Part shown: one piece after another, positions 1-64,000 of the stretch
Layout of the letters: each line of letters starts with the position of its first letter
How positions within the stretch are numbered: the stretch's first letter is position 1
Source of the DNA: Enterobacteriaceae bacterium 89
GTDB taxonomy: Bacteria > Pseudomonadota > Gammaproteobacteria > Enterobacterales > Enterobacteriaceae
Direction: 5' to 3'
Length of the DNA stretch: 64,000 bases
NCBI GenBank assembly: GCA_014156375.1
Contig: RQJH01000007.1
Location: forward strand, 1 to 64,000
Notes under the pieces: model-generated
What the model was told of the DNA's origin: nothing
What the model saw: only the letters and a program-made list of their open reading frames with translations
Database searches by the model: none
Made by a program: the position numbers and the translations under genes

Positions 1-165
1 TTCCTCATTCAGAGTCAAGCATTTATTTTCGCTTTTCTCTGTCAGAATTTCCGGAGAAACCCTGCTGACCCGGCGGCTTGTTTGCCGTTGTTCCGTGTCA
101 GTGGAGGCGCATTATAGGGAGTTATTCGGAGCCTGCAAGTATAAATTTCAAAAAACTTTTCGACC
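1..165 (-). promoter_or_regulatory. rRNA operon promoter region (P1, start of P2)
   Basis: On the minus strand there is a rrn P1 promoter: -35 TTGCAG (133-138), 16-bp spacer, -10 TATAAT (111-116), then a GC-rich discriminator GCGCCTCC and a likely start near 102. An A/T-rich UP-like stretch lies at about 140-160. Downstream, a second -35 TTGACT (13-18) marks P2, whose -10 falls outside the window. The sequence between them matches the E. coli rrn P1-P2 region closely. In E. coli rrsA follows hemG in this orientation, so a 16S gene is expected just beyond the left edge. GC-rich discriminators of this kind give ppGpp/growth-rate control. Confidence 0.93.
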
Positions 166-199
166 GCTCAAATTCCAGGCTTTACGCCGTTTTTACACG

Positions 200-733
200 C
201 TATTTGCGCACTAGTTGAGCGATTTCACGGGCAAAACTCGCTACCTGCTGCCAGTCCGTGTACACCACTTCTTTACTGGTATCCGTTTCGCCGCCGGTCA
301 TTTTCATAATCAGGCGGATCATCACGCGGTCATACCATTTATAACGAGGGTAACGCAGCGCGCCGGCGAACACGGCACAGCGATCTGGCTGCCATGGGGA
401 ATTCAGCAAAAACTTGCGCGTATAGCTATTAGTCTGCGGCGTGCACTTCTCAGGTTTGCGCGCCACCAGGTTCACAGAATAGAAAGCTCCCGGCAGCTGC
501 TTCAGAGATTGCTGATGCTTTTTCACAAAGCTATCGAGCGAAGAGTGAAAACGACCGTAGCGAATTGACGCGCCGATCACCACGCCATCGTAACTCTGCC
601 AGTCGATGGCCTCTGCGCGGTGCATATTGACCATGTCCACATCCAGAGCCTGCTCTTTCATCTCTGAAGCTAACGCAGCCGCAATCTCGCGCGTCTGCCC
701 ATCCCGCGTAGAGAAAAGAATCAATACTTTCAC
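200..733 (-). CDS. hemG: Protoporphyrinogen IX dehydrogenase (menaquinone)
   Basis: HemG is a flavodoxin-like FMN enzyme that oxidises protoporphyrinogen IX to protoporphyrin IX at the inner membrane, passing electrons to quinones. The N-terminus [18 protein letters not shown] holds the flavodoxin phosphate-binding loop; GASIRYG and the [12 protein letters not shown] segment are typical of the family. I chose the GTG at 733, preceded by GGGAG, giving 177 residues against 181 in E. coli; a longer reading frame upstream overlaps trkH and matches nothing in the family. It lies 11 bp after trkH on the same strand, so the two are probably cotranscribed, and the rRNA promoter follows. Confidence 0.96.
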
Positions 734-744
734 AATGGCTCCCG

Positions 745-2196
745 TTATTCGCGCCAGAAAGTCGGTGTAAACAGCACCAACAAGGTAAAGACTTCCAGAC
801 GACCAAACAGCATGTTGGCGATCAGGATCCATTTCGCCACCGGATTCATGCTGGCGAAGTTATCCGCCACCACGCCTAATCCCGGGCCGAGGTTATTGAG
901 AGTGGCAACGACAGAGGCAAACGCGGAGAAGTCATCTACGCCTGTGGCGATGATAGCCAGCATGCTGACGATAAACACCAGCGCATAGGCTGAGAAGAAC
1001 CCCCACACCGCTTCGAGGATACGTTCCGGCAAAGCACGGTTGCCAAGCTTAATGCTATAGACCGCATTAGGGTGGACCAGACGCTTCAGCTCACGATTAC
1101 CTTGCTTGAACAGTAAAAGGATACGAATAACCTTCAGGCCACCGCCGGTTGAACCCGCACAGCCGCCAATAAAAGCAGAGCACAGCAACAGCACCGGCAG
1201 GAACAATGGCCAACGCGCAATACTGTCGGTGGTGAAGCCAGCCGTGGTTGCCATCGACACCACCTGGAAGAAGGCCTGGTTTAGCGTGGTCATCACCGAG
1301 CCATAGGTATTGTGAATAAACAGCACCAGGGTGCAGATCACCACCAGCGTCAGCTGGACACCAATGAACATCCGGAATTCCGGGTCGCGCCAGTAAACCT
1401 TCAGGCTTCGTCCACTTAATAAAGAGAAGTGCAGGCCGTAGTTACAGCCGGAGATCAGCAGGAAGATAGCAATAATCGTGTTGATGGTCGGACTGTTGAA
1501 ATAGCCCACGCTGGCATCGTGCGTGGAGAACCCACCGATAGCGATGGTGGCAAAGCTGTGCCCGATGGCATCAAATGCCGGCATTCCCGCGAACCACAGC
1601 GCCAGTGCACAGGCTACGGTCAGCAGGACATAAATGAGCCATAGCGTTTTCGCGGTTTCAGCAATACGTGGGCGCATCTTGTTATCTTTCAACGGCCCCG
1701 GCATTTCCGCACGGTAAAGCTGCATCCCCCCGACGCCGAGGATAGGCAAGATAGCAACGGCCAGCACGATGATCCCCATACCGCCAAACCATTGCAGCAT
1801 TTGCCGGTAAAAAAGAATAGCGTGCGGCAGAGAGTCGAGCCCGACCAGGGTTGTTGCCCCGGTAGTCGTCAATCCGGAGAAGGATTCAAAAAAAGCGTCA
1901 GTAATAGTCAGATTCGGCTGTTCGGCGAAGATAAAGGGCAGTGCCCCCACGCTCCCCAGCACGGTCCAGAACAGGACAACGATCAGAAACCCTTCGCGGG
2001 ATTTCAGCTCCCCTTTTTGCTTGCGGTTTGGCCACCACAGCATCGATCCAATCGCCAGCGCGACAAAAAAGGTCTGGGTGAATGCCCGCCCGGCCCCATC
2101 GCGATAAATCAGTGCCACCAGCCCGGGAACGATCATCGTTCCCGAAAACAGAATGACCAGCAGTCCAACGATTCGGGTTATGGCACGAAAATGCAT
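745..2196 (-). CDS. trkH: Trk potassium uptake channel subunit TrkH
   Basis: TrkH is the inner-membrane pore subunit of the Trk K+ uptake system, working with the cytoplasmic NAD/ATP-binding TrkA. The 483-residue product has the same length as E. coli TrkH and carries the four pore-loop repeats with filter glycines: [26 protein letters not shown] and NNLGPGLG. Multiple hydrophobic spans fill the rest. The start [11 protein letters not shown] at 2196 matches the E. coli N-terminus; 17 extra codons upstream are open but overlap yigZ and have no counterpart. It is followed 11 bp later by hemG, as in E. coli. Confidence 0.97.
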
Positions 2197-2236
2197 CTCT
2201 GCCGCTTCCTTTGATAAGCAAAAAGTAAACCGGGGA

Positions 2237-2851
2237 TTATTCGTCAATCCTGCGTAATTGCAATGAACCGCGACTAAAATCAGCCAGTTTTGTCGAAAAA
2301 GCCGTCAGTTCGGCCTGCGGAAGCGCCACCCGAAGATGCACATCGGCCTGATAGTCGCTGCTGACGATACGCCCTGAAAACTGCGCGAGTAAGGATTCAA
2401 TTCCGGACAGCTGTCCGTATTCGCACTGCAAAGTATATTCGGTTAGCGGCGTCTTGCGCTGCGTAGTGAGTTCCACCAGCGCCTGATGCACTCCGCCACC
2501 GTAGGCTTTGACCAGCCCACCGGTGCCCAACAAAATACCGCCGTAGTAGCGAACCACGACGGCGGTGATTTCCCCCACGCCGCTGCCCATCAGCTGGGCG
2601 AGCATGGGTTTTCCGGCTGTTCCCGCCGGTTCACCGTCATCAGAGAACCCCAGCTGCTGTGAATCGTCAGGCGGCCCCGCTACCCATGCCACGCAGTGGT
2701 GGCGGGCATCCGGGTGTTCTGCCCTGACGGATTCGACAAAAGCTTTTGCCGCTTCCACGCCTTCGGTATGAGCAAGAAACGTAATGAAGCGGCTCTTTTT
2801 GATCTCTTCGACCACGGTGACCGGCGAAGCCGGGATCAGCCAGCTTTCCAT
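2237..2851 (-). CDS. yigZ: IMPACT-family protein YigZ
   Basis: YigZ belongs to the UPF0029/IMPACT family. The eukaryotic relative IMPACT regulates the kinase GCN2, but the bacterial role is not established. The 204 residues equal the E. coli length. The N-terminal domain has the family signature around residues 65-110 (SDDGEPAGTAGKPML, then VVVRYYGGILLGTGGLV), followed by a small C-terminal ferredoxin-like domain. Its ATG shares a base with the TGA of pepQ, so translation is probably coupled to pepQ; trkH follows 40 bp downstream. Confidence 0.95.
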   Translation of the reverse strand: MESWLIPASPVTVVEEIKKSRFITFLAHTEGVEAAKAFVESVRAEHPDARHHCVAWVAGPPDDSQQLGFSDDGEPAGTAGKPMLAQLMGSGVGEITAVVVRYYGGILLGTGGLVKAYGGGVHQALVELTTQRKTPLTEYTLQCEYGQLSGIESLLAQFSGRIVSSDYQADVHLRVALPQAELTAFSTKLADFSRGSLQLRRIDE

Positions 2852-4182
2852 CAGGCCAGCTTCAGATCCCGGGTCATATTTTCAATGCTGTTTTCGTGGA
2901 TCACTACGTTATCTTCGATACGAATGCCGCCAAACGGCTTCATGGCTTCAATTTTCTGCCAGTTGAAGTGTTTGCTGAACTGCCCTTCACGCCACGGTGC
3001 CAGCAGGGATTCGATAAAGTAGATACCCGGTTCAATGGTCAGTACCATGCGCGGTTGCAGAATGCGAGTACAGCGCAAATACGGATATTTTGAAGGCGCG
3101 GCAAGATGCGTACCGTTATCGTCCTGCATGAAGCCAGCAACGTCATGCACCTGAAGACCCAGCGGGTGACCGATACCGTGCGGCATAAACGGCCCGGTGA
3201 GGTCGTTATCCACCATCGCTTCTTCGCTCATATCGGTGATGATCTGGTGCTTACGCAGCAGTTTGGCAATCCGATGATGGAACTGGACGTGGTAATCAAC
3301 GTAGCTGACACCCGCTTTCAGGGTCTCGATCAGCGCCAGCTGCTCTGCGTTCACATCTTTAATCAGCTGAGCGAATTCAGTATCGCTGTTGCCAGCCCAG
3401 GTACGGGTCAGGTCGGCAGCATAACCGTTGTACTCGGCCCCGGCATCCAGCAGGAAGCTGCGCATTTCAGACGGCGCGCGGTGATCCAGCTTAGTGTAAT
3501 GCAGAACGGAAGCGTGCTCGTTCAGCGCCACGATGTTGCTGTAAGGCACATCGGTATCACGGTGGCCAGTCGCAGTCAGGTAGGCGAGGTTAATGTCGAA
3601 CTCGCTCATGCCGGACTGGAACGCTTCGTGCGCTGCCTGGTGGCCGCTCACCGCCATTTTCTGCGCTTCACGCATGCAGGAAAGTTCGTAATCCGTCTTG
3701 TACGAACGGTAATAGTGCAGGTAATCAATCACGCCTTTCGGGTTGATGTTCGCGGCTGCGATATCCAGCCCCAGCGCGCGTTCCGCTACCGGGCCGATAT
3801 AAGCGATATTGCCGCGTGCGGCCGGAAGCTGGCTGCCAATGCCGTCGGCTTTCGGTAAAGCGATCACTTCTACATCTTCAGTCCAGAAAGACTTCGGCAG
3901 TGGCTCCACGTTGTGCCAGTAGTCCACTGGCAGATAGAACCACAGCTTAGGTTTGTTCACACCATCCACCAGCAGCCAGCAGTTTGGCACCTGAGTCACC
4001 GGGACCCACGCCTTGAACTGCGGATTCACTTTGAACGGATAAGGATGGTCGTCGAGGAAGACGTTAAACAGCTCGCCGGAGTGAATCAACAGCGCATCAA
4101 GCTTGAAGCGATCGAGGACGTTACGGGTGCGTTCCTGCAACGTAGCAATATGATTTTTATAGAGTGTGGCCAGTGAATCCAT
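2851..4182 (-). CDS. pepQ: Xaa-Pro dipeptidase
   Basis: PepQ is a cytoplasmic metal-dependent prolidase (peptidase family M24) that hydrolyses Xaa-Pro dipeptides. The 443 residues equal the E. coli length. The pita-bread fold metal ligands are visible: two Asp in [19 protein letters not shown], a His in [15 protein letters not shown], a Glu in LTIEPGIYF and a Glu in GGIRIEDN. It is divergent from fadB across a 189-bp gap and is followed by yigZ with a one-base stop/start overlap. Confidence 0.97.
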
Positions 4183-4329
4183 GTTTTACCCTTCTGTTTT
4201 TTTGACCCTAAACTTTCGCATCTTAGCACATCCCCCTGAGGGTGCGTGATTTCTGCCGAGCGTGATCCAGACGTCATTTTCTTAAAGAGTAATTTGCATT
4301 TTATTAACATAAAATCCACACTCCGTCTC

Positions 4330-4346
4330 ATCTGGTAAGACCAGTA
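4330..4346 (+). promoter_or_regulatory. FadR operator of fadBA
   Basis: The palindrome ATCTGGTAAGACCAGTA, with half-sites CTGGT and ACCAG three bases apart, matches the FadR operator core. It lies about 25 bp before the fadB start, where E. coli fadB has its FadR site. FadR would repress fadBA until long-chain acyl-CoA releases it. Confidence 0.85.
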
Positions 4347-4371
4347 ACTTTGCTGGATTCAGGAGACTGAC

Positions 4372-6561
4372 ATGCTCTACAAAGGCGACACCCTGTACCT
4401 CGACTGGCTGGAAGATGGCATTGCCGAACTGGTGTTCGATGCCCCCGGCTCGGTCAACAAGCTCGATACCGCAACCGTAGCCAGCCTCGGCCAGGCGCTG
4501 GACGTCCTCGAAAAGCAAAAAGATCTCAAGGGTCTGCTGCTGCGCTCTGAAAAAGCGGCGTTTATCGTCGGTGCGGACATTACCGAATTCCTCGGCCTGT
4601 TCCAGGTGCCACAGGAACAGCTGAGCCAGTGGCTGCATTTTGCCAACAGCGTTTTCTGCCGTCTGGAAGATCTGCCGGTTCCGACAATTTCCGCTGTTAA
4701 CGGCTATGCGCTGGGCGGCGGCTGCGAATGCGTGCTGGCGACCGATTACCGTTTAGCCACGCCAGATCTGCGCATCGGCCTGCCGGAAACCAAGCTGGGC
4801 ATCATGCCTGGCTTCGGGGGTTCCGTCAGACTGCCACGTCTGCTCGGCGCGGATAGCGCACTGGAAATCATCGCTGCCGGTAAAGATGTCGGAGCGGAAG
4901 AAGCGCTGAAGATTGGTCTGGTCGATGGCGTAGTGAAGCTGGAAAAACTGCGCGATGGCGCAATCGCCATTCTGCGTCAGGCCATCAGTGGCGATTTAGA
5001 CTGGAAAGCCAAGCGTCAGCCGAAGCTCGATCCGCTGAAGCTCAGCAAAATTGAAGCCACCATGAGCTTCACCATTGCCAAAGGCATGGTGATGCAGACC
5101 GCAGGCAAACACTATCCTGCGCCAATCACGGCGGTGAAAACCATTGAAGCCGCAGCGCGTTTAGGCCGCGATCAGGCGCTGGTGCTTGAAAATCAGAGCT
5201 TTGTTCCGCTGGCTCACTCCAACGAAGCCCGTGCGCTGGTTGGCATTTTCCTTAACGACCAGTTCGTTAAAGGCCAGGCGAAGAAGCTGACCAAAAACGT
5301 CGAGACGCCGAAACAGGCCGCTGTGCTTGGTGCCGGGATCATGGGCGGCGGCATCGCTTACCAGTCCGCCTGGAAAGGCGTGCCGGTGATCATGAAGGAC
5401 ATCAACGATAAGTCGCTGACTCTCGGGATGAACGAAGCCGCCAAGCTGCTGAACAAACAGCTCGAGCGCGGCAAGATCAACGGCCTGAAACTGGCAGGAG
5501 TGATCTCCACCATTCACCCGACGCTGGATTACGCAGGCTTTGAGCGCGTAGACGTGGTCGTTGAAGCCGTGGTTGAAAACCCGAAAGTGAAGAAAGCGGT
5601 GCTGGCGGAAACCGAAGATAAAGTACGTGCAGATACCGTACTGGCTTCCAACACTTCCACTATTCCGATTGGTGAACTGGCAAGCGTGCTGAAGCGCCCG
5701 GAAAACTTCTGCGGTATGCACTTCTTTAACCCGGTTCACCGCATGCCGCTGGTCGAAGTGATTCGCGGTGAAAAAACCTCCGACGAAACCATCGCCAAAG
5801 TGGTGGCATGGGCCAGCAAGATGGGCAAAACGCCTATCGTCGTTAACGACTGCCCGGGCTTCTTCGTCAACCGTGTGCTGTTCCCTTACTTCGCCGGATT
5901 CAGCCAGCTGCTGCGCGACGGTGCCGACTTCCACAAAGTCGATAAAGTGATGGAAAAAGTGTTCGGCTGGCCGATGGGTCCTGCCTATCTGCTGGACGTG
6001 GTCGGCATTGATACCGCACACCACGCCCAGGCAGTCATGGCAGCAGGATTCCCGCAGCGCATGCAGAAAGATTACCGCGATGCGATTGACGCGCTGTTTG
6101 AAGCCAGCCGCTACGGTCAGAAAAATGGTCTTGGCTTCTGGCGTTATAAAGAAGACAGCAAAGGCAAGCCGAAGAAAGAAGAAGATCCGGCCGTTGAAGC
6201 ACTGCTGGCCGAAGTCAGTCAGCCGAAGCGCGACTTCAGCGACGAAGAGATTATTGCTCGTATGATGATCCCGATGGTCAACGAAGTGGTGCGCTGTCTG
6301 GAAGAAGGCATTATCGCCTCTCCGGCAGAAGCCGATATGGCGCTGGTGTATGGTCTGGGCTTCCCTCCGTTCCACGGCGGCGCGTTCCGCTGGCTGGACA
6401 CGCTCGGCAGTGCGAAGTATCTCGATATGGCGCAGCAATATCAGCACCTCGGCCCGCTGTACGAAGTGCCGGAAGGCCTGCGCAGCAAGGCGCGTCATAA
6501 CGAAGCATATTATCCCCCGGTTGAACCTGCCCGCCCGGTGGGTGAGCTGAAAACGGCTTAA
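4372..6561 (+). CDS. fadB: Fatty acid oxidation complex subunit alpha
   Basis: FadB carries enoyl-CoA hydratase, 3-hydroxyacyl-CoA dehydrogenase and isomerase activities of aerobic beta-oxidation, in an alpha2beta2 complex with FadA. The 729 residues equal E. coli. The N-terminal crotonase domain (about 1-190) has the oxyanion-hole stretch [18 protein letters not shown] and catalytic Glu in [14 protein letters not shown]. The NAD-binding Rossmann motif is [17 protein letters not shown] near residue 320, and the dehydrogenase catalytic His lies in [16 protein letters not shown] near residue 450. The ATG has a GGAG site 8-11 bases upstream. fadA follows 9 bp later in the same operon. Confidence 0.98.
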
Positions 6562-7734
<1,173 letters not shown>

Positions 7735-7809
7735 TAAACAAAAGCCGGGGCAGTTACCCCGGCCTGAAGTATCGCCACGTAAGAGTAATTCAGTTTAGTT
7801 GCCGTTCTT

Positions 7810-7834
7810 CCCGCCTGTCAGGGGCGGGTTTTTT
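7810..7834 (+). terminator. Rho-independent terminator of fadBA
   Basis: The stem CCCGCC (7810-7815) pairs with GGCGGG (7823-7828) and is followed by TTTTTT on the plus strand. A second perfect hairpin, GCCGGGG/CCCCGGC at 7744-7763, lies just after the fadA stop but lacks a T run. Together they end the fadBA transcript before the convergent fre gene. Confidence 0.85.
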
Positions 7835-7839
7835 ATTTC

Positions 7840-8541
7840 TTAAATAAACGAAAAAGCATCACCAAACAGACGGTCTTCACGCGCACCGCGCTCGTTGCAG
7901 AACAGGTCACGGGCAATCTTCGCCATCTCAAAACGACCGGCGATATAAATATCATGCTCTGCCAGCGTGCCGTAATCCTGCAATACCGCCGTCAGCACGG
8001 TACCAGAACGCCCACGCCAGCCCTCTTCCGGCTGCTCAACCACGGGCTCAACGCGCAGATTAGGGTGAGTCACGGACAGCGCTTCCAGCTCAGAGAGATC
8101 GTAAAGGTGCTTCTCTTCGCGACCGCCCCAGTAAATCGCGATGTCGCGATCCGGGTTCTGTGCCAGCGCAGTTAACAGAATGGAGCGCACGTAAGAAAAG
8201 CCGGTGCCACCCGCAATCAACACCATCGGACGCGCATCATCCTCACGCAGCCAGGCATCGCCGTGCGGCATGTCGATCTCGATTTCGTTTTCTTTCAGGA
8301 TACGGTCCATCACCGCCATCGCGTAGAGATTCAGCTCAGACGCGCCAATGTGCAGCTCAATAAAAGCGTGCTCATCCGGCGTGGAGGCCATGGAGAACGG
8401 GCGCTTATCGCGCTCATCCATCACCACCATCAGATACTGGCCGGCACGAAAAGAAACCGCCGCTTCCGGCTCCAAACGAACGCGATATACCGTGTCGGTA
8501 ATGGCGTCTACCGAGGTAACTTTACAGCTTAAGGTTGTCAT
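7840..8541 (-). CDS. fre: NAD(P)H-flavin reductase
   Basis: Fre reduces free flavins (riboflavin, FMN) with NAD(P)H. The reduced flavin serves ferric iron reduction, ribonucleotide reductase activation and probably UbiD/UbiX flavin supply. The 233 residues equal E. coli. The flavin-binding RPFSMAS motif lies near residues 46-52, and the NAD-binding [12 protein letters not shown] and [15 protein letters not shown] motifs place it in the ferredoxin-reductase superfamily. It lies 40 bp behind ubiD on the same strand and converges on fadA. Confidence 0.97.
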
Positions 8542-8581
8542 GCGCTCCCTCTGTCGGGTCTATAGGCGAATACGGCAGCGC

Positions 8582-10066
8582 TCAGGCGCTCTTACCGTCA
8601 TTAAAGATGGCCAGCTCATCCCAAATGGCGTCAATACGCGCTGTGACTTCGGGATCTTTCTTGATCGGGCGTCCCCACTCGCGTTGGGTTTCGCCTGGCC
8701 ATTTATTGGTAGCATCCAGCCCCATTTTCGAGCCCAGACCGGAAACCGGCGAGGCAAAGTCCAAATAATCAATCGGCGTGTTTTCAACCAGCACCGTATC
8801 ACGGGCCGGATCCATCCGCGTGGTGATCGCCCAGATCACGTCATTCCAGTCGCGGGCGTTCACATCGTCATCGCAGACAATCACAAATTTGGTGTACATA
8901 AACTGGCGCAGGAAAGACCACACGCCCATCATCACGCGCTTGGCGTGACCGGCATACTGCTTTTTCATGGTGACGACGGCAAGGCGATAGGAGCACCCTT
9001 CCGGCGGCAGATAGAAATCAACAATTTCCGGAAACTGCTTTTGCAGGATCGGCACGAACACTTCGTTCAGCGCCACGCCCAGCACCGCAGGTTCATCCGG
9101 TGGACGGCCCGTGTAGGTGGAGTGATAAATCGCGTCTTCACGCTGCGTCACGTGAGTGACGGTGAACACCGGGAAACTATCGACTTCATTGTAGTAACCG
9201 GTATGGTCGCCGTAAGGCCCTTCCGGCGCCAGCTCACCTGCTTCGATATACCCTTCCAGCACGATTTCTGCGCTGGCGGGCACTTCTAAATCGTTCGACA
9301 GGCATTTCACCACTTCGGTTTTCGTCCCGCGCAGCAGCCCGGCAAAGGCATATTCAGACAGCGTGTCCGGCACCGGGGTAACCGCCGCCAGAATGGTTGC
9401 CGGATCGGCCCCCAGCGCCACGGAAACCGGGAAACGCTCGCCCGGATTGGCCGCGCACCACTCCTGAAAATCCAGAGCGCCGCCGCGATGGGAAAGCCAG
9501 CGCATGATCAGTTTGTTTTTGCCAATCAGCTGCTGGCGATAAATCCCTAAATTCTGGCGCTCTTTATGCGGGCCGCGGGTGACCGTCAGGCCCCAGGTGA
9601 TCAACGGCGCAGCATCTTCCGGCCAGCAGGTCATGATCGGAATACGATTCAGATCGACTTCATCGCCCTGCATCACTTTCTGCTGGCAGGGCGCACCGCG
9701 CAGCCGTTTGGTCGGCATGTTCAGCACTTGTTTGAACTGCGGCAGCTTGTCAAAGAGGTCGCGAAAGCCTTTCGGCGGCTCTGGCTCTTTCAGAAAGGCC
9801 AGCAGTTTTCCCACTTCACGCAGAGCGGTGACATCTTCCTGCCCCATGCCCATCGCCACGCGCTTTGGCGTACCGAACAGGTTGCACAGCACCGGCATGT
9901 CATATCCCTTAGGATTTTCAAACAGCAGCGCCGGGCCACCCGCACGCAGGGTGCGATCGGCAATTTCGGTCATTTCAAGGTAAGGATCGACGGGCAGTGT
10001 GATGCGTTTAAGCTCACCCTGCTGTTCGAGCAATGTCAGAAAATCGCGCAAATCGTGGTATTTCAT
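8582..10066 (-). CDS. ubiD: 4-hydroxy-3-polyprenylbenzoate decarboxylase
   Basis: UbiD decarboxylates 3-octaprenyl-4-hydroxybenzoate in ubiquinone synthesis, using the prenylated FMN made by UbiX. The 494 residues match E. coli UbiD (497) throughout; conserved stretches include [28 protein letters not shown] and the prFMN/metal region around it. E. coli starts three codons earlier, but here the corresponding upstream codon is ACG, so the ATG at 10066 with GAGG upstream is the start. It is divergent from rfaH and followed by fre. Confidence 0.96.
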
Positions 10067-10240
10067 GGGGTCGGTCGTGGCCTCTTTGTTAGCGCGTCAT
10101 TATACGGCCTTAAGCCGATGGATGCTGTAATTTTGTTAAATTAGAGTGAAATTCAGGGACGTTGCTTGCGCAACAATCCACTTCGCTATCGCGCCAGGCT
10201 TTTGTTATGCTTTCCCACAGAATGACTGGAAAGAGTGATT

Positions 10241-10729
10241 ATGCAAGCCTGGTATTTACTGTACTGCAAACGTGGGCAACTTCAGCGAGCCCAGGAACAT
10301 CTTGAGCGCCAGGCGGTTCATTGCCTGACGCCAACTATTGCGTTGGAAAAAATTGTGCGCGGTAAGCGTACCACGGTGGACGAGCCTCTTTTCCCCAATT
10401 ATATGTTTGTGGAATTTGATCCCGAAGTCATCCATACCACCACCATCAACGCCACTCGCGGCGTCAGCCATTTCGTGCGCTTCGGCTCCCAACCTGCCAT
10501 CGTGCCTTCCTGCGTGGTGCATCAGCTTTCCATCTACAAACCAGAAAATATCACCGATCCTGAAACCCCTTACGCGGGCGACAGCGTGGTGATCACCGAA
10601 GGGGCTTTTGAAGGCTTACAGGCTATTTTCACCGAGCCGGACGGCGAAGCCCGTTCAATGCTGCTGCTTAACCTGCTGAATAAGCAGGTGATGCAAAGCG
10701 TGAAGAACACGGACTTCCGAAAAATCTGA
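10241..10729 (+). CDS. rfaH: Transcription antitermination factor RfaH
   Basis: RfaH is a NusG paralogue recruited to RNA polymerase at ops sites, allowing transcription and translation of long cell-surface operons such as LPS core, O-antigen and haemolysin. The 162 residues equal E. coli. The N-terminal NGN domain starts [14 protein letters not shown], and the C-terminal KOW domain, which can switch from helices to a barrel, ends the protein. I chose ATG 10241; a start two codons earlier lacks support. A clear -10-like TATGCT lies about 35 bp upstream. It converges on tatD with two bases between the stop codons. Confidence 0.97.
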
Positions 10730-10731
10730 CC

Positions 10732-11514
10732 TTAAAACTTGATGCCAAACAGCGTCTTCGCATTCTGGCTGGTGACTTCAGCCAGCCTCTGCACGTCTTC
10801 CCCTCGCCAGTGAGCAATGCGTTCAACAATATGGGGAAGATGAGCCGGTTCGTTGCGGCGTGAAGAAGGCTTAGGAACAAGATCACGCGGTAACAGCCAC
10901 GGCGCATCGGTTTCCACCAGCAGTCTTTCTGCGGGGATCAGCGGTAAGAGCTCGCGTAATTCCAGCCCTCGCCTTTCGTCACATACCCAGCCGGTGATGC
11001 CGATGTAAAGGCCGTGGTCCAGGCATTCCAGCAGTTCGTCACGCGTGCCGGTAAAACAGTGCAGCACCCCGCCACGCAGTTTGGGCAGCCAGGGCTTCAG
11101 CAGCGCCATAAAGCGTTCGTGGGCTTCCCGGCAGTGCATAAACACGGGCATTTCCAGCTCTGCGGCCAACGCCAGCTGCGCGCTGAAAGCAGCTTCCTGT
11201 TCCTGCGGCGTGGAAAAGTTGCGGTTGAAATCCAGACCACACTCACCTACTGCTACCACGCCAGGCTGTGTCGTCAGACGGCGAATAGCTTGCGCCACTT
11301 CCGGCGTCCAGCTGCTGGCATCGTGAGGATGCACACCTGCCGTTGACCAACAGTGCTGATAGCGCTGTGCTAGTTGCTGCGCTTCTTCACTTTCAGTCTG
11401 GTTGGTGCCGGTGATCAACATTCCCCTTACGCCGGAAGCATAAGCACGGGCGACCACCTCATCGCGATCGCGGGAAAACTGAGAGCTGGTCAGGTTAACG
11501 CCAATATCAAACAT
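10732..11514 (-). CDS. tatD: 3'-5' DNase/metal-dependent hydrolase TatD
   Basis: TatD is a cytoplasmic metal-dependent nuclease with reported 3'-5' exonuclease activity on DNA and RNA. Its name comes from the operon, not a role in export. The TIM-barrel metal sites are visible in [34 protein letters not shown] and [13 protein letters not shown] 11514, with GGGAG nine bases upstream, gives 260 residues as in E. coli; an ATG four codons earlier overlaps the ribosome site. A stem-loop CCGCCC/GGGCGG at 11533-11548 separates it from tatC. Confidence 0.96.
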
Positions 11515-11553
11515 GGTGACTCCCATACAACAACCGCCCTTTCGGGCGGCTGG

Positions 11554-12330
11554 TTATTCTTCTTTGTCAGCGGCGTTTTCTTCCGCTTCGGCATCTTCAT
11601 CGCGCGATACGCGCTTGCCGGAATAGAAGCGGGCAAAGAACACCCCGACTTCAAACAGGCAGTACATCGGGATAGCCAGCAGCGTTTGCGAGAACACGTC
11701 CGGCGGCGTCAGCAGCATACCGACCACGAAAGCCCCGACCAGAACGTACGGGCGCTTTTTACGTAAGTCTTCCGGCGTAGTGACACCCACCCAGCACAGC
11801 AGAATGATCGCCACCGGGACTTCAAATGCCACGCCAAAGGCCATAAACAGCGACATCACGAAGTCGAGGTAGCTGCGAATGTCGGTGGAGACCTGCACGC
11901 CGACCGGCGCGGTATGCGTCAGGAAGCCAAAGGCCAGCGGGAATACCACGAAGTAGGCGAATGCCATGCCGATATAGAACAGCAGCGAGCTGGAAACCAG
12001 CAGCGGCACTACCAGACGACGCTCATGTTTATACAGCGCCGGAGCAACAAAGGCCCAGACCTGATACAAAATGACCGGCGCAGACAGGATCAGCGACACC
12101 ATAAAGGTCAGCTTGATCGGGGTGAAAAACGGTGAGGCCACGTCGGTGGCAATCATCGTTGCCCCGGCTGGCATGTGTTTGATCAGCGGTGCGGACACCA
12201 GCTGATAGATGTCGTTGGCAAAGGAAACCAACGCCAGAAAAATGACGAACACCGCAATGATGCAGTTGATGAGACGCTTACGCAGCTCAATCAAGTGGGA
12301 AATCAGCGGTTGAGTCTCTTCTACGCCCAT
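11554..12330 (-). CDS. tatC: Twin-arginine translocase subunit TatC
   Basis: TatC is the six-span inner-membrane receptor that binds twin-arginine signal peptides and, with TatB, recruits TatA to export folded proteins. The 258 residues equal E. coli. The cytoplasmic N-terminus with the conserved [10 protein letters not shown] segment and the loop PALYKHERR are visible, with six hydrophobic spans and an acidic C-terminal tail. It starts 2 bp after the tatB stop, inside the tatABCD operon. Confidence 0.97.
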
Positions 12331-12332
12331 GT

Positions 12333-12884
12333 TTACGGTTTATCACTGTTTGCAGGGGAAGGGTCCGAAGCCGGAGTGGCCGCAGCGGTTTTCGCTTTGG
12401 TCTCGCCCTCGGACACCGGGGTTTCTGTGGCAGGAGCAGCGCTCTCTTTTATTGGTTCAGGAGCCTGCGGCTCGGCGCTGGCCTGATGTTCCGCCGTGAC
12501 TGGCGTGACACCCTGACGCTGCTCTTCGCTGCCTTTCACCACCGGGTTATGGATAGTGTTGGCTTCATCACTGGCTCTTTCATGATCGTGCTGGGTATAG
12601 GAACGCTTCATGGATTCTGCCGCTTCACGCAGTTCGTCCATCGATTCCTTAAGCTCCGGAGAAAGATTGCCCAGGCTCGCCTTTTCGACTTTCTTCAGGC
12701 TGTCCTGAAACTCCTGAAGCTTCAGCTCCTGAGCCAGTTCATTTTGCACGGTCGTGGCCAGAGAGCGAATCGCCCGGATCCAGCCAGCCACCGTTTTTAC
12801 GGCCACCGGCAGACGTTTTGGCCCGAGAACAATCAGACCAATCACGAACACCAGCAGCAGTTCACTGAAACCAATGTCAAACAC
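12333..12884 (-). CDS. tatB: Twin-arginine translocase subunit TatB
   Basis: TatB forms the signal-peptide-binding complex with TatC. It has one N-terminal membrane span ([20 protein letters not shown]), the family FGPKRLP-type hinge (here LGPKRLP), an amphipathic helix, and a long Pro/Ala/Glu-rich cytoplasmic tail. At 183 residues it is slightly longer than the 171 of E. coli, the difference being in the low-complexity tail. It sits 3 bp after tatA and 2 bp before tatC. Confidence 0.96.
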
Positions 12885-12887
12885 GAA

Positions 12888-13148
12888 TTACACCTGCTCT
12901 TTATCGTGGCGTTTTGCGTCGTCTTTACCGGCATCACCCTGCTTTTCTGACAGTGATTTCGTTGGGAAATCAGCATCTTCAGCGGAGGTTTTCTTTTCCT
13001 GTTTGTCGTCATCATCACTCATGGCCTTCTTAAAGCCCTTGATAGACGCACCCAGGTCGGATCCCAGCGAGCCCAGCTTTTTCGTCCCGAAAAGCAGAAC
13101 CACAATCACGACAACGATCAATAACTGCCAAATACTGATACCACCCAT
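12888..13148 (-). CDS. tatA: Twin-arginine translocase subunit TatA
   Basis: TatA oligomerises to form the protein-conducting element of the Tat system. The 86 residues (89 in E. coli) comprise a single N-terminal membrane span, the [10 protein letters not shown] hinge, an amphipathic helix with [11 protein letters not shown], and a charged tail ending RHDKEQV as in E. coli. It is the first gene of tatABCD, 76 bp downstream of ubiB. Confidence 0.97.
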
Positions 13149-13224
13149 ACTCGTTCCTCTGTGTGAGATGATAATAAATTGACTGGCGGGTAGCTTACAC
13201 GCCAGGGGTATGTTGATGCAAAAA

Positions 13225-14865
13225 TCAGCGGCCTTTTCGCCATCCTAAAAGCCAGGTCACTAACCCTGCGCCCATCAGCCAGCCTGGCTGATAGCCTAAA
13301 TCCGGGCGCATAATCAGCAGCAGCGTGCCGCTCAGCATGAATACCGTCCCCACGCTAAACAGATAGCGCGATTGTCCCTGGCGGACATGGCCGGTTTCTA
13401 ATTCGCGGGCGATTTTATCAATGCTTAGCTGGAGACTTTTGCCCTGGCGCAAACTGTCGTAAATCAGTTCCGGCATTTCAGGCATTTTTTCGATCCAGAA
13501 CGGCGCTTTCTCTTTAAACGCACGGACCAGCGCCGGAAGACCTACCTGATCTTTAAGCCAGGACTCAAGGAAAGGTTTCGCTGTTTTCCATAAGTCTAAC
13601 TGAGGATAGAGCTGACGTCCTACCCCCTCAACGTAAAGTAATGTTTTCTGAAGTAAAACCAGCTGCGGCTGCACTTCCATGTTGAACCGGCGGGCGGTGT
13701 TAAACAGATTCAACAGCACGTGACCAAAAGAGATCTCTGCCAGCGGTTTTTCAAAGATAGGTTCACAGACCGTACGGATCGCGAACTCAAACTCTTCAAC
13801 GTTGGTATCCGGCGGAACCCAGCCAGAATCCACATGTAATTCAGCCACTTTGCGGTAATCGCGGTTAAAGAAGGCGATAAAGTTTTCCGCCAGATAGCGC
13901 TTATCATCCTTATTCAGCGAACCGACAATCCCGCAGTCGATGCCGATGTACTTCGGGTTTTCCGGATGTTCGTAGCTGACAAAAATGTTGCCCGGGTGCA
14001 TATCCGCGTGGAAAAAGCTGTCGCGGAACACCTGAGTAAAGAAGACCTGCACGCCGCGTTCGGCCAGCAGCTTCATGTTGGTGTTTTGCTTTTCCAGCGT
14101 CTCGATGTCGGACACCGGGATCCCGTAAATACGCTCCATCACCAGCATGTCTTCGCGACAGTAGTCGGAGAAGACTTCCGGTACGTAAAGCATTGGGCTG
14201 TCTTCGAAATTACGTCGCAGCTGGATGGCGTTCGCCGCTTCACGCAGCAGATTTAGCTCATCGAGCAGCGTTTTTTCATACTCGCGCACCACTTCCTGCG
14301 GGCGCAGACGGCGGCCGTCCGGCAGCAGACGAGGCACCCAGCGCGCCAGACGATAAATCAGCTTCATGTCCGCTTTGATGATCGGCAAAATGTCCGGGCG
14401 GATCACTTTGATCACGACTTCTCTGCCGTTTTCTTTCAGCCGCGCGGTATGCACCTGGGCAATGGACGCAGACGCCAGCGGTTCAACGGAAAAATCATCA
14501 AACCAGCTTTCGACAGGAATATCGCCCATCGATTTTTCAATCTGCTTTTGCGCCAGCTTACCGTCAAAAGGTGCAACGCGATCCTGCAGCATCGCCAGCT
14601 GATCGGCCATCTGCGGCGGGAAAAGGTCACGCCGGGTCGATAACATCTGACCAAATTTGATCCAGACGGGACCGAGCTCCTGCAGGGCGAGACGCAACCG
14701 CTCGCCGAGCGGCAGATCTTTGTGACGGTTGGGCATCCAGAACAGCATCCGACGCCAGATACGCAGCGGCAGAGTGATACGCATTTTGGGAATGAGCTCA
14801 TCAAGCCCGTAACTCAAAAAGGTGTGGATGATAAAATACAGGCGCCGCATTTCCCCTGGCGTCAT
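13225..14865 (-). CDS. ubiB: Ubiquinone synthesis atypical kinase/ATPase UbiB
   Basis: UbiB (ADCK/COQ8 family) supports ubiquinone synthesis through ATPase activity, probably by handling lipid intermediates at the membrane. The 546 residues equal E. coli. The family KxGQ motif appears as [15 protein letters not shown], the Ala-rich nucleotide loop as [10 protein letters not shown], and the catalytic region as [11 protein letters not shown] followed by IDCGIVG. Two hydrophobic spans lie at the C-terminus. Its ATG overlaps the ubiJ stop by 4 bp, implying translational coupling in ubiEJB. Confidence 0.97.
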
Positions 14866-15467
14866 TTCCCCTCCAGTTTTTCCAACCGTTGACTTAGCGC
14901 GTCGACTGCACGCGCCAGAGCGGCGCTTTCTTCAGCAAACCAGGCCACTTCAAGCTGCCCAGGTGCCATCCGCCACTCTTCGGTAATGGCTTCAGCTAAA
15001 TAACTCTGCTGACGCTTCACGCCCCGCTGCAAAAACTTCGCCCCGCCGCGCAGCAGTTTGCTGACCCCTTCCGCAGCGAGATCGCCCGTGTAAGGTGCCA
15101 GCAGTTCAGCCGGGTCAAATTCAGCCAGATCGGCCAGGGCAACAAAGTGCTGTACCACCTGCAAATCGCCCTGCACTTCGAGATCGCCTGAGCGAATCAG
15201 TGAGGTCAGCTGTTGTCGGTTACGCAGCTGTGGCAACACGCCGATTCGCGTCGTTACCGTGCAATCCGCTTCGCCTTCCCAGGCCCCAAGCACATCAATT
15301 TGCTGCTCGCTGAAGGCCAGCACCAGCGGTGAGGTGAACTCTTTCAGCTCTACGCGCAGCACCTTGCCCAGCAGGCGCTGCCGGGCGGGCTTCAGCGCGC
15401 GCTCACGCCATAAGAACGTATTCAGCGCGGTTTCAATTCCAGCGGTGACAAGAGGTTGAAAAGGCAT
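14862..15467 (-). CDS. ubiJ: Ubiquinone synthesis accessory factor UbiJ
   Basis: UbiJ is an SCP2-domain lipid-binding protein of the soluble Ubi complex, needed for aerobic ubiquinone synthesis together with UbiK. The 201 residues equal E. coli; the SCP2 fold occupies about 15-115, and the C-terminal helix ([14 protein letters not shown]) is the likely UbiK-binding coiled coil. It lies 12 bp after ubiE and overlaps ubiB by 4 bp. In E. coli an sRNA (EsrE) has been described in the 3' half of this gene; I cannot confirm a separate transcript here. Confidence 0.95.
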
Positions 15468-15479
15468 GATGACCTCCGA

Positions 15480-16235
15480 TCAGAACTTGTAGCCGCGATG
15501 CAGCGCGACAATGCCTGCAGTGAGGTTGTAGTAATCCACATTCTCAAAGCCGGCATCCTGCATCATTGCTTTCAGGGTTTCCTGATCCGGATGCATACGG
15601 ATAGATTCAGCCAGATAGCGATAGCTTTCCGCATCGTTCGCTACCACTTCGCCGACTTTCGGCAGTATGTGGAAGGAGTACGCGTCGTAGGCTTTGCTCA
15701 GCGGCTCAATGATCGGTTTGGAGAACTCCAGCACCAGCAGGCGGCCGCCTGGCTTCAGCACGCGATACATCGAGCGCAGCGCTTTGTCCTTGTCGGTCAC
15801 GTTACGCAGGCCGAAAGAGATGGTGATGCAGTCGAAGGTGTTATCCGGGAACGGCAGCGCTTCCGCGTTGGCCTGCACGTACTCCACGTTGCCAATGACG
15901 CCGATATTGCGCAGCTTTTCGCGGCCCATTTTCAGCATTGAGGCGTTGATATCCGCCAGCACGACGCTGCCGGTTTCACCCACCAGACGGGAGAATTTAG
16001 CGGTTAAATCACCGGTACCACCGGCCAGATCCAGCACTTTTTGCCCACGGCGAACGCCGCTGCAATCGATGGTGAAGCGCTTCCACAAACGATGAATGCC
16101 GAACGACATCAGGTCATTCATGACGTCATATTTTGCGGCAACAGAATGGAATACATGTGCCACCATGTCCTCTTTCTGCGATTTGGCCACCGTCTGGAAA
16201 CCAAAGTGCGTCGTTTCTTGTGAATCCTCAACCAT
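15480..16235 (-). CDS. ubiE: Ubiquinone/menaquinone C-methyltransferase
   Basis: UbiE uses S-adenosylmethionine to methylate demethylmenaquinone and the corresponding ubiquinone precursor. The 251 residues equal E. coli. SAM-binding motif I is [16 protein letters not shown]; the family signature with the [11 protein letters not shown] region and the end [11 protein letters not shown] are present. First gene of ubiEJB, 67 bp downstream of rmuC. Confidence 0.97.
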
Positions 16236-16302
16236 CTCAATGTCTGCCTTTGAAGAAAATAGTCTCCGGAGTGTAACAGACTGGGGACGTTTCCCCTATG
16301 CC

Positions 16303-17754
16303 TCAACCGTGCTGAGAGCGATGCGATTGAGGCTGTACGGCAAGGTCTTCTGTTCCAGCCGGAGCCTCTTCTTCCTCATTGCAGGCGGCATCGCTAAGAC
16401 CAAACGATTCTTCCTGCGCTGCCGCCTGTTCTGCCAGCAGGGGATTGATTTCACGCTTCACTTCCACGCCCAGCTCACGGAAAGATTCAGCCTGTGCCAG
16501 CAGGTTACCGCGTCCGGATGCCAGCTTCTTCATAGCCTGACGGTAGTTATCCTGAGCTTTATCAAGCCCCTGACCGACGGCCGACATATCGTCGACAAAC
16601 AGGCGCATTTTGTCATACAGGCGGCTGGCCCGGTCGGCAATCTGCTGCGCATTTCGGCTTTGATGCTCGTAGCGCCAGAGATTGGCAATGGTGCGCAGCG
16701 CCACCAGCAGCGTGGTCGGACTCACCAGCATGATGTTGTTTTTCAGCGCTTCGGAGATGAGTTCCGGCTGTCTGTCTATCGCCAGCAGAAACGCGGGTTC
16801 CACGGGAATAAACATCAGCACATAGTCCAGCGACCGCAGGCCAGGCAGCTGCTGGTAATCTTTGCGGCTCAGCAGGCGGATGTGGTTTCTGACTGAGGCG
16901 ATATGCTCCTGAAGCGCGGCTTCACGGGTATAGTCATCTTCCGCGTTGAAGTAACGCTCATAGGCAACCAGCGTCATTTTGGCATCGATGACCACGTCTT
17001 TTTCCTGCGGCAGACGCACGATCACATCCGGCTGCATACGCGAGCGCGATTCCGTTTCGATACTGACCTGAGTCTGATACTCATAACCTTCGCGCAGGCC
17101 GGAAGCTTCCAGCACGCGGGTGAGGACAACCTCGCCCCAGTTACCCTGCGTTTTATTGTCGCCTTTCAGTGCCTTCGTCAGGTTTACGGCTTCCTGGGTC
17201 ATTTGCGCATTGAGCTGCTGAAGGTTGCGGATTTCATGCGCCAGAGTGTGACGCTCCTGCGCTTCTTTACCGAAGCTGTCCTGCACCTGGCGGCGGAAAC
17301 CGTCGAGCTGTTCGCGCAGCGGCGTCAGCAATCCATGCAGGCTCTGGCGGTTCTGTTCATCCACGCGGCGGTTGCTGTGCTCGAAGATTCGGTTGGCAAG
17401 GTTTTCAAACTGCTCGCTGAGGCGCTGCTCGCTGTTCACCATCTGGCGGATTTTGTCTTCCGCGTGCAGCTGGGTGGATTCCAGACGGGTGGTGACTTCA
17501 CGCAGATCGGCCTCCAGCGAGGCGTTGATATCCCGCAGGCTGCGCAGCTCGTTATTGAGGAGTTCACATTCATCGCGCCAGTGGGCATGCAACGCCAGCT
17601 GCTGTTTTGCCGCGCTGAGCTCGATTTCCAGATCGTGTCTGTCTTCGATGAAATCAGCCCGCAGGCGGTCAGCGTGCGACTTAGTCGCCAGCCAGCCGAA
17701 TAAGCCCCCGACAACCAGCGCCACGACTGCGCTCACAATGATTGAAATATCCAC
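16303..17754 (-). CDS. rmuC: DNA recombination protein RmuC
   Basis: RmuC is a membrane-anchored coiled-coil protein with a predicted nuclease-like domain that limits recombination between inverted repeats. The 483 residues (475 in E. coli) start with a hydrophobic span, continue with a long coiled coil (about 30-200), then the RmuC domain with NWGEVVLTRVLEASGL and KDVVIDAKMTLVAYERY, where DAK-type residues resemble a nuclease core. The extra length is in the acidic C-terminal tail. Upstream lies the udp terminator region. Confidence 0.95.
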   Translation of the reverse strand: MDISIIVSAVVALVVGGLFGWLATKSHADRLRADFIEDRHDLEIELSAAKQQLALHAHWRDECELLNNELRSLRDINASLEADLREVTTRLESTQLHAEDKIRQMVNSEQRLSEQFENLANRIFEHSNRRVDEQNRQSLHGLLTPLREQLDGFRRQVQDSFGKEAQERHTLAHEIRNLQQLNAQMTQEAVNLTKALKGDNKTQGNWGEVVLTRVLEASGLREGYEYQTQVSIETESRSRMQPDVIVRLPQEKDVVIDAKMTLVAYERYFNAEDDYTREAALQEHIASVRNHIRLLSRKDYQQLPGLRSLDYVLMFIPVEPAFLLAIDRQPELISEALKNNIMLVSPTTLLVALRTIANLWRYEHQSRNAQQIADRASRLYDKMRLFVDDMSAVGQGLDKAQDNYRQAMKKLASGRGNLLAQAESFRELGVEVKREINPLLAEQAAAQEESFGLSDAACNEEEEAPAGTEDLAVQPQSHRSQHG

Positions 17755-17846
17755 CTTTCCCCCTGCTTCAACGGCTTACCGGCACAAGATAGAATTGTGC
17801 TGTATACACGTCCAGTTTAAAAGGTTTTCTGTGCGAGGATGTACGC

Positions 17847-17875
17847 AAAAAATAAAGGCCGAACTTGTCGGCCTT
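17847..17875 (-). terminator. Rho-independent terminator of udp
   Basis: On the minus strand the perfect 8-bp stem AAGGCCGA/TCGGCCTT, with loop CAAGT, is followed by TATTTTTT. It lies 18 bp past the udp stop. Confidence 0.9.
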
Positions 17876-17893
17876 AGAGAAGAGAAGGGAAAA

Positions 17894-18655
17894 CTACAGC
17901 AGGCGGCGGGCCGCCTCGACCACGATTTTCACCGCGTGGCTTTCAGTTTTCTTCATGGTTTCCGCGTTTGGAATTTCCTGCTGGGTGCGGTTGACGATCA
18001 CGCCAGCAACCATCCCGGCTCGCAGGCCCTGGCTGGAGCACATGGTCAGCAGGGTCGCTGATTCCATTTCGTAGTTCATCACGCCCATTGACTGCCACTC
18101 TTCCATTGAGCCTTTGTAGCGGCTGACCACACGGCCGGAGAAGGTGTCGTAACGCTCCTGGCCTGGGTAGAAGGTGTCAGAAGAAGCAGTCACACCGATG
18201 TGCGTGGTTGCCCCCACGGATTTAGCGGCTTCAACCAGTGCGGTGGTACAAGCGAAATCAGCAACCGCCGGGTATTCCATTGGGGCAAAGTGCAGGCTCG
18301 CGCCGTCCAGACGAACGGATGCGGTGGTGACCAGCACGTCGCCAACGTTGATGTTTGGCTGAATGGCTCCAGTGGTGCCCACGCGCAGGAAGGTGCGAAT
18401 GCCCAGCTGCGCCAGCTCTTCCACGGCGATAGAAGTAGAAGGACCGCCGATACCGGTTGAGCAAACGATAACTGGTTTGCCATCCAGCTCTGCACGCCAG
18501 GAGGTGAATTCACGATGAGATGCCAGCTTGACCGGCTTATCCATCAGCGCGGCGATCTTTTCCACACGCTCCGGATCGCCCGGGACGATAGCGAGCGTTG
18601 CCCCTTGTAAATCGTTTTTGGTGAGGCCGAGATGAAAAACATCAGACTTAGACAT
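17894..18655 (-). CDS. udp: Uridine phosphorylase
   Basis: Udp phosphorolyses uridine to uracil and ribose-1-phosphate in pyrimidine salvage; the active enzyme is a hexamer. The 253 residues equal E. coli. Phosphate- and nucleoside-binding stretches [27 protein letters not shown] and the MEMES-type motif ([10 protein letters not shown]) are visible. The ribosome site AGAGGAG precedes the ATG. A paired CRP promoter lies upstream and a terminator follows. Confidence 0.97.
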
Positions 18656-18700
18656 AAAAAACTCCTCTCTGGATCAGATTATCAGCAGAAGCAAAAACGC

Positions 18701-18796
18701 ACTTTACCGAAGCTTCGGGCATATTTTCGTGACAATCATCACTATGATTGAAAATGTTTGCATTGATTTTCTTATAAAAAGTGATTTACATCACAT
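18701..18796 (-). promoter_or_regulatory. udp promoter with two CRP sites (CRP/CytR type)
   Basis: Two CRP-like palindromes are present: GTGACAATCATCAC (18729-18742, centre 18735.5) and GTGATTTACATCAC (18781-18794, centre 18787.5). Their centres are exactly 52 bp apart, the arrangement used at CytR-regulated promoters such as E. coli udp. A -10-like TAAAGT (18701-18706) places transcription start near 18694, about 41.5 bp from the proximal site. The stretch GTTTGCATT between the sites is a plausible CytR contact. Expression should need cAMP-CRP and be repressed by CytR until cytidine is present. Confidence 0.8.
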
Positions 18797-18906
18797 TAAC
18801 AAGCCTAAGCGACGATCCCTGCACATAAGATAGCCGTTTTCTGGCACTGTGAATCGTTAACCTGCGGACTATATTTATTTCTGCGCTAATTGGTACGGAG
18901 AATGCC

Positions 18907-19713
18907 ATGACTGAAAAAACCGGCTTTGCCCCTGCAGCTGCCCCGCACGCCTCAACCATCGTTCATACGCCTGAAGAGGCGATCAGCGCGGGAGAAACCT
19001 CTATCCCATCGCAGGGTGAAAACATGCCTGCGTATCATGCCCGCCCGAAAGACGCCCACGGCCCGCTGCCGGTGGTGATTGTCGTTCAGGAAATTTTTGG
19101 CGTGCATGAGCATATTCGCGATATCTGTCGCCGTCTGGCAAAAGAAGGCTATCTGGCCATTGCGCCGGAGCTGTACTTCCGTCAGGGCGATCCGAATGAT
19201 TATGCCGACATTCCGACGCTGTTCAGCGAGCTGGTAACAAAAGTGCCGGATGCCCAGGTGCTGGCCGATCTCGATCACGTCGCCAGCTGGGCCTCGCGCA
19301 ACGGCGGTGATGCCAGCCGCCTGCTGGTCACCGGCTTCTGCTGGGGCGGTCGCATCGCCTGGCTGTATGCGGCGCATAATCCGCAGCTGAAAGCCGCTGT
19401 CGCCTGGTATGGCAAGCTGCTGGGCGATAAGTCTCTGAACTCTCCCAAATATCCGGTGGACGTTGCCACAGATCTCACCGCCCCGGTGCTGGGTTTATAC
19501 GGCGGTCAGGATACGGGCATTTCGCTGGAAAGCGTGGAGACCATGCGTCAGGCGCTGCGTGCCGCTAACGCGACGGCAGAAATCATCGTTTACCCAGAAG
19601 CCGGACATGCTTTTAACGCCGACTATCGTCCGAGCTACCATGAAGAATCGGCCAAAGATGGCTGGCAGCGCATGCTGGCGTGGTTTGGGCAGTATGGTGG
19701 GAAGAAGGGATAA
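18907..19713 (+). CDS. dlhH: Dienelactone hydrolase family protein
   Basis: A predicted alpha/beta hydrolase of the dienelactone hydrolase family (E. coli DlhH/YsgA); its physiological substrate is unknown. The 268 residues compare with about 271 in E. coli. The catalytic Cys nucleophile lies in GFCWGGRIAW, an Asp in GGQDTGI and a His in PEAGHAFNADYRPSYH. The N-terminal 30 residues are not a clear signal peptide. ATG 18907 has GGAG eight bases upstream. It is divergent from udp. Confidence 0.93.
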   Translation: MTEKTGFAPAAAPHASTIVHTPEEAISAGETSIPSQGENMPAYHARPKDAHGPLPVVIVVQEIFGVHEHIRDICRRLAKEGYLAIAPELYFRQGDPNDYADIPTLFSELVTKVPDAQVLADLDHVASWASRNGGDASRLLVTGFCWGGRIAWLYAAHNPQLKAAVAWYGKLLGDKSLNSPKYPVDVATDLTAPVLGLYGGQDTGISLESVETMRQALRAANATAEIIVYPEAGHAFNADYRPSYHEESAKDGWQRMLAWFGQYGGKKG

Positions 19714-19723
19714 GTTTGTGAGC

Positions 19724-19743
19724 GCCCGGCAGTGACGCCGGGC
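19724..19743. terminator. Hairpin between dlhH and the convergent gene
   Basis: Perfect 7-bp stem GCCCGGC/GCCGGGC with loop AGTGAC, 10 bp after the dlhH stop and 13 bp before the end of the convergent gene. No T run follows on either strand, so it may be a transcript-end stabiliser rather than a true intrinsic terminator. Confidence 0.45.
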
Positions 19744-19755
19744 AATATTGCGTTG

Positions 19756-20211
19756 CTATTTCCGCTCAATAAACGGCGTTTTCACTTGCTCCACCAGCAG
19801 ATACACCAGATCGTGAAGCAGCCCCGTCAGCTCGCGGTTCACCTCTTCATTTAAGGTGGCCCCTGAAACAGCCTGCACGAGACTTTTGGCATAATTCACC
19901 AGCATTTCTGTATCGTGCCAACAGTCCGGAACAGCGGATACGGGCAGGGTTTCCACCGTCAGCTGTTGCACCAGATAATCCGGCAAGTCTTCGGCACAGC
20001 ATTTTTCCAGCAGCGTTAAGGCGTGAGATAAACGCCCGCACAGCGCCAGTCGGTAGAACTCCTCTTCACATTCCACCATCACAGAAACAAAAGTGGCGCA
20101 GAGATCGGCAACGGTGAACAGATCGGCTTTTCCGGAAAGAGGGATGGCAAGCACTTCTTCGATTTGAGCCTGATATTCTTCAGGGTAAGTCCGGGTGGGG
20201 ATCGTAGCCAT
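19756..20211 (-). CDS. Uncharacterised 151-residue protein
   Basis: I do not recognise this gene; E. coli K-12 has nothing here. The product starts MATIPTRTYPEEYQ, is acidic and mostly helical in appearance, rich in Leu/Val, with four Cys (two adjacent in EKCCAED), no signal peptide and no clear membrane span. The ATG at 20211 has GGAGG 9-13 bases upstream. Reading could extend 32 codons further, but that part runs through the repeat-rich leader. It lies between dlhH (convergent) and metE (same strand, 458 bp away). The leader resembles satellite-phage immunity regions, so a remnant phage gene is an inference worth testing. Confidence 0.7.
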   Translation of the reverse strand: MATIPTRTYPEEYQAQIEEVLAIPLSGKADLFTVADLCATFVSVMVECEEEFYRLALCGRLSHALTLLEKCCAEDLPDYLVQQLTVETLPVSAVPDCWHDTEMLVNYAKSLVQAVSGATLNEEVNRELTGLLHDLVYLLVEQVKTPFIERK

Positions 20212-20220
20212 AAGGCAGCC

Positions 20221-20425
20221 TCCATGTATGTATCTTAGAAGCCACCGCCTGGAGTTCCTACGCTCACAGGTGGTGACGCTGACGGGGGTAGGAAACCGGC
20301 CATACATGGAAATCCGGTCAACCTTTCGGTTGCCCCGCCAACGTCACCATAGATTTTACTGAGATGTACGTCGGCCTGACACATAAAAATGCGTCACCAT
20401 GTATGTATTTCGGGTTCCTACGCCC
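20221..20425 (-). other. Leader with alternating complementary repeats, P4-immunity-like
   Basis: Three related blocks lie ahead of the 151-residue gene. On the plus strand the outer blocks carry CCATGTATG (20222-20230 and 20397-20405) and TTCCTAC (20255-20261 and 20415-20421). The middle block carries their complements, GTAGGAA (20288-20294) and CATACATGG (20301-20309). A local hairpin ACCTTTCGGT lies in 20321-20330. In a minus-strand transcript the middle block could pair with either flank, never both. This A-B-C layout is that of the phage P4 CI immunity RNA region, where such pairing controls termination. The assignment is by architecture, not by sequence search. Confidence 0.5.
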
Positions 20426-20569
20426 GACTGCGGGTTTGACCGCAGCCACATCACCCTATACCCGCACCATTTACAGGTAAAGCGATAAATAGCGTTGCAG
20501 AAGAGTTGCTTAAAATTTTGCGTAGCGCTTTCCAGAATTGGGCTGCAAGGCGGATTTGTTACATGAATT

Positions 20570-20664
20570 GCCTGATGCGCTGCGCTTATCAGGCCTACAA
20601 AACCAAACATCGTAGGTCCGGTAAGCGCAAGCGCCACCGGGCATTACAGGTTGCCCGGTGGCCG
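20570..20664. repeat. REP/BIME cluster
   Basis: Palindromic REP-type units in opposite orientation: GCCTGATGCGCTGCGCTTATC at 20570-20590 and flanking bases, and a mirrored unit at about 20611-20642. A perfect 11-bp inverted repeat GCCACCGGGCA/TGCCCGGTGGC (20632-20642 and 20652-20662) ends 7 bp after the metE stop. Such clusters stabilise or end transcripts and bind gyrase/IHF in enterics. Confidence 0.8.
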
Positions 20665-20668
20665 GGAA

Positions 20669-22930
20669 TTATCCCTGACGAAGATTCTGCGCAGCCTGCA
20701 CCATATTCGCCAGCGCGGCGCGTGTCTCTGGCCATCCGCGGGTTTTCAGGCCGCAGTCCGGGTTCACCCAAAGACGCTCTGCCGGAATACGCTGAGCGGC
20801 TTTCTTCAGCAAGGCTTCAATCCACTCCACGCTTGGCACGTTCGGCGAGTGAATGTCATACACACCCGGTCCGATTTCGTTCGGATAGTCGAACTCTTCG
20901 AACGACTCCAGCAGCTCCATGTCAGAACGCGAGGTTTCAATGGTGATCACGTCGGCATCCAGCGCGGCGATGGAATCCATGATGTCGTTGAACTCGCAGT
21001 AGCACATGTGGGTGTGGATCTGCGTTTCGTTTTTCGCCACGGCAGCGTTGATACGGAAGGCTTCCACGCCCCAGGCCAGGTAGGCTTCCCAGTCGCTTTG
21101 GCGCAGCGGTAAGCCTTCGCGCAGGGCCGGTTCGTCAATCTGAATGATACCGATCCCTGCCGCTTCCAGATCGGCCACTTCATCACGCAGCGCCAGCGCA
21201 ATCTGTTTGGCGATAGTTTCGCGGGAGACGTCTTCGCGCGGGAACGACCAGCACAGAATCGTCACCGGGCCCGTCAGCATGCCTTTAACCGGTTTGTCGG
21301 TCAGAGACTGCGCATACTTCGCCCACTCCACGGTAATCGCTTCCGGACGGCTGATGTCGCCAATCACCACCGGCGGTTTCACACAGCGGGAGCCGTAGCT
21401 CTGCACCCAGCCGTTCTGGGTGAAGACGAACCCGTCCAGATGTTCACCAAAGTATTCCACCATGTCGTTACGCTCGGCTTCACCGTGCACCAGCACGTCC
21501 AGCCCTAAGCGCTCCTGCTCGATAATCGCCTGTTTGATATGTTCAGCGATACCGGTGCGATAGTGGTTAGCGTCCAGATTTCCCTTTTTGAAATCCAGGC
21601 GCAGGCCGCGAATTTCCGTAGTCTGCGGGAAGGAGCCGATAGTGGTGGTTGGCCACGCTGGCAGGTTGAAGCGGGCGCGCTGGGCTTCGGCACGTTCTGC
21701 ATATGGACGCTGACGCTGGCTGTCCTGCGAGGTGATAGCCGCCAGGCGTTTTTCCACCGCCGAGTTGTGCACACGGGATGAGTGACGGCGGGCCTGAATC
21801 GGCGCGCTCCATTCGATAATTTTTGTCGTGTCGCCGCTGTTCAGCGCATCCCGCAACAGGGCCAGCTCTTCGCATTTTTGCAGGGCGAAGGCGAACCAGC
21901 TTTTCACTTCTGCATCCAGACGGGTTTCCACGCTCAGGTCGATTGGGCTGTGCAGTAGTGAACAGGATGAAGCCACCCACAGCGTACGTTTGCCGACGAT
22001 GTCTTTAATTTGTGCGTATTTTTCAGTCAGATCGGCGCGCCAGACGTTACGTCCGTTCACCAGACCGGCAGAAAGCAGCCAGTCCGCAGGCAGACGCTTG
22101 TGCAGTTCAGCCACCTCATCTTTGCCATGAACCAGATCGACGTGCAGGCCTTGCACTTGCAGCGCGGCGATAGTGTCCAGATTAGGCGTGACGCCTTCAA
22201 AATAGGTGGTCAGCAGCAGTTTGGTCTGGCCCTGCAGCGCGTCATAAGCGGGCTTGAAAGCATCGAGCCACTCTTTTGGCAGTTCCAGCACCAGGATTGG
22301 TTCGTCGATTTGCACCCATTCCACGCCGCGTTTTGCCAGCTCAGCCAGCACCTGCTGGTAAACCGGCAGAATGTCTTTCAGCAGGGAGAGACGGTCAAAC
22401 TGCTCGCCTTTCACTTTGCCAAGCCACAGATAAGTTACCGGCCCCAGCAGCACGGGTTTCACTTTATGTCCCAGCGCCAGCGCTTCGTCGACTTCATCCA
22501 GCAGTTGAGTCCAGGTCAGTCTGAACTGCTGCCCTTTGGTGAATTCCGGCACCATGTAGTGGTAGTTGGTGTTAAACCATTTGGTCATTTCTGCAGCCGC
22601 TGCCGGTTCGCCGGTTGGCGCACGACCACGTCCCAGACGGAACAATGTATCGATATCAACAGAGCCATCTTTGTTCTGATGACGAGCCGGGACGTTGCCG
22701 AGCAGCAGACTGGTGGTCAGCACATGATCGTACCAGGCGAAATCGCCCACCGGCAGAAGATCGACACCGGCGTCTTTCTGCTGCTGCCAGTGGCGGGCGC
22801 GCAGCTCGCGGCCAACGCTCAGCAGTTCATCACGACTGCTTTTGCCAGCCCAGTAGCTTTCCTGCGCTTTTTTCAGTTCGCGACGCAGACCGACGCGGGG
22901 GAATCCGAGGGTATGGTTAAGAGTCGTCAT
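20669..22930 (-). CDS. metE: Cobalamin-independent methionine synthase
   Basis: MetE transfers the methyl group of 5-methyltetrahydropteroyl-triglutamate to homocysteine, the last step of methionine synthesis without B12. The 753 residues equal E. coli. It has two barrels; the C-terminal one carries zinc ligands in [11 protein letters not shown] (His and Cys) and in [10 protein letters not shown] (Cys). The N-terminal folate-binding half starts [16 protein letters not shown]. It is divergent from its activator metR, with MetJ boxes between. Confidence 0.98.
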
Positions 22931-22960
22931 GCTGTTGCCTCATGTTGAATTCGTTATTTA

Positions 22961-22984
22961 GACGTCCAGATGTTTACACTTCTA
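22961..22984. promoter_or_regulatory. MetJ boxes in the metE-metR intergenic region
   Basis: Three tandem 8-mers, AGACGTCC, AGATGTTT and ACACTTCT, approximate the met box AGACGTCT, with the first the closest. MetJ with S-adenosylmethionine would repress metE and metR. Two TATAAT hexamers (22984-22989 and 23002-23007) lie beside them. I could not confidently mark a MetR TGAA-N5-TTCA site. Confidence 0.75.
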
Positions 22985-23046
22985 TAATTGGCAGGTACTG
23001 TATAATCCTCAAGCGCAACATTTTCATGCCGAAGTGAAGGACTTTC

Positions 23047-24000
23047 ATGATCGAGATTAAACACCTGAAAACGCTGCAGGCGTTACGAAACAGCGGTTCC
23101 CTGGCTGCGGCGGCAGCGATGCTGCATCAGACCCAGTCAGCGCTGTCTCATCAGTTCAGCGATCTGGAACAGCGTCTTGGCTTCCGGCTGTTTGTACGTA
23201 AGAGCCAGCCGCTGCGCTTTACGCCGCAGGGCGAGATCCTGCTGCAGCTGGCCAATCAGGTATTGCCGCAGATCAGCAGCGCCCTGCAGGCTTGCAACGA
23301 ACCGCAGCAAACCACCCTCCGCATCGCTATTGAGTGTCACAGCTGTATTCAGTGGCTGACGCCCGCGCTGGAAAACTTCCGCGCCAGCTGGCCGCAGGTG
23401 GAGATGGATTTCAAATCGGGCGTAACCTTCGATCCGCAGCCTGCCCTGCAGCAGGGCGAGCTGGATATCGTGCTGACCTCCGACATTCTGCCGCGCAGTG
23501 GTCTGCACTATTCGCCAATGTTTGATTATGAAGTGCGCCTGGTACTGGCACCGGAACATCCGCTGACGCTGAAATCGCGCATTACGCCGGAAGATCTCGC
23601 CAGCGAAACGCTGCTGATTTATCCGGTGCAGCGCAGCCGCCTCGATATCTGGCGTCATTTTTTACAACCAGCCGGGATCAGTCCACAGCTGAAAAGCGTG
23701 GATAACACCCTGCTGTTGATTCAGATGGTGGCTGCAAGAATGGGGATTGCCGCATTACCACACTGGGTGGTGGAGAGCTTTGAACGCCAGGGTCTGGTGG
23801 TGACCAAAACCCTGGGAGAAGGACTGTGGAGCCGGTTGTTCGCCGCCGTGCGCGACGGCGAACAGCGTCAGCCGGTGACGGAAGCGTTTATTCGCTCAGC
23901 GCGGAACCACGCCTGCGATCATCTGCCGTTTGTGCGGAGCGCGGAGCGACCCAATGGCGATGGACCCATAGCGAAGCCACAATCACCAGCGCCCCTGTAA
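23047..24000 (+). CDS. metR: LysR-type activator of methionine genes
   Basis: MetR activates metE, metH and related genes with homocysteine as coeffector. The 317 residues equal E. coli. The N-terminal winged helix-turn-helix reads [19 protein letters not shown] and continues to about residue 60 ([16 protein letters not shown]), followed by the periplasmic-binding-like effector domain. The ATG is preceded by GAAGGA. Its 3' end overlaps the convergent bioP coding region by 113 bp. Confidence 0.97.
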
Positions 24001-24787
24001 TAAAGCTTGTCCAGTGGGGCTGCTGTTGCCAGATGGCAAAGTTCACCAGCAGCCCGGCGGGCACGTGCATGTTGTTCATGATCCCCAGCGTCCCGGCATC
24101 CACCTGGGTCGCGCCGTAGTTCCACATGAAGTAGCCAAGTCCGGAAGCCACCACGCCCAGCCACACCAGGATCCCCCACTGCAAAGTGGTCGTCGGCAGT
24201 TTTTGCGGATTGCCGAGCAGGAACCACGCCGCTAACGCCACGACAAATGCTCCCATGTAGAACCACGCAAAAGCGTTATGCTGCGGCATCGGATGAATTT
24301 CCATCAAGCGCTTGTAGCCCACCATCCCGATAGCAAAGCTGATATTGGAAAGCTGCACCAGCAGCAGGCCCGTCCAGAAATGCGGGCTGATGTGGTCGTA
24401 ACGAATGATCGCCGCACCAATTACCGCCAAAGCAGCGCTCAGCAGATAGCCCCAGCGCAGTTTTCTTTTACTCATCAGATCGTAAATCAGCGTGATGTAG
24501 AGAGGCGTCAGCACGGTAAACAGCAGGAACTCAGAGACTGTCAGATACAGATAGGCGCGGAAGGCCAGCAGATACATGATGCCAAGCTGCATCGCGCCCA
24601 CCAGCATATACATCAGCAGCACCCGCAGTGTTTGACCGCGGGCGCGCAGGAATGGCAAAAAGACCAGCGCCGCCAGGCCCACGCGCACCAGCACGGAGAA
24701 CACGCTGTCGACGCTGCCCGCCAGGTATTCGCCAATCAGGCTGAAGGAAAACGCCCACAGAACGGTGGTGATAATCAGTAAGGCCAC
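23888..24787 (-). CDS. bioP: Biotin transporter BioP
   Basis: BioP (YigM) is an inner-membrane carboxylate transporter of the EamA/DMT superfamily that imports biotin. The 299 residues equal E. coli and the C-terminal [13 protein letters not shown] tail is nearly identical. About ten hydrophobic spans arranged as two EamA repeats are evident. The gene is convergent with metR, the last 113 bp being antisense to metR coding sequence. Confidence 0.94.
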
Positions 24788-24972
24788 AATGAGGATCTCT
24801 CAGGAAGATAATCCGTCATTGTAGCGAAGAGCTTGGTTGACAACTGAGCAAATAAACAACACTCAAACTGCGCATCTCCGTTTCTTAAACCTAATTAAGC
24901 GATGACTGATAGTTAAACAGCGGGTTTGCGGGAATACTGGGTTCATTACTCCGCTTATGGAACGTTTTCCGG

Positions 24973-25773
24973 ATGGATCCCGTATCAGACGACTATCTTA
25001 TTCCCGCTTTTTTGTCTCAATTGAACGCCTCACGGCTCCGGCTGCAGCATGCGATCCGCTCACGGCAGCTGGTGATGTGGTATCAGCCCATCGTCCGGCT
25101 GGATGATGGATGCGTTGTCGGCGCAGAGGCGCTGGTCCGCTGGCCGCAGCCGGATGGAGAAATGTTATGTCCTGACAGCTTCATCCCTTTTGCCCGCGAA
25201 ACCCATCTGCTCACCAGCATGACTCAATGGGTTGTTGAACAGGTGTTTGACGATCTCGGGGAGTGGCTGCATCAGCATCCGCAGCAGTATATTTCGCTCA
25301 ATATTGAGCCTGACAATTTGCAGACTACTGAGCTACTGAGCTGTTTATCGTACCAGTGCCAGCGCTGCCAGGTTCGCCCACAGCAGATCGTACTCGAAAT
25401 GACCGAAAGCAGCCTGATTGATCCCCAGGCCATCGCACCGGTTATCGAGCTCTATCGCCAGGCCGGGCATGCCGTGTATCTGGATGATTTCGGCAGCGGC
25501 TACGCCAACCTGAATTATCTGCAGGCCATCACTTTTGACATGCTGAAGATTGATAAATCGCTGGTCGATCCGCTGCCGGGAAAATGCCTGCTGCCGCAGA
25601 TTATTGCGCTGGCAAAATCGCTGTCGCTGGAGCCGCTAGCCGAAGGCGTTGAAACCCACGAGCAGGCCGAATGGCTGAGCGCGCATGGCGTGAAGTATGC
25701 GCAGGGGTGGTTATACAGCAAAGCCCTGCCAGGCAGGGCTTTTGTCCGCTGGTGCGAGCTGCGTTACGCCTGA
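24973..25773 (+). CDS. Stand-alone EAL-domain c-di-GMP phosphodiesterase
   Basis: A 266-residue protein made almost wholly of one EAL domain, predicted to hydrolyse cyclic-di-GMP. The signature residues look intact: GAEALVRW (the EAL motif), NIEPDNL, LEMTESSL, DDFGSGYANL, KIDKS, LAEGVET and QGWLYSKALP. There is no N-terminal sensor, membrane span or GGDEF domain. The Shine-Dalgarno site before ATG 24973 is weak. E. coli K-12 has no gene here between bioP and yigL. Its 3' end overlaps yigL by 10 bp. Family assignment is firm; activity is inferred from the conserved residues. Confidence 0.88.
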   Translation: MDPVSDDYLIPAFLSQLNASRLRLQHAIRSRQLVMWYQPIVRLDDGCVVGAEALVRWPQPDGEMLCPDSFIPFARETHLLTSMTQWVVEQVFDDLGEWLHQHPQQYISLNIEPDNLQTTELLSCLSYQCQRCQVRPQQIVLEMTESSLIDPQAIAPVIELYRQAGHAVYLDDFGSGYANLNYLQAITFDMLKIDKSLVDPLPGKCLLPQIIALAKSLSLEPLAEGVETHEQAEWLSAHGVKYAQGWLYSKALPGRAFVRWCELRYA

Positions 25774-26570
25774 TTGAGATACAGACGGCGCAGGTAGTGC
25801 GGTACGGCATCATCGGCATTGGTGCCAATCACTTCCAGTTCCGGATGATTATCTTTCAGGCGCTGGTGCGCATTTTCCATAATGCAGCCTTTTCCGGCCA
25901 TGGAGAGCATTTCGGCATCGTTCATGCCGTCGCCAAAGGCGATGCAGTCCTTCAGGCCGTAGCCCATCATTTTCGCTACCGCTTCCAGCGCGTGTCCTTT
26001 GGATACGCCGCCCGCCATCACTTCCAGACAGGTCAGGGTTGAGAAGCTCACGTTGACGCGATCGCCCCAGCGCGCGTTGATGGCCTGCTCCAGCGGCAGC
26101 AGCACCTCGTGATCCGGCGAAGTGAAGAACACTTTGCTGACGCCTTCTGGCTCCAGCAGGCCTGGCTCATACAGCTCATAGTTGAAAACGGCTTCTTTGA
26201 AAAAGCGCATTTCTTCCGGACGGTGACGGTTCATAAACCATTCATCATCGCGATAAACGTTGGTGACGATATCCGGATTGTTATTCACCACGCCAAACAG
26301 ATCGGCGGCGATATCGCGGTCGAGGTTGTGGGCAAACACCAGATTACCGTCGGGATCGTGCACGCGGGCACCGTTAGAGGTGATCATGAAGGCTTTGATC
26401 CCCAGTCCGTCACGAATTTGTCCAACGTCAATGTGGTGGCGGCCGGTCGCGAACACAAAGTTCACCCCTTTGGCAGTCAGCAGCTTCAGCGTTTCTTTGG
26501 CGTAAGGAGAGAGAAAATGGTCGGGATTGAGGAGCGTGCCATCCAAATCAGACGCAACAACCTGGTACAT
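25764..26570 (-). CDS. yigL: HAD-family sugar/pyridoxal phosphatase YigL
   Basis: A Cof-type haloacid dehalogenase phosphatase. E. coli YigL acts on sugar phosphates and pyridoxal 5'-phosphate, and is induced by SgrS sRNA during glucose-phosphate stress. Motif I is ASDLDGTLL, motif II SNGARVHD, and motif IV FGDGMNDAEML. ATG 26570 gives 268 residues against 266 in E. coli; a TTG four codons upstream sits too close to AAAGG. It follows pldB by 41 bp on the same strand. Confidence 0.95.
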   Translation of the reverse strand: MYQVVASDLDGTLLNPDHFLSPYAKETLKLLTAKGVNFVFATGRHHIDVGQIRDGLGIKAFMITSNGARVHDPDGNLVFAHNLDRDIAADLFGVVNNNPDIVTNVYRDDEWFMNRHRPEEMRFFKEAVFNYELYEPGLLEPEGVSKVFFTSPDHEVLLPLEQAINARWGDRVNVSFSTLTCLEVMAGGVSKGHALEAVAKMMGYGLKDCIAFGDGMNDAEMLSMAGKGCIMENAHQRLKDNHPELEVIGTNADDAVPHYLRRLYLNQA

Positions 26571-26611
26571 AATAAAATTCAACCTTTGGGTAAGAGCGGC
26601 TCAGAGCCGGA

Positions 26612-27604
26612 TTAATTATGCCGGTTAAAAAACCCGACGATGGTGTTGAGCGCGACTGAGCGCATATCGTCCTTTTCAAAAAGGATCTCATGATAGGCAC
26701 CTTGTATGACAAACGGGCTGTCGCCTTCACAAGGCCTGCCTGCGGCGGCGCGTAATTCACAATAACGGTCGTGCATGCGGTTATCCACAACCTTTTCTTC
26801 TTCAGCCTGGATTAGCAGCGTTGGGGTGTCGTCATCGCTTGCCCCGGCGAGGATTTGCTCCCCGGCGATCACGCCTTCGCGCACCCAGTGATACGTTGGC
26901 CCGCCGACGCGCAGATAAGGGTTATCAGCGTAAAACCCCAGATTGCGACGGTAGCGTTCGCGGCTGTGGGTCAGCACGTTCAGGCCGAACGGCAGCGCAT
27001 GCCAGCGCCCGGTGCCCATCGCGTAGCTTTCCCGAATGCGCTGATGGCCCTCAGCGAAATCGAGAATATGCCGCACCATCCAGTCCGGCAGCCGCATGAT
27101 GATACCGAACATCGGAGCACAAAGAGCAATGGCGTCGCACTGACCTGGATTGCGTTGAACAAACAGCGTGGAAATCGCTCCGCCCATCGAGTGCCCAAGA
27201 ATGTAGCGCTTACGCCACGGTCCTGGCGCCACTTCCTGATCCCAGAACGCCCGCAGATCGTCAACGTAGTCGCTGAAATTCACCACGTGACCGCGATGAC
27301 TGTCATCGAGCAGGCGCCCGGAAAGCCCCTGGCCGCGGTGATCGATAATCAGCACGTCAAAACCGCTGTGGAACAGATCGTACGCCAGCTCGGCATACTT
27401 CACGTAGCTTTCAATGCGCCCCGGACAGACCACAATCACCCGATCGTTTTGCTCAGCGCGAAAGCGAACAAAGCGCACCGGAACATTGTCCACGCCGGTA
27501 AATTCTGCTTCTTCACGCTGACGCCAGAAATCGTTCAATGGCCCCATGGTGAAAGCGGCAAACGCGTTTTCTCTTGTATTCCAGTCCATTTGTTGCCGAA
27601 ACAT
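26612..27604 (-). CDS. pldB: Lysophospholipase L2
   Basis: PldB is an inner-membrane-associated lysophospholipase of the alpha/beta hydrolase fold that degrades 2-acyl lysophospholipids. The 330 residues compare with 340 in E. coli, the difference being the C-terminal tail. The nucleophile elbow is GHSMGGAISTLF, an oxyanion region lies in IIDHRGQGLSGRL, and the catalytic His in GAYHEILFEKD. First gene of pldB-yigL, divergent from rhtB. Confidence 0.95.
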   Translation of the reverse strand: MFRQQMDWNTRENAFAAFTMGPLNDFWRQREEAEFTGVDNVPVRFVRFRAEQNDRVIVVCPGRIESYVKYAELAYDLFHSGFDVLIIDHRGQGLSGRLLDDSHRGHVVNFSDYVDDLRAFWDQEVAPGPWRKRYILGHSMGGAISTLFVQRNPGQCDAIALCAPMFGIIMRLPDWMVRHILDFAEGHQRIRESYAMGTGRWHALPFGLNVLTHSRERYRRNLGFYADNPYLRVGGPTYHWVREGVIAGEQILAGASDDDTPTLLIQAEEEKVVDNRMHDRYCELRAAAGRPCEGDSPFVIQGAYHEILFEKDDMRSVALNTIVGFFNRHN

Positions 27605-27714
27605 CGGGTATCCACCCCTGCTAACCGCGGAAGATCGTATTTTGAGTGACGTAACTTACAACACCTGCACAATAGCGTATTGTGGCATAAAAACAGTCCT
27701 TCCGGGAGATTCTC

Positions 27715-28335
27715 ATGACCTTCGAGTGGTGGTTCGCTTACCTGTTGACGTCCATAATCCTCAGCCTTTCCCCTGGCTCCGGGGCGATCAACACCATGAC
27801 CACGTCGATCAATCACGGCTATCGCGGGGCTGTCGCCTCTATTGCGGGGTTGCAGACGGGGCTTGGCATTCACATCGTGCTGGTTGGCGTGGGATTAGGG
27901 ACGCTGTTTTCCCGTTCGGTGCTGGCCTTCGAGGTGCTGAAATGGGCAGGCGCAGCGTATCTTATCTGGCTCGGCATTCAGCAATGGCGCGCAGCCGGAG
28001 CTATCGACCTGAAAACGGTGGCGAAAACCCAGTCCCGCAGCCATCTGTTTAAACGCGCGGTGTTTGTGAACCTCACTAACCCCAAAAGCATCGTTTTTCT
28101 CGCTGCTCTTTTCCCGCAGTTCATCATGCCGCACCAGCCCCAGGTCATGCAGTACGTGGTACTGGGCGTGACCACCATTGTGGTGGATGTGATTGTGATG
28201 ATTGGCTATGCCACGCTGGCACAAAGGATTGCTGGCTGGATCAAAGGGCCTCATCAGATGAAGGCCCTGAATAAAGTGTTCGGTTCGCTGTTTATGCTGG
28301 TTGGCGCACTTCTGGCTTCAGCGCGCCATGCGTGA
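27715..28335 (+). CDS. rhtB: Homoserine/homoserine lactone exporter
   Basis: RhtB is a LysE-family inner-membrane exporter of homoserine and homoserine lactone. The 206 residues equal E. coli and the N-terminus [20 protein letters not shown] is nearly identical. The family [10 protein letters not shown] signature and about six hydrophobic spans are visible. Ribosome site GGGAG lies ahead of ATG 27715. It is tail-to-tail with rhtC with no base between the stop codons. Confidence 0.96.
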
Positions 28336-28956
28336 TTAGCGGGAGATAATCAGGTGGATGCCGAACCCGGCAAACAGGGTTCCGGCCACGCCGTCGATCC
28401 ACTTCGCCATGCGCTGATATCCACGGCGCATGGTTGGCAGAGCGAACAGGCTCGCGACTACGGTAAACCAGGCAAAGGTTTCCACGATGATCAGCAGGAA
28501 AATGCCCCAGCGTTCGGCGGCCCCGATATCGTCACCGACAAACAGGGAAAATACGGAACCGAAGTAAATGATCGCTTTCGGGTTGGCCAGGTTAGTCATC
28601 AGCCCTTTCAGGAAGCTTTTACCGCCGTGCGCCAGTTCAACGCTCGGTTCACCCGCTGGCGCTTCGCTTTTCTTCAGCGCGCCGCGCAGCATCTGATAGC
28701 CCATCCAGCACAGATACAGGCCGCCGCCCACCATGATGATGTTATGCAGCCAGGCCATTTTTTCGAGGATCAGATGCAGACCGAGCAGCGCCACGCCCGC
28801 CCAGACCATCACGCCTGCGGTAATGCCGATCACGCCCATCATCGCTTCCTTACGGGAACGGCTGACGGCGGTTTGCGACACAAAGAAGAAATCCGGGCCG
28901 GGGCTCATCAGTGCAATCAGGTGCACCATCGCCACGGTGAGAAATAGCATCAACAT
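28336..28956 (-). CDS. rhtC: Threonine exporter RhtC
   Basis: RhtC is a LysE-family threonine efflux protein of 206 residues, as in E. coli. The signature SPGPDFFFVSQTAV is near residue 18, LTNLANPKAIIYFGS near 120, with about six membrane spans. It ends exactly beside the convergent rhtB stop and starts 61 bp after recQ on the same strand. Confidence 0.96.
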   Translation of the reverse strand: MLMLFLTVAMVHLIALMSPGPDFFFVSQTAVSRSRKEAMMGVIGITAGVMVWAGVALLGLHLILEKMAWLHNIIMVGGGLYLCWMGYQMLRGALKKSEAPAGEPSVELAHGGKSFLKGLMTNLANPKAIIYFGSVFSLFVGDDIGAAERWGIFLLIIVETFAWFTVVASLFALPTMRRGYQRMAKWIDGVAGTLFAGFGIHLIISR

Positions 28957-29017
28957 AGGAAACTCGCGGGGAAATGATTCAGTGAGTGATTATCCTGGCA
29001 CTTTTTTGCCCGGCTGA

Positions 29018-30853
29018 CTACTCCTCATCATCCCCGTCGACGTGAGAACGAATAAGTGCCAGAAACTCCTGACCAAAGCGTTCCAGCTTGCGCGTTCCCA
29101 CTCCGTTAACGCTGAGCATTTCGCCGGGTGAAGTGGGCATTTGCTCAGCCATTTCAATCAGCGTGGCATCGTTAAACACCACATACGGCGGGATGTTCTC
29201 TTCATCGGCAATAGCTTTGCGCAGCTTACGCAGTTTGGCAAACAGCTTGCGATCGTAGTTGCCGCCGTAAGACTTCTGCGCCACGCGCGGTTTCAGTGCC
29301 AGCACGCGCGGCACAGCCAGCTGCAACGGCACTTCCGCGCGCAGAATCGGGCGCACGGCTTCGGTCAGCTGAAGCGCGGAATGATGGGCGATATTCTGGG
29401 TGGCAAAGCCAAGATGGATCAGCTGACGAATGACGCTAACCCAATGTTCGTGAGTCTTGTCGCGTCCGATACCGTATACCGGCAGTTTATCGTGGCCCAG
29501 TTCGCGAATACGCTGGTTGTTTGCCCCGCGTAAAACTTCCACCACGTAGCCCATACCAAATCGCTGGTTGACGCGATAAATCGTGGACAGCGCTTTGCGA
29601 GCATCTTCGAGTCCGTCGTACTGACGCGGTGGATCGAGGCACACGTCGCAGTTGCCGCACGACTCCTGGCGTCCTTCGCCAAAGTAGTTCAGCAATACAA
29701 GACGGCGGCAGGTTTGCGCTTCGGCAAACGCGCCCATCGCATTGAGCTTGTGCCGTTCGATATCCTGCAGCTGCCCCGCGGGTTTCTCCTCCAGGCAGCG
29801 GCGCAGCCAGGCCATATCGGCCGGATCGTAAAACAGCATCGCTTCCGCAGGCAGCCCGTCACGCCCGGCGCGCCCCGTTTCCTGATAGTAGGATTCGATA
29901 TTGCGCGGGATGTCGAAATGCACCACAAAGCGGACGTTTGGCTTGTTGATGCCCATGCCGAACGCCACCGTTGCCACCACGATTTGCAGATCGTCGCGCT
30001 GGAATTTTTCCTGCACTTCGGCACGCACGCTGTTTTCCAGCCCGGCGTGATAGGCCCCGGCGCTGATGCCGCGGCTTTGCAGACGCGCGGCGGTGTCTTC
30101 CACTTTCGCGCGGCTGTTGCAGTAAATAATGCCGGATTTTCCGCGCTGCTCCTGCACGTAGCGCATCAGCTGATCGAGCGGCTTGAACTTCTCCATCAGC
30201 ATGTAGCGGATATTCGGACGGTCAAAGCTGCTGATCTGAATGAGCGGGTCGTTAAGGCCGAGCAGGCGAACGATGTCGCTGCGGGTGGTGTCGTCGGCGG
30301 TGGCGGTCAACGCCATAAACGGCAGCGTCGGGAAACGCTGACGCAGCTGGCCGAGTGCGGCGTATTCAGGACGGAAATCGTGGCCCCACTGCGAAATACA
30401 GTGTGCTTCATCGACCGCCAGCATCACCGGATTCCAGTGGCTTAAGTTGTCGAGGAAGTTGTCGAGCATCAGGCGTTCAGGCGCAATGTACAGCAGGCGA
30501 ATTTTGCCCGTACGGCAACCTGCCATCACTTCCTGCTGTTGTTCACGACTTTGGCTGGAGTTAAGACAGGCCGCCGCCACGCCGTTGGCGAGCAGCTGAT
30601 CGACCTGGTCTTTCATCAGTGAAATGAGCGGTGAAACCACCAGCGTCAGGCCGTCCAGCACCAGCGCGGGGATCTGATAGCACAGCGATTTTCCGCCGCC
30701 GGTCGGCATCACCACCAGACAGTCGCGCCCTTCGAGCACGGTGTCAATAATGGTTTCCTGGCCCGGCCGGAATTGCTGATAGCCGAAGGTTTCCTGCAAA
30801 ACCTGCCTTGCCAGCGACTCCTGATTGAAAACTTCCGCCTGCGCCACGCTCAC
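29018..30853 (-). CDS. recQ: ATP-dependent DNA helicase RecQ
   Basis: RecQ is a 3'-5' helicase of the RecF recombination pathway and of aberrant-fork processing. The 611 residues compare with 609 in E. coli. Walker A is [16 protein letters not shown], the DEAH box is [15 protein letters not shown], motif VI is [11 protein letters not shown]. The zinc cluster cysteines lie in [13 protein letters not shown] and ESCGNCDVC, followed by winged helix and a C-terminal HRDC domain ending HVDGDDEE. Upstream, where pldA would adjoin in E. coli, there is an accessory cassette. Confidence 0.97.
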
Positions 30854-31083
30854 TCCAGTCCCGAAATAAAAACAGGCGCTATTTTACCTTCATACCGGTG
30901 CCGATAGGCAAAAAAGTTTATTGATTCGCCAGTTTCCGCCGACACATAGGTATATAGACATGCACAAATCAATATATCGCCATGTTTTATATGAATTTTC
31001 AATGGCACGTAATGTGTAGACCCTTTCATTTCACAGGCGTTTACTGGTTATTAATTGGTCACAAAATAACAAGGAGACGTGAA

Positions 31084-31575
31084 ATGGCAATACCTGTTTA
31101 TCTGTGGATCTATGATGGCGATGGGAAATTACTGAAAGGGAGTGTCGATGTCCAGGGTCGGGAAGGAAGTATCGAACTAGTAGGGATGGATCATGACGTT
31201 TTCATCCCCACTGATGACTTAACCGGGATGCCAACAGGAACACGCCAGCACGAGGCTTACACCTTCGAAAAAGAGATTGATTCCTCTTCCTCACTTTTAT
31301 TCCGCGCACTCACAACCGGCCAAACGATGAAAATGGCCGAATTCAAATACTACCGGATCAACCATAACGGCCAGGAAGAGGAATACTTCAACGTCAGGCT
31401 TGAGAATGTGAAGGTGTGCCACGTTGTAAGTGTCATGTTTGACACAAAAGATCCTGATTTCGAGAAGCAAGGACATATTGAGCACGTTGGCCTGCGCTAT
31501 GAAAAAATTACCTGGCGCTATATCGATGGAAATATTCAGCATGCTGACAGCTGGGATCAGCGCAAAACCGCATAA
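31084..31575 (+). CDS. hcp: Hcp-family type VI secretion tube protein (orphan)
   Basis: A 163-residue Hcp (TssD) protein, which stacks as hexameric rings to form the inner tube fired by type VI secretion systems and can carry effectors in its lumen. Family features: the MAIPVYLWI start, QGREGSIELVGMDHDVFIP, FEKEIDSSSSLLFRAL, and the ending ITWRYIDGNIQHADSWD. The ATG has AAGGAG upstream; an in-frame extension to 30982 lacks a ribosome site and family similarity. No tss structural genes are in the window, so it is an orphan. The toxin gene begins 10 bp later. The sequence is visibly more A/T-rich than its neighbours, suggesting transfer. Confidence 0.92.
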   Translation: MAIPVYLWIYDGDGKLLKGSVDVQGREGSIELVGMDHDVFIPTDDLTGMPTGTRQHEAYTFEKEIDSSSSLLFRALTTGQTMKMAEFKYYRINHNGQEEEYFNVRLENVKVCHVVSVMFDTKDPDFEKQGHIEHVGLRYEKITWRYIDGNIQHADSWDQRKTA

Positions 31576-31585
31576 GGAGATCATT

Positions 31586-31954
31586 ATGGCTAGTTGGACT
31601 TACAAGCAAAGCACTGGAGAGCTATTTAAGGACGGGAAACTCATAGCAACAGGTTATTCAGGCGCACTCACGAATAAGAACAACCCTGATCGGGAACATG
31701 TACGCGGTATGGGGCCAATTCCTCGCGGAACCTGGAAGATCGGCAGCTCTGGCACCAGCAGGGGGCCATTCACCATCAAGCTGATCCACATCAGCGGCAA
31801 TACGTATGATCGCGATATACATACTTTCCGTATGCACGGTGATAAACGCATCGGCATTCCGGGATTCGCGTCTGAGGGCTGCATCATCATGAGCAATGCC
31901 ACACGACTTCTCGTGAACAAAGACAAAGGTGCCTTACTGGAGGTGGTGCGATGA
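31586..31954 (+). CDS. Tlde1-like L,D-transpeptidase type VI effector (DUF2778)
   Basis: A 122-residue protein of the DUF2778/Tlde1 type. Salmonella Tlde1 is a type VI effector that acts in the target periplasm as an L,D-carboxypeptidase and D-amino-acid exchanger on peptidoglycan. Visible features: GPIPRGTWKIG (residues 43-53), and the catalytic pair in FRMHG (His84) and FASEGCII (Cys99). There is no signal peptide, as expected for a tube-delivered toxin. AAGGAG precedes ATG 31586. It lies 10 bp after hcp and its TGA overlaps the next ATG. Family call is firm; antibacterial role is inferred from relatives and context. Confidence 0.85.
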   Translation: MASWTYKQSTGELFKDGKLIATGYSGALTNKNNPDREHVRGMGPIPRGTWKIGSSGTSRGPFTIKLIHISGNTYDRDIHTFRMHGDKRIGIPGFASEGCIIMSNATRLLVNKDKGALLEVVR

Positions 31955-32382
31955 TCCGTGCTTTATCAATAATGTTCGCGCTGGCGCCAACCTTTCTATA
32001 TGCAGCCACCCTTGAAAACGATTGTGCCGTTCCGGGGCAATACGTTGAAGGAATGCTACTAACCAGCATCAAAAACGATTTGGGTGTGGATTTAACCACA
32101 ATACAGTACAAAAAAACCGTCGTAGAAGTATTGAGCGTTGAGCCAGTTTCAAATTTTTTCGCGCATAAGCTTGCTGGCATTGACAGTAAGGCAGACATTG
32201 ACCTTACAGAGAAAGACTATTACGGCATCTACCATAATGATCATGTAGAGAACGTGACAGCGAAATACACATTCACGAATATTAATAACAAACGGAGTGT
32301 GTATATTTCGTCAGCACTCGCCAATAAGGATGAATGTTCTGTCCGCTATAACGGCTACCTGACATTATCGAGGGAGTTTTAA
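31951..32382 (+). CDS. Secreted putative immunity protein for the Tlde1-like toxin
   Basis: A 143-residue protein with a typical signal peptide (MIRALSIMFALAPTFLYAA, cleavage probably after the second last Ala) and two Cys in the mature part (about 25 and 130) that could form a disulfide. I recognise no domain. The start overlaps the toxin stop by 4 bp, and periplasmic location fits protection against a peptidoglycan-targeting toxin, so immunity is the best inference (Tldi1-like). A stem-loop follows 6 bp after the stop. Confidence 0.72.
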   Translation: MIRALSIMFALAPTFLYAATLENDCAVPGQYVEGMLLTSIKNDLGVDLTTIQYKKTVVEVLSVEPVSNFFAHKLAGIDSKADIDLTEKDYYGIYHNDHVENVTAKYTFTNINNKRSVYISSALANKDECSVRYNGYLTLSREF

Positions 32383-32388
32383 CCATAA

Positions 32389-32411
32389 AAGTGGCCCCAT
32401 CGGGGCCACTT
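32389..32411 (-). terminator. Terminator between the type VI cassette and pldA
   Basis: Perfect 10-bp stem AAGTGGCCCC/GGGGCCACTT with a 3-base loop. The T run (CTTTT) follows on the minus strand, so it best serves pldA, though the hairpin may also end the convergent cassette transcript. Confidence 0.75.
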
Positions 32412-32439
32412 AGAATTGAATATGTTCAGCGGTAACTGA

Positions 32440-33309
32440 TTAAAACAGATCGTTAAGCATTACACCGACGCCGACGCGGGTCTGATTGAAATTGTAATCA
32501 ATCATCGACTCACCGTAGCCGCTGTATACCTGCGTGTAGATGCGCACGTATTTGGTCATCGGGTAGCTCAGCCCCAGCTCGGCGCCGCCGTAGCCGGTAT
32601 TCCAGTTGTATTGACCTTTGGCACTCAGCACCGCATCACCCAGCTGATAGCCAATTTTGAGCTGGTAGTAGCCCATGTATTTGGTGATATCCGGGTTGTC
32701 ATCGGTACTGCCGATCACATACCACGGCTTCACTTCCACCAGCCAGTTGCCATTTTGCGCCATCAGGCGGGTATAGAGACGGTTCCAGCTGCGGGACGTT
32801 GGGTCGGCACGACCGTTTGAGTCGTGGTTATAGCCCAACTCCACGTCGCGCAGGGTCCAGCCGGCAAAGCGATAGTCGGTGGCGAAACCGAGAAACAGCT
32901 GCGGCTCGTAGTTAGTTTCACGAAACGGTGCCGACTCTTTGGTATTGGACAGCTGCCACCAGGATTTCTGCGTATAGGACGCACCGAGTACGGAGTTATC
33001 ACCCAGAATGCCGCGCCACAGCGGGAAAGCGAGGCTCAGCTGATATTTCACCTCATCCTTACGCGCATGATCGGACCAGCTGTAGCTTTTAATCGCTTCT
33101 TTGTTGATGTCGCTGGTCCAGGTATACAGCAGATAGTTCGTGTCGTAAGGATAAAGCGTGAAGGGGTTATCATGCTCCTGCAGCAAGTTGGCGATGATGC
33201 TGCCGCGCACGGCGGGGGCATCATGCACGTCCTTGATCGTGGCTTCCTGTGCACAGACAGATAGTGGCAGCCCTGCCACTGCCAGTAACCAACCCAGCCT
33301 GGTTCGCAT
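32440..33309 (-). CDS. pldA: Outer membrane phospholipase A
   Basis: PldA (OMPLA) is a 12-strand outer-membrane barrel enzyme that removes phospholipids from the outer leaflet when dimerised with calcium. The 289 residues equal E. coli when started at ATG 33309; 12 extra codons upstream are not family-like. A signal peptide ends near VCAQEA. The active site His/Ser/Asn cluster lies in GYNHDSNGRADPTSRSWNRLY-type sequence near residue 160. The C-terminal Phe of VGVMLNDLF is the usual barrel insertion signal. Confidence 0.97.
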   Translation of the reverse strand: MRTRLGWLLAVAGLPLSVCAQEATIKDVHDAPAVRGSIIANLLQEHDNPFTLYPYDTNYLLYTWTSDINKEAIKSYSWSDHARKDEVKYQLSLAFPLWRGILGDNSVLGASYTQKSWWQLSNTKESAPFRETNYEPQLFLGFATDYRFAGWTLRDVELGYNHDSNGRADPTSRSWNRLYTRLMAQNGNWLVEVKPWYVIGSTDDNPDITKYMGYYQLKIGYQLGDAVLSAKGQYNWNTGYGGAELGLSYPMTKYVRIYTQVYSGYGESMIDYNFNQTRVGVGVMLNDLF

Positions 33310-33466
33310 TGAGAAAACTCTCCTGAAATAAAAGAAAACGCCCAAAAATCATTCGCAACCATTCTACATACTTCTTTATGTTATTGAGCGGTTATCGGTT
33401 CCGAAAGTAGAAATCAACATTCAATGAGCATAAAATCAACATTTCATTAACCAATGGACAGGTGTT

Positions 33467-33934
33467 ATGTCTCGTGAACTGACCGCCGAAGAAGCATTAA
33501 AACTGGTCGGCGACATTTTTGTGTACCACATGCCTTTCAACCGGGCTCTCGGGCTGGAGCTGGAACGCTACGAAAAGGCGTTTGCTCAGCTCAGCTTTAA
33601 CAATCAGCCGATGATGGTCGGCAACTGGGCGCAAAGTATTCTGCATGGCGGAGTGATCGCCTCCGCGCTGGACGTGGCGGCAGGCCTGGTCTGCGTGGGC
33701 AGCACCCTCACTCGCCATGACACCATCAACGAAGACGAACTGCGTCAGCGCCTGTCGCGAATGGGTACCATTGATTTGCGTGTGGATTACCTGCGTCCGG
33801 GTCGCGGCAACCGCTTTACCGCCACCAGCAGTCTGCTGCGTGCAGGCAATAAAGTCGCCGTCGCCCGCGTGGAGCTGCATAACGAAGATCAGGTTTACAT
33901 CGCCAGCGCAACGGCCACTTATATGGTGGGTTGA
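33467..33934 (+). CDS. yigI: Thioesterase YigI
   Basis: A hotdog-fold thioesterase of the PaaI type; E. coli YigI acts on medium/long-chain acyl-CoA. The 155 residues equal E. coli. The hotdog signature lies around [20 protein letters not shown], followed by [10 protein letters not shown]. It is divergent from pldA and 51 bp before rarD. Confidence 0.93.
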
Positions 33935-33985
33935 AGGCGTAAAATCAGGTAAAATCTGTTTACTTTTATGTAACGGATTATACCG

Positions 33986-34879
33986 ATGGATGCTAAACAA
34001 ACGCGGCAAGGGGTATTACTCGCCCTGGCCGCTTATTTTATTTGGGGCGTGGCACCGGCTTACTTCAAAGTGATCCACTACGTTCCGGCTGATGAAATTC
34101 TGACTCACCGTATCATCTGGTCGTTTTTCTTTATGGTGGCGCTGATCACCGTCAGCCGTCAGTGGGACGGCATCAAACGCCTGTGTCAGACACCGAAAAA
34201 AATCTTCCTGCTGGCGGTCTCGGCGCTGCTGATTGGCGGCAACTGGCTGCTGTTTATCTGGGCGGTGAACAACCAGCATATGCTGGAAGCAAGCCTGGGC
34301 TATTTTATTAACCCGCTGGTGAACGTGGTGCTGGGGATGGTATTCCTGGGTGAGCGCTTTCGTCGGATGCAGTGGCTCGCCGTAGCGCTCGCGGCCTGTG
34401 GCGTGCTGGTACAGCTCTGGACCTTTGGCTCACTGCCGATCATTGCCCTTGGTCTGGCCTTTAGCTTTGCGTTTTACGGCCTGATGCGCAAGAAAATTGC
34501 GGTTGATGCCCAGACCGGCATGCTGGTGGAAACCCTGTGGTTGCTGCCCGTCGCGGCGATTTATCTGTTTGGCATTGCCGACAGCGCAACCAGCCATATG
34601 GGACAAAATGCCTGGTCGCTGAATCTGCTGCTGATGGCGGCGGGCGTGGTGACCACGATCCCGCTGCTGTGCTTTACCGGGGCGGCAACCAAACTGCGCC
34701 TGTCCACGCTGGGCTTCTTCCAGTACATCGGCCCGACGCTGATGTTCCTGCTGGCGGTGGTCTTCTACGGTGAAACCCCGGGCACCGATAAAATGGTGAC
34801 CTTTGCCTTTATCTGGGTGGCGCTGGCCATCTTCGTGATGGATGCCATTTATACCCTGCGCCGCACGCCGAAACCCTGA
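33986..34879 (+). CDS. rarD: EamA-family permease RarD
   Basis: A predicted inner-membrane transporter of the EamA/RarD family, named for a link to chloramphenicol sensitivity; the substrate is unknown. The 297 residues (296 in E. coli) show about ten spans beginning GVLLALAAYFIWGVAPAYFK. A stem-loop GCTTTGCC/GGCAAAGC (34888-34910) follows the stop without a T run. Confidence 0.94.
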   Translation: MDAKQTRQGVLLALAAYFIWGVAPAYFKVIHYVPADEILTHRIIWSFFFMVALITVSRQWDGIKRLCQTPKKIFLLAVSALLIGGNWLLFIWAVNNQHMLEASLGYFINPLVNVVLGMVFLGERFRRMQWLAVALAACGVLVQLWTFGSLPIIALGLAFSFAFYGLMRKKIAVDAQTGMLVETLWLLPVAAIYLFGIADSATSHMGQNAWSLNLLLMAAGVVTTIPLLCFTGAATKLRLSTLGFFQYIGPTLMFLLAVVFYGETPGTDKMVTFAFIWVALAIFVMDAIYTLRRTPKP

Positions 34880-34887
34880 TACCGCGG

Positions 34888-34910
34888 GCTTTGCCAGATT
34901 CCGGCAAAGC
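34888..34910 (+). terminator. Hairpin after rarD
   Basis: Perfect 8-bp stem GCTTTGCC/GGCAAAGC, 9 bp beyond the rarD stop. The following bases TCATCTGGTTAAATTC are not a proper T run, so termination may be partial. Confidence 0.45.
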
Positions 34911-34987
34911 TCATCTGGTTAAATTCTTTGTTATTTCATCCGGCTTCTCACATCTTCAGCGGATAATCCCCTGAATGTGAAAGCCGG

Positions 34988-35974
34988 ATGCTCATCCCAG
35001 AACCTTCCCGACGTGCCGCCTGGCTCCATGACGAGCAGCGCATGACCGTGCGGCTGCTGGCAAAAAGCTGGCTGTGGCGCAGCGAGCTGCCCACTTGGTT
35101 GTTAATGTTTGTTATCTACGGCGGCTGGCTCGCAACGCTTGCTTTCAACGCCACGCTGGGGCTTTTTGCCTCAACGGTTCTGCTGATCCTGTTCACCACC
35201 TGGTATATGTCACTTCAGCACGAGCTGATCCACGGGCATCCGACGCGCTGGCCGCGCGTCAATCAGCTGTTCGGCCTGCTGCCGCTGGCGGTGTGGTATC
35301 CGTTTGGGCTCTATCGCAATTCGCATCTGGCGCATCACCGCAATCAGCTGCTGACGATGCCGGGAGAAGATCCGGAAACTTACTATTTCTCTGCCGAACG
35401 CTGGCAGCGTTTCCGCCCGTGGCAGCGGGAGCTGATCCGCTGGCGTAATACGTTTCCCGGACGCCTGCTGCTTGCGCCGCTGCTGGATATTTTTGGGGTA
35501 CTGGAAGGAATGTTCAGCGCCTTCAAGAAAGGTGACAGCCGCGCGATAGCCATGTGGTTGGTGCATTTCGCGCTGCTCGGGCTGGTGTTCTTTTGGCTAC
35601 ACCACAACGCCTTTTCCGTTGCCTGGTACCTCGTGGCCGTGAGCTATCCGGCGCTGGCGATCACCAAAGTGCGTTCGTTTCTGGAACATCGGGCGGCGGA
35701 CGATCCGCTTGCCCGCTCGGCCATCACTGAAACCTCACTCCTGTGGCGGCTGCTGTTTCTCAATCTGAACTATCATTCGGTACATCACGATCTGCCGGGC
35801 ATTCCATGGTACGGACTACGTAAAGTCTGGCTACAGGATCGGGCGCTTTATGCAGAGCGAAATCAGGGATTCGTGGTGAAAGGCTACAGAGAGTGGTGGC
35901 GAAACTATCGATTCCGTCCGGTGGATGTCACCGTCCATCCGGGTCAGCAAAAGGAAAACCAGTATGGCGGCTAA
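34988..35974 (+). CDS. Membrane fatty acid desaturase family protein
   Basis: A 328-residue membrane di-iron protein of the fatty acid desaturase/hydroxylase superfamily. The histidine boxes are visible: LQHELIHGHP (about residue 78), NSHLAHHRNQ (about 115) and NYHSVHHDLP (about 262), with an additional FLEHRAADDP. Hydrophobic pairs lie around residues 35-75 and 185-225. E. coli K-12 has no such gene; yigF/yigG occupy this position there. The Shine-Dalgarno before 34988 is weak, and ATG 35042 is an alternative. Substrate (acyl lipid, carotenoid or other) cannot be told. It overlaps the next gene by 11 bp. Confidence 0.85.
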   Translation: MLIPEPSRRAAWLHDEQRMTVRLLAKSWLWRSELPTWLLMFVIYGGWLATLAFNATLGLFASTVLLILFTTWYMSLQHELIHGHPTRWPRVNQLFGLLPLAVWYPFGLYRNSHLAHHRNQLLTMPGEDPETYYFSAERWQRFRPWQRELIRWRNTFPGRLLLAPLLDIFGVLEGMFSAFKKGDSRAIAMWLVHFALLGLVFFWLHHNAFSVAWYLVAVSYPALAITKVRSFLEHRAADDPLARSAITETSLLWRLLFLNLNYHSVHHDLPGIPWYGLRKVWLQDRALYAERNQGFVVKGYREWWRNYRFRPVDVTVHPGQQKENQYGG

Positions 35975-36698
35975 CTTCGCGTTTCCGATGTATGACGTTC
36001 ACCCTGCCGCTACCGATGCGCTGGTGAGCGCGCTGCTGCGCGATTTCCCCGAAGCCCGTTTTCAGCGCCCAACAGATTTACTTTCTCACTGGCGGGATGA
36101 AAGCCTGTTGCTGAGCCAGACCTGCGGCTATCCGCTGATGACCCAGCTGCCGGAAGTTCAGGTGGTGGGCCAGTTTCATTACACCGCGCCCGGATGCGTT
36201 GAAGGGAACTATCGCAGCCTGTTGGTAGTGCGCGAAGAAGAGAAAGGCAAAACGCTGTGGGATTTTCACGGGCGCGTCGCCGTCAGCAATTCACCCGATT
36301 CACAGTCCGGCTATCACGCCCTGCGCAACAGCGTAAAGCATGACGATGCGTTCTTTAGCGCTGTTCACTGGACGGGCAGCCATCGTCTGTCATTGAGCGC
36401 GCTACAGCGGCGGACGGCGGATATTGCCGCTATCGACAACGTCAGCTTCGCGCTGTTTGCACGCTATGAACCGGAAGCGCTGGCAGGATTAACCGTCATC
36501 GGGGAAACCGCACTGACGCCGGGCCTGCCGCTGATTACCTCAAGACACACTTCAGCAGAGACAATAGCCAGGCTGCGAGCAGCCCTGAGTCAGATAGCCG
36601 GAGAGAAGAACGTTGCGGAACCGTTGCTGATCGGCGGCTTCCGTCCTGCAAGCCGCCGTGATTATGAGGTGATCCTTACAGCCAGTTCTTACGCTTGA
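35964..36698 (+). CDS. PhnD-like substrate-binding protein without signal peptide
   Basis: A 244-residue protein resembling the PhnD/phosphate-phosphonate-type periplasmic binding fold: [43 protein letters not shown] and the [17 protein letters not shown] end are typical of that family. It has no signal peptide, so it would stay in the cytoplasm. ATG 35964 has AAGGA upstream and lies 11 bp inside the desaturase gene, so the two are translationally coupled. No ABC transporter genes are adjacent. The stop overlaps the convergent corA by 23 bp. Function is unknown; a small-molecule-binding partner role is only a guess. Confidence 0.8.
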
Positions 36699-37626
36699 AG
36701 TACAGATACGGCGCCAGACCCGCGAGGATCATAAAGACGATGGCAGCAGGATAGCCGAAGCTGAAGTGCAGTTCCGGCATAAACTCAAAGTTCATCCCGT
36801 AGCTTGAGGCCACCAGCGTCGGCGGCAGGAACACCACGGAGACCACCGAGAAGATTTTGATAATGCGGTTCTGCTCGATGTTGATAAAGCCCATCGCCGC
36901 CTGCATCAGGAAGTTCACCTTCTGGAACAGGGATTCGTTATGCGGCAGCAGGGATTCGATATCGCGCAGGATCTCGCGCGCCTGCTCCAACTGCACTGCT
37001 GGCAGTCGAGCCTTACGCACCAGGAAGTTCAGTGCGCGCTGGGTATCCATCAGACACAGACGTACCTTCCAGCCGATATCTTCCAGCTCCGCCAGGGTAG
37101 AAAGCGCTTCGTCGTACTCATCGCCCTGATGGCCTTCCATGATCACGCGGCTCAGCTTTTCGAGATCGCTGTAGATGTTTTCAATTTCATCCGCCAGCTG
37201 TTCGATTTTGGTTTCGAACAGGTCGAGCAAAAGCTCGAAGGCGTTGCCATCAACCATTTCCTGATTGCGGGCACGCATACGATACAGGCGGAACGCAGGC
37301 AGCTCGCGCTCGCGCAGGGTGAACAGGCGGCCTTCACGAATGGTGAATGCCACGGTGGAGTTCCCCGCGTGATCGTCGGCATCTTCAAAGAAGAAGAAGG
37401 AGTGAATGTGCAGGCCGTCTTCGTCTTCAAAAAAACGCGCCGAGGCCTCGATGTCTTCCAGTTCAGGACGTGTGGCGAGGTTTTGACCCAGTTCTGACTG
37501 TACGCGGTTTCGCTCTTCGTCGTCCGGCTCCACTAAATCCACCCAGACGGAAGTCGCCAGGTGTTTAATGTCATCAGACTCAAGACGCGTTAAGCGGTTG
37601 TTTTCCAGTTGAAATGCGCTCAGCAT
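36676..37626 (-). CDS. corA: Magnesium/cobalt transporter CorA
   Basis: CorA is the homopentameric inner-membrane channel for Mg2+, Co2+ and Ni2+. The 316 residues equal E. coli when started at ATG 37626. The long cytoplasmic N-terminal funnel precedes two C-terminal spans; the pore signature is [13 protein letters not shown], with GMN and the acidic loop intact, and the end KRKNWL carries the usual basic residues. It lies downstream of uvrD behind a 355-bp leader with small ORFs. Confidence 0.97.
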
Positions 37627-37725
37627 GACCGGGACTCCCAATACAAAAAATGAATCGGACGGTACGTTGGGCACACAGAAACTATCGGGGTTTCAGACCA
37701 TTAAGCCTGACTCAGAGCGACGGGA

Positions 37726-37764
37726 TTAGAACAGGTCGCTGACAACCGCTAAGGCCATCAGCAT
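37726..37764 (-). CDS. Candidate corA leader peptide (CorL-like)
   Basis: A 12-codon ORF, MLMALAVVSDLF, lies about 100 bp before corA and has a CCTAAGG ribosome site 10 bases upstream. The Salmonella corA leader encodes a short peptide, CorL, whose translation affects Rho-dependent termination, so a similar role is plausible. I do not recall the CorL sequence well enough to claim homology. A 34-codon ORF in another frame (37712-37816) overlaps it but has no good ribosome site. The rest of 37627-37981 holds only a weak hairpin CGCCAGA/TCTGGCG at 37907-37935. Confidence 0.45.
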   Translation of the reverse strand: MLMALAVVSDLF

Positions 37765-37981
37765 AGGGTGATAGCCTTAGGAGTTGTTCCTGGATGGCAG
37801 GAAATTGAGCCAGCATCTACTGGGTGTGTCCAAGGTATCAGTCCTCTTAGCGTAATCGTGCGCGCATGTTACGCCAGCCTAAATGCAGCGTCAACAAACA
37901 GCGGATCGCCAGAAGGTTTTTCCCACCCTCTGGCGTATAAGACTAGCAGAACGTTAAAATTTTATTATGAATTTCTTAAAG

Positions 37982-40144
37982 TTACACGGTTTCCAGCCGG
38001 GCATAGGCGGCCACCAGCCATTTGATCCCCTGCCCCTGGAAGGCCACCTGCAAACGGCTGTGTTCACCGCTGCCTTCCAGATTCACAATGGTCCCTTCGC
38101 CAAATTTCGGGTGACGAACGCGCTGGCCCAGTTTGTAGCCGGTGTCGTTTTCCGCCATCGGCGTGCCCATGCGCTGATGATTCACCGGGCGGCTCACGGT
38201 AGCGCGCAGGCGCACTTCCTCCACGCAGGCTTCCGGCAGCTCGCCGATAAAGCGCGACGGGCGGTGATAAACCTCTTTGCCGTACAGACGACGGGTTTCC
38301 GCGTAGGTCAGCGTCAGCTTCTGCATCGCACGAGTTACGCCCACGTAGGCCAGGCGGCGCTCCTCTTCCAGACGACCACCCTCGTCGAGCGACATCTGGC
38401 TTGGGAACATGCCCTCTTCCATACCGACAATAAACACCTGCGGGAACTCCAGCCCTTTGGCGGAGTGCAAAGTCATCAGTTGGACCGCATCCTGCCAGGT
38501 GTCTGCCTGCCCTTCGCCCGCTTCCAGCGCCGCGTGGGAGAGGAACGCCTGCAGCGGCATTAAGTCTTCTTCTTCGTCGTTGTAGCTGAACTGGCGCGTT
38601 GCCGTCACCAGTTCCTCTAAGTTTTCGATACGCGTCTGGCCTTTCTCGCCCTTTTCCTGTTCGTACATGATGAACAGGCCGGAGTCTTTGATTACCCGGT
38701 CGGTCTGGACGTGCAGCGGCATATCCACCGTTTCCTGCGCCAGGGCGTCAATCAGTTCCATAAAGCGCTGCAAAGCGCTGGCAGCGCGCCCGGCGAGCGC
38801 TTTCTCTTTCAGCAGCTCACGACAGGCTTGCCACATGGTCAACTGGCGGTCACGGGAGGTCTGACGCACCACGTCGAGCGTGCGATCGCCTATCCCGCGC
38901 GTTGGCGTATTCACCACGCGCTCGAACGCCGCGTCGTCGTTGCGATTAGCGATCAAACGCAGGTAGGAAAGCGCATCTTTGATTTCCTGGCGTTCGAAGA
39001 AGCGCATCCCGCCATAAATGCGGTACGGCATGCTGACCTGCAGCAGGGCTTCTTCCAGCACGCGCGACTGGGCGTTGCTGCGATAGAGAATGGCGCACTG
39101 CTCAAGCGCGCCGCCATTGTCCTGCCAGGTTTTAATGCGGTTGACCACGAAGCGCGCTTCGTCGAGCTCGTTGAACGCGCAGTAGAGGGAAATCGGTTCG
39201 CCGTCGACGCCATCGGTCCACAGCTTTTTACCCAGACGCCCGTTGTTGTTTTCAATCAGGGCGTTAGCAGCGCTGAGGATATTGCTGGTCGAGCGATAGT
39301 TCTGCTCCAGACGGATAGTCTCCGCCCCCGGGAAATCGTTGAGGAAGCGCTGGATGTTTTCCACCTGCGCCCCGCGCCAGCCGTAGATCGACTGATCGTC
39401 ATCGCCAACGATCATCACCTTGCCGGTATCGCCCGCCAGCATGCGGATCCACGCGTACTGAATGTTGTTGGTATCCTGGAATTCGTCGACCAGGATATTG
39501 GTGAAGCGCTCGCGGTAGTGCTGCAGGATATGCGGCTTATTGAGCCACAGCTCGTGTGCTCGCAGCAGCAGCTCGGCGAAGTCGACCAGTCCGGCGCGAT
39601 CGCAGGCTTCCTGGTAGGCCTTGTAAATACTTTGCCAGGTCTGCTCAACCGGGTTGCCGAAGCTTTGAATATGGTGCGGACGCAGCCCTTCATCTTTCTG
39701 ACCGTTGATGTACCACATCGCCTGACGCGCGGGCCACTGCTTCTCGTCGAGGTTCATCGCCTTCATCAGGCGTTTCAGCAGACGCAGCTGATCTTCGCTG
39801 TCGAGGATCTGGAAATCCTGCGGCAGGTTGGCATCAAGGTGATGCGCACGCAGCAGGCGATGCGCCAGACCGTGGAAAGTGCCGACCCACATGCCGCCCT
39901 GGCTGGAGCCCATCAGCTGAGCGATACGATGGCGCATTTCTGCCGCCGCTTTGTTGGTAAACGTCACCGCCATAATCGAGTACGGTGAGCAATTTTCCAC
40001 GCTTTGCAGCCAGGCGATGCGATGAACCAGTACGCGCGTCTTACCACTGCCCGCCCCTGCCAGGATCAGCAGGTTGGTGCGCTTTGCCGCCACGGCTTCA
40101 CGCTGTTTGTCATTGAGGCTGTCTAGCAGGTAAGAAACGTCCAT
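37982..40144 (-). CDS. uvrD: DNA helicase II
   Basis: UvrD is a 3'-5' superfamily 1 helicase of nucleotide excision and mismatch repair and of transcription-coupled repair. The 720 residues equal E. coli from ATG 40144. Walker A is LAGAGSGKTRVL, motif II VDEFQDTN, motif III DDDQSIYGWRG, motif IV LEQNYRS, motif V LMTLHSAKGLEF, motif VI VGVTRAMQ. The C-terminal Tudor-like segment (YKLGQRVRHPKFGEGTIV) is present. It lies 64 bp after yigB with its own LexA box. Confidence 0.98.
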   Translation of the reverse strand: MDVSYLLDSLNDKQREAVAAKRTNLLILAGAGSGKTRVLVHRIAWLQSVENCSPYSIMAVTFTNKAAAEMRHRIAQLMGSSQGGMWVGTFHGLAHRLLRAHHLDANLPQDFQILDSEDQLRLLKRLMKAMNLDEKQWPARQAMWYINGQKDEGLRPHHIQSFGNPVEQTWQSIYKAYQEACDRAGLVDFAELLLRAHELWLNKPHILQHYRERFTNILVDEFQDTNNIQYAWIRMLAGDTGKVMIVGDDDQSIYGWRGAQVENIQRFLNDFPGAETIRLEQNYRSTSNILSAANALIENNNGRLGKKLWTDGVDGEPISLYCAFNELDEARFVVNRIKTWQDNGGALEQCAILYRSNAQSRVLEEALLQVSMPYRIYGGMRFFERQEIKDALSYLRLIANRNDDAAFERVVNTPTRGIGDRTLDVVRQTSRDRQLTMWQACRELLKEKALAGRAASALQRFMELIDALAQETVDMPLHVQTDRVIKDSGLFIMYEQEKGEKGQTRIENLEELVTATRQFSYNDEEEDLMPLQAFLSHAALEAGEGQADTWQDAVQLMTLHSAKGLEFPQVFIVGMEEGMFPSQMSLDEGGRLEEERRLAYVGVTRAMQKLTLTYAETRRLYGKEVYHRPSRFIGELPEACVEEVRLRATVSRPVNHQRMGTPMAENDTGYKLGQRVRHPKFGEGTIVNLEGSGEHSRLQVAFQGQGIKWLVAAYARLETV

Positions 40145-40164
40145 TGGCACCGCCGGAGAAAGTC

Positions 40165-40196
40165 GGGGTTCCGCGAACCCCTGGAAATTTATACAG
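40165..40196 (-). promoter_or_regulatory. LexA box and attenuator-like hairpin before uvrD
   Basis: CTGGAAATTTATACAG (40181-40196) fits the LexA pattern CTG-N10-CAG. Next to it, between the box and the gene, GGGGTT/AACCCC (40165-40170 and 40176-40181) forms a hairpin, as in the E. coli uvrD leader where an attenuator has been reported. LexA would give SOS induction of uvrD apart from read-through from xerC-yigB. Confidence 0.8.
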
Positions 40197-40208
40197 AGTT
40201 GCTGGTGA

Positions 40209-40925
40209 TTATATCAGCGTGGTGAGGGATGCCAACCGTGAAATTTCGAGGTGTGGCAACAGGCGGCTGTCGGCAATCTGCATTAAGTCGCCGTCGTACG
40301 GGTTGATCCAGCAGGCCTGCATCCCGCAGCGGATAGCGCCGGCTACGTCCGTCGTCAGGTCATCACCGACGTGCAGGATCTGCTCGAGCGGCACGTTCAG
40401 ACGTTCAGCCGCCAGATGGTACATGTCGCTGAACGGTTTGGAGCGCCCGTCCGGACCGGCGCGCAGGACAAATTCAAAATACTGATTCAGGCCAAACAGC
40501 TCCGGCTGGGCGTTACCGTTGGTGATTGCCACCAGCGGCCATTTCTCCGCCAGTTTCGCCAGCGTTTCGTGGGTTTCCTCTGGAACATCAATGGCGCTGC
40601 GCCATTTGGCGAAGTTCGCCATGGACGCGTTAGCGCCGGCAGCGGCCTCAGTGGTCGAGAGTCCGGCATCCAGCATGGCCTGTTCCACCGCGCGGCGACG
40701 CCATTCGGTGACATCATGGTAAATCTCAGGCTCAGCCTTGCGCAGCGCGTTACGCAGCTGCTGGAAATCACTGCTTTCAAGCTTGCTCAGCGCAGGATGG
40801 TAATTTTGTACAAACGCCAGCGACTCTTTTTCCGTGCGGCGAATCACCTGACGGTTATCGTAAAGCGTGTCGTCGAGATCGAACGTCAGGGCAGCAATCT
40901 GGCCCAATGGACGGTAAAAACGCAT
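40209..40925 (-). CDS. yigB: HAD-family FMN phosphatase YigB
   Basis: A haloacid dehalogenase-like phosphatase; E. coli YigB dephosphorylates FMN and affects riboflavin supply. The 238 residues equal E. coli. Motif I is [11 protein letters not shown], motif [15 protein letters not shown], and motif [19 protein letters not shown]. Its start overlaps the xerC stop by one base, within the lptM-dapF-yigA-xerC-yigB-uvrD run. Confidence 0.95.
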
Positions 40926-41827
40926 TATTTCCCCCGTTTTGCGCGTGGATGCGCTTTGTCGTACACCGAAGCAAGGTGTTGAAAATCAAGATGGGTATAG
41001 ATTTGGGTGGTGGAGAGATTGGCGTGGCCTAATAGCTCCTGTACGCCTCGCAGGTCGCCGCTGGATTCCAGCATGTGCGTCGCAAACGAGTGGCGCAGCT
41101 TGTGTGGATTGACGTGACTGTTCAGCCCCTGCCTGATGCCCCACTCTGCAAAGCGCTTTTGCACATTGCGCGCTGAAATTCGCTTACCGAGCTTCGACAG
41201 GAACAGCGCATCCTCTTCAGCGCCAAACAGGCCGCGTAAATCAAGCCAGTGCTCAATCCACAGCACCGCGTTACGCCCAATGGGCAGGCGACGCTCTTTG
41301 CTGCCTTTGCCCATCACCCATACTTCACCCGATTCCAGATCGAGATGCTTAAGATCCAGCCCGACCAGTTCTGAAAGACGCAGTCCTGCGCCGTACATTA
41401 CTTCGAGCATCGCCCGGTCGCGTACCGCCAGCGGATCGTTGAGATCGATATCCAGCAGGCGGTTCACATCGTCCACATCGATATTTTTCGGCAGATGACG
41501 CGGCGCTTTCGGCGCGGAAACGGCTTTCGCCGGATTAGCCGGTAATTCGCCCTGGCTCACCAGCCAGTCGAAGAAACTGCGCAGCGCAGAGAGCCGCAGT
41601 GCGAGGCTGGTTGGGCTTAATCCTTTACGACGACTGCGAACGGCAAAACTTCGCACGCGACTAACGTCACATTGCTGCCAGCTTTGCACGCCGGTTTCTT
41701 CGGCAAAAGCAATGATGGCATCAAGCTGACGTTCGTAGTTGATGAGAGTGATGGGGCTGAGCTGACGTTCTACGCCGAGGTAGCGCAAAAAACGCTCGAT
41801 GGGCGCTTTCAGCGGGGAGCCGGTCAT
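40925..41827 (-). CDS. xerC: Tyrosine recombinase XerC
   Basis: XerC with XerD resolves chromosome dimers at dif under FtsK control. The 300 residues compare with 298 in E. coli. The catalytic set is visible: Arg in [11 protein letters not shown], Lys in [11 protein letters not shown], His and Arg in [12 protein letters not shown], His in [15 protein letters not shown] with the Tyr nucleophile. The N-terminal SAM-like DNA-binding domain covers about 1-100. It overlaps yigA by 4 bp. Confidence 0.97.
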
Positions 41828-42531
41828 ACGCGCTCGACCCAGCGCTCCAGCAGGCCCGGCAACAGCAGGGAAATTTCCTGCAGCAGATGCGTGCCCTGCC
41901 CGGCATGGTAGTGGTGCGCATCGCGGCTGCTGAACAGCACCACGCCGAGATCGCCGTCGCTGCCCAGCATCGACATCGCCACCGAGCCGATGGCTTTGGC
42001 TTCTGGCATCACCACCAGCAATTCAGGACCATTCAGGGAGCCGAGATAGTGCCGCTCCTGGCCGAGTCGCTGAATGCGGATCGGTTCGAAGGCCTGGCGT
42101 GACAGAGCCAGTTGGGTAAATTTGGACGGTGCGCCGATGCGCCAGCGGTCGGCAAACAGCCGTACCGAGGCACCTGCAAGGCCCAGCTCGCGAGCCCAGC
42201 GATGAAAGCGATTCAGCATATCATCGAGGCTTTCTGCCGCCGCGAGCCGCGTTTGCAGCTGCAACAGGCGATAGAACAGGCTTTCGTTAGCCATCGCCTG
42301 TTCCATCAGCTGGGACATGTTCTCTTCCAGCGCCGAAATGTGGTTTCTTGCCCGCGCCATGTGCCATTCGACCAGCGACACCGTGCCTCGAACCGGATGC
42401 GGGATGCGCATCTGTTCAACCACCGACGCATTGCGGATAAAGAATTCAGGATGTTGCATCAGATAGTCCACCACCGCGCGATCGTCCAGCGCGTGAAGCT
42501 CCGTCTGCTGCTCTTCCCCTGTCTGTTTCAT
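41824..42531 (-). CDS. yigA: DUF484 family protein YigA
   Basis: A 235-residue GAF-like DUF484 protein, the same length as in E. coli; its function is unknown. The N-terminal helical part contains [16 protein letters not shown], typical of the family, followed by a GAF-like region with [21 protein letters not shown]. It overlaps dapF and xerC by 4 bp each, so it is translated in step with them. Confidence 0.94.
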
Positions 42532-43352
42532 AGATGAATAAATCCGTCGTAGACGTGTGCCGCAGGGCCAGTCATAAACAGCGGTTGGCCCTCTCCTTTC
42601 CAGGCGATATCAAGACGCCCGCCTGGCAGTTCCACGCGTACCTCTTCGTCCAGCAGTCCTTGCTGAATGCCCACCGCTACTGCAGCACAAGCGCCGCTGC
42701 CGCAGGCACGGGTTTCACCGGCACCGCGTTCGTAAACGCGTAAGCGGATATGGTCGCGTTTGACCACCTGCATAAAGCCGATGTTGGCTCGCTCCGGAAA
42801 ACGTTCATGGCTTTCCATCACCGGGCCTAATGTTTCCACCGCGGCGGTATCCACATCATCGACTTGAATAACGCAGTGCGGGTTACCCATTGAGACTACG
42901 CCGCACAATATTGTCTGTTCTGCCGCACGCATAATATAGGTCTTTTCCGCTTTGTTTGCGCGGAACGGGACCTGCGAAGGATCGAAGTTGGGCTGGCCCA
43001 TGTTCACCCGAACCAGCTCGTCATCCGTCACGCTTAATATCATACGGCCGTTGGCCGTACTGACGCGGATATCACGTTTATTGGTCAGGCCTTTGATGCG
43101 AACAAAGCGGGCAAAACAGCGCGCGCCGTTGCCACACTGAGAGACCTCACTGCCGTCGGCGTTGAAAATACGGTAGTGGAAATCCAAATCGGGATCGTAC
43201 GGCGGTTCAACCACCAGCAGCTGATCGAACCCCACACCCAGATGCCTGTCCGCCAGACGGCGGATAAGCTCCGGGGAAAAGAACACGTTCTGCGTTACCG
43301 CATCAACGACCATAAAGTCGTTGCCAAGGCCGTGCATTTTAGAGAACTGCAT
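42528..43352 (-). CDS. dapF: Diaminopimelate epimerase
   Basis: DapF converts LL- to meso-diaminopimelate for lysine and peptidoglycan synthesis, without cofactor. From ATG 43352 the product has 274 residues, as in E. coli. The two catalytic cysteines lie in [13 protein letters not shown] (near 73) and [13 protein letters not shown] (near 217). It starts 36 bp after lptM and overlaps yigA by 4 bp. Confidence 0.97.
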
Positions 43353-43388
43353 CATCAACTCCATCCACGCAGAAACAACGACTGAGAA

Positions 43389-43592
43389 TTAGTAGTTAAC
43401 CTGAGTCGGGCCACCGTTGTCACCGCGGTCGTTGCGGGTCGGTTCAGTGCTCTGTATGCCAGGGTCGACCGGTTTGGTTGGCGGTGCCGCGGTTTTATCT
43501 GCCGGCGGGAAGTAAAGCGGCCCTTTCAGACCACAGCCCGTCAGGGTGAACAGCGCAGCCAAAAGGACCAACGGTCCGAAAATGTTCTTCAT
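43389..43592 (-). CDS. lptM: Lipoprotein LptM (YifL)
   Basis: A 67-residue outer-membrane lipoprotein; in E. coli LptM binds the LptD/LptE LPS translocon and aids its disulfide maturation. The signal peptide ends in lipobox LTGC, with Cys20 as the lipidated residue, followed by GLKGPLYFPP, the conserved part, and a Pro/Thr-rich tail. It is divergent from cyaY and leads the dapF operon. Confidence 0.95.
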   Translation of the reverse strand: MKNIFGPLVLLAALFTLTGCGLKGPLYFPPADKTAAPPTKPVDPGIQSTEPTRNDRGDNGGPTQVNY

Positions 43593-43701
43593 TCTATAGT
43601 GCCTGTAGTTGATGCTTTCTGCTTTCTATCATCGCAGGAGAAGACGTAAAAGCAAGCGTTTAGCGATATACTGTCGCCATCACGCAATAATGGGAAAAAA
43701 A

Positions 43702-44025
43702 ATGAACGACAGTGAATTCCATCGCCTTGCCGACACACTTTGGCTCACGATTGAAGAGCGTCTCGACGACTGGGACGGCGACAGCGATATCGATTGTGAA
43801 ATCAACGGTGGCGTGCTGACGCTCAGTTTTGAAAACGGCAGCAAAATCATTATTAACCGCCAGGAGCCGCTGCATCAGGTGTGGCTGGCGACCAAACAGG
43901 GCGGCTACCACTTCTCGTTAAAAGAAGACCAATGGGTCTGCGACCGCAGCGGCGAAGAGTTCTGGAATTTACTTGAGCAGGCCGCCACTCAGCAGGCAGG
44001 CGAAGAAGTGAGTTTCCGGGATTAA
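43702..44025 (+). CDS. cyaY: Frataxin-like iron-sulfur assembly regulator CyaY
   Basis: CyaY is the bacterial frataxin, binding iron and IscS and tuning Fe-S cluster assembly. ATG 43702 gives 107 residues (106 in E. coli). The acidic first helix ([16 protein letters not shown]) is the iron/IscS-binding ridge; the sheet follows with [18 protein letters not shown] longer frame to 43609 has no family support. It is followed by a REP cluster and the convergent cyaA. Confidence 0.96.
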
Positions 44026-44032
44026 TCAGGAC

Positions 44033-44110
44033 TGCCGGATGCGGTGTGAACACCTTATCCGGCCTACAAGAACCGTCCTGCAAGCCGGATAAGCGAAGCG
44101 CATCCGGCAC
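44033..44110. repeat. REP/BIME pair between cyaY and cyaA
   Basis: Two mirrored REP units: TGCCGGATGCGGTGTGAACA onward at 44033-44068 with its partner half CTTATCCGGCCTACA, and GCCGGATAAGCGAAGCGCAT onward at 44084-44110. They separate the convergent 3' ends of cyaY and cyaA and may act as a bidirectional transcript end. Confidence 0.85.
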
Positions 44111-44116
44111 AGACAT

Positions 44117-46663
44117 TCAGGAGAAATACTGCTGCAACAGCGGTGCGGCGGCGTCCTGATTGGCAGGCGTAACGGGCGCAATGGCCTGAGTACGGAACGG
44201 GATCACCTGAGCGCGGTTATCGGTTTTCACAATCTGATAGAACTGCGGCAGGTTGAAGTTGATAAAGCTTGAGCCGTAGGTGAAGCGGTCATGCGATGAC
44301 GAGTAGAAGCGGCTGACGTCGCGCACCAGCTCCTCTTTGCTGCCTTCGCAGTGGTGATACACCTCTGCCCGGTTGCTTTCATCAAGAATGTAGATGTTAA
44401 AGCCGTTGTCATCGCTGGTGTCTTCGAAGAAGAACTGGATGATCCCTTCACTGGCAAAGCCATCGACCACCGACGGCAGTTTCACCTGGTTGGTTTCCAC
44501 CTGCACTGACAGGCCGTGCAGTTTGTTGTGGGAAATTGCGCCGTAGAATTCAATCGCGTTTTCCAGCTTCTGCACGGAAACATTCAAACGTTCGAAGAAC
44601 AGGCCCCAGGTTTGTCCCGCCACGCGCAGCGCTTTAAAGCGCCCGGTTTCCTGACGGGTACTGGAAAGGCGCAAATCAATACATTCCGATACCAGCTGCT
44701 GTACGCGGGTGCGGATCAGGCCACGCAAATGCTGGCTGTAGCAGAACACTTCAACACTGTCCGGCGGCGCGGCATCCTGGTGCATTTTGCCGAGGATGGT
44801 TTTCAGCGCTTCAATCATCGCCTGCTCACCGTTGAAATGCAGCGTACGCACTTCGTTCCACGAGTTGCGGTACAGCAGATCCACGCTGCCCACCAGGCAA
44901 TTCTGCTCTTCGCCAAAGCTGAACACGTCGAGTTTACGGAAATCGAAGTGCACAACCTGATTGCGGAACGCTGTGGTCGGATCGTATTCCAGGTTGACGA
45001 TAATCGCCAGATGACGAATTTCGCACGGGCTGTACAACGCTTTTGGCGTAGGTGCCGGCAGGCGCAGCGGGAAGTGATGGGAGACGTCGGCCACCATCTC
45101 CTGCAGCTTCGCCAGATCGGCCACGCCGTTGCCTTTAATAAACAGGCGGGTACGCGAAGTCAGCAGACCGTTAAACCACGCCCAGGCCACCAGCTTATTC
45201 AGGTAACGGTTATATTCCAGCGGCTGATGACTGACTATCGATTCCATGTTCGGCGCACGGTTATACAGATACCAGCCTGTACGGTTGGCACGGCCCGGCG
45301 GCACATGGATGAAGGTCAGGTTCGGTTCTGAGAGATCCGGAGAAATTTGCGGGTTGACCAGCGTCACTTTGCCCGGCAGCGCTTCAAAAGCTGCGTATAG
45401 TTTGCGGGTCAGCACGCCGATGTCCTGCGGGCTGGCGGAAACGCTCAGGTTGTTGCGGCGGGCGAAGCGGATCAGATTACGATAGCTCTGCATCATCGCA
45501 TCGAGCAGCTCGTTGTGCGCTTTGCGCACTTCATCAATTTTCCAGTTCGCGCGATTATCGAGAATGGCCAGGCGCTCTTCGCTCCAGCCCCACTCTTTCA
45601 CCAGCTGGCCGACCACTTCGCGTCGCCAGCCCACGCAGGCGCGCTCGCGGCTGAGTTTTTCGCAGACTTTCAGATAGAAACAGCGACGCACCAGATCCAG
45701 GCGGGTGGTGTCGTCAATGGCCAGCAGATAATTGGTGACGCGCTCCAGCATCATGCAGTACGGGTCGAGACCGAAAGAAACGATCTCGCCGTCGTGCAAA
45801 CGCTGTTTGATGTCTTTTGCCAGCAGGCTGGTGTTGGGATATTCCCAGGAATAGGCTTCGAGCAGCAGGGTTTTCAGCACGGCCTTGTAGGGCGAATCGA
45901 TGCTTTTATACAGCTGCCACAGACTGGCGCCGAAGTACTCTTCAGCGGAGAGCGAGCTCATCCCGCCGAGATCGAGCCATTCGTTTGGCGTGAGTACGCC
46001 CTGCGCATAGAGCTTCATGACGTAGTCGTCGTAATGCTCTTCTTCTTCGCACGGCACCATATTCCACAGAATACGCTTACCGGCCAGGCGCACGGCGGTA
46101 CGATAAAATTCGTCGAGCAGCAAAATATGCTGCGTTGAGCCACAGTCTTCCCCACCCAGACTGCCGCTTTCGTTATGGCGGAAACGGTTTTCGTCGATCA
46201 GGAAGAAGCTGACTTCTACCCCCAGCGACGCAGCCCAGCTCTCCAGCAGGCTGCATTTACGCTGCAGCAGCTGACGCTCTTCGTTATCCAGCCACGCCTG
46301 ATGGCAAACCCAGATATCGAGATCGGAAGAACAGCTTTGACCTACCGATGAGGTACTGCCCATAGAGTAAACGCCGGTGATCGGCAGTTCGCCCTTGGCC
46401 GTCGCCTGCGGCGGCATACCGCGATGCAGTTCGAGTTCGTCGAGGTAGTGACGTTGGGTTTCATCAGGCGTGTAGAGGCAGATGCCTTTGGGAACATTAC
46501 CGTCAAGGTAACCCGGCATCAGCGGATGATGATAGTGAAGCAATGTCGGCAGTAGACTGTAGACCTGCTGAAAAGCGGGCCCCATGGCAGCAAGCGCGCG
46601 ATCCACACGCAATTGATTGATGGCATCCAGTCTCTGTTTCAGTGTCTCAATATAGAGGTACAA
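44117..46663 (-). CDS. cyaA: Class I adenylate cyclase
   Basis: CyaA makes cAMP from ATP and is controlled by the glucose phosphotransferase protein EIIA-Glc. The 848 residues equal E. coli. The N-terminal half is catalytic: [19 protein letters not shown] carries the nucleotidyltransferase-like GS and DxD motif; the C-terminal half is regulatory. The start codon is TTG (46661-46663), as in E. coli, which limits translation. A CRP site lies upstream. It is divergent from hemC. Confidence 0.97.
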
Positions 46664-46682
46664 GACATATCGCCTGATGTTA

Positions 46683-46716
46683 AAACCCGATGTGCCGCAT
46701 AGGCCACGGGGTTTTT
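46683..46716. other. Hairpin in the cyaA leader
   Basis: AAAACCC and GGGTTTT, with GTG/CCAC inside, form an imperfect stem 20 bp ahead of the cyaA start. On the minus strand GGGTTTTAAC follows it, on the plus strand TTTTTT. It could attenuate cyaA or insulate it from hemC-side transcription. Evidence is structural only. Confidence 0.35.
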
Positions 46717-46789
46717 TAGAATTTCAACAAGAACCGCTACCGTTTGTCGCCATAAGCGTGGGTGGTGCGGGCTAACAAACGGTTTAAAA

Positions 46790-46805
46790 CGTGATCAATT
46801 TAACA
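46790..46805 (-). promoter_or_regulatory. CRP site of the cyaA promoter
   Basis: On the minus strand TGTTAAATTGATCACG matches the CRP consensus, with one good half-site (TCACG side) and one weak one. The surrounding AGGTGTTAAATTGATCACGT is almost the same as the E. coli cyaA P2 CRP site, where cAMP-CRP represses cyaA. The rest of the 322-bp cyaA-hemC gap carries the divergent promoters; I did not resolve their hexamers. Confidence 0.85.
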
Positions 46806-46985
46806 CCTTGCCGTTTGACCGTAAAGAAAGTTGCGCTACAGATAAGTTTAGCACCGTTTAAGGGCTGTAAAATCTTCAACACGCCCGCATCGGCTGATTT
46901 ATGGATTTTCAGAAAAACTCGAAAACTAACATCCTTATAGCAACAATGTTAGGATGGCTGGCGGACGATAACGACGGTAACAAGC

Positions 46986-47927
46986 ATGTTAGACAAAGTT
47001 TTAAGAATTGCCACACGGCAAAGTCCCCTTGCGTTATGGCAGGCACATTATGTGAAAGACCGCCTGATGGCGTGCCATCCCGGGCTTCAGGTTGAGCTGG
47101 TGCCGATGGTGACGCGGGGCGATGTGATCCTCGATACGCCGCTGGCGAAAGTGGGCGGAAAAGGGCTTTTTGTCAAAGAGCTGGAGCTCGCGCTGCTGGA
47201 AAACCGCGCCGATATCGCCGTGCATTCAATGAAGGATGTGCCCGTGGATTTCCCGGCGGGATTAGGGCTGACGACCATTTGCGAACGTGAAGATCCGCGT
47301 GATGCGTTCGTCTCTAATCACTATGAATCCCTTGATGCGTTGCCAGCTGGCAGCGTGGTTGGCACGTCAAGTTTACGCCGCCAGTGCCAGATTGCCGCCG
47401 AAAGACCGGACTTAGAGATCCGCTCCCTGCGCGGTAACGTCGGCACGCGCCTGAGCAAGCTGGATAACGGCGATTACGACGCTATTATTCTGGCTGTTGC
47501 CGGGCTCAAGCGTCTGGGCCTCGAATCCCGAATTCGCCTTGCGCTCTCCCCTGAACAATCTTTACCTGCCGTTGGCCAGGGTGCGGTCGGCATTGAGTGC
47601 CGTCTGGATGACGATTTCACTCGTGAGCTGCTTGCACCGCTGAACCATACGGACACCGCCGTACGCGTTATCGCCGAGCGTGCGATGAATACTCGTCTCG
47701 AAGGTGGCTGCCAGGTTCCTATTGGCAGCTATGCTGAATTAAGCAACGGTGAAATCTGGTTACGCGCGCTGGTCGGCGCGCCAGACGGCAGCCAGATGGT
47801 GCGCGGCGAACGCCGTGGCCCTGCCGCAGATGCCGAAAAACTTGGTATTTCACTGGCCGAAGAGCTGCTCGACAACGGCGCTCGTGAAATTCTCGCAGAA
47901 GTGTACAACGGAGAAGCTCCTGAATGA
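46986..47927 (+). CDS. hemC: Hydroxymethylbilane synthase
   Basis: HemC (porphobilinogen deaminase) joins four porphobilinogens into hydroxymethylbilane. The 313 residues equal E. coli. The dipyrromethane-cofactor Cys lies in [13 protein letters not shown] (near 242), and substrate arginines in [10 protein letters not shown] and [14 protein letters not shown] are intact. It is the first gene of hemCDXY and overlaps hemD by 4 bp. Confidence 0.98.
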
Positions 47928-48664
47928 GTATTCTGGTCACTCGCCCCTCTCCTCAGGGAGAAGAACTGGTCAGCCGCCTGCGCGCGCTGGGGCGAGAGGC
48001 CTGGAGCTTTCCACTGATTGAATTTTCCCCCGGTCGCGAGCTGCTTCAGCTACCGGAACGTCTGGCCGCATTAGGCGAAAATGATCTGCTTTTTGCCCTG
48101 TCGCAGCACGCGGTGGAATTCGCCGATGCGCAGCTGCAACAGCAGCACCAACGGTGGCCGCAGGCACCGGGCTACTTCGCCATCGGCCGCACGACGGCGC
48201 TGGCCTTACATAAAGTCAGCCATCGCGAAGTTCGCTACCCGCTGGATCGGGAAATCAGCGAAGTCTTGCTACAATTACCTGAATTACAAAACATTGCCGG
48301 CAAGAATGCGCTGATTTTGCGCGGGAATGGCGGGCGGGAATATCTGGGCGAAACCTTGCTCAGCCGGGGAGCGAACATCACATTTTGTGAATGTTATCAA
48401 CGCAGTAACCGTCACTACGACGGTGCTGAAGAGGCCATGCGCTGGCAATCACGCGGCGTCACCACGCTGGTGGTGACCAGCGGCGAAATGCTACAACAGC
48501 TTTGGTCGCTGATCCCCGAATGGTATCGCGACAGTTGGCTGTTACATTGCGAGGTGCTGCTGGTCAGCGAGCGCCTTGCCCTTCAGGCTCGGGAGCTGGG
48601 CTGGCGGAATATCAGGATAGCCGATGGCGCGGACAACGATGCGCTGCTGCGTGCTTTACAATAA
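47924..48664 (+). CDS. hemD: Uroporphyrinogen-III synthase
   Basis: HemD closes hydroxymethylbilane with inversion of ring D to uroporphyrinogen III. The 246 residues equal E. coli. The two-domain fold begins [18 protein letters not shown]; the interdomain and C-terminal parts [17 protein letters not shown] and [10 protein letters not shown] fit the family, which is poorly conserved overall. It overlaps hemC by 4 bp. Confidence 0.96.
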
Positions 48665-48685
48665 CTCTCAACATTGGAAGCCATA

Positions 48686-49882
48686 ATGACGGAACAAAAA
48701 GAGAACTCCGCCGTGGTTGAAGAGACCAGGGAGGCCGTGGATATCACGCCACAGCCGGAGAATGCTGAAAAGAAAAGCGCTGAGAAAAAAAGCGGCAGCA
48801 GTAAAACCCCGCTGATCCTGAGCGTGGTGGCGATCGCCATCGCTTTGGCCGCAGGCGTGAGCCTGTACGGCGTAGTGAAACAGCAGGGTGCCAATCAAAC
48901 CACCGCCAGCGACGCGTTAGTCAATCAGCTCACCGCGCTGCAAAAGGCGCAAGAATCACAGAAAAGTGAGCTGGAAGGCGTGATTAAACAGCAGGCCGAT
49001 CAGCTGGCTGCCGCTAAGCATCAGCAGGATGCGCTGAACAAACAGCTCGATGAGCTGCAGCAAAAAGTCGCCACCATTTCCGGCAGCGATGCCAAAACCT
49101 GGCTGCTGGCGCAGGCTGATTTTCTCGTCAAGCTGGCAGGCCGTAAGCTGTGGAGCGATCAGGACGTAACCACTGCCGCAGCTCTGTTGAAAAGCGCAGA
49201 TGCCAGCCTGGCCGATATGAACGACCCGAGCCTGATTGGCGCTCGTCGTGCGATCACCGATGATATCGCCAGCCTGTCTGGCGTAGCCCAGGTGGACTAC
49301 GACGGCATTATTCTGAAGGTCAATCAGCTCTCCAACCAGATTGATAACCTCCGTCTGGCCGACAACAACGATGACGACTCCCCGATGGACAGCGACGACA
49401 CCGAGCTTTCCAGTTCTCTGAGCGAGTGGCGCGTCAATCTGCAAAAGAGCTGGCAGAACTTTATGGACAGCTTCATTACCATTCGCCGTCGTGATGAAAC
49501 AGCCGTGCCGCTGCTCGCGCCGAATCAGGATGTTTATCTGCGTGAAAACATTCGCTCCCGCCTGTTAGTGGCGGCTCAGGCCGTACCGCGTCATCAGGAA
49601 CAAACCTACAAACAGGCGCTGGATAACGTCTCGACGTGGGTGCGTGCGTACTACGACACCGATGATGCCACCACCAAAGCGTTCCTTGATGAGCTGGACA
49701 AGCTGAGCCAGCAAAACATCAATATGGACGTGCCGGATACCCTGCAAAGCCAGGCGATTCTGGAAAAGCTGATGCAGACTCGCGTGCGCAATCTGCTGGC
49801 GCAGCCGTCCGTTGCGGCGACAGCCACTGAGGCAGCTCCTCAGGCTGAAACGCCAGCTGCCGCCGCCACGCAGGGAGAATAA
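48686..49882 (+). CDS. hemX: Haem-operon membrane protein HemX
   Basis: A bitopic inner-membrane protein of the hemCDXY operon; once proposed as a uroporphyrinogen methyltransferase, that activity is doubtful. The 398 residues have a charged N-tail, one span around 45-65 ([20 protein letters not shown]), a coiled coil about 80-140, and an Ala/Glu-rich C-terminus. ATG 48686 with GGAAG upstream fits the family start MTEQ. hemY begins 2 bp later. Confidence 0.94.
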
Positions 49883-49884
49883 GC

Positions 49885-51081
49885 ATGATCAAAGTGTTAC
49901 TGCTTTTCGCATTGCTGATTGCCGGGATCGTCGTCGGCCCGATCGTTGCGGGCCACCAGGGCTACGTGTTGATCCAGACCGATAACTACAATATCGAAAC
50001 CAGCGTGACCGGCCTTGTGATCATTCTGATCCTGACGATGGTGGTGCTGTTTGCTATTGAATGGCTGCTGCGCCGTATTTTCCGCACCGGTGCCCACACC
50101 CGCGGATGGTTCGTGGGTCGTAAGCGTCGCCGTGCCCGTAAGCAGACCGAACAAGCGCTGCTGAAGCTTGCCGAAGGTGATTACCAGCAGGTTGAGAAGC
50201 TGATGGCAAAGAATGCCGATCATGCTGAACAGCCGGTGGTGAACTATCTGCTTGCTGCCGAAGCTGCGCAGCAACGCGGCGATGAGATGCGTGCAAACCA
50301 GCATCTGGAACGCGCTGCCGAAAACGCCGGCAACGATCTGATCCCGGTGGAAATCACCCGCGTTCGTTTGCAGCTCGCCCGTAATGAAGATCACGCGGCG
50401 CGCCACGGCGTGGATAAACTGCTGGAGATCGCTCCGCGCCACCCGGAAGTACTGCGTCTGGCGGAACAGGCGTATATCCGCACCGGCGCGTGGAGTTCAC
50501 TGCTCGACATTCTTCCTTCAATGGCGAAAGCCAACGTCAGCGATGAAGCTCATCGTAACGCTCTTGAACAGCAGGCGTGGATTGGCCTGATGGATCAGGC
50601 TCGTGCCAACGAGGGCAGCGATGGCCTGCGTGAATGGTGGAAGAACCAAAGCCGCAAAACGCGCCAACAGGTGGCGCTGCAGGTGGCAATGGCGGATCAC
50701 CTTATCGAATGTGACGATCATGACACCGCACAACAGGTCATCATTGATGGCCTGAAACGCCAGTATGACGATCGTCTGCTGTTGCCGATTCCACGCATGA
50801 AAACCAGCAATCCGGAGCAGCTGGAAAAGGTCCTGCGCCAGCAAATCAAAAGCGTCGGCGATCGCCCACTGCTGTGGAGCACCCTTGGCCAGTCGCTGAT
50901 GAAACACGGCGAATGGCAGGAAGCTACCGTGGCGTTCCGTGCCGCGCTGAAGCAGCGTCCGGATGCCTTTGACTACGCGTGGCTTGCCGATGCGCTGGAC
51001 AGGCTGCATCAGCCGGAAGAAGCCGCAGCAATGCGCCGCGACGGGCTGCTGCTGACACTGCAAAACAACCCGCCATCCTGA
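49885..51081 (+). CDS. hemY: Haem-operon TPR membrane protein HemY
   Basis: HemY of enterics is an inner-membrane protein with two N-terminal spans and cytosolic TPR repeats. It appears to hold haem-synthesis enzymes together, and is unrelated to the protoporphyrinogen oxidase HemY of Bacillus. The 398 residues equal E. coli. HemY_N features (VLLLFALLIAGIVVGPIVAG, ATGs of the second span near 45-60) precede the TPR region. It is followed by a strong terminator. Confidence 0.96.
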   Translation: MIKVLLLFALLIAGIVVGPIVAGHQGYVLIQTDNYNIETSVTGLVIILILTMVVLFAIEWLLRRIFRTGAHTRGWFVGRKRRRARKQTEQALLKLAEGDYQQVEKLMAKNADHAEQPVVNYLLAAEAAQQRGDEMRANQHLERAAENAGNDLIPVEITRVRLQLARNEDHAARHGVDKLLEIAPRHPEVLRLAEQAYIRTGAWSSLLDILPSMAKANVSDEAHRNALEQQAWIGLMDQARANEGSDGLREWWKNQSRKTRQQVALQVAMADHLIECDDHDTAQQVIIDGLKRQYDDRLLLPIPRMKTSNPEQLEKVLRQQIKSVGDRPLLWSTLGQSLMKHGEWQEATVAFRAALKQRPDAFDYAWLADALDRLHQPEEAAAMRRDGLLLTLQNNPPS

Positions 51082-51100
51082 GCGGATTGATGTTCGTCAC

Positions 51101-51129
51101 AAGGGGCCCTTCGGCCCCTTTCTTTTTTT
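51101..51129 (+). terminator. Rho-independent terminator of hemCDXY
   Basis: Perfect stem AAGGGGCC/GGCCCCTT with CTTC tetraloop, followed by TCTTTTTTT on the plus strand, 19 bp past the hemY stop. Confidence 0.95.
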
Positions 51130-51258
51130 AAGACCCTGTGCCAGAGTTTCTGCTCTGACTTTGCACGGATTTTCCAATGTAACGACTCTTCAGCACTGAC
51201 CGTTTTTTCACTCACGCGCAACGCCGCGTGGATAAGGTATTGCTGGAGATCGTCTCTC

Positions 51259-52464
51259 ATGAATTCTCTGTTGTTTGCGCTATTACGCGCACTGCGCAGT
51301 CACGCCTGGCTGCGCCTGATGGCCCTCGCCTTTATTATTTCTTCGCTGGGCAATGGTCTGACGCAGGTGGTGGTTTTTGGTCAGCTCCTGCGCTGGCAGG
51401 CCGCCCCGGAAGTGCTAACCTTCGCCTGGCTGCTAGCCACCGTTCCCGGCTTCATTGGTAGTCTTATTGGAGAAAAACTCTGCCACAGCCAGCCGCCGTT
51501 ACGCCTGCTGTTGCTGTACGAATTACTGGGGCTGGCGGCACTGATGCTACCGTGGCAGGGCTTGCAGCATCACAATATTCCCCTGCTGCTCAGTGTTCAG
51601 TCCGTGGAGGCTTTACTTGGCGGTATGTCATGGCCTGCACTGGCATTGACGTTCAAACGCGGGCTAACGACGGAAGAGCTTCCGGCCGCTACGGCAATGG
51701 AAAATATGATTTTTGCCTCGCAGGTTTTGCTGGGCACGGGCGTGGGTGTGCTGTTGTTTGAGCGCTGTAGTCCTGAACGGCTGCTGATGGTCGATGCTGT
51801 AAGCTTTGTTGGGGCATCGGCCCTGTTATGGCTGACGCTAAGGCGCACTCAAATCAGCGCAGAACCTGTTCAACATCAGGGATCAAAGCCGCTACGCTGG
51901 ACCAGCCTTAATCCAGCACAGAAGCGGAGCCTGCTGCTGCTTCCTTCGCTGGCGGCCGTTGGTGCTCCGGCGATGGCTTTGTTGCCCGCACTGGCGCAAC
52001 AGCTTCAGCCGGAGAATACGACAGCGCTGGCGCTCCCGCTGCTGTTCAGCCGCAGCCTGGGCCAGCTTTGCGGACCGCTGTTGCTAAACAGCCACCGGAT
52101 GCCGGAGTACACCCGGCGCAACACTCTGTTGCTCGGGTGTCTGGCGATCTTTTTAATTTCCTACACTCTGATCCCCGTGCTGGCACACTCTATGGCGGTG
52201 GCACTGGCGGCAATATTTACCGCTCATCTGGCTTCAAATATTGTTTTCGCCCTGGGAACCTTCAGCGTACTGCATCAGTTTCCGGAGCAGCATATTTCCA
52301 GCGCCAGCGCCAAAGCCATGCGCTGGCAAACACTGTCAGCCACTTTCGTCACCTTAATGAGCGTGCTTTTGACCGCTCACTTCAGTGCTATTCAGACGCT
52401 GTGGTGCGTATCCCTCAGCGCATTATTTGGCGTCACCGTGGTTTTATTCCGCTATCGAAACTAA
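51259..52464 (+). CDS. Major facilitator superfamily transporter
   Basis: A 401-residue polytopic protein with about ten to twelve spans, of the MFS type that includes small-molecule and siderophore exporters (EntS-like region MALAFIISSLGNGLTQVVVFG at the first span). The substrate is unknown. No regulator is adjacent. E. coli K-12 has aslA/aslB in this place between hemY and the tRNA operon. Start ATG 51259 is preceded by GGAG-like bases. It converges on glmZ, whose terminator starts 19 bp after the stop. Confidence 0.85.
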   Translation: MNSLLFALLRALRSHAWLRLMALAFIISSLGNGLTQVVVFGQLLRWQAAPEVLTFAWLLATVPGFIGSLIGEKLCHSQPPLRLLLLYELLGLAALMLPWQGLQHHNIPLLLSVQSVEALLGGMSWPALALTFKRGLTTEELPAATAMENMIFASQVLLGTGVGVLLFERCSPERLLMVDAVSFVGASALLWLTLRRTQISAEPVQHQGSKPLRWTSLNPAQKRSLLLLPSLAAVGAPAMALLPALAQQLQPENTTALALPLLFSRSLGQLCGPLLLNSHRMPEYTRRNTLLLGCLAIFLISYTLIPVLAHSMAVALAAIFTAHLASNIVFALGTFSVLHQFPEQHISSASAKAMRWQTLSATFVTLMSVLLTAHFSAIQTLWCVSLSALFGVTVVLFRYRN

Positions 52465-52482
52465 ACCGGTCATTCTGCCCAT

Positions 52483-52689
52483 AAAAAAACGCCTGCTCCG
52501 GAAACCGGGGCAGGCGTTAAACAGGTCTGTTTGACAACAATTGGTGCTTCACTCAACGTTATGTCCATGGTGTCTGATGAGGCCGAAGCGACATCTGTCG
52601 GTGGACGATAAGCACCGTAAACGGCTCTGCATCATTCCGGGGTTTATGAGGCGATAAACGCGAACATAAGAAGTGGAATGAGCATCTAC
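52483..52689 (-). ncRNA. glmZ: Small regulatory RNA GlmZ
   Basis: The minus-strand sequence from GTAGATGCTCATTCC (5' end at 52689) to the terminal stem AACGCCTGC.../GCAGGCGTT plus T run (52483-52518) matches E. coli GlmZ along its whole 207 nt, including the parts CCGTTTACGGTGCTTATCGT and CACCATGGACA. GlmZ pairs with the glmS leader with Hfq to activate glucosamine-6-phosphate synthase; RapZ and RNase E cut it when amino sugars suffice, and GlmY decoys RapZ. It lies in the conserved place between hemY and the tRNA operon. Confidence 0.95.
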
Positions 52690-52700
52690 CCGGATATTAT

Positions 52701-52716
52701 TGCACACGTCATGCCA
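52701..52716 (-). promoter_or_regulatory. Sigma-54 promoter of glmZ
   Basis: TGGCATGACGTGTGCA has GG and GC elements 10 bp apart, the -24/-12 form of RpoN promoters, and the GlmZ 5' end falls 12 bases past the GC. A sigma-70 -10-like AATAAT overlaps. In E. coli K-12 glmZ is reported to use sigma-70, but several other enterics use sigma-54 for both glmY and glmZ. Confidence 0.8.
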
Positions 52717-52767
52717 TTTCTGCACCCCTGATTATGGGGGTATTTCCTTTTTTAGGAATAGATGAGA

Positions 52768-52848
52768 TGTCGCCTGACTGCGACGTAAAAAAGGTGAAAA
52801 TGAGGATCAACTTAAAATCAGTCAATTAAATGTCGCCATCTGGAGACA
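52768..52848 (-). promoter_or_regulatory. Two GlrR activator sites upstream of glmZ
   Basis: TGTC-N10-GACG (52768-52785) and TGTC-N10-GACA (52831-52848) match the GlrR (YfhA) box TGTC-N10-GACA, 79 and 142 bp before the RNA start. With the sigma-54 promoter they imply control by the GlrK/GlrR two-component system. Confidence 0.75.
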
Positions 52849-52914
52849 TATTTTTTCAGAAGCTGTGGAAATCGTTGGAGGTTATTTTTTCAGGCAGAAT
52901 GGCTGAATTCAGAA

Positions 52915-52941
52915 TAGAAAAAACCCCGCCGAAGCGGGGTT
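52915..52941 (-). terminator. Terminator of the tRNA operon
   Basis: Stem AACCCCGC/GCGGGGTT (52922-52941) with CGAA loop; on the minus strand it ends in TTTTTT. It lies 7 bp after the proline tRNA. Confidence 0.95.
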
Positions 52942-52947
52942 CAAAAT

Positions 52948-53024
52948 TGGTCGGCGAGAGAGGATTCGAACCTCCGACCCACTGGTCCCAAACCAGTTGC
53001 GCTACCAAGCTGCGCTACTCGCCG
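52948..53024 (-). tRNA. proM: tRNA-Pro (UGG)
   Basis: 77-nt cloverleaf, 5' CGGCGAGTAGCGCAG, anticodon loop TTTGGGA with anticodon TGG, T-arm GGTTCGAATC, encoded CCA. Last gene of the four-tRNA operon, as E. coli proM. Confidence 0.97.
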
Positions 53025-53068
53025 ATGTACTGCTTTTTGAATTTTTCGTTCAATTCTTTAGAGAGAAG

Positions 53069-53154
53069 TGGTGCGAGGGGGGGGACTCGAACCCCCACAT
53101 CCTAAGGACACTAACACCTGAAGCTAGCGCGTCTACCAATTCCGCCACCTTCGC
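53069..53154 (-). tRNA. leuT: tRNA-Leu (CAG)
   Basis: 86-nt class II tRNA with long variable arm; 5' GCGAAGGTGGCGGAA, anticodon loop TTCAGGT with anticodon CAG, encoded CCA. The variable arm is one base shorter than in E. coli leuT. A run of eight C residues lies in the T-stem/acceptor junction, as in E. coli. Confidence 0.97.
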
Positions 53155-53179
53155 AATGCCACAAAACTCTTTAAATTAA

Positions 53180-53256
53180 TGGGGTGGCTAATGGGATTCG
53201 AACCCACGACAACTGGAATCACAATCCAGGGCTCTACCAACTGAGCTATAGCCACC
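53180..53256 (-). tRNA. hisR: tRNA-His (GUG)
   Basis: 77-nt tRNA beginning GGTGGCTATAGC with the encoded extra G at position -1, anticodon loop TTGTGAT with anticodon GTG, and CCA end. Identical in layout to E. coli hisR. Confidence 0.97.
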
Positions 53257-53311
53257 ACTGAAATCTTTTCTACGCGGTTAATTAACCACCGCAGCTCCAG
53301 CACCGGGTTAA

Positions 53312-53388
<77 letters not shown>

Positions 53389-53409
53389 TTAGCGCCGTTG
53401 CGGGGTCGG

Positions 53410-53438
53410 ATAATACGGACTTCCCCCCCCGCTGTCTA
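53410..53438 (-). promoter_or_regulatory. Promoter of the tRNA operon
   Basis: -35 TAGACA (53433-53438), 17-bp spacer, -10 TATTAT (53410-53415), then a GC-rich discriminator CCGACCCC typical of stringent stable-RNA promoters. The spacer contains a run of eight G on this strand (53423-53430). Confidence 0.85.
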
Positions 53439-53490
53439 GTGCCTTTTTAAATAAAATGTTTGTTTGGTTATGCTTTGTGCGTTTTGTCGC

Positions 53491-54876
53491 TTATTCCGAC
53501 AATTCTCGCGGATCTACCGGGCGATGCAACCCTAAAATCTTATACAGCACAGTCACTATCGCCAGGAAAAGGATCCCGACAATCAGCGACAAGCGGGTGT
53601 CTTCGTTGAATCCCATCCCGATAAGCACACAAATCAGGAAAGCCATCGTCAGCCAGTTCGCCCACGGGAAAAGCACCGAGCGGAACGGGTGGCTCGCCAT
53701 AGCCTGCTTATGCGCATCACGGAAGCGCAGTTGGCTAATCAGGATCACAAACCACGGCACCATTCCCGGCAGGACGCTGGCGCTGTAAACGTAGACGAAA
53801 ACACGCTGCGGATTGGGAATGATGTAGTTCAGGCAGGAGCCGAGCAGCAGAATGGCAATGGAAACCGCAACGCCCATCACCGGCACGCCATGACGGGAGA
53901 CTTTGGCCATCGACGAAGGCAGCTGGCGATTGTTTGCCAGCGCGTAGAGCATGCGCCCGCAGCTATACATCCCGCTGTTACAACCAGAAAGCGCTGCGGT
54001 CAGCACCACAAAGTTGATGATCCCGGCGGCTGCCGTGATGCCAATTTTCGCGAAGGTCAGCACAAACGGGCTGCCATTACTGCCGATATCGTTCCACGGG
54101 AAGATAGTGACGATAACGAAAATCGCCCCAACGTAGAAAATCAGGATCCGCCACAGCACTTTGCCCACTGCGCTACGCAGGGTGACCTGAGGATTCTTGG
54201 CTTCACCCGCGGTGATCCCAATCAGTTCCACGCCCTGATAGGACGCCACCACGATGCAAAGCGCGGTCAGGAAGCCTTTCCAGCCTCCGGCAAAGAAACC
54301 GCCATGTGCGGTCAGGTTGTCAAAGCCAATGGCGTGTCCACCGTTGCCGAAGCCAAAGAAAATCACTCCGAGCCCGACCACAATCATCACGATAATGGTG
54401 GTGACCTTGATCATCGCAAACCAGAATTCCAGCTCGCCGTACAAACGCACGGCGGCAAGGTTGGCCAGCGCCACCAGCGCCACGGCTATCAGTGCGGGTA
54501 TCCACTGCGCCATCTCCGGGAACCAGAACTGGACGTAAACCCCAATCGCGGTGATCTCCGAAATCCCCACGGCCATCCACATAAACCAGTAAGACCATGC
54601 GGTCAGGTAGCCGAAAAAGGGACTCATGTAGCGGTGAGCGTAGACGGCGAACGAGCCGGTGACGGGCTCAAGGAACAGCATTTCGCCCATCGATCTCATG
54701 ATAAAGAAAACAAACAACCCGGCGATAATATAGGCCAGCAGGACTGACGGACCGGCCCACTTCAGGGTGCTGGCAGAGCCCATAAACAGGCCCACGCCGA
54801 TGGTGCCGCCAAGGGCAATTAATTCGATGTGACGCGCTTCCAGCCCTCGCTGTAGCGCTGGTTCTTTCTCAGCCAT
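53491..54876 (-). CDS. yifK: Amino acid permease YifK (threonine/serine transporter)
   Basis: A 12-span APC-family amino acid permease; E. coli YifK has been reported as a threonine and serine transporter (ThrP). ATG 54876 gives 461 residues as in E. coli; the 29 codons upstream are not family-like. The unwound first helix [15 protein letters not shown] and the [20 protein letters not shown] span are diagnostic. It lies between wecG and the tRNA operon. Confidence 0.95.
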
Positions 54877-55036
54877 AGATCCTCGTGTATTTGCATTATT
54901 CCGGTCGATGCCGGTTATTGTTATGAACAGAATGTACTGCGGTGCAACGCCTGCGGCAGACAAAATGCAGGGCGTTTAAGGGTGCGCATGGTTAAATAAA
55001 ATGCGCGAAATGGCAAACAAAGTATTAATTATGTGA

Positions 55037-55065
55037 ATGTGTTGCACAATAAACGCGCAACACAT
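55037..55065. other. Hairpin between wecG and yifK
   Basis: Perfect 9-bp stem ATGTGTTGC/GCAACACAT with an 11-base loop, 18 bp after the wecG stop. The T run is on the plus strand, against the direction of both neighbours, so it may end transcripts only weakly or act as a 3' stabiliser. Confidence 0.4.
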
Positions 55066-55082
55066 TTTTCAGAGAGAGGAAC

Positions 55083-55823
55083 TCAGAGGTTGCCGGTGTA
55101 ATGCCAGCGGAGGTAGCGCAGCAGGCGAAGCTGCCGGGTGATACGGCTTGGCTGAGATAACAAACGATAGAGCCACTCCAGCCCCAGCGTTTGCCAAATT
55201 TTCGGCGCGCGTTTCACATGCCCGGTAAACACGTCGTAGGTTCCACCTACACCCATGTACAGCGCATGTGGATGAACTTCACGGCAATCGCGCATAAAGA
55301 TTTCCTGCTTCGGCGATCCCATGGCAACGGTGACAATCGACGCGCCGCTGGCATGAATACGAGCAAACAAAGCCGGCCGATCTTCCGCTTTGAAGTAGCC
55401 GTCCTGACTGCCAACAATGTTGACGTTCCACTGCTTGCGCAGACGAGTTTCAGTCTCCCTCAGAACATCGGGCTTGCCGCCGACCAGAAAAACAGGTGAT
55501 CCCTCTTTTCCCGCACGAGCCATCAGGGCCTCCCACAGATCGGCGCCCGCCACCCGCGAAACATTCGCCTGCGGGTATTTCTTACGCACCGAACGCACCA
55601 CGCTGATGCCATCGGCGTATTTGTATTCTGCAGCGTCAATCAGGGTACGAACTTCAGCGTTATCTTCTGCCGTCAGGACTTTCTCGGCGTTGATGGCCAC
55701 CAGCGTACCCTGTTTCATTTCTCCACCGGCATACAGATAATCGAGCGCGTGCTGCATGTCGCGCCAGCCGATGAGCTGCAAACCACGTACTTTATAAAGC
55801 GGTGCAGCCGTTGATTCCGTCAT
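55083..55823 (-). CDS. wecG: UDP-ManNAcA transferase of ECA
   Basis: WecG adds N-acetylmannosaminuronate to lipid I to give ECA lipid II (GT26, WecG/TagA family). ATG 55823 with AAGGGA upstream gives 246 residues as in E. coli. Family stretches include [19 protein letters not shown], the [10 protein letters not shown] region and [15 protein letters not shown]. Last ECA gene, its start 11 bp beyond the wzyE stop. Confidence 0.96.
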
Positions 55824-55834
55824 GTGTTCCCTTA

Positions 55835-57175
55835 TCAAACCAGAGGCTGCGGCTGTGGGCGCTTATGCACCAGACCAGCGCTGTCAAACAGCCAGTACAG
55901 GAGCTTCGCCACCAACAGGCACAGACCAAAAATTACCAGGAAAAAAACCACCCGCGAGACAAAGGAATCCAGCCCCTCACGAGCAAGCACAATCATGTTG
56001 AAGATAGCTCCAAAACAAAAACTGTGCAGAATGGCCGCTTTATAGCGGTTAGCTTCTTGGTTGCCCAGCTCGTACAGCCAGTCAAACCATTTAATAATCA
56101 AACCGACCACCACCGCGCCTGACGGGATAAACCATCCTCCGCCCATCACCACCAGCGAACCGATAAGCGTTGGGGAAATGGCGAGCCCGGAGTGATTATT
56201 CAGCACTTCCCAGGTGAAATAGTTGGCGGTATTGAGCACGATGCCCGGACGATCGGGCCACAGCCAGCTCGGGATAAACACGTAGAAATCGCGAACGATG
56301 GGAGCCAGCCCCTGAAAATCGATTTTGTCGTAGTTCTGCAAAAGCAGAGCCAGGTTTTCCCACGGCGAGAACGTGTCGCGGGTCAGATAGAGAAAAGTGT
56401 AAAACGCCTCGTCGCCGCTGACGCTCATTCCGTAGCGTTTCAGAGCCAGCCAGAACATGCCGACAATGCCTAATACCCCCGCCGCCGCCAGCATCCACAG
56501 CGAGATCCAGCCGCGAATGATGCCAATGAACAGGAAGATGGCAAAGGCGATGATGATGTTAGCTCGCGTCCCGCCCACAATCACGTAGGTCAGCAGACCG
56601 AACGCCACGGTGCTGATCAGAAAGAACATCCACGCTTTACTGTCCTGACGCAGGAAGTAAATCACCAGCATCGCCGGGATGAAGAAATAGAAAAAGCGCT
56701 TCAACGCCACGCCCGACACTTCGCTGGAGAAGATCTGGCTGTAGGAGTGCAGCTTAAACAGTAAAAAACCATTATGCATGAAGAAGATGCTGACGCTAAC
56801 CAGCGCCACCAGCGCCAGCAGCATCCACGTCAGATGGGTTTCCACCCGATTCATGGTAAACAGTGGGCGGCGCTCAGCCTGAATACGCCTGGCCCGCAGC
56901 CGCGTTTTGTAGGTGACGTAATAGATGGCGTAGAAACAGACCGCTGACAGCAGCGCCTGCAGCAAAATTTCCGGAGGGGCAATCCCGACATCAAAACGGA
57001 ACACCAGCGTCATCGACAGCGGGAAGCCGAAAAAGAACGTCAGCAAAAAGAGCAACGAGAAGAAGACGTTGAAGTTAAAGCGCACGCGACGAAATTCAAA
57101 GTACGTCAGCGTGGCGATAAACAACGATGAAAACAGCCAGACGATCAGCAGACCAGTAAACTGCATCAGGCTCAT
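55835..57175 (-). CDS. wzyE: ECA polymerase WzyE
   Basis: WzyE joins ECA repeat units in the periplasm, with chain length set by WzzE. The 446 residues compare with 450 in E. coli, the shorter part being the C-terminal tail. About eleven hydrophobic spans are visible; the region [12 protein letters not shown] and [17 protein letters not shown] is strongly conserved. It overlaps wecF by 4 bp. Confidence 0.96.
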
Positions 57176-58251
57176 TGCGCTTCTCCTGCTGCGATGCGCA
57201 GCGCGCGGTGCCAGGGTTCCAGATAGTTCGGCCGGAAGAAGGCGATTTGCGTTTTATCCACGCTCGCCAACTGGCGCTGCGCTTCACGCACCACCGCCAC
57301 ATCCAGTTTATCTGAAGTAAACAGCACCGGGATGTGCTGCTCGGTCATATCCTGCCAGAACGGATTCTCGCGGTTGAGCACGCAAGGAATACCGGCCTGA
57401 ATCAGCAGACACTGCGTGCCAATACCCTGCTGTCGGGGAAACAGGAAGTACCCTAAATCGCAATGGCGCAACAAATTCAGGTACTCATCAAACGCCAGTT
57501 TGTTTTCCAGGACCTGCAGATGCTCAGCGCGAAACAGGGCTGCACCCGCCGTGCGCACTTCACGAATGTATTCCTCATTATTAGCAGGATAGCCCATCGG
57601 CACCACTACCGTCACGGTATCGCCAAACTGCTGATGAATCGCTTTTAATGCCGCAACGTGATCGTTGCTGCGATCGCCTGAATTACCGACGAGGATTGTC
57701 AGCGCTTCCCCCTCGCGTGGCTCAGCGCCTAATGAGTTTAAGGATGGATCCATTCGCGTCGGGAAATAAAGCAGCTCACCTTTCACCTGGGGGTTTTTCC
57801 GGGCAAAAGTGTTTAAATCGCCTCGGGTTGCGAAGACGCGCCCCACTCGCCCCTGAGCCAGTCGGCGCAGAGGGTAGAACAGACGGAACTTCAGGCCAGC
57901 GGAAACCTCATACAGGTCCGCTCCCCAGATATGCCAGTTGAACTGATCCGGTTTGATGGCACCCGTCAGTAAGGCCAGCCACAGCCCAAAATTAAACTGT
58001 CCGTGGAAGAAAAACCGCTGCCTGCGGTCGGCTTTGGCTTTCGCCACCACCGCCTGTGCCAGGGCTTTCTTGCTTGGATAAAAGCTCAGCGTCAGCGCCG
58101 GATTTTCCGCAACCCAGCTTTGCTCGTTTCCTACCACCATAAACTCTCTGGCCTGCGGACTGCTTTCCGCCAGCTCGTCATTGAAAAACCGCAGCACGGT
58201 CTGGTTATGGTGCGGGATATCCGATCCCAGTACGTGTATCAGTACGGTCAT
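57172..58251 (-). CDS. wecF: Fuc4NAc transferase of ECA
   Basis: WecF transfers 4-acetamido-4,6-dideoxygalactose to lipid II, finishing the ECA trisaccharide (GT56 family). The 359 residues equal E. coli. The N-terminus [20 protein letters not shown] and the middle [17 protein letters not shown] are typical. It overlaps wzyE and wzxE by 4 bp each. Confidence 0.96.
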
Positions 58252-59498
58252 GTCCGTTTACGCCAGATAAGAAATACGCTGCTGCACAGCGCAAAGTAAA
58301 CAATATAGGTCGCCATATAGGCCTGAGCCGCGCCCAGGGCGCCGTGCGCCGGGATCAACCAGTGGGAGAAAGCCGTCAACAGGGTGAACTGGCTGACTTC
58401 GGTAAGGATATAGAACCGCAGCGAGGCTTTGGCGATCACCAGATAGCCATAAACGTAAGCGCCCACTTTCAGCACATCGCCGACTAACTGCCAGGCAAAG
58501 AGGTCGCGCATCGCGGTAAACTTGCTGGAAAACAGCAGCCAGATGGCAAAATCACGCAGCAGCCAGACCGTCAGGCTTGCCGCTGCCACCGCAGGAAGAA
58601 CAAACTTCAGCGATTTAGCGATTTCGCGGGTAATGTCGGCCTTTGCCGTCAGTCGCGAGAGCGTTGGCAGCAAATAGACGCTAAACGAGGCGGTGATAAA
58701 CTGCAGATAAGCATCCGAAATGCTGCTGACGCCCTGCCAGATCCCCACTTCATCCCAGCTGTAGTGCGCCGCCAGCAGGTTTCGCATCATCACATAGGCC
58801 ACCGGCAGCGTCACCGAGGTGATCAGCGCCATCAGGGTGAATTTTCCCAACTGACTTGCCAGAAAGCTATCCCATTGCGGCTTCAGGTATGAAAGCGGAA
58901 TAGTTTTACGCTTTGCCAGCATCACGCCAGCGGGGAGAACCACCAGCGCAGGCACCAGCGCCAGCCCAAGCAGCGCGCCCTGATAGCCACCGATCCGCCA
59001 GCTCAGGAAGTAGGCAGCAACGCCAATCAGGCTCCCGGCGATCAGTGCGAGCGCATTACCCGCCGCATCCCGAAAGCCTTTCAGCAGTGCCAGCAGCAGA
59101 TTCGCCCAGGCAATCCCCATCTGCACCAGCGCGACCAGCCGCACCAGCCCTTGATAGTGCTGATGACCAAACAGTGCCTGGCTGATGGGAGCGGCAGCCA
59201 ATACGAAAATCACCGCCAGCAGCGTGGAAAAACCAAGCACCATCGCTGAAGAGGTGCCTACAACTTTGCGCAGGTGAGCCGGATCGTCATGATATTGCGC
59301 TACATACTTGGTGACGCCGTTGAAAATCCCTGCGCCTGCCAGCACGCCCAGCACGGTAACAAGCTGGCGGAAGTTTCCCGCCTGACCGACACCCGCAGGG
59401 CCATAGGAAACGGCCAGCAGTTTAACAACCAGCAGGCCAGCGCCGATTTTTACCAGCGTGCTGGCTGCCGTCCAGATTGAAGCTTTTGCCAGTGACAT
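58248..59498 (-). CDS. wzxE: ECA lipid III flippase WzxE
   Basis: WzxE flips undecaprenyl-linked ECA trisaccharide across the inner membrane (MOP superfamily). The 416 residues equal E. coli, with about twelve spans. The N-terminus [20 protein letters not shown] is nearly the E. coli sequence. It starts 1 bp after the wecE stop and overlaps wecF by 4 bp. Confidence 0.96.
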
Positions 59499-59499
59499 A

Positions 59500-60630
59500 T
59501 CAGGAGAAGTAGCTCAGCAATGAGTTGATCACCGTACGCTGATTCACCGGAGCCAGGTTGTAGAAAAGCGGCAGGCGAAGCAAACGCTCACTTTCCTGAG
59601 TGGTGAAGCGGTCTTCACCGTGGAATTCACCAAAGGCTTTCCCCGCCGGAGAGGAATGCAGTGGGATGTAGTGGAACACGGCGAGGATTTCGGCTTCCTT
59701 CAGCCAGCCGATAAGGCGAGCCCGATCGTCCTCATCCCGCAGCTTGATGTAAAACATGTGCGCGTTGTGCACACAATCTTCCGGGATCGTTGGCAGCTCA
59801 ATACGCCCCGCATCAGCCAGCGGTTTCAGCGCATCGTAGTAGGTTTGCCAGAGGCTCAGGCGCTGCAGGTTAATACGTTCAGCCGCTTCAAGCTGTGCCC
59901 ACAGGTAGGCAGCCTGTAAATCCGCCATCAGATAGCTGGAACCAATATCGCGCCAGGTGTATTTATCCACCTGGCCACGGAAAAACTGACTGCGGTTGGT
60001 GCCCTTTTCGCGAATGATTTCCGCGCGCTCAACCAGATCGCGGTCATTAATTAGCGTGGCCCCGCCTTCGCCGCCTGCGGTGTAGTTTTTAGTCTCATGG
60101 AAGCTGAAACAGCCGATATGACCAATGGTACCCAGCGCACGGCCTTTATAAGTCGACATCACGCCCTGTGCGGCATCTTCCACCACAAACAGATTATGCT
60201 TTTTGGCAATAGCCATGATGGTGTCCATTTCGCAGGCCACGCCGGCGTAATGAACGGGCACGATCGCACGGGTTTTGTCAGTAATGGCGGCTTCGATCAT
60301 CGTTTCATCGATGTTCATGGTATCGCGACGAATATCGACAAAAATGATTTTCGCGCCGCGCAGCACAAAGGCGTTTGAAGTGGAGACGAAGGTGTAGCTC
60401 GGCATGATCACTTCATCACCCGGCTGAATATCCAGCAGCAACGCCGCCATCTCGAGCGAGGCCGTACAGGAAGGTGTTAACAGCACTTTCACGCTGCCGA
60501 AACGCTGCTCCATCCACTGCTGACAGCGACGGGTAAAACCGCCATCGCCGCAGAGCTTGCCGCTGCTCATCGCGGACTGCATGTATTCCAGCTCAGTGCC
60601 GACGACCGGCGGTGCGTTAAAAGGGATCAT
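59500..60630 (-). CDS. wecE: dTDP-4-amino-4,6-dideoxygalactose transaminase
   Basis: WecE uses pyridoxal phosphate and glutamate to aminate dTDP-4-keto-6-deoxyglucose. The 376 residues equal E. coli. The PLP lysine lies in HETKNYTAGGEGG, and VVEDAAQGVMSTYKGR carries the PLP-binding Asp. It sits 9 bp after wecD. Its substrate is normally supplied by RffG/RffH, which are absent from this operon. Confidence 0.97.
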   Translation of the reverse strand: MIPFNAPPVVGTELEYMQSAMSSGKLCGDGGFTRRCQQWMEQRFGSVKVLLTPSCTASLEMAALLLDIQPGDEVIMPSYTFVSTSNAFVLRGAKIIFVDIRRDTMNIDETMIEAAITDKTRAIVPVHYAGVACEMDTIMAIAKKHNLFVVEDAAQGVMSTYKGRALGTIGHIGCFSFHETKNYTAGGEGGATLINDRDLVERAEIIREKGTNRSQFFRGQVDKYTWRDIGSSYLMADLQAAYLWAQLEAAERINLQRLSLWQTYYDALKPLADAGRIELPTIPEDCVHNAHMFYIKLRDEDDRARLIGWLKEAEILAVFHYIPLHSSPAGKAFGEFHGEDRFTTQESERLLRLPLFYNLAPVNQRTVINSLLSYFS

Positions 60631-60639
60631 CGTTTCACC

Positions 60640-61323
60640 TCACCTGTATAACCAGTAGGCGGTGCTGTCTATCGTTGCACCGCTATGTATGTAACGTTTG
60701 AGCGCCGCCGTATTACCGATTTGGGTGGCGACTCTCAGCGTGCTCAGGCCTCGCTGCTGCGCCCAACATAAAGCGGCCTGCATTAAGACTTCACCCGCGC
60801 CGCGCCCTGCGAGCAGGCCAATTCGGGCCTCGCTGTCATCCAACTGGCGCAAAGAGACAAAAGCACGGATATCGCCGCTTTCATCACGAAAAATCAGACA
60901 TTGATTATCAAACGTCCCGTGAACGGCATTTTCAACCCACTGGGCATAGAACCGGCCGCTGGCTTCTGTTGCATACCAGGGCGCGCGAAAACGGCTCTGG
61001 GCGAAGGCCTGTGCCGCCAGTTCGCGTAAGCGAGGGATATCCTTCTCCGTCGCGATTTCCGCTGCGGGATCGCGGCAGGTTTCAACCGATAATCGCAAAT
61101 CGACTTCGCCTTCGACGAGACAGAATCCCAGAAGCTGCAACGCATCCAGCCGGTCTGCGCGCTGAGCCGGAATTTTGGCCTGCACGCGCGACCAGTTCGC
61201 CAGCATGGATTCGTCAAGCGTCGGGGCATCATCGCTAAAGCGCAAAACAGCGCTGTTGACGCCAAAGAACTGGTTTTCCCAGTTCAGGGGCTCAATATTG
61301 GCGCGAACGGAAAGGTTTGTCAT
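60640..61323 (-). CDS. wecD: dTDP-4-amino-4,6-dideoxygalactose N-acetyltransferase
   Basis: WecD acetylates the 4-amino group with acetyl-CoA to form dTDP-Fuc4NAc (GNAT fold). ATG 61323 with GGGGG seven bases upstream gives 227 residues (224 in E. coli). The acetyl-CoA loop lies in [17 protein letters not shown], and the end [13 protein letters not shown] matches E. coli. It follows wecC directly, 26 bp away, where E. coli has rffG and rffH in between. Confidence 0.95.
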
Positions 61324-61349
61324 AGATCCCCCTGCAGGAAGCGAGTCCT

Positions 61350-62612
61350 TCAGCGCCACACGCCTTTGGTATCGACAATGAATGTCTGCGCGACATCCTG
61401 ACCATCAACGGCTTTGAATTCTTTGTGATCGACCAGCATCACCAGCACGTCCGCATTGGCCAGCGCGTCCTGCAATGTCACCAGAGTGGTTTTGCCTGAG
61501 AGTTTTTTCGGCAGCTGATGAATGTTGGGCTCGACCACCAGCGTTTCACCGCTGTGCCAGTCGGCAATCAGGCTGGCGATTTCCATCGCCGGGCTTTCAC
61601 GCAGATCGTCGATGTTAGGTTTGAAGGCCAGACCGAAGCAGGCGATTTTGATGTCGGCGGCGCGTTTGCCACTTTCAGCCAGGCAATCTGCCACCGTGGC
61701 TTTCACCTGGTTAATCACCCAGTGAGGTTTGTGATCGTTCACTTCACGAGCAGTACGGATCAATCGGGCCTGCTGTGGGTTCTGCGCCACGATAAACCAG
61801 GGATCGACGGCGATGCAGTGGCCGCCAACTCCCGGGCCAGGCTGCAAAATGTTGACGCGAGGATGACGATTCGCCAGACGAATCAGTTCCCAGACGTTAA
61901 TCCCCTGATCGGCACAAATCAGCGACAACTCGTTGGCGAACGCAATGTTCACATCGCGGAAGCTGTTTTCCGTCAGCTTGCACATTTCAGCCGTGCGGGC
62001 GTTGGTCACCACGCATTCGCCTTCAAGGAAGATATTGTACAGCTCGCTGGCGCGCTCCGAACACACCGGTGACATACCGCCAATCACGCGATCGTTCTTA
62101 ATCAGTTCAACCATCACCTGCCCTGGCAGCACTCGTTCCGGGCAGTAGGCGATGTTGACATCAGCCTGTTCACCGGCCTGCTGCGGGAAGGTTAAATCGG
62201 GACGCATTTCCGCCAGCCACTGAGCCATTTGCTCCGTCGCGCCGACAGGCGAAGTGGATTCCAGAATCACCAGCGCGCCCTTTTGCAAAACGGGCGCAAT
62301 GGATTTAGCCGCAGACTCAACAAATACCATATCGGGCTCGTGATCCCCCTTGAAAGGGGTTGGCACCGCAATAAGATACGCATCGGCTTCAACCGGCGTC
62401 GTGCTGGCCTTCAGATATCCCCCGGCAACCGCCTTCCGGACGACTTCGTCAAGATCGGGCTCAACAATGTGAATTTCTCCACGGTTGATGGTATCCACGG
62501 CATGCTGATTGATATCTACACCCACCACCTTCTGCTGACGTGAGGCAAAAGCGGCTGCAGTCGGCAATCCGATATAGCCGAGGCCAATCACAGAAATGGT
62601 CTTAAAACTCAT
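61350..62612 (-). CDS. wecC: UDP-ManNAc dehydrogenase
   Basis: WecC oxidises UDP-N-acetylmannosamine to the uronic acid with two NAD. The 420 residues equal E. coli. The Rossmann motif is [18 protein letters not shown], and the catalytic Cys lies in [11 protein letters not shown]-type sequence near 260; the third domain ends [10 protein letters not shown]. It overlaps wecB by 4 bp. Confidence 0.97.
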
Positions 62613-63739
62613 AGCGTTACCTGATTGTTTTTGAGGGCCGACAGGATCCGGCTGCAGGCTTGCCCATCGCCATAAGGATTATGAGCACGACTCATCGACT
62701 CATACTCTTTGCTATCGCGCAGTAAGCGCGTGACTTCATCAACAATACGCTGGCGATTGGTGCCCACTAAGCGCACGGTTCCGGCCTCAACGGCCTCCGG
62801 ACGCTCAGTTGTTTCACGCATCACCAGAACGGGTTTACCCAGAGAAGGCGCTTCTTCCTGAATGCCACCGGAATCGGTCAGGATCAGCCATGCGCGGTCC
62901 ATCATCCAGACAAACGGCAGGTAGTCCTGCGGCTCGATGAGGTAAACATTCTCAACGTGCCCCAGAATTCGATTAACAGGTTCGCTGACGTTCGGGTTGA
63001 GATGCACCGGGTAAACAATTTGCACATCAGGGTTTTCAGAGGCGATTTCCGCGAGAGCGTGGCAAATCTCTTCGAAACCACGGCCAAAACTTTCACGGCG
63101 ATGCCCGGTGACCAGGATCAGTTTCTTGTCGTTGCCCAGGAAAGGGTATTTCTCAAGCAAACTGGACTGCAGCGTATCGTCACTCAGCACGCGGTCACGC
63201 ACCCACAGCAGCGCATCTATCACGGTATTGCCGGTGATGAAAATGCTGTTGTCGCGAAGATTCTCACGCAGCAAGTTTTGGCGTGAATTTTCCGTTGGCG
63301 CGAAGTGGTATTTTGCCAGATGGCCCGTCAGCGTGCGGTTTGCTTCTTCTGGCCACGGCGAATAGAGATCGCCTGTGCGTAAGCCAGCTTCAACGTGCCC
63401 GACCGGAATGCGTTGATAAAATGCGGCAAGGCTCGCTGCTGCGGTGGTGGTCGTATCACCGTGCACCAGCACGATGTCAGGTTTAAATGACTCAAGGATC
63501 GGTTTCAGCCCCGTCAGAATTCGACAGGTGATCTCGGTCAGCCCCTGACCCGGGCTCATAATATTCAGGTCATAATCTGGAACGATGGAGAACAGTTTTA
63601 ACACCTGGTCCAGCATTTCCCTATGCTGCGCTGTGACGCAAACTTTTGCCTCAAAATGAGGATCCTTTGCCAAAGCATGGACCAGAGGAGCCATTTTAAT
63701 GGCCTCCGGACGCGTGCCAAATACGGTTAATACTTTCAC
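62609..63739 (-). CDS. wecB: UDP-GlcNAc 2-epimerase
   Basis: WecB converts UDP-GlcNAc to UDP-ManNAc for ECA. Started at GTG 63739 (AAAGAGAA upstream) the product has 376 residues, as in E. coli; the open frame further upstream overlaps the wzzE end. The N-terminus [19 protein letters not shown] and the uridine-binding [19 protein letters not shown] region are diagnostic. It overlaps wecC by 4 bp. Confidence 0.97.
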
Positions 63740-63800
63740 ATCAATTCTCTTTGATAAGCTGATGAAGGCGAGCGCCTTCATCATTATGGGTGCACTGCTG

Positions 63801-64000
63801 TTATACGCGACGGCGTGCCAAAGCAATACCTGCGCCAATCAGTGCGCCAACAATACCCCACATCACCATCAGGAACACACGGCGCGGGCTATCGCGTTTT
63901 ACAGGTTCTTCTGGGGTACGCAAATAGCGATAGGTCTGAAATTTAGCATCCAAAACGGGACCGACGTTCAGAGTCGTCAGCATTGCCCGGTTCTGATCGT
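63801..64000 (-). CDS. wzzE: ECA chain-length regulator WzzE (C-terminal part)
   Basis: Only the C-terminal 66 codons are in the window; the frame is open to the right edge. It shows the end of the periplasmic domain ([15 protein letters not shown]) and the second membrane span ([19 protein letters not shown]) followed by ARRRV. This matches the E. coli WzzE end closely. WzzE sets ECA chain length and lies upstream of wecB as in E. coli. Confidence 0.93.

Follow-up and report, generated by a model that had tools for sequence, protein, structure and literature searches.

The window, by which we mean the whole 64-kb stretch of DNA that was analysed, contains a C4 antisense RNA placed between a leader and a target site ahead of a gene of 151 amino acids. 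We consider, with a probability of about 0.7 for this explanation as a whole, that the switch belongs to a chromosomally dispersed family of C4/CI-type switches and is not a lone relic, and that each C4 would silence its own gene, as in the immunity of P1 and P4. The computed parts of this explanation are the identity of the C4 RNA, the pairing of its words, the near-orthogonality, the conservation and the LexA-type box. The elements of the switch in the window are as follows.

20397 to 20459, minus strand: leader, with the words b1 GTAGGAA (20421-20415) and a1 ATACATGG (20404-20397), from the word pattern search
20266 to 20354, minus strand: C4 antisense RNA, with b' TTCCTAC (20294-20288) and a' CCATGTATG (20309-20301), from RF01695 and the fold
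20222 to 20261, minus strand: target, with the words b2 GTAGGAA (20261-20255) and a2 ATACATGG (20229-20222), from the word pattern search
19756 to 20211 (stop included), minus strand: family gene of 151 aa, putatively C4-controlled, from the open reading frame and family alignments

The word pattern GTAGGAA-N(5-26)-ATACATGG matches three times in the 64-kb window, at 20397-20421 (minus), 20288-20309 (plus) and 20222-20261 (minus), with the middle copy on the opposite strand. No match to this two-word pattern was obtained in 100 dinucleotide shuffles of the window. Therefore, the alternating complementary words that an earlier, sequence-only reading of 20221-20425 had described in three blocks are present where that reading placed them. 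The word a2 of the target overlaps the Shine-Dalgarno sequence GGAGG at 20223-20219 ahead of the 151-aa gene, and 10 bases separate the end of the target at 20222 from the start of this gene.

When the whole window was searched, 20266-20354 (minus strand) matched the Rfam C4 model RF01695 with 70.9 bits against a cut-off of 45 (E 8.6e-12), so that the covariance search suggested along with the sequence-only reading came out in its favour. The a' and b' loops are complementary to two target sites, as befits a member of RF01695, and the order of upstream site, RNA and downstream site is that of the P4 CI immunity region (seqA-CI-seqC). The P4 CI-like architecture proposed earlier is thereby upheld, together with membership of the C4/CI family. 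The 89-nt C4 stretch folds with a z-score of −5.34, better than 200 of 200 shuffles, and the 266-nt leftward stretch from leader to target with a z-score of −5.60. In the minimum-energy fold of the latter, all nine a' bases and all seven b' bases are paired with the upstream block, while b2 is unpaired and GGAGG lies in a short local hairpin. Since a' and b' are bound to the leader in this fold and are complementary to the target too, a choice between leader and target is plausible. It had been proposed that the middle block pairs with either flank but not with both; the upstream pairing is predicted by the fold, the downstream complementarity is plain, and the choice arises because the words of leader and target are identical.

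The leader reached 37.1 bits at 20407-20459 with the Rfam model c4-a1b1 (RF03163), below the cut-off of 46.7. No promoter was called in a scan ahead of the leader, and no terminator was called in a scan of the window. A hairpin followed by a T-run was found in 36 of the 68 leaders of the module set defined below, the window leader not being among them. A weak promoter-like match (9 of 12 letters, chance expectation 0.7 in the region) is found between leader and C4 at 20382-20353, so C4 might have a promoter of its own.

As to the mechanism, we infer the promoter, the RNase P cut, the translational block, the action in trans and the function of the protein. A leftward transcript, started from a putative promoter, would span the leader (b1, a1), the C4 RNA, the target (b2, a2) and the gene, and RNase P, by analogy with P1, would release C4 as a stable RNA. 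As in P1/P7, the a' and b' loops of C4 might bind the target words a2 and b2, where the ribosome-binding site lies, and turn translation off, and the protein would normally be off. In the alternative state the loops would bind the leader words a1 and b1, and this pairing may serve to titrate the RNA or to control read-through. Having its own two-word address, each module would thus silence itself and an incoming copy with the same address, and hardly its paralogues. An RNase P-cut RNA that blocks translation is described for P1/P7 in PMC5320573, and the action in trans is taken from PMC8546580.

The switch shares with the C4 of P1/P7 (c4-icd-ant; RF01695, targets RF03163) the three-stem fold, the a' and b' loops and the two target sites, one of which lies at the ribosome-binding site (for the P1/P7 mechanism, see PMC5320573). 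In contrast to P1/P7, C4 is found here outside a phage, a single chromosome has ten copies that differ in address, and the downstream icd and ant of the P1 c4-icd-ant operon were not found (no homology to the one Icd-like protein compared, no Pfam family). Unlike the P4 CI region, the window switch has no kil/eta-type phage genes behind it; a gene with no Pfam or PHROGs match follows, and then a dienelactone hydrolase gene (Pfam) on the other strand. Neither is a termination mechanism such as that of P4 CI evident in the window switch. According to PMC10111431, relatives of CI and seqA are picked up by the Rfam profiles for C4 and isrK. An isrK-like leader (43.1 bits at 20385-20446, below the cut-off of 50), followed by a further RNA of the same transcript and a gene, resembles the arrangement of IsrK/STnc1160 in the Salmonella prophage Gifsy-1 (PMC4825925), although the gene is a different one and the window module lies, as far as seen, outside a prophage. 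One genome with many C4-like RNAs that differ in their a' loops is also that of Acinetobacter baumannii AB5075, whose Group 1 C4-like sRNAs (PMC5320573) are the closest precedent. For these, two antisense sRNAs are proposed, together with unknown targets in host or phage; a cognate gene family with matched sites is not named in the text covered.

In the genome that contains the window (own genome), a covariance search found ten C4 RNAs above the RF01695 cut-off. All ten share the same layout, with a homologous gene of 144-153 aa starting 48-55 nt after the C4, and the ten modules carry ten different word pairs, made up of ten a words and seven b words. A three-stem fold is common to the ten RNAs (97.5% of cells paired). 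Of its 28 pairs, 12 have two-sided changes, where shuffling gave a mean of 4.5, the consensus structure being derived from the same ten sequences; these compensatory stem changes among the genome's own copies support the C4/CI-type architecture. The neighbours of the ten modules look like ordinary genes, among them metE (database match) and ysgA, lsrG, rhlE, fumC and glyS (names judged from sequence), and no integrase or transposase was seen by eye beside the modules. REP/BIME-like repeats, also judged by eye, flank several modules (window 20560-20660, and the L014 and glyS loci of the own genome), at two sites on both sides of the module; they might serve recombination that moves modules. In the insertion at the fumC site (locus L016), a gene of 543 aa, whose start is PAAR-like by eye, lies 377-2009 bases upstream of C4 on the opposite strand.

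For the 151-aa protein of the window, no family below E 0.05 was found in Pfam, PHROGs, NCBIfam or PADLOC, and three other copies of the protein family had no match in Pfam or PHROGs. Six helices are predicted, with a mean AlphaFold2 pLDDT of 82.1. A fold comparison yielded just generic helical bundles, with no match at E <= 0.001 in the PDB or in viral models, and gave no clue to the function; a PDB sequence search gave a single match at E 1, which was not used. Homology to one E. coli Icd-like protein was likewise rejected, as the family profile gave a probability of 1.3% over 9 aligned columns against it. The dN/dS values of 11 chosen pairs of the family (0.06-0.31, rough in the six pairs whose dS exceeds 1) point to purifying selection.

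A paralogue of the family is located upstream of the convergent mrp in all seven genomes of the genus (mrp identified by motif). It is preceded by a GNAT-type gene (four of four tested by motif, the rest by eye), and no C4 match was found beside it in the genus genomes. At 44-46 nt before the start of this paralogue there is a LexA-type box with 15-18 of 20 letters in 7 of 7 genus genomes. When 96 family members were scanned, at least 13 letters were reached in four mrp-side genes and in one weak distant match, the other three mrp-side loci having been scanned apart from this set; none of 20000 random windows of 200 nt reached 15 letters. A search of the own genome with the LexA pattern, up to two mismatches being allowed, gave 26 strand matches, two of which (both strands) are the mrp-side box, against one for the reversed pattern. 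Among four related genes in two other genera, the LexA-type box was found in two and the mrp motif in three; the other two, mrp-side paralogues of another genus, are without the box.

Some family genes stand apart from both arrangements. One gene of the own genome without a C4 match (C3:1692553-1692945, minus strand) has the leader word GAGAACC, and the complement GGTTCTC of this word covers, by eye, the ribosome-binding site, as if the switch had shrunk to a cis hairpin. Two main-type genes of another genome (G001; L030 and L044) have a leader and no C4 match; it is possible that the RNA was deleted and the gene kept.

The gene icd is C4-controlled and acts against the host, and sulA is LexA-controlled. 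Our best guess, by analogy, is that the C4-controlled protein would restrain growth or cell division, because its paralogue bears a LexA-type box and because icd and kil, the genes known to be controlled by C4 or CI, work against their host; kil, which is under CI control in P4, is described as 'cell killing' in PMC10111431. This functional half of the explanation may be stated alone, as a toxin with an RNA antitoxin: C4 would hold a growth inhibitor off, and when phage or stress stops transcription C4 would fall and the inhibitor would be made, leading to abortive infection or stress arrest. In 45 of 47 addresses antisense words lie at the ribosome-binding site, which argues for such a toxin, as do the LexA-type box of the paralogue and two of seven E. 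coli contexts beside defence-type genes (NACHT/HEPN in one; AbiE plus type I restriction in the other). However, type I toxins are small membrane proteins, usually under 60 aa, a description that does not fit a protein of 151 aa with six predicted helices. In addition, the window protein has no PADLOC family, and up to 13 matches of the protein family per genome (fragments included) might not be allowed by a strong toxin. Stated alone, a toxin held off by its RNA seems possible, though short of probable.

For the preferred explanation, in which each C4 would silence its own gene, the specificity of the addresses was computed as pairing energies. In the 10 x 10 comparison of C4 with target in the own genome, the cognate partner was best in 9 of 10 rows and in 10 of 10 columns (mean −23.9 for cognate against −14.4 kcal/mol), and the window C4 with the window target was the best of ten in both row and column. 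With the leaders, the cognate was best in 9 of 10 rows and 9 of 10 columns (−22.4 against −15.4 kcal/mol). The C4 of the L017 copy fits the target of the L003 copy (label L028) marginally better than its own, and with the leader of the lsr copy it pairs better than the cognate RNA of that leader. For the fumC-site C4, the leader of the L010 copy (label L042) is a marginally better partner than its own. Single words discriminate less among the own targets, a being best or tied in 7 of 10 rows and b in 5 of 10. The C4 RNAs and their targets are nearly orthogonal within the genome, but the orthogonality is partial, and neither word alone suffices.

The C4 model search was extended to the window and 81 of 196 loci, the ten own C4 matching by construction. 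It gave 73 C4 matches, from which four duplicates and one second match at locus L183, with no start codon behind it, were removed to leave 68 modules. These contain 47 different word pairs and 38 a' words. Over the 47 addresses, the cognate target had −22.81 against −14.47 (sd 0.45) for random partners, and all four sites matched in 46 of the 47, compared with 8.5% for mismatched partners (mean over 21 permutations). In 45 of the 47, the word a2 overlaps a Shine-Dalgarno-like word, eight generously chosen words being accepted as such. Across genomes, the cognate target was strictly best in 26 of 47 rows and best or tied in 32.

Changes between C4 RNAs at the metE site concentrate in the address columns (6 of 20 against 2 of 68, p 0.0015; in a further comparison, 9 of 22 against 4 of 68, p 0.00027), but such an excess was not found in three glyS-site pairs or in the lsr-side pair (p 0.31-1). 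At an orthologous locus near lsr in two genomes, most 60-base windows of the flanks and the coding region are 92-100% alike, the exceptions being two windows at 82 and 83%, whereas similarity falls to 61-85% in the four windows that cover leader, C4 and target, and both words are changed at all three places. The leader-C4-target stretch thus looks as if it had been exchanged between near-identical surroundings at this locus. It could be that the modules are selfish or domesticated immunity units, whose C4 would act mainly in trans against incoming modules of the same address and whose addresses would diversify like phage immunity groups. This agrees with the ten different addresses in one genome, the 47 addresses among 68 modules, the apparent exchange and the concentration of changes at the metE site. 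The glyS-site pairs and the lsr-side pair count against it, and no viral stretch with the three tested addresses carried C4; we regard it as rather unlikely.

Alternatively, the C4 RNAs may regulate host mRNAs in trans, a role that has been put forward for the Group 1 RNAs of A. baumannii (PMC5320573) and that is in keeping with the diversity of the a' loops, for which the 68 modules have 38 words. Nearly every module, however, has its own matched sites (46 of 47 addresses), so that the diversity of a' is explained without host targets, and regulation of host mRNAs seems improbable.

Within the genus, 29 of 34 C4 above the cut-off in seven genomes adjoin a family gene, one of these a fragment (count from coordinates). 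At the metE-ysgA site, three of the seven genomes have the module, one has the leader only, one has another gene pair and two are empty. In genome G004 (L088 2422-3010, minus strand), HTH_3 and Gp49-like genes, a toxin-antitoxin-like pair, stand at this site, where the C4 module is found in relatives. The metE search gave matches in 86 of 119 genomes, and 30 loci were fetched; no family gene was found at the metE site in 28 loci from other genera, ysgA being out of reach in 11 of them. The C4 scan took the 24 of 35 metE loci with ysgA in reach, of which three were positive. An exact empty site for an insertion is given by comparison of the L014 locus with L117, and no target duplication or terminal repeats were seen there by eye.

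The sequence-only reading had considered a phage relic or a decoy against P4-like satellites. Nine further modules, the low dN/dS and the fact that three of seven genus genomes share a module at one site argue for a kept module and give no support to a decaying relic. The decoy found no support when viral contigs were searched with the words of three own-genome addresses, since none of 59 viral-contig stretches had a C4, which is weak negative evidence. For 20212-20470 a single phage match was obtained, over 41% of that stretch. A P4-like satellite remnant that was retained as a block to satellites of this type would agree with membership of the C4/CI family and with the b word GTAGGAA, common to the C4 of the E. 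coli Icd-like satellite-type locus L019, but the a word differs from that of L019, the ten modules are paralogous, the dN/dS of the gene is low and no phage or viral stretch was found with the full address and C4, so that we think it the least probable reading of all.

In a wider sample of the bacterial family, the protein-family profile matched in 82 of 295 genomes and 45 of 154 genera, and C4 RNA was found in 142 of the 295, some of which have up to 14 C4; 14 control genomes had none. Since C4 is commoner than the gene, and outside the genus is not tied to it, many C4 elsewhere serve other genes. Among 5426 complete E. coli genomes, 1088 have a match to one E. coli-type module that covers at least 80% of the query. 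In all seven E. coli contexts of the gene that were inspected, integrase genes, tRNA genes, IS elements, Rhs or defence-type genes are found nearby, which sets these contexts apart from those of the ten own copies. Phage records gave one protein-family match, in a 1.5-kb fragment, and the family occurs in seven plasmid records, three of them larger than 1 Mb. Viral contigs gave 34 protein-family loci, of which 14 were scanned and one (L124) has a C4.

In the text covered from PMC2864571, PMC5320573, PMC4825925, PMC10111431 and PMC8546580, no report was met of the protein family, of a LexA-type box ahead of one of its genes or of C4 addresses with matched sites, subscription literature lying mostly outside this scope. 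Within the literature covered, three features appear to be new, namely the gene family matched to C4, the private addresses that come with sites of their own, and the paralogue with the LexA-type box. Phage immunity RNAs are usually read as a prophage property; here many diversified copies of the switch stand beside core genes, and in this genus it is tied to one protein family with no curated model in the libraries scanned. The ten near-orthogonal RNA regulators form a natural set in one cell, and the system makes it possible to ask directly why a single protein family has two modes of control, one by C4 and one by a LexA-type box. As a tentative idea, itself on the unlikely side, it might be an enterobacterial chromosomal analogue of phage immunity groups, with a LexA-controlled gene beside mrp and C4-controlled copies whose private, cassette-exchangeable addresses would silence their own kind, incoming copies included.

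Two minor observations concern homologues elsewhere. The viral-contig homologues L125-L157 show 31-38% identity, and none of the 13 scanned has a C4; they lie behind a divergent gene that is Arc-like by eye in the few inspected, and perhaps represent a third control mode. One of them, L147, lies near a stretch that matches P2-type phages at ogr, and a PHROGs search of L147 and L124 gave no match. Finally, genes annotated as ash family or Icd-like overlap C4 RNA in L022 (8125-8283) and L019 (3836-4366). Pfam Phage_ASH (PF10554) matches part of these genes where they are read through the C4 RNA, and part of the Phage_ASH family may be a translated RNA gene.
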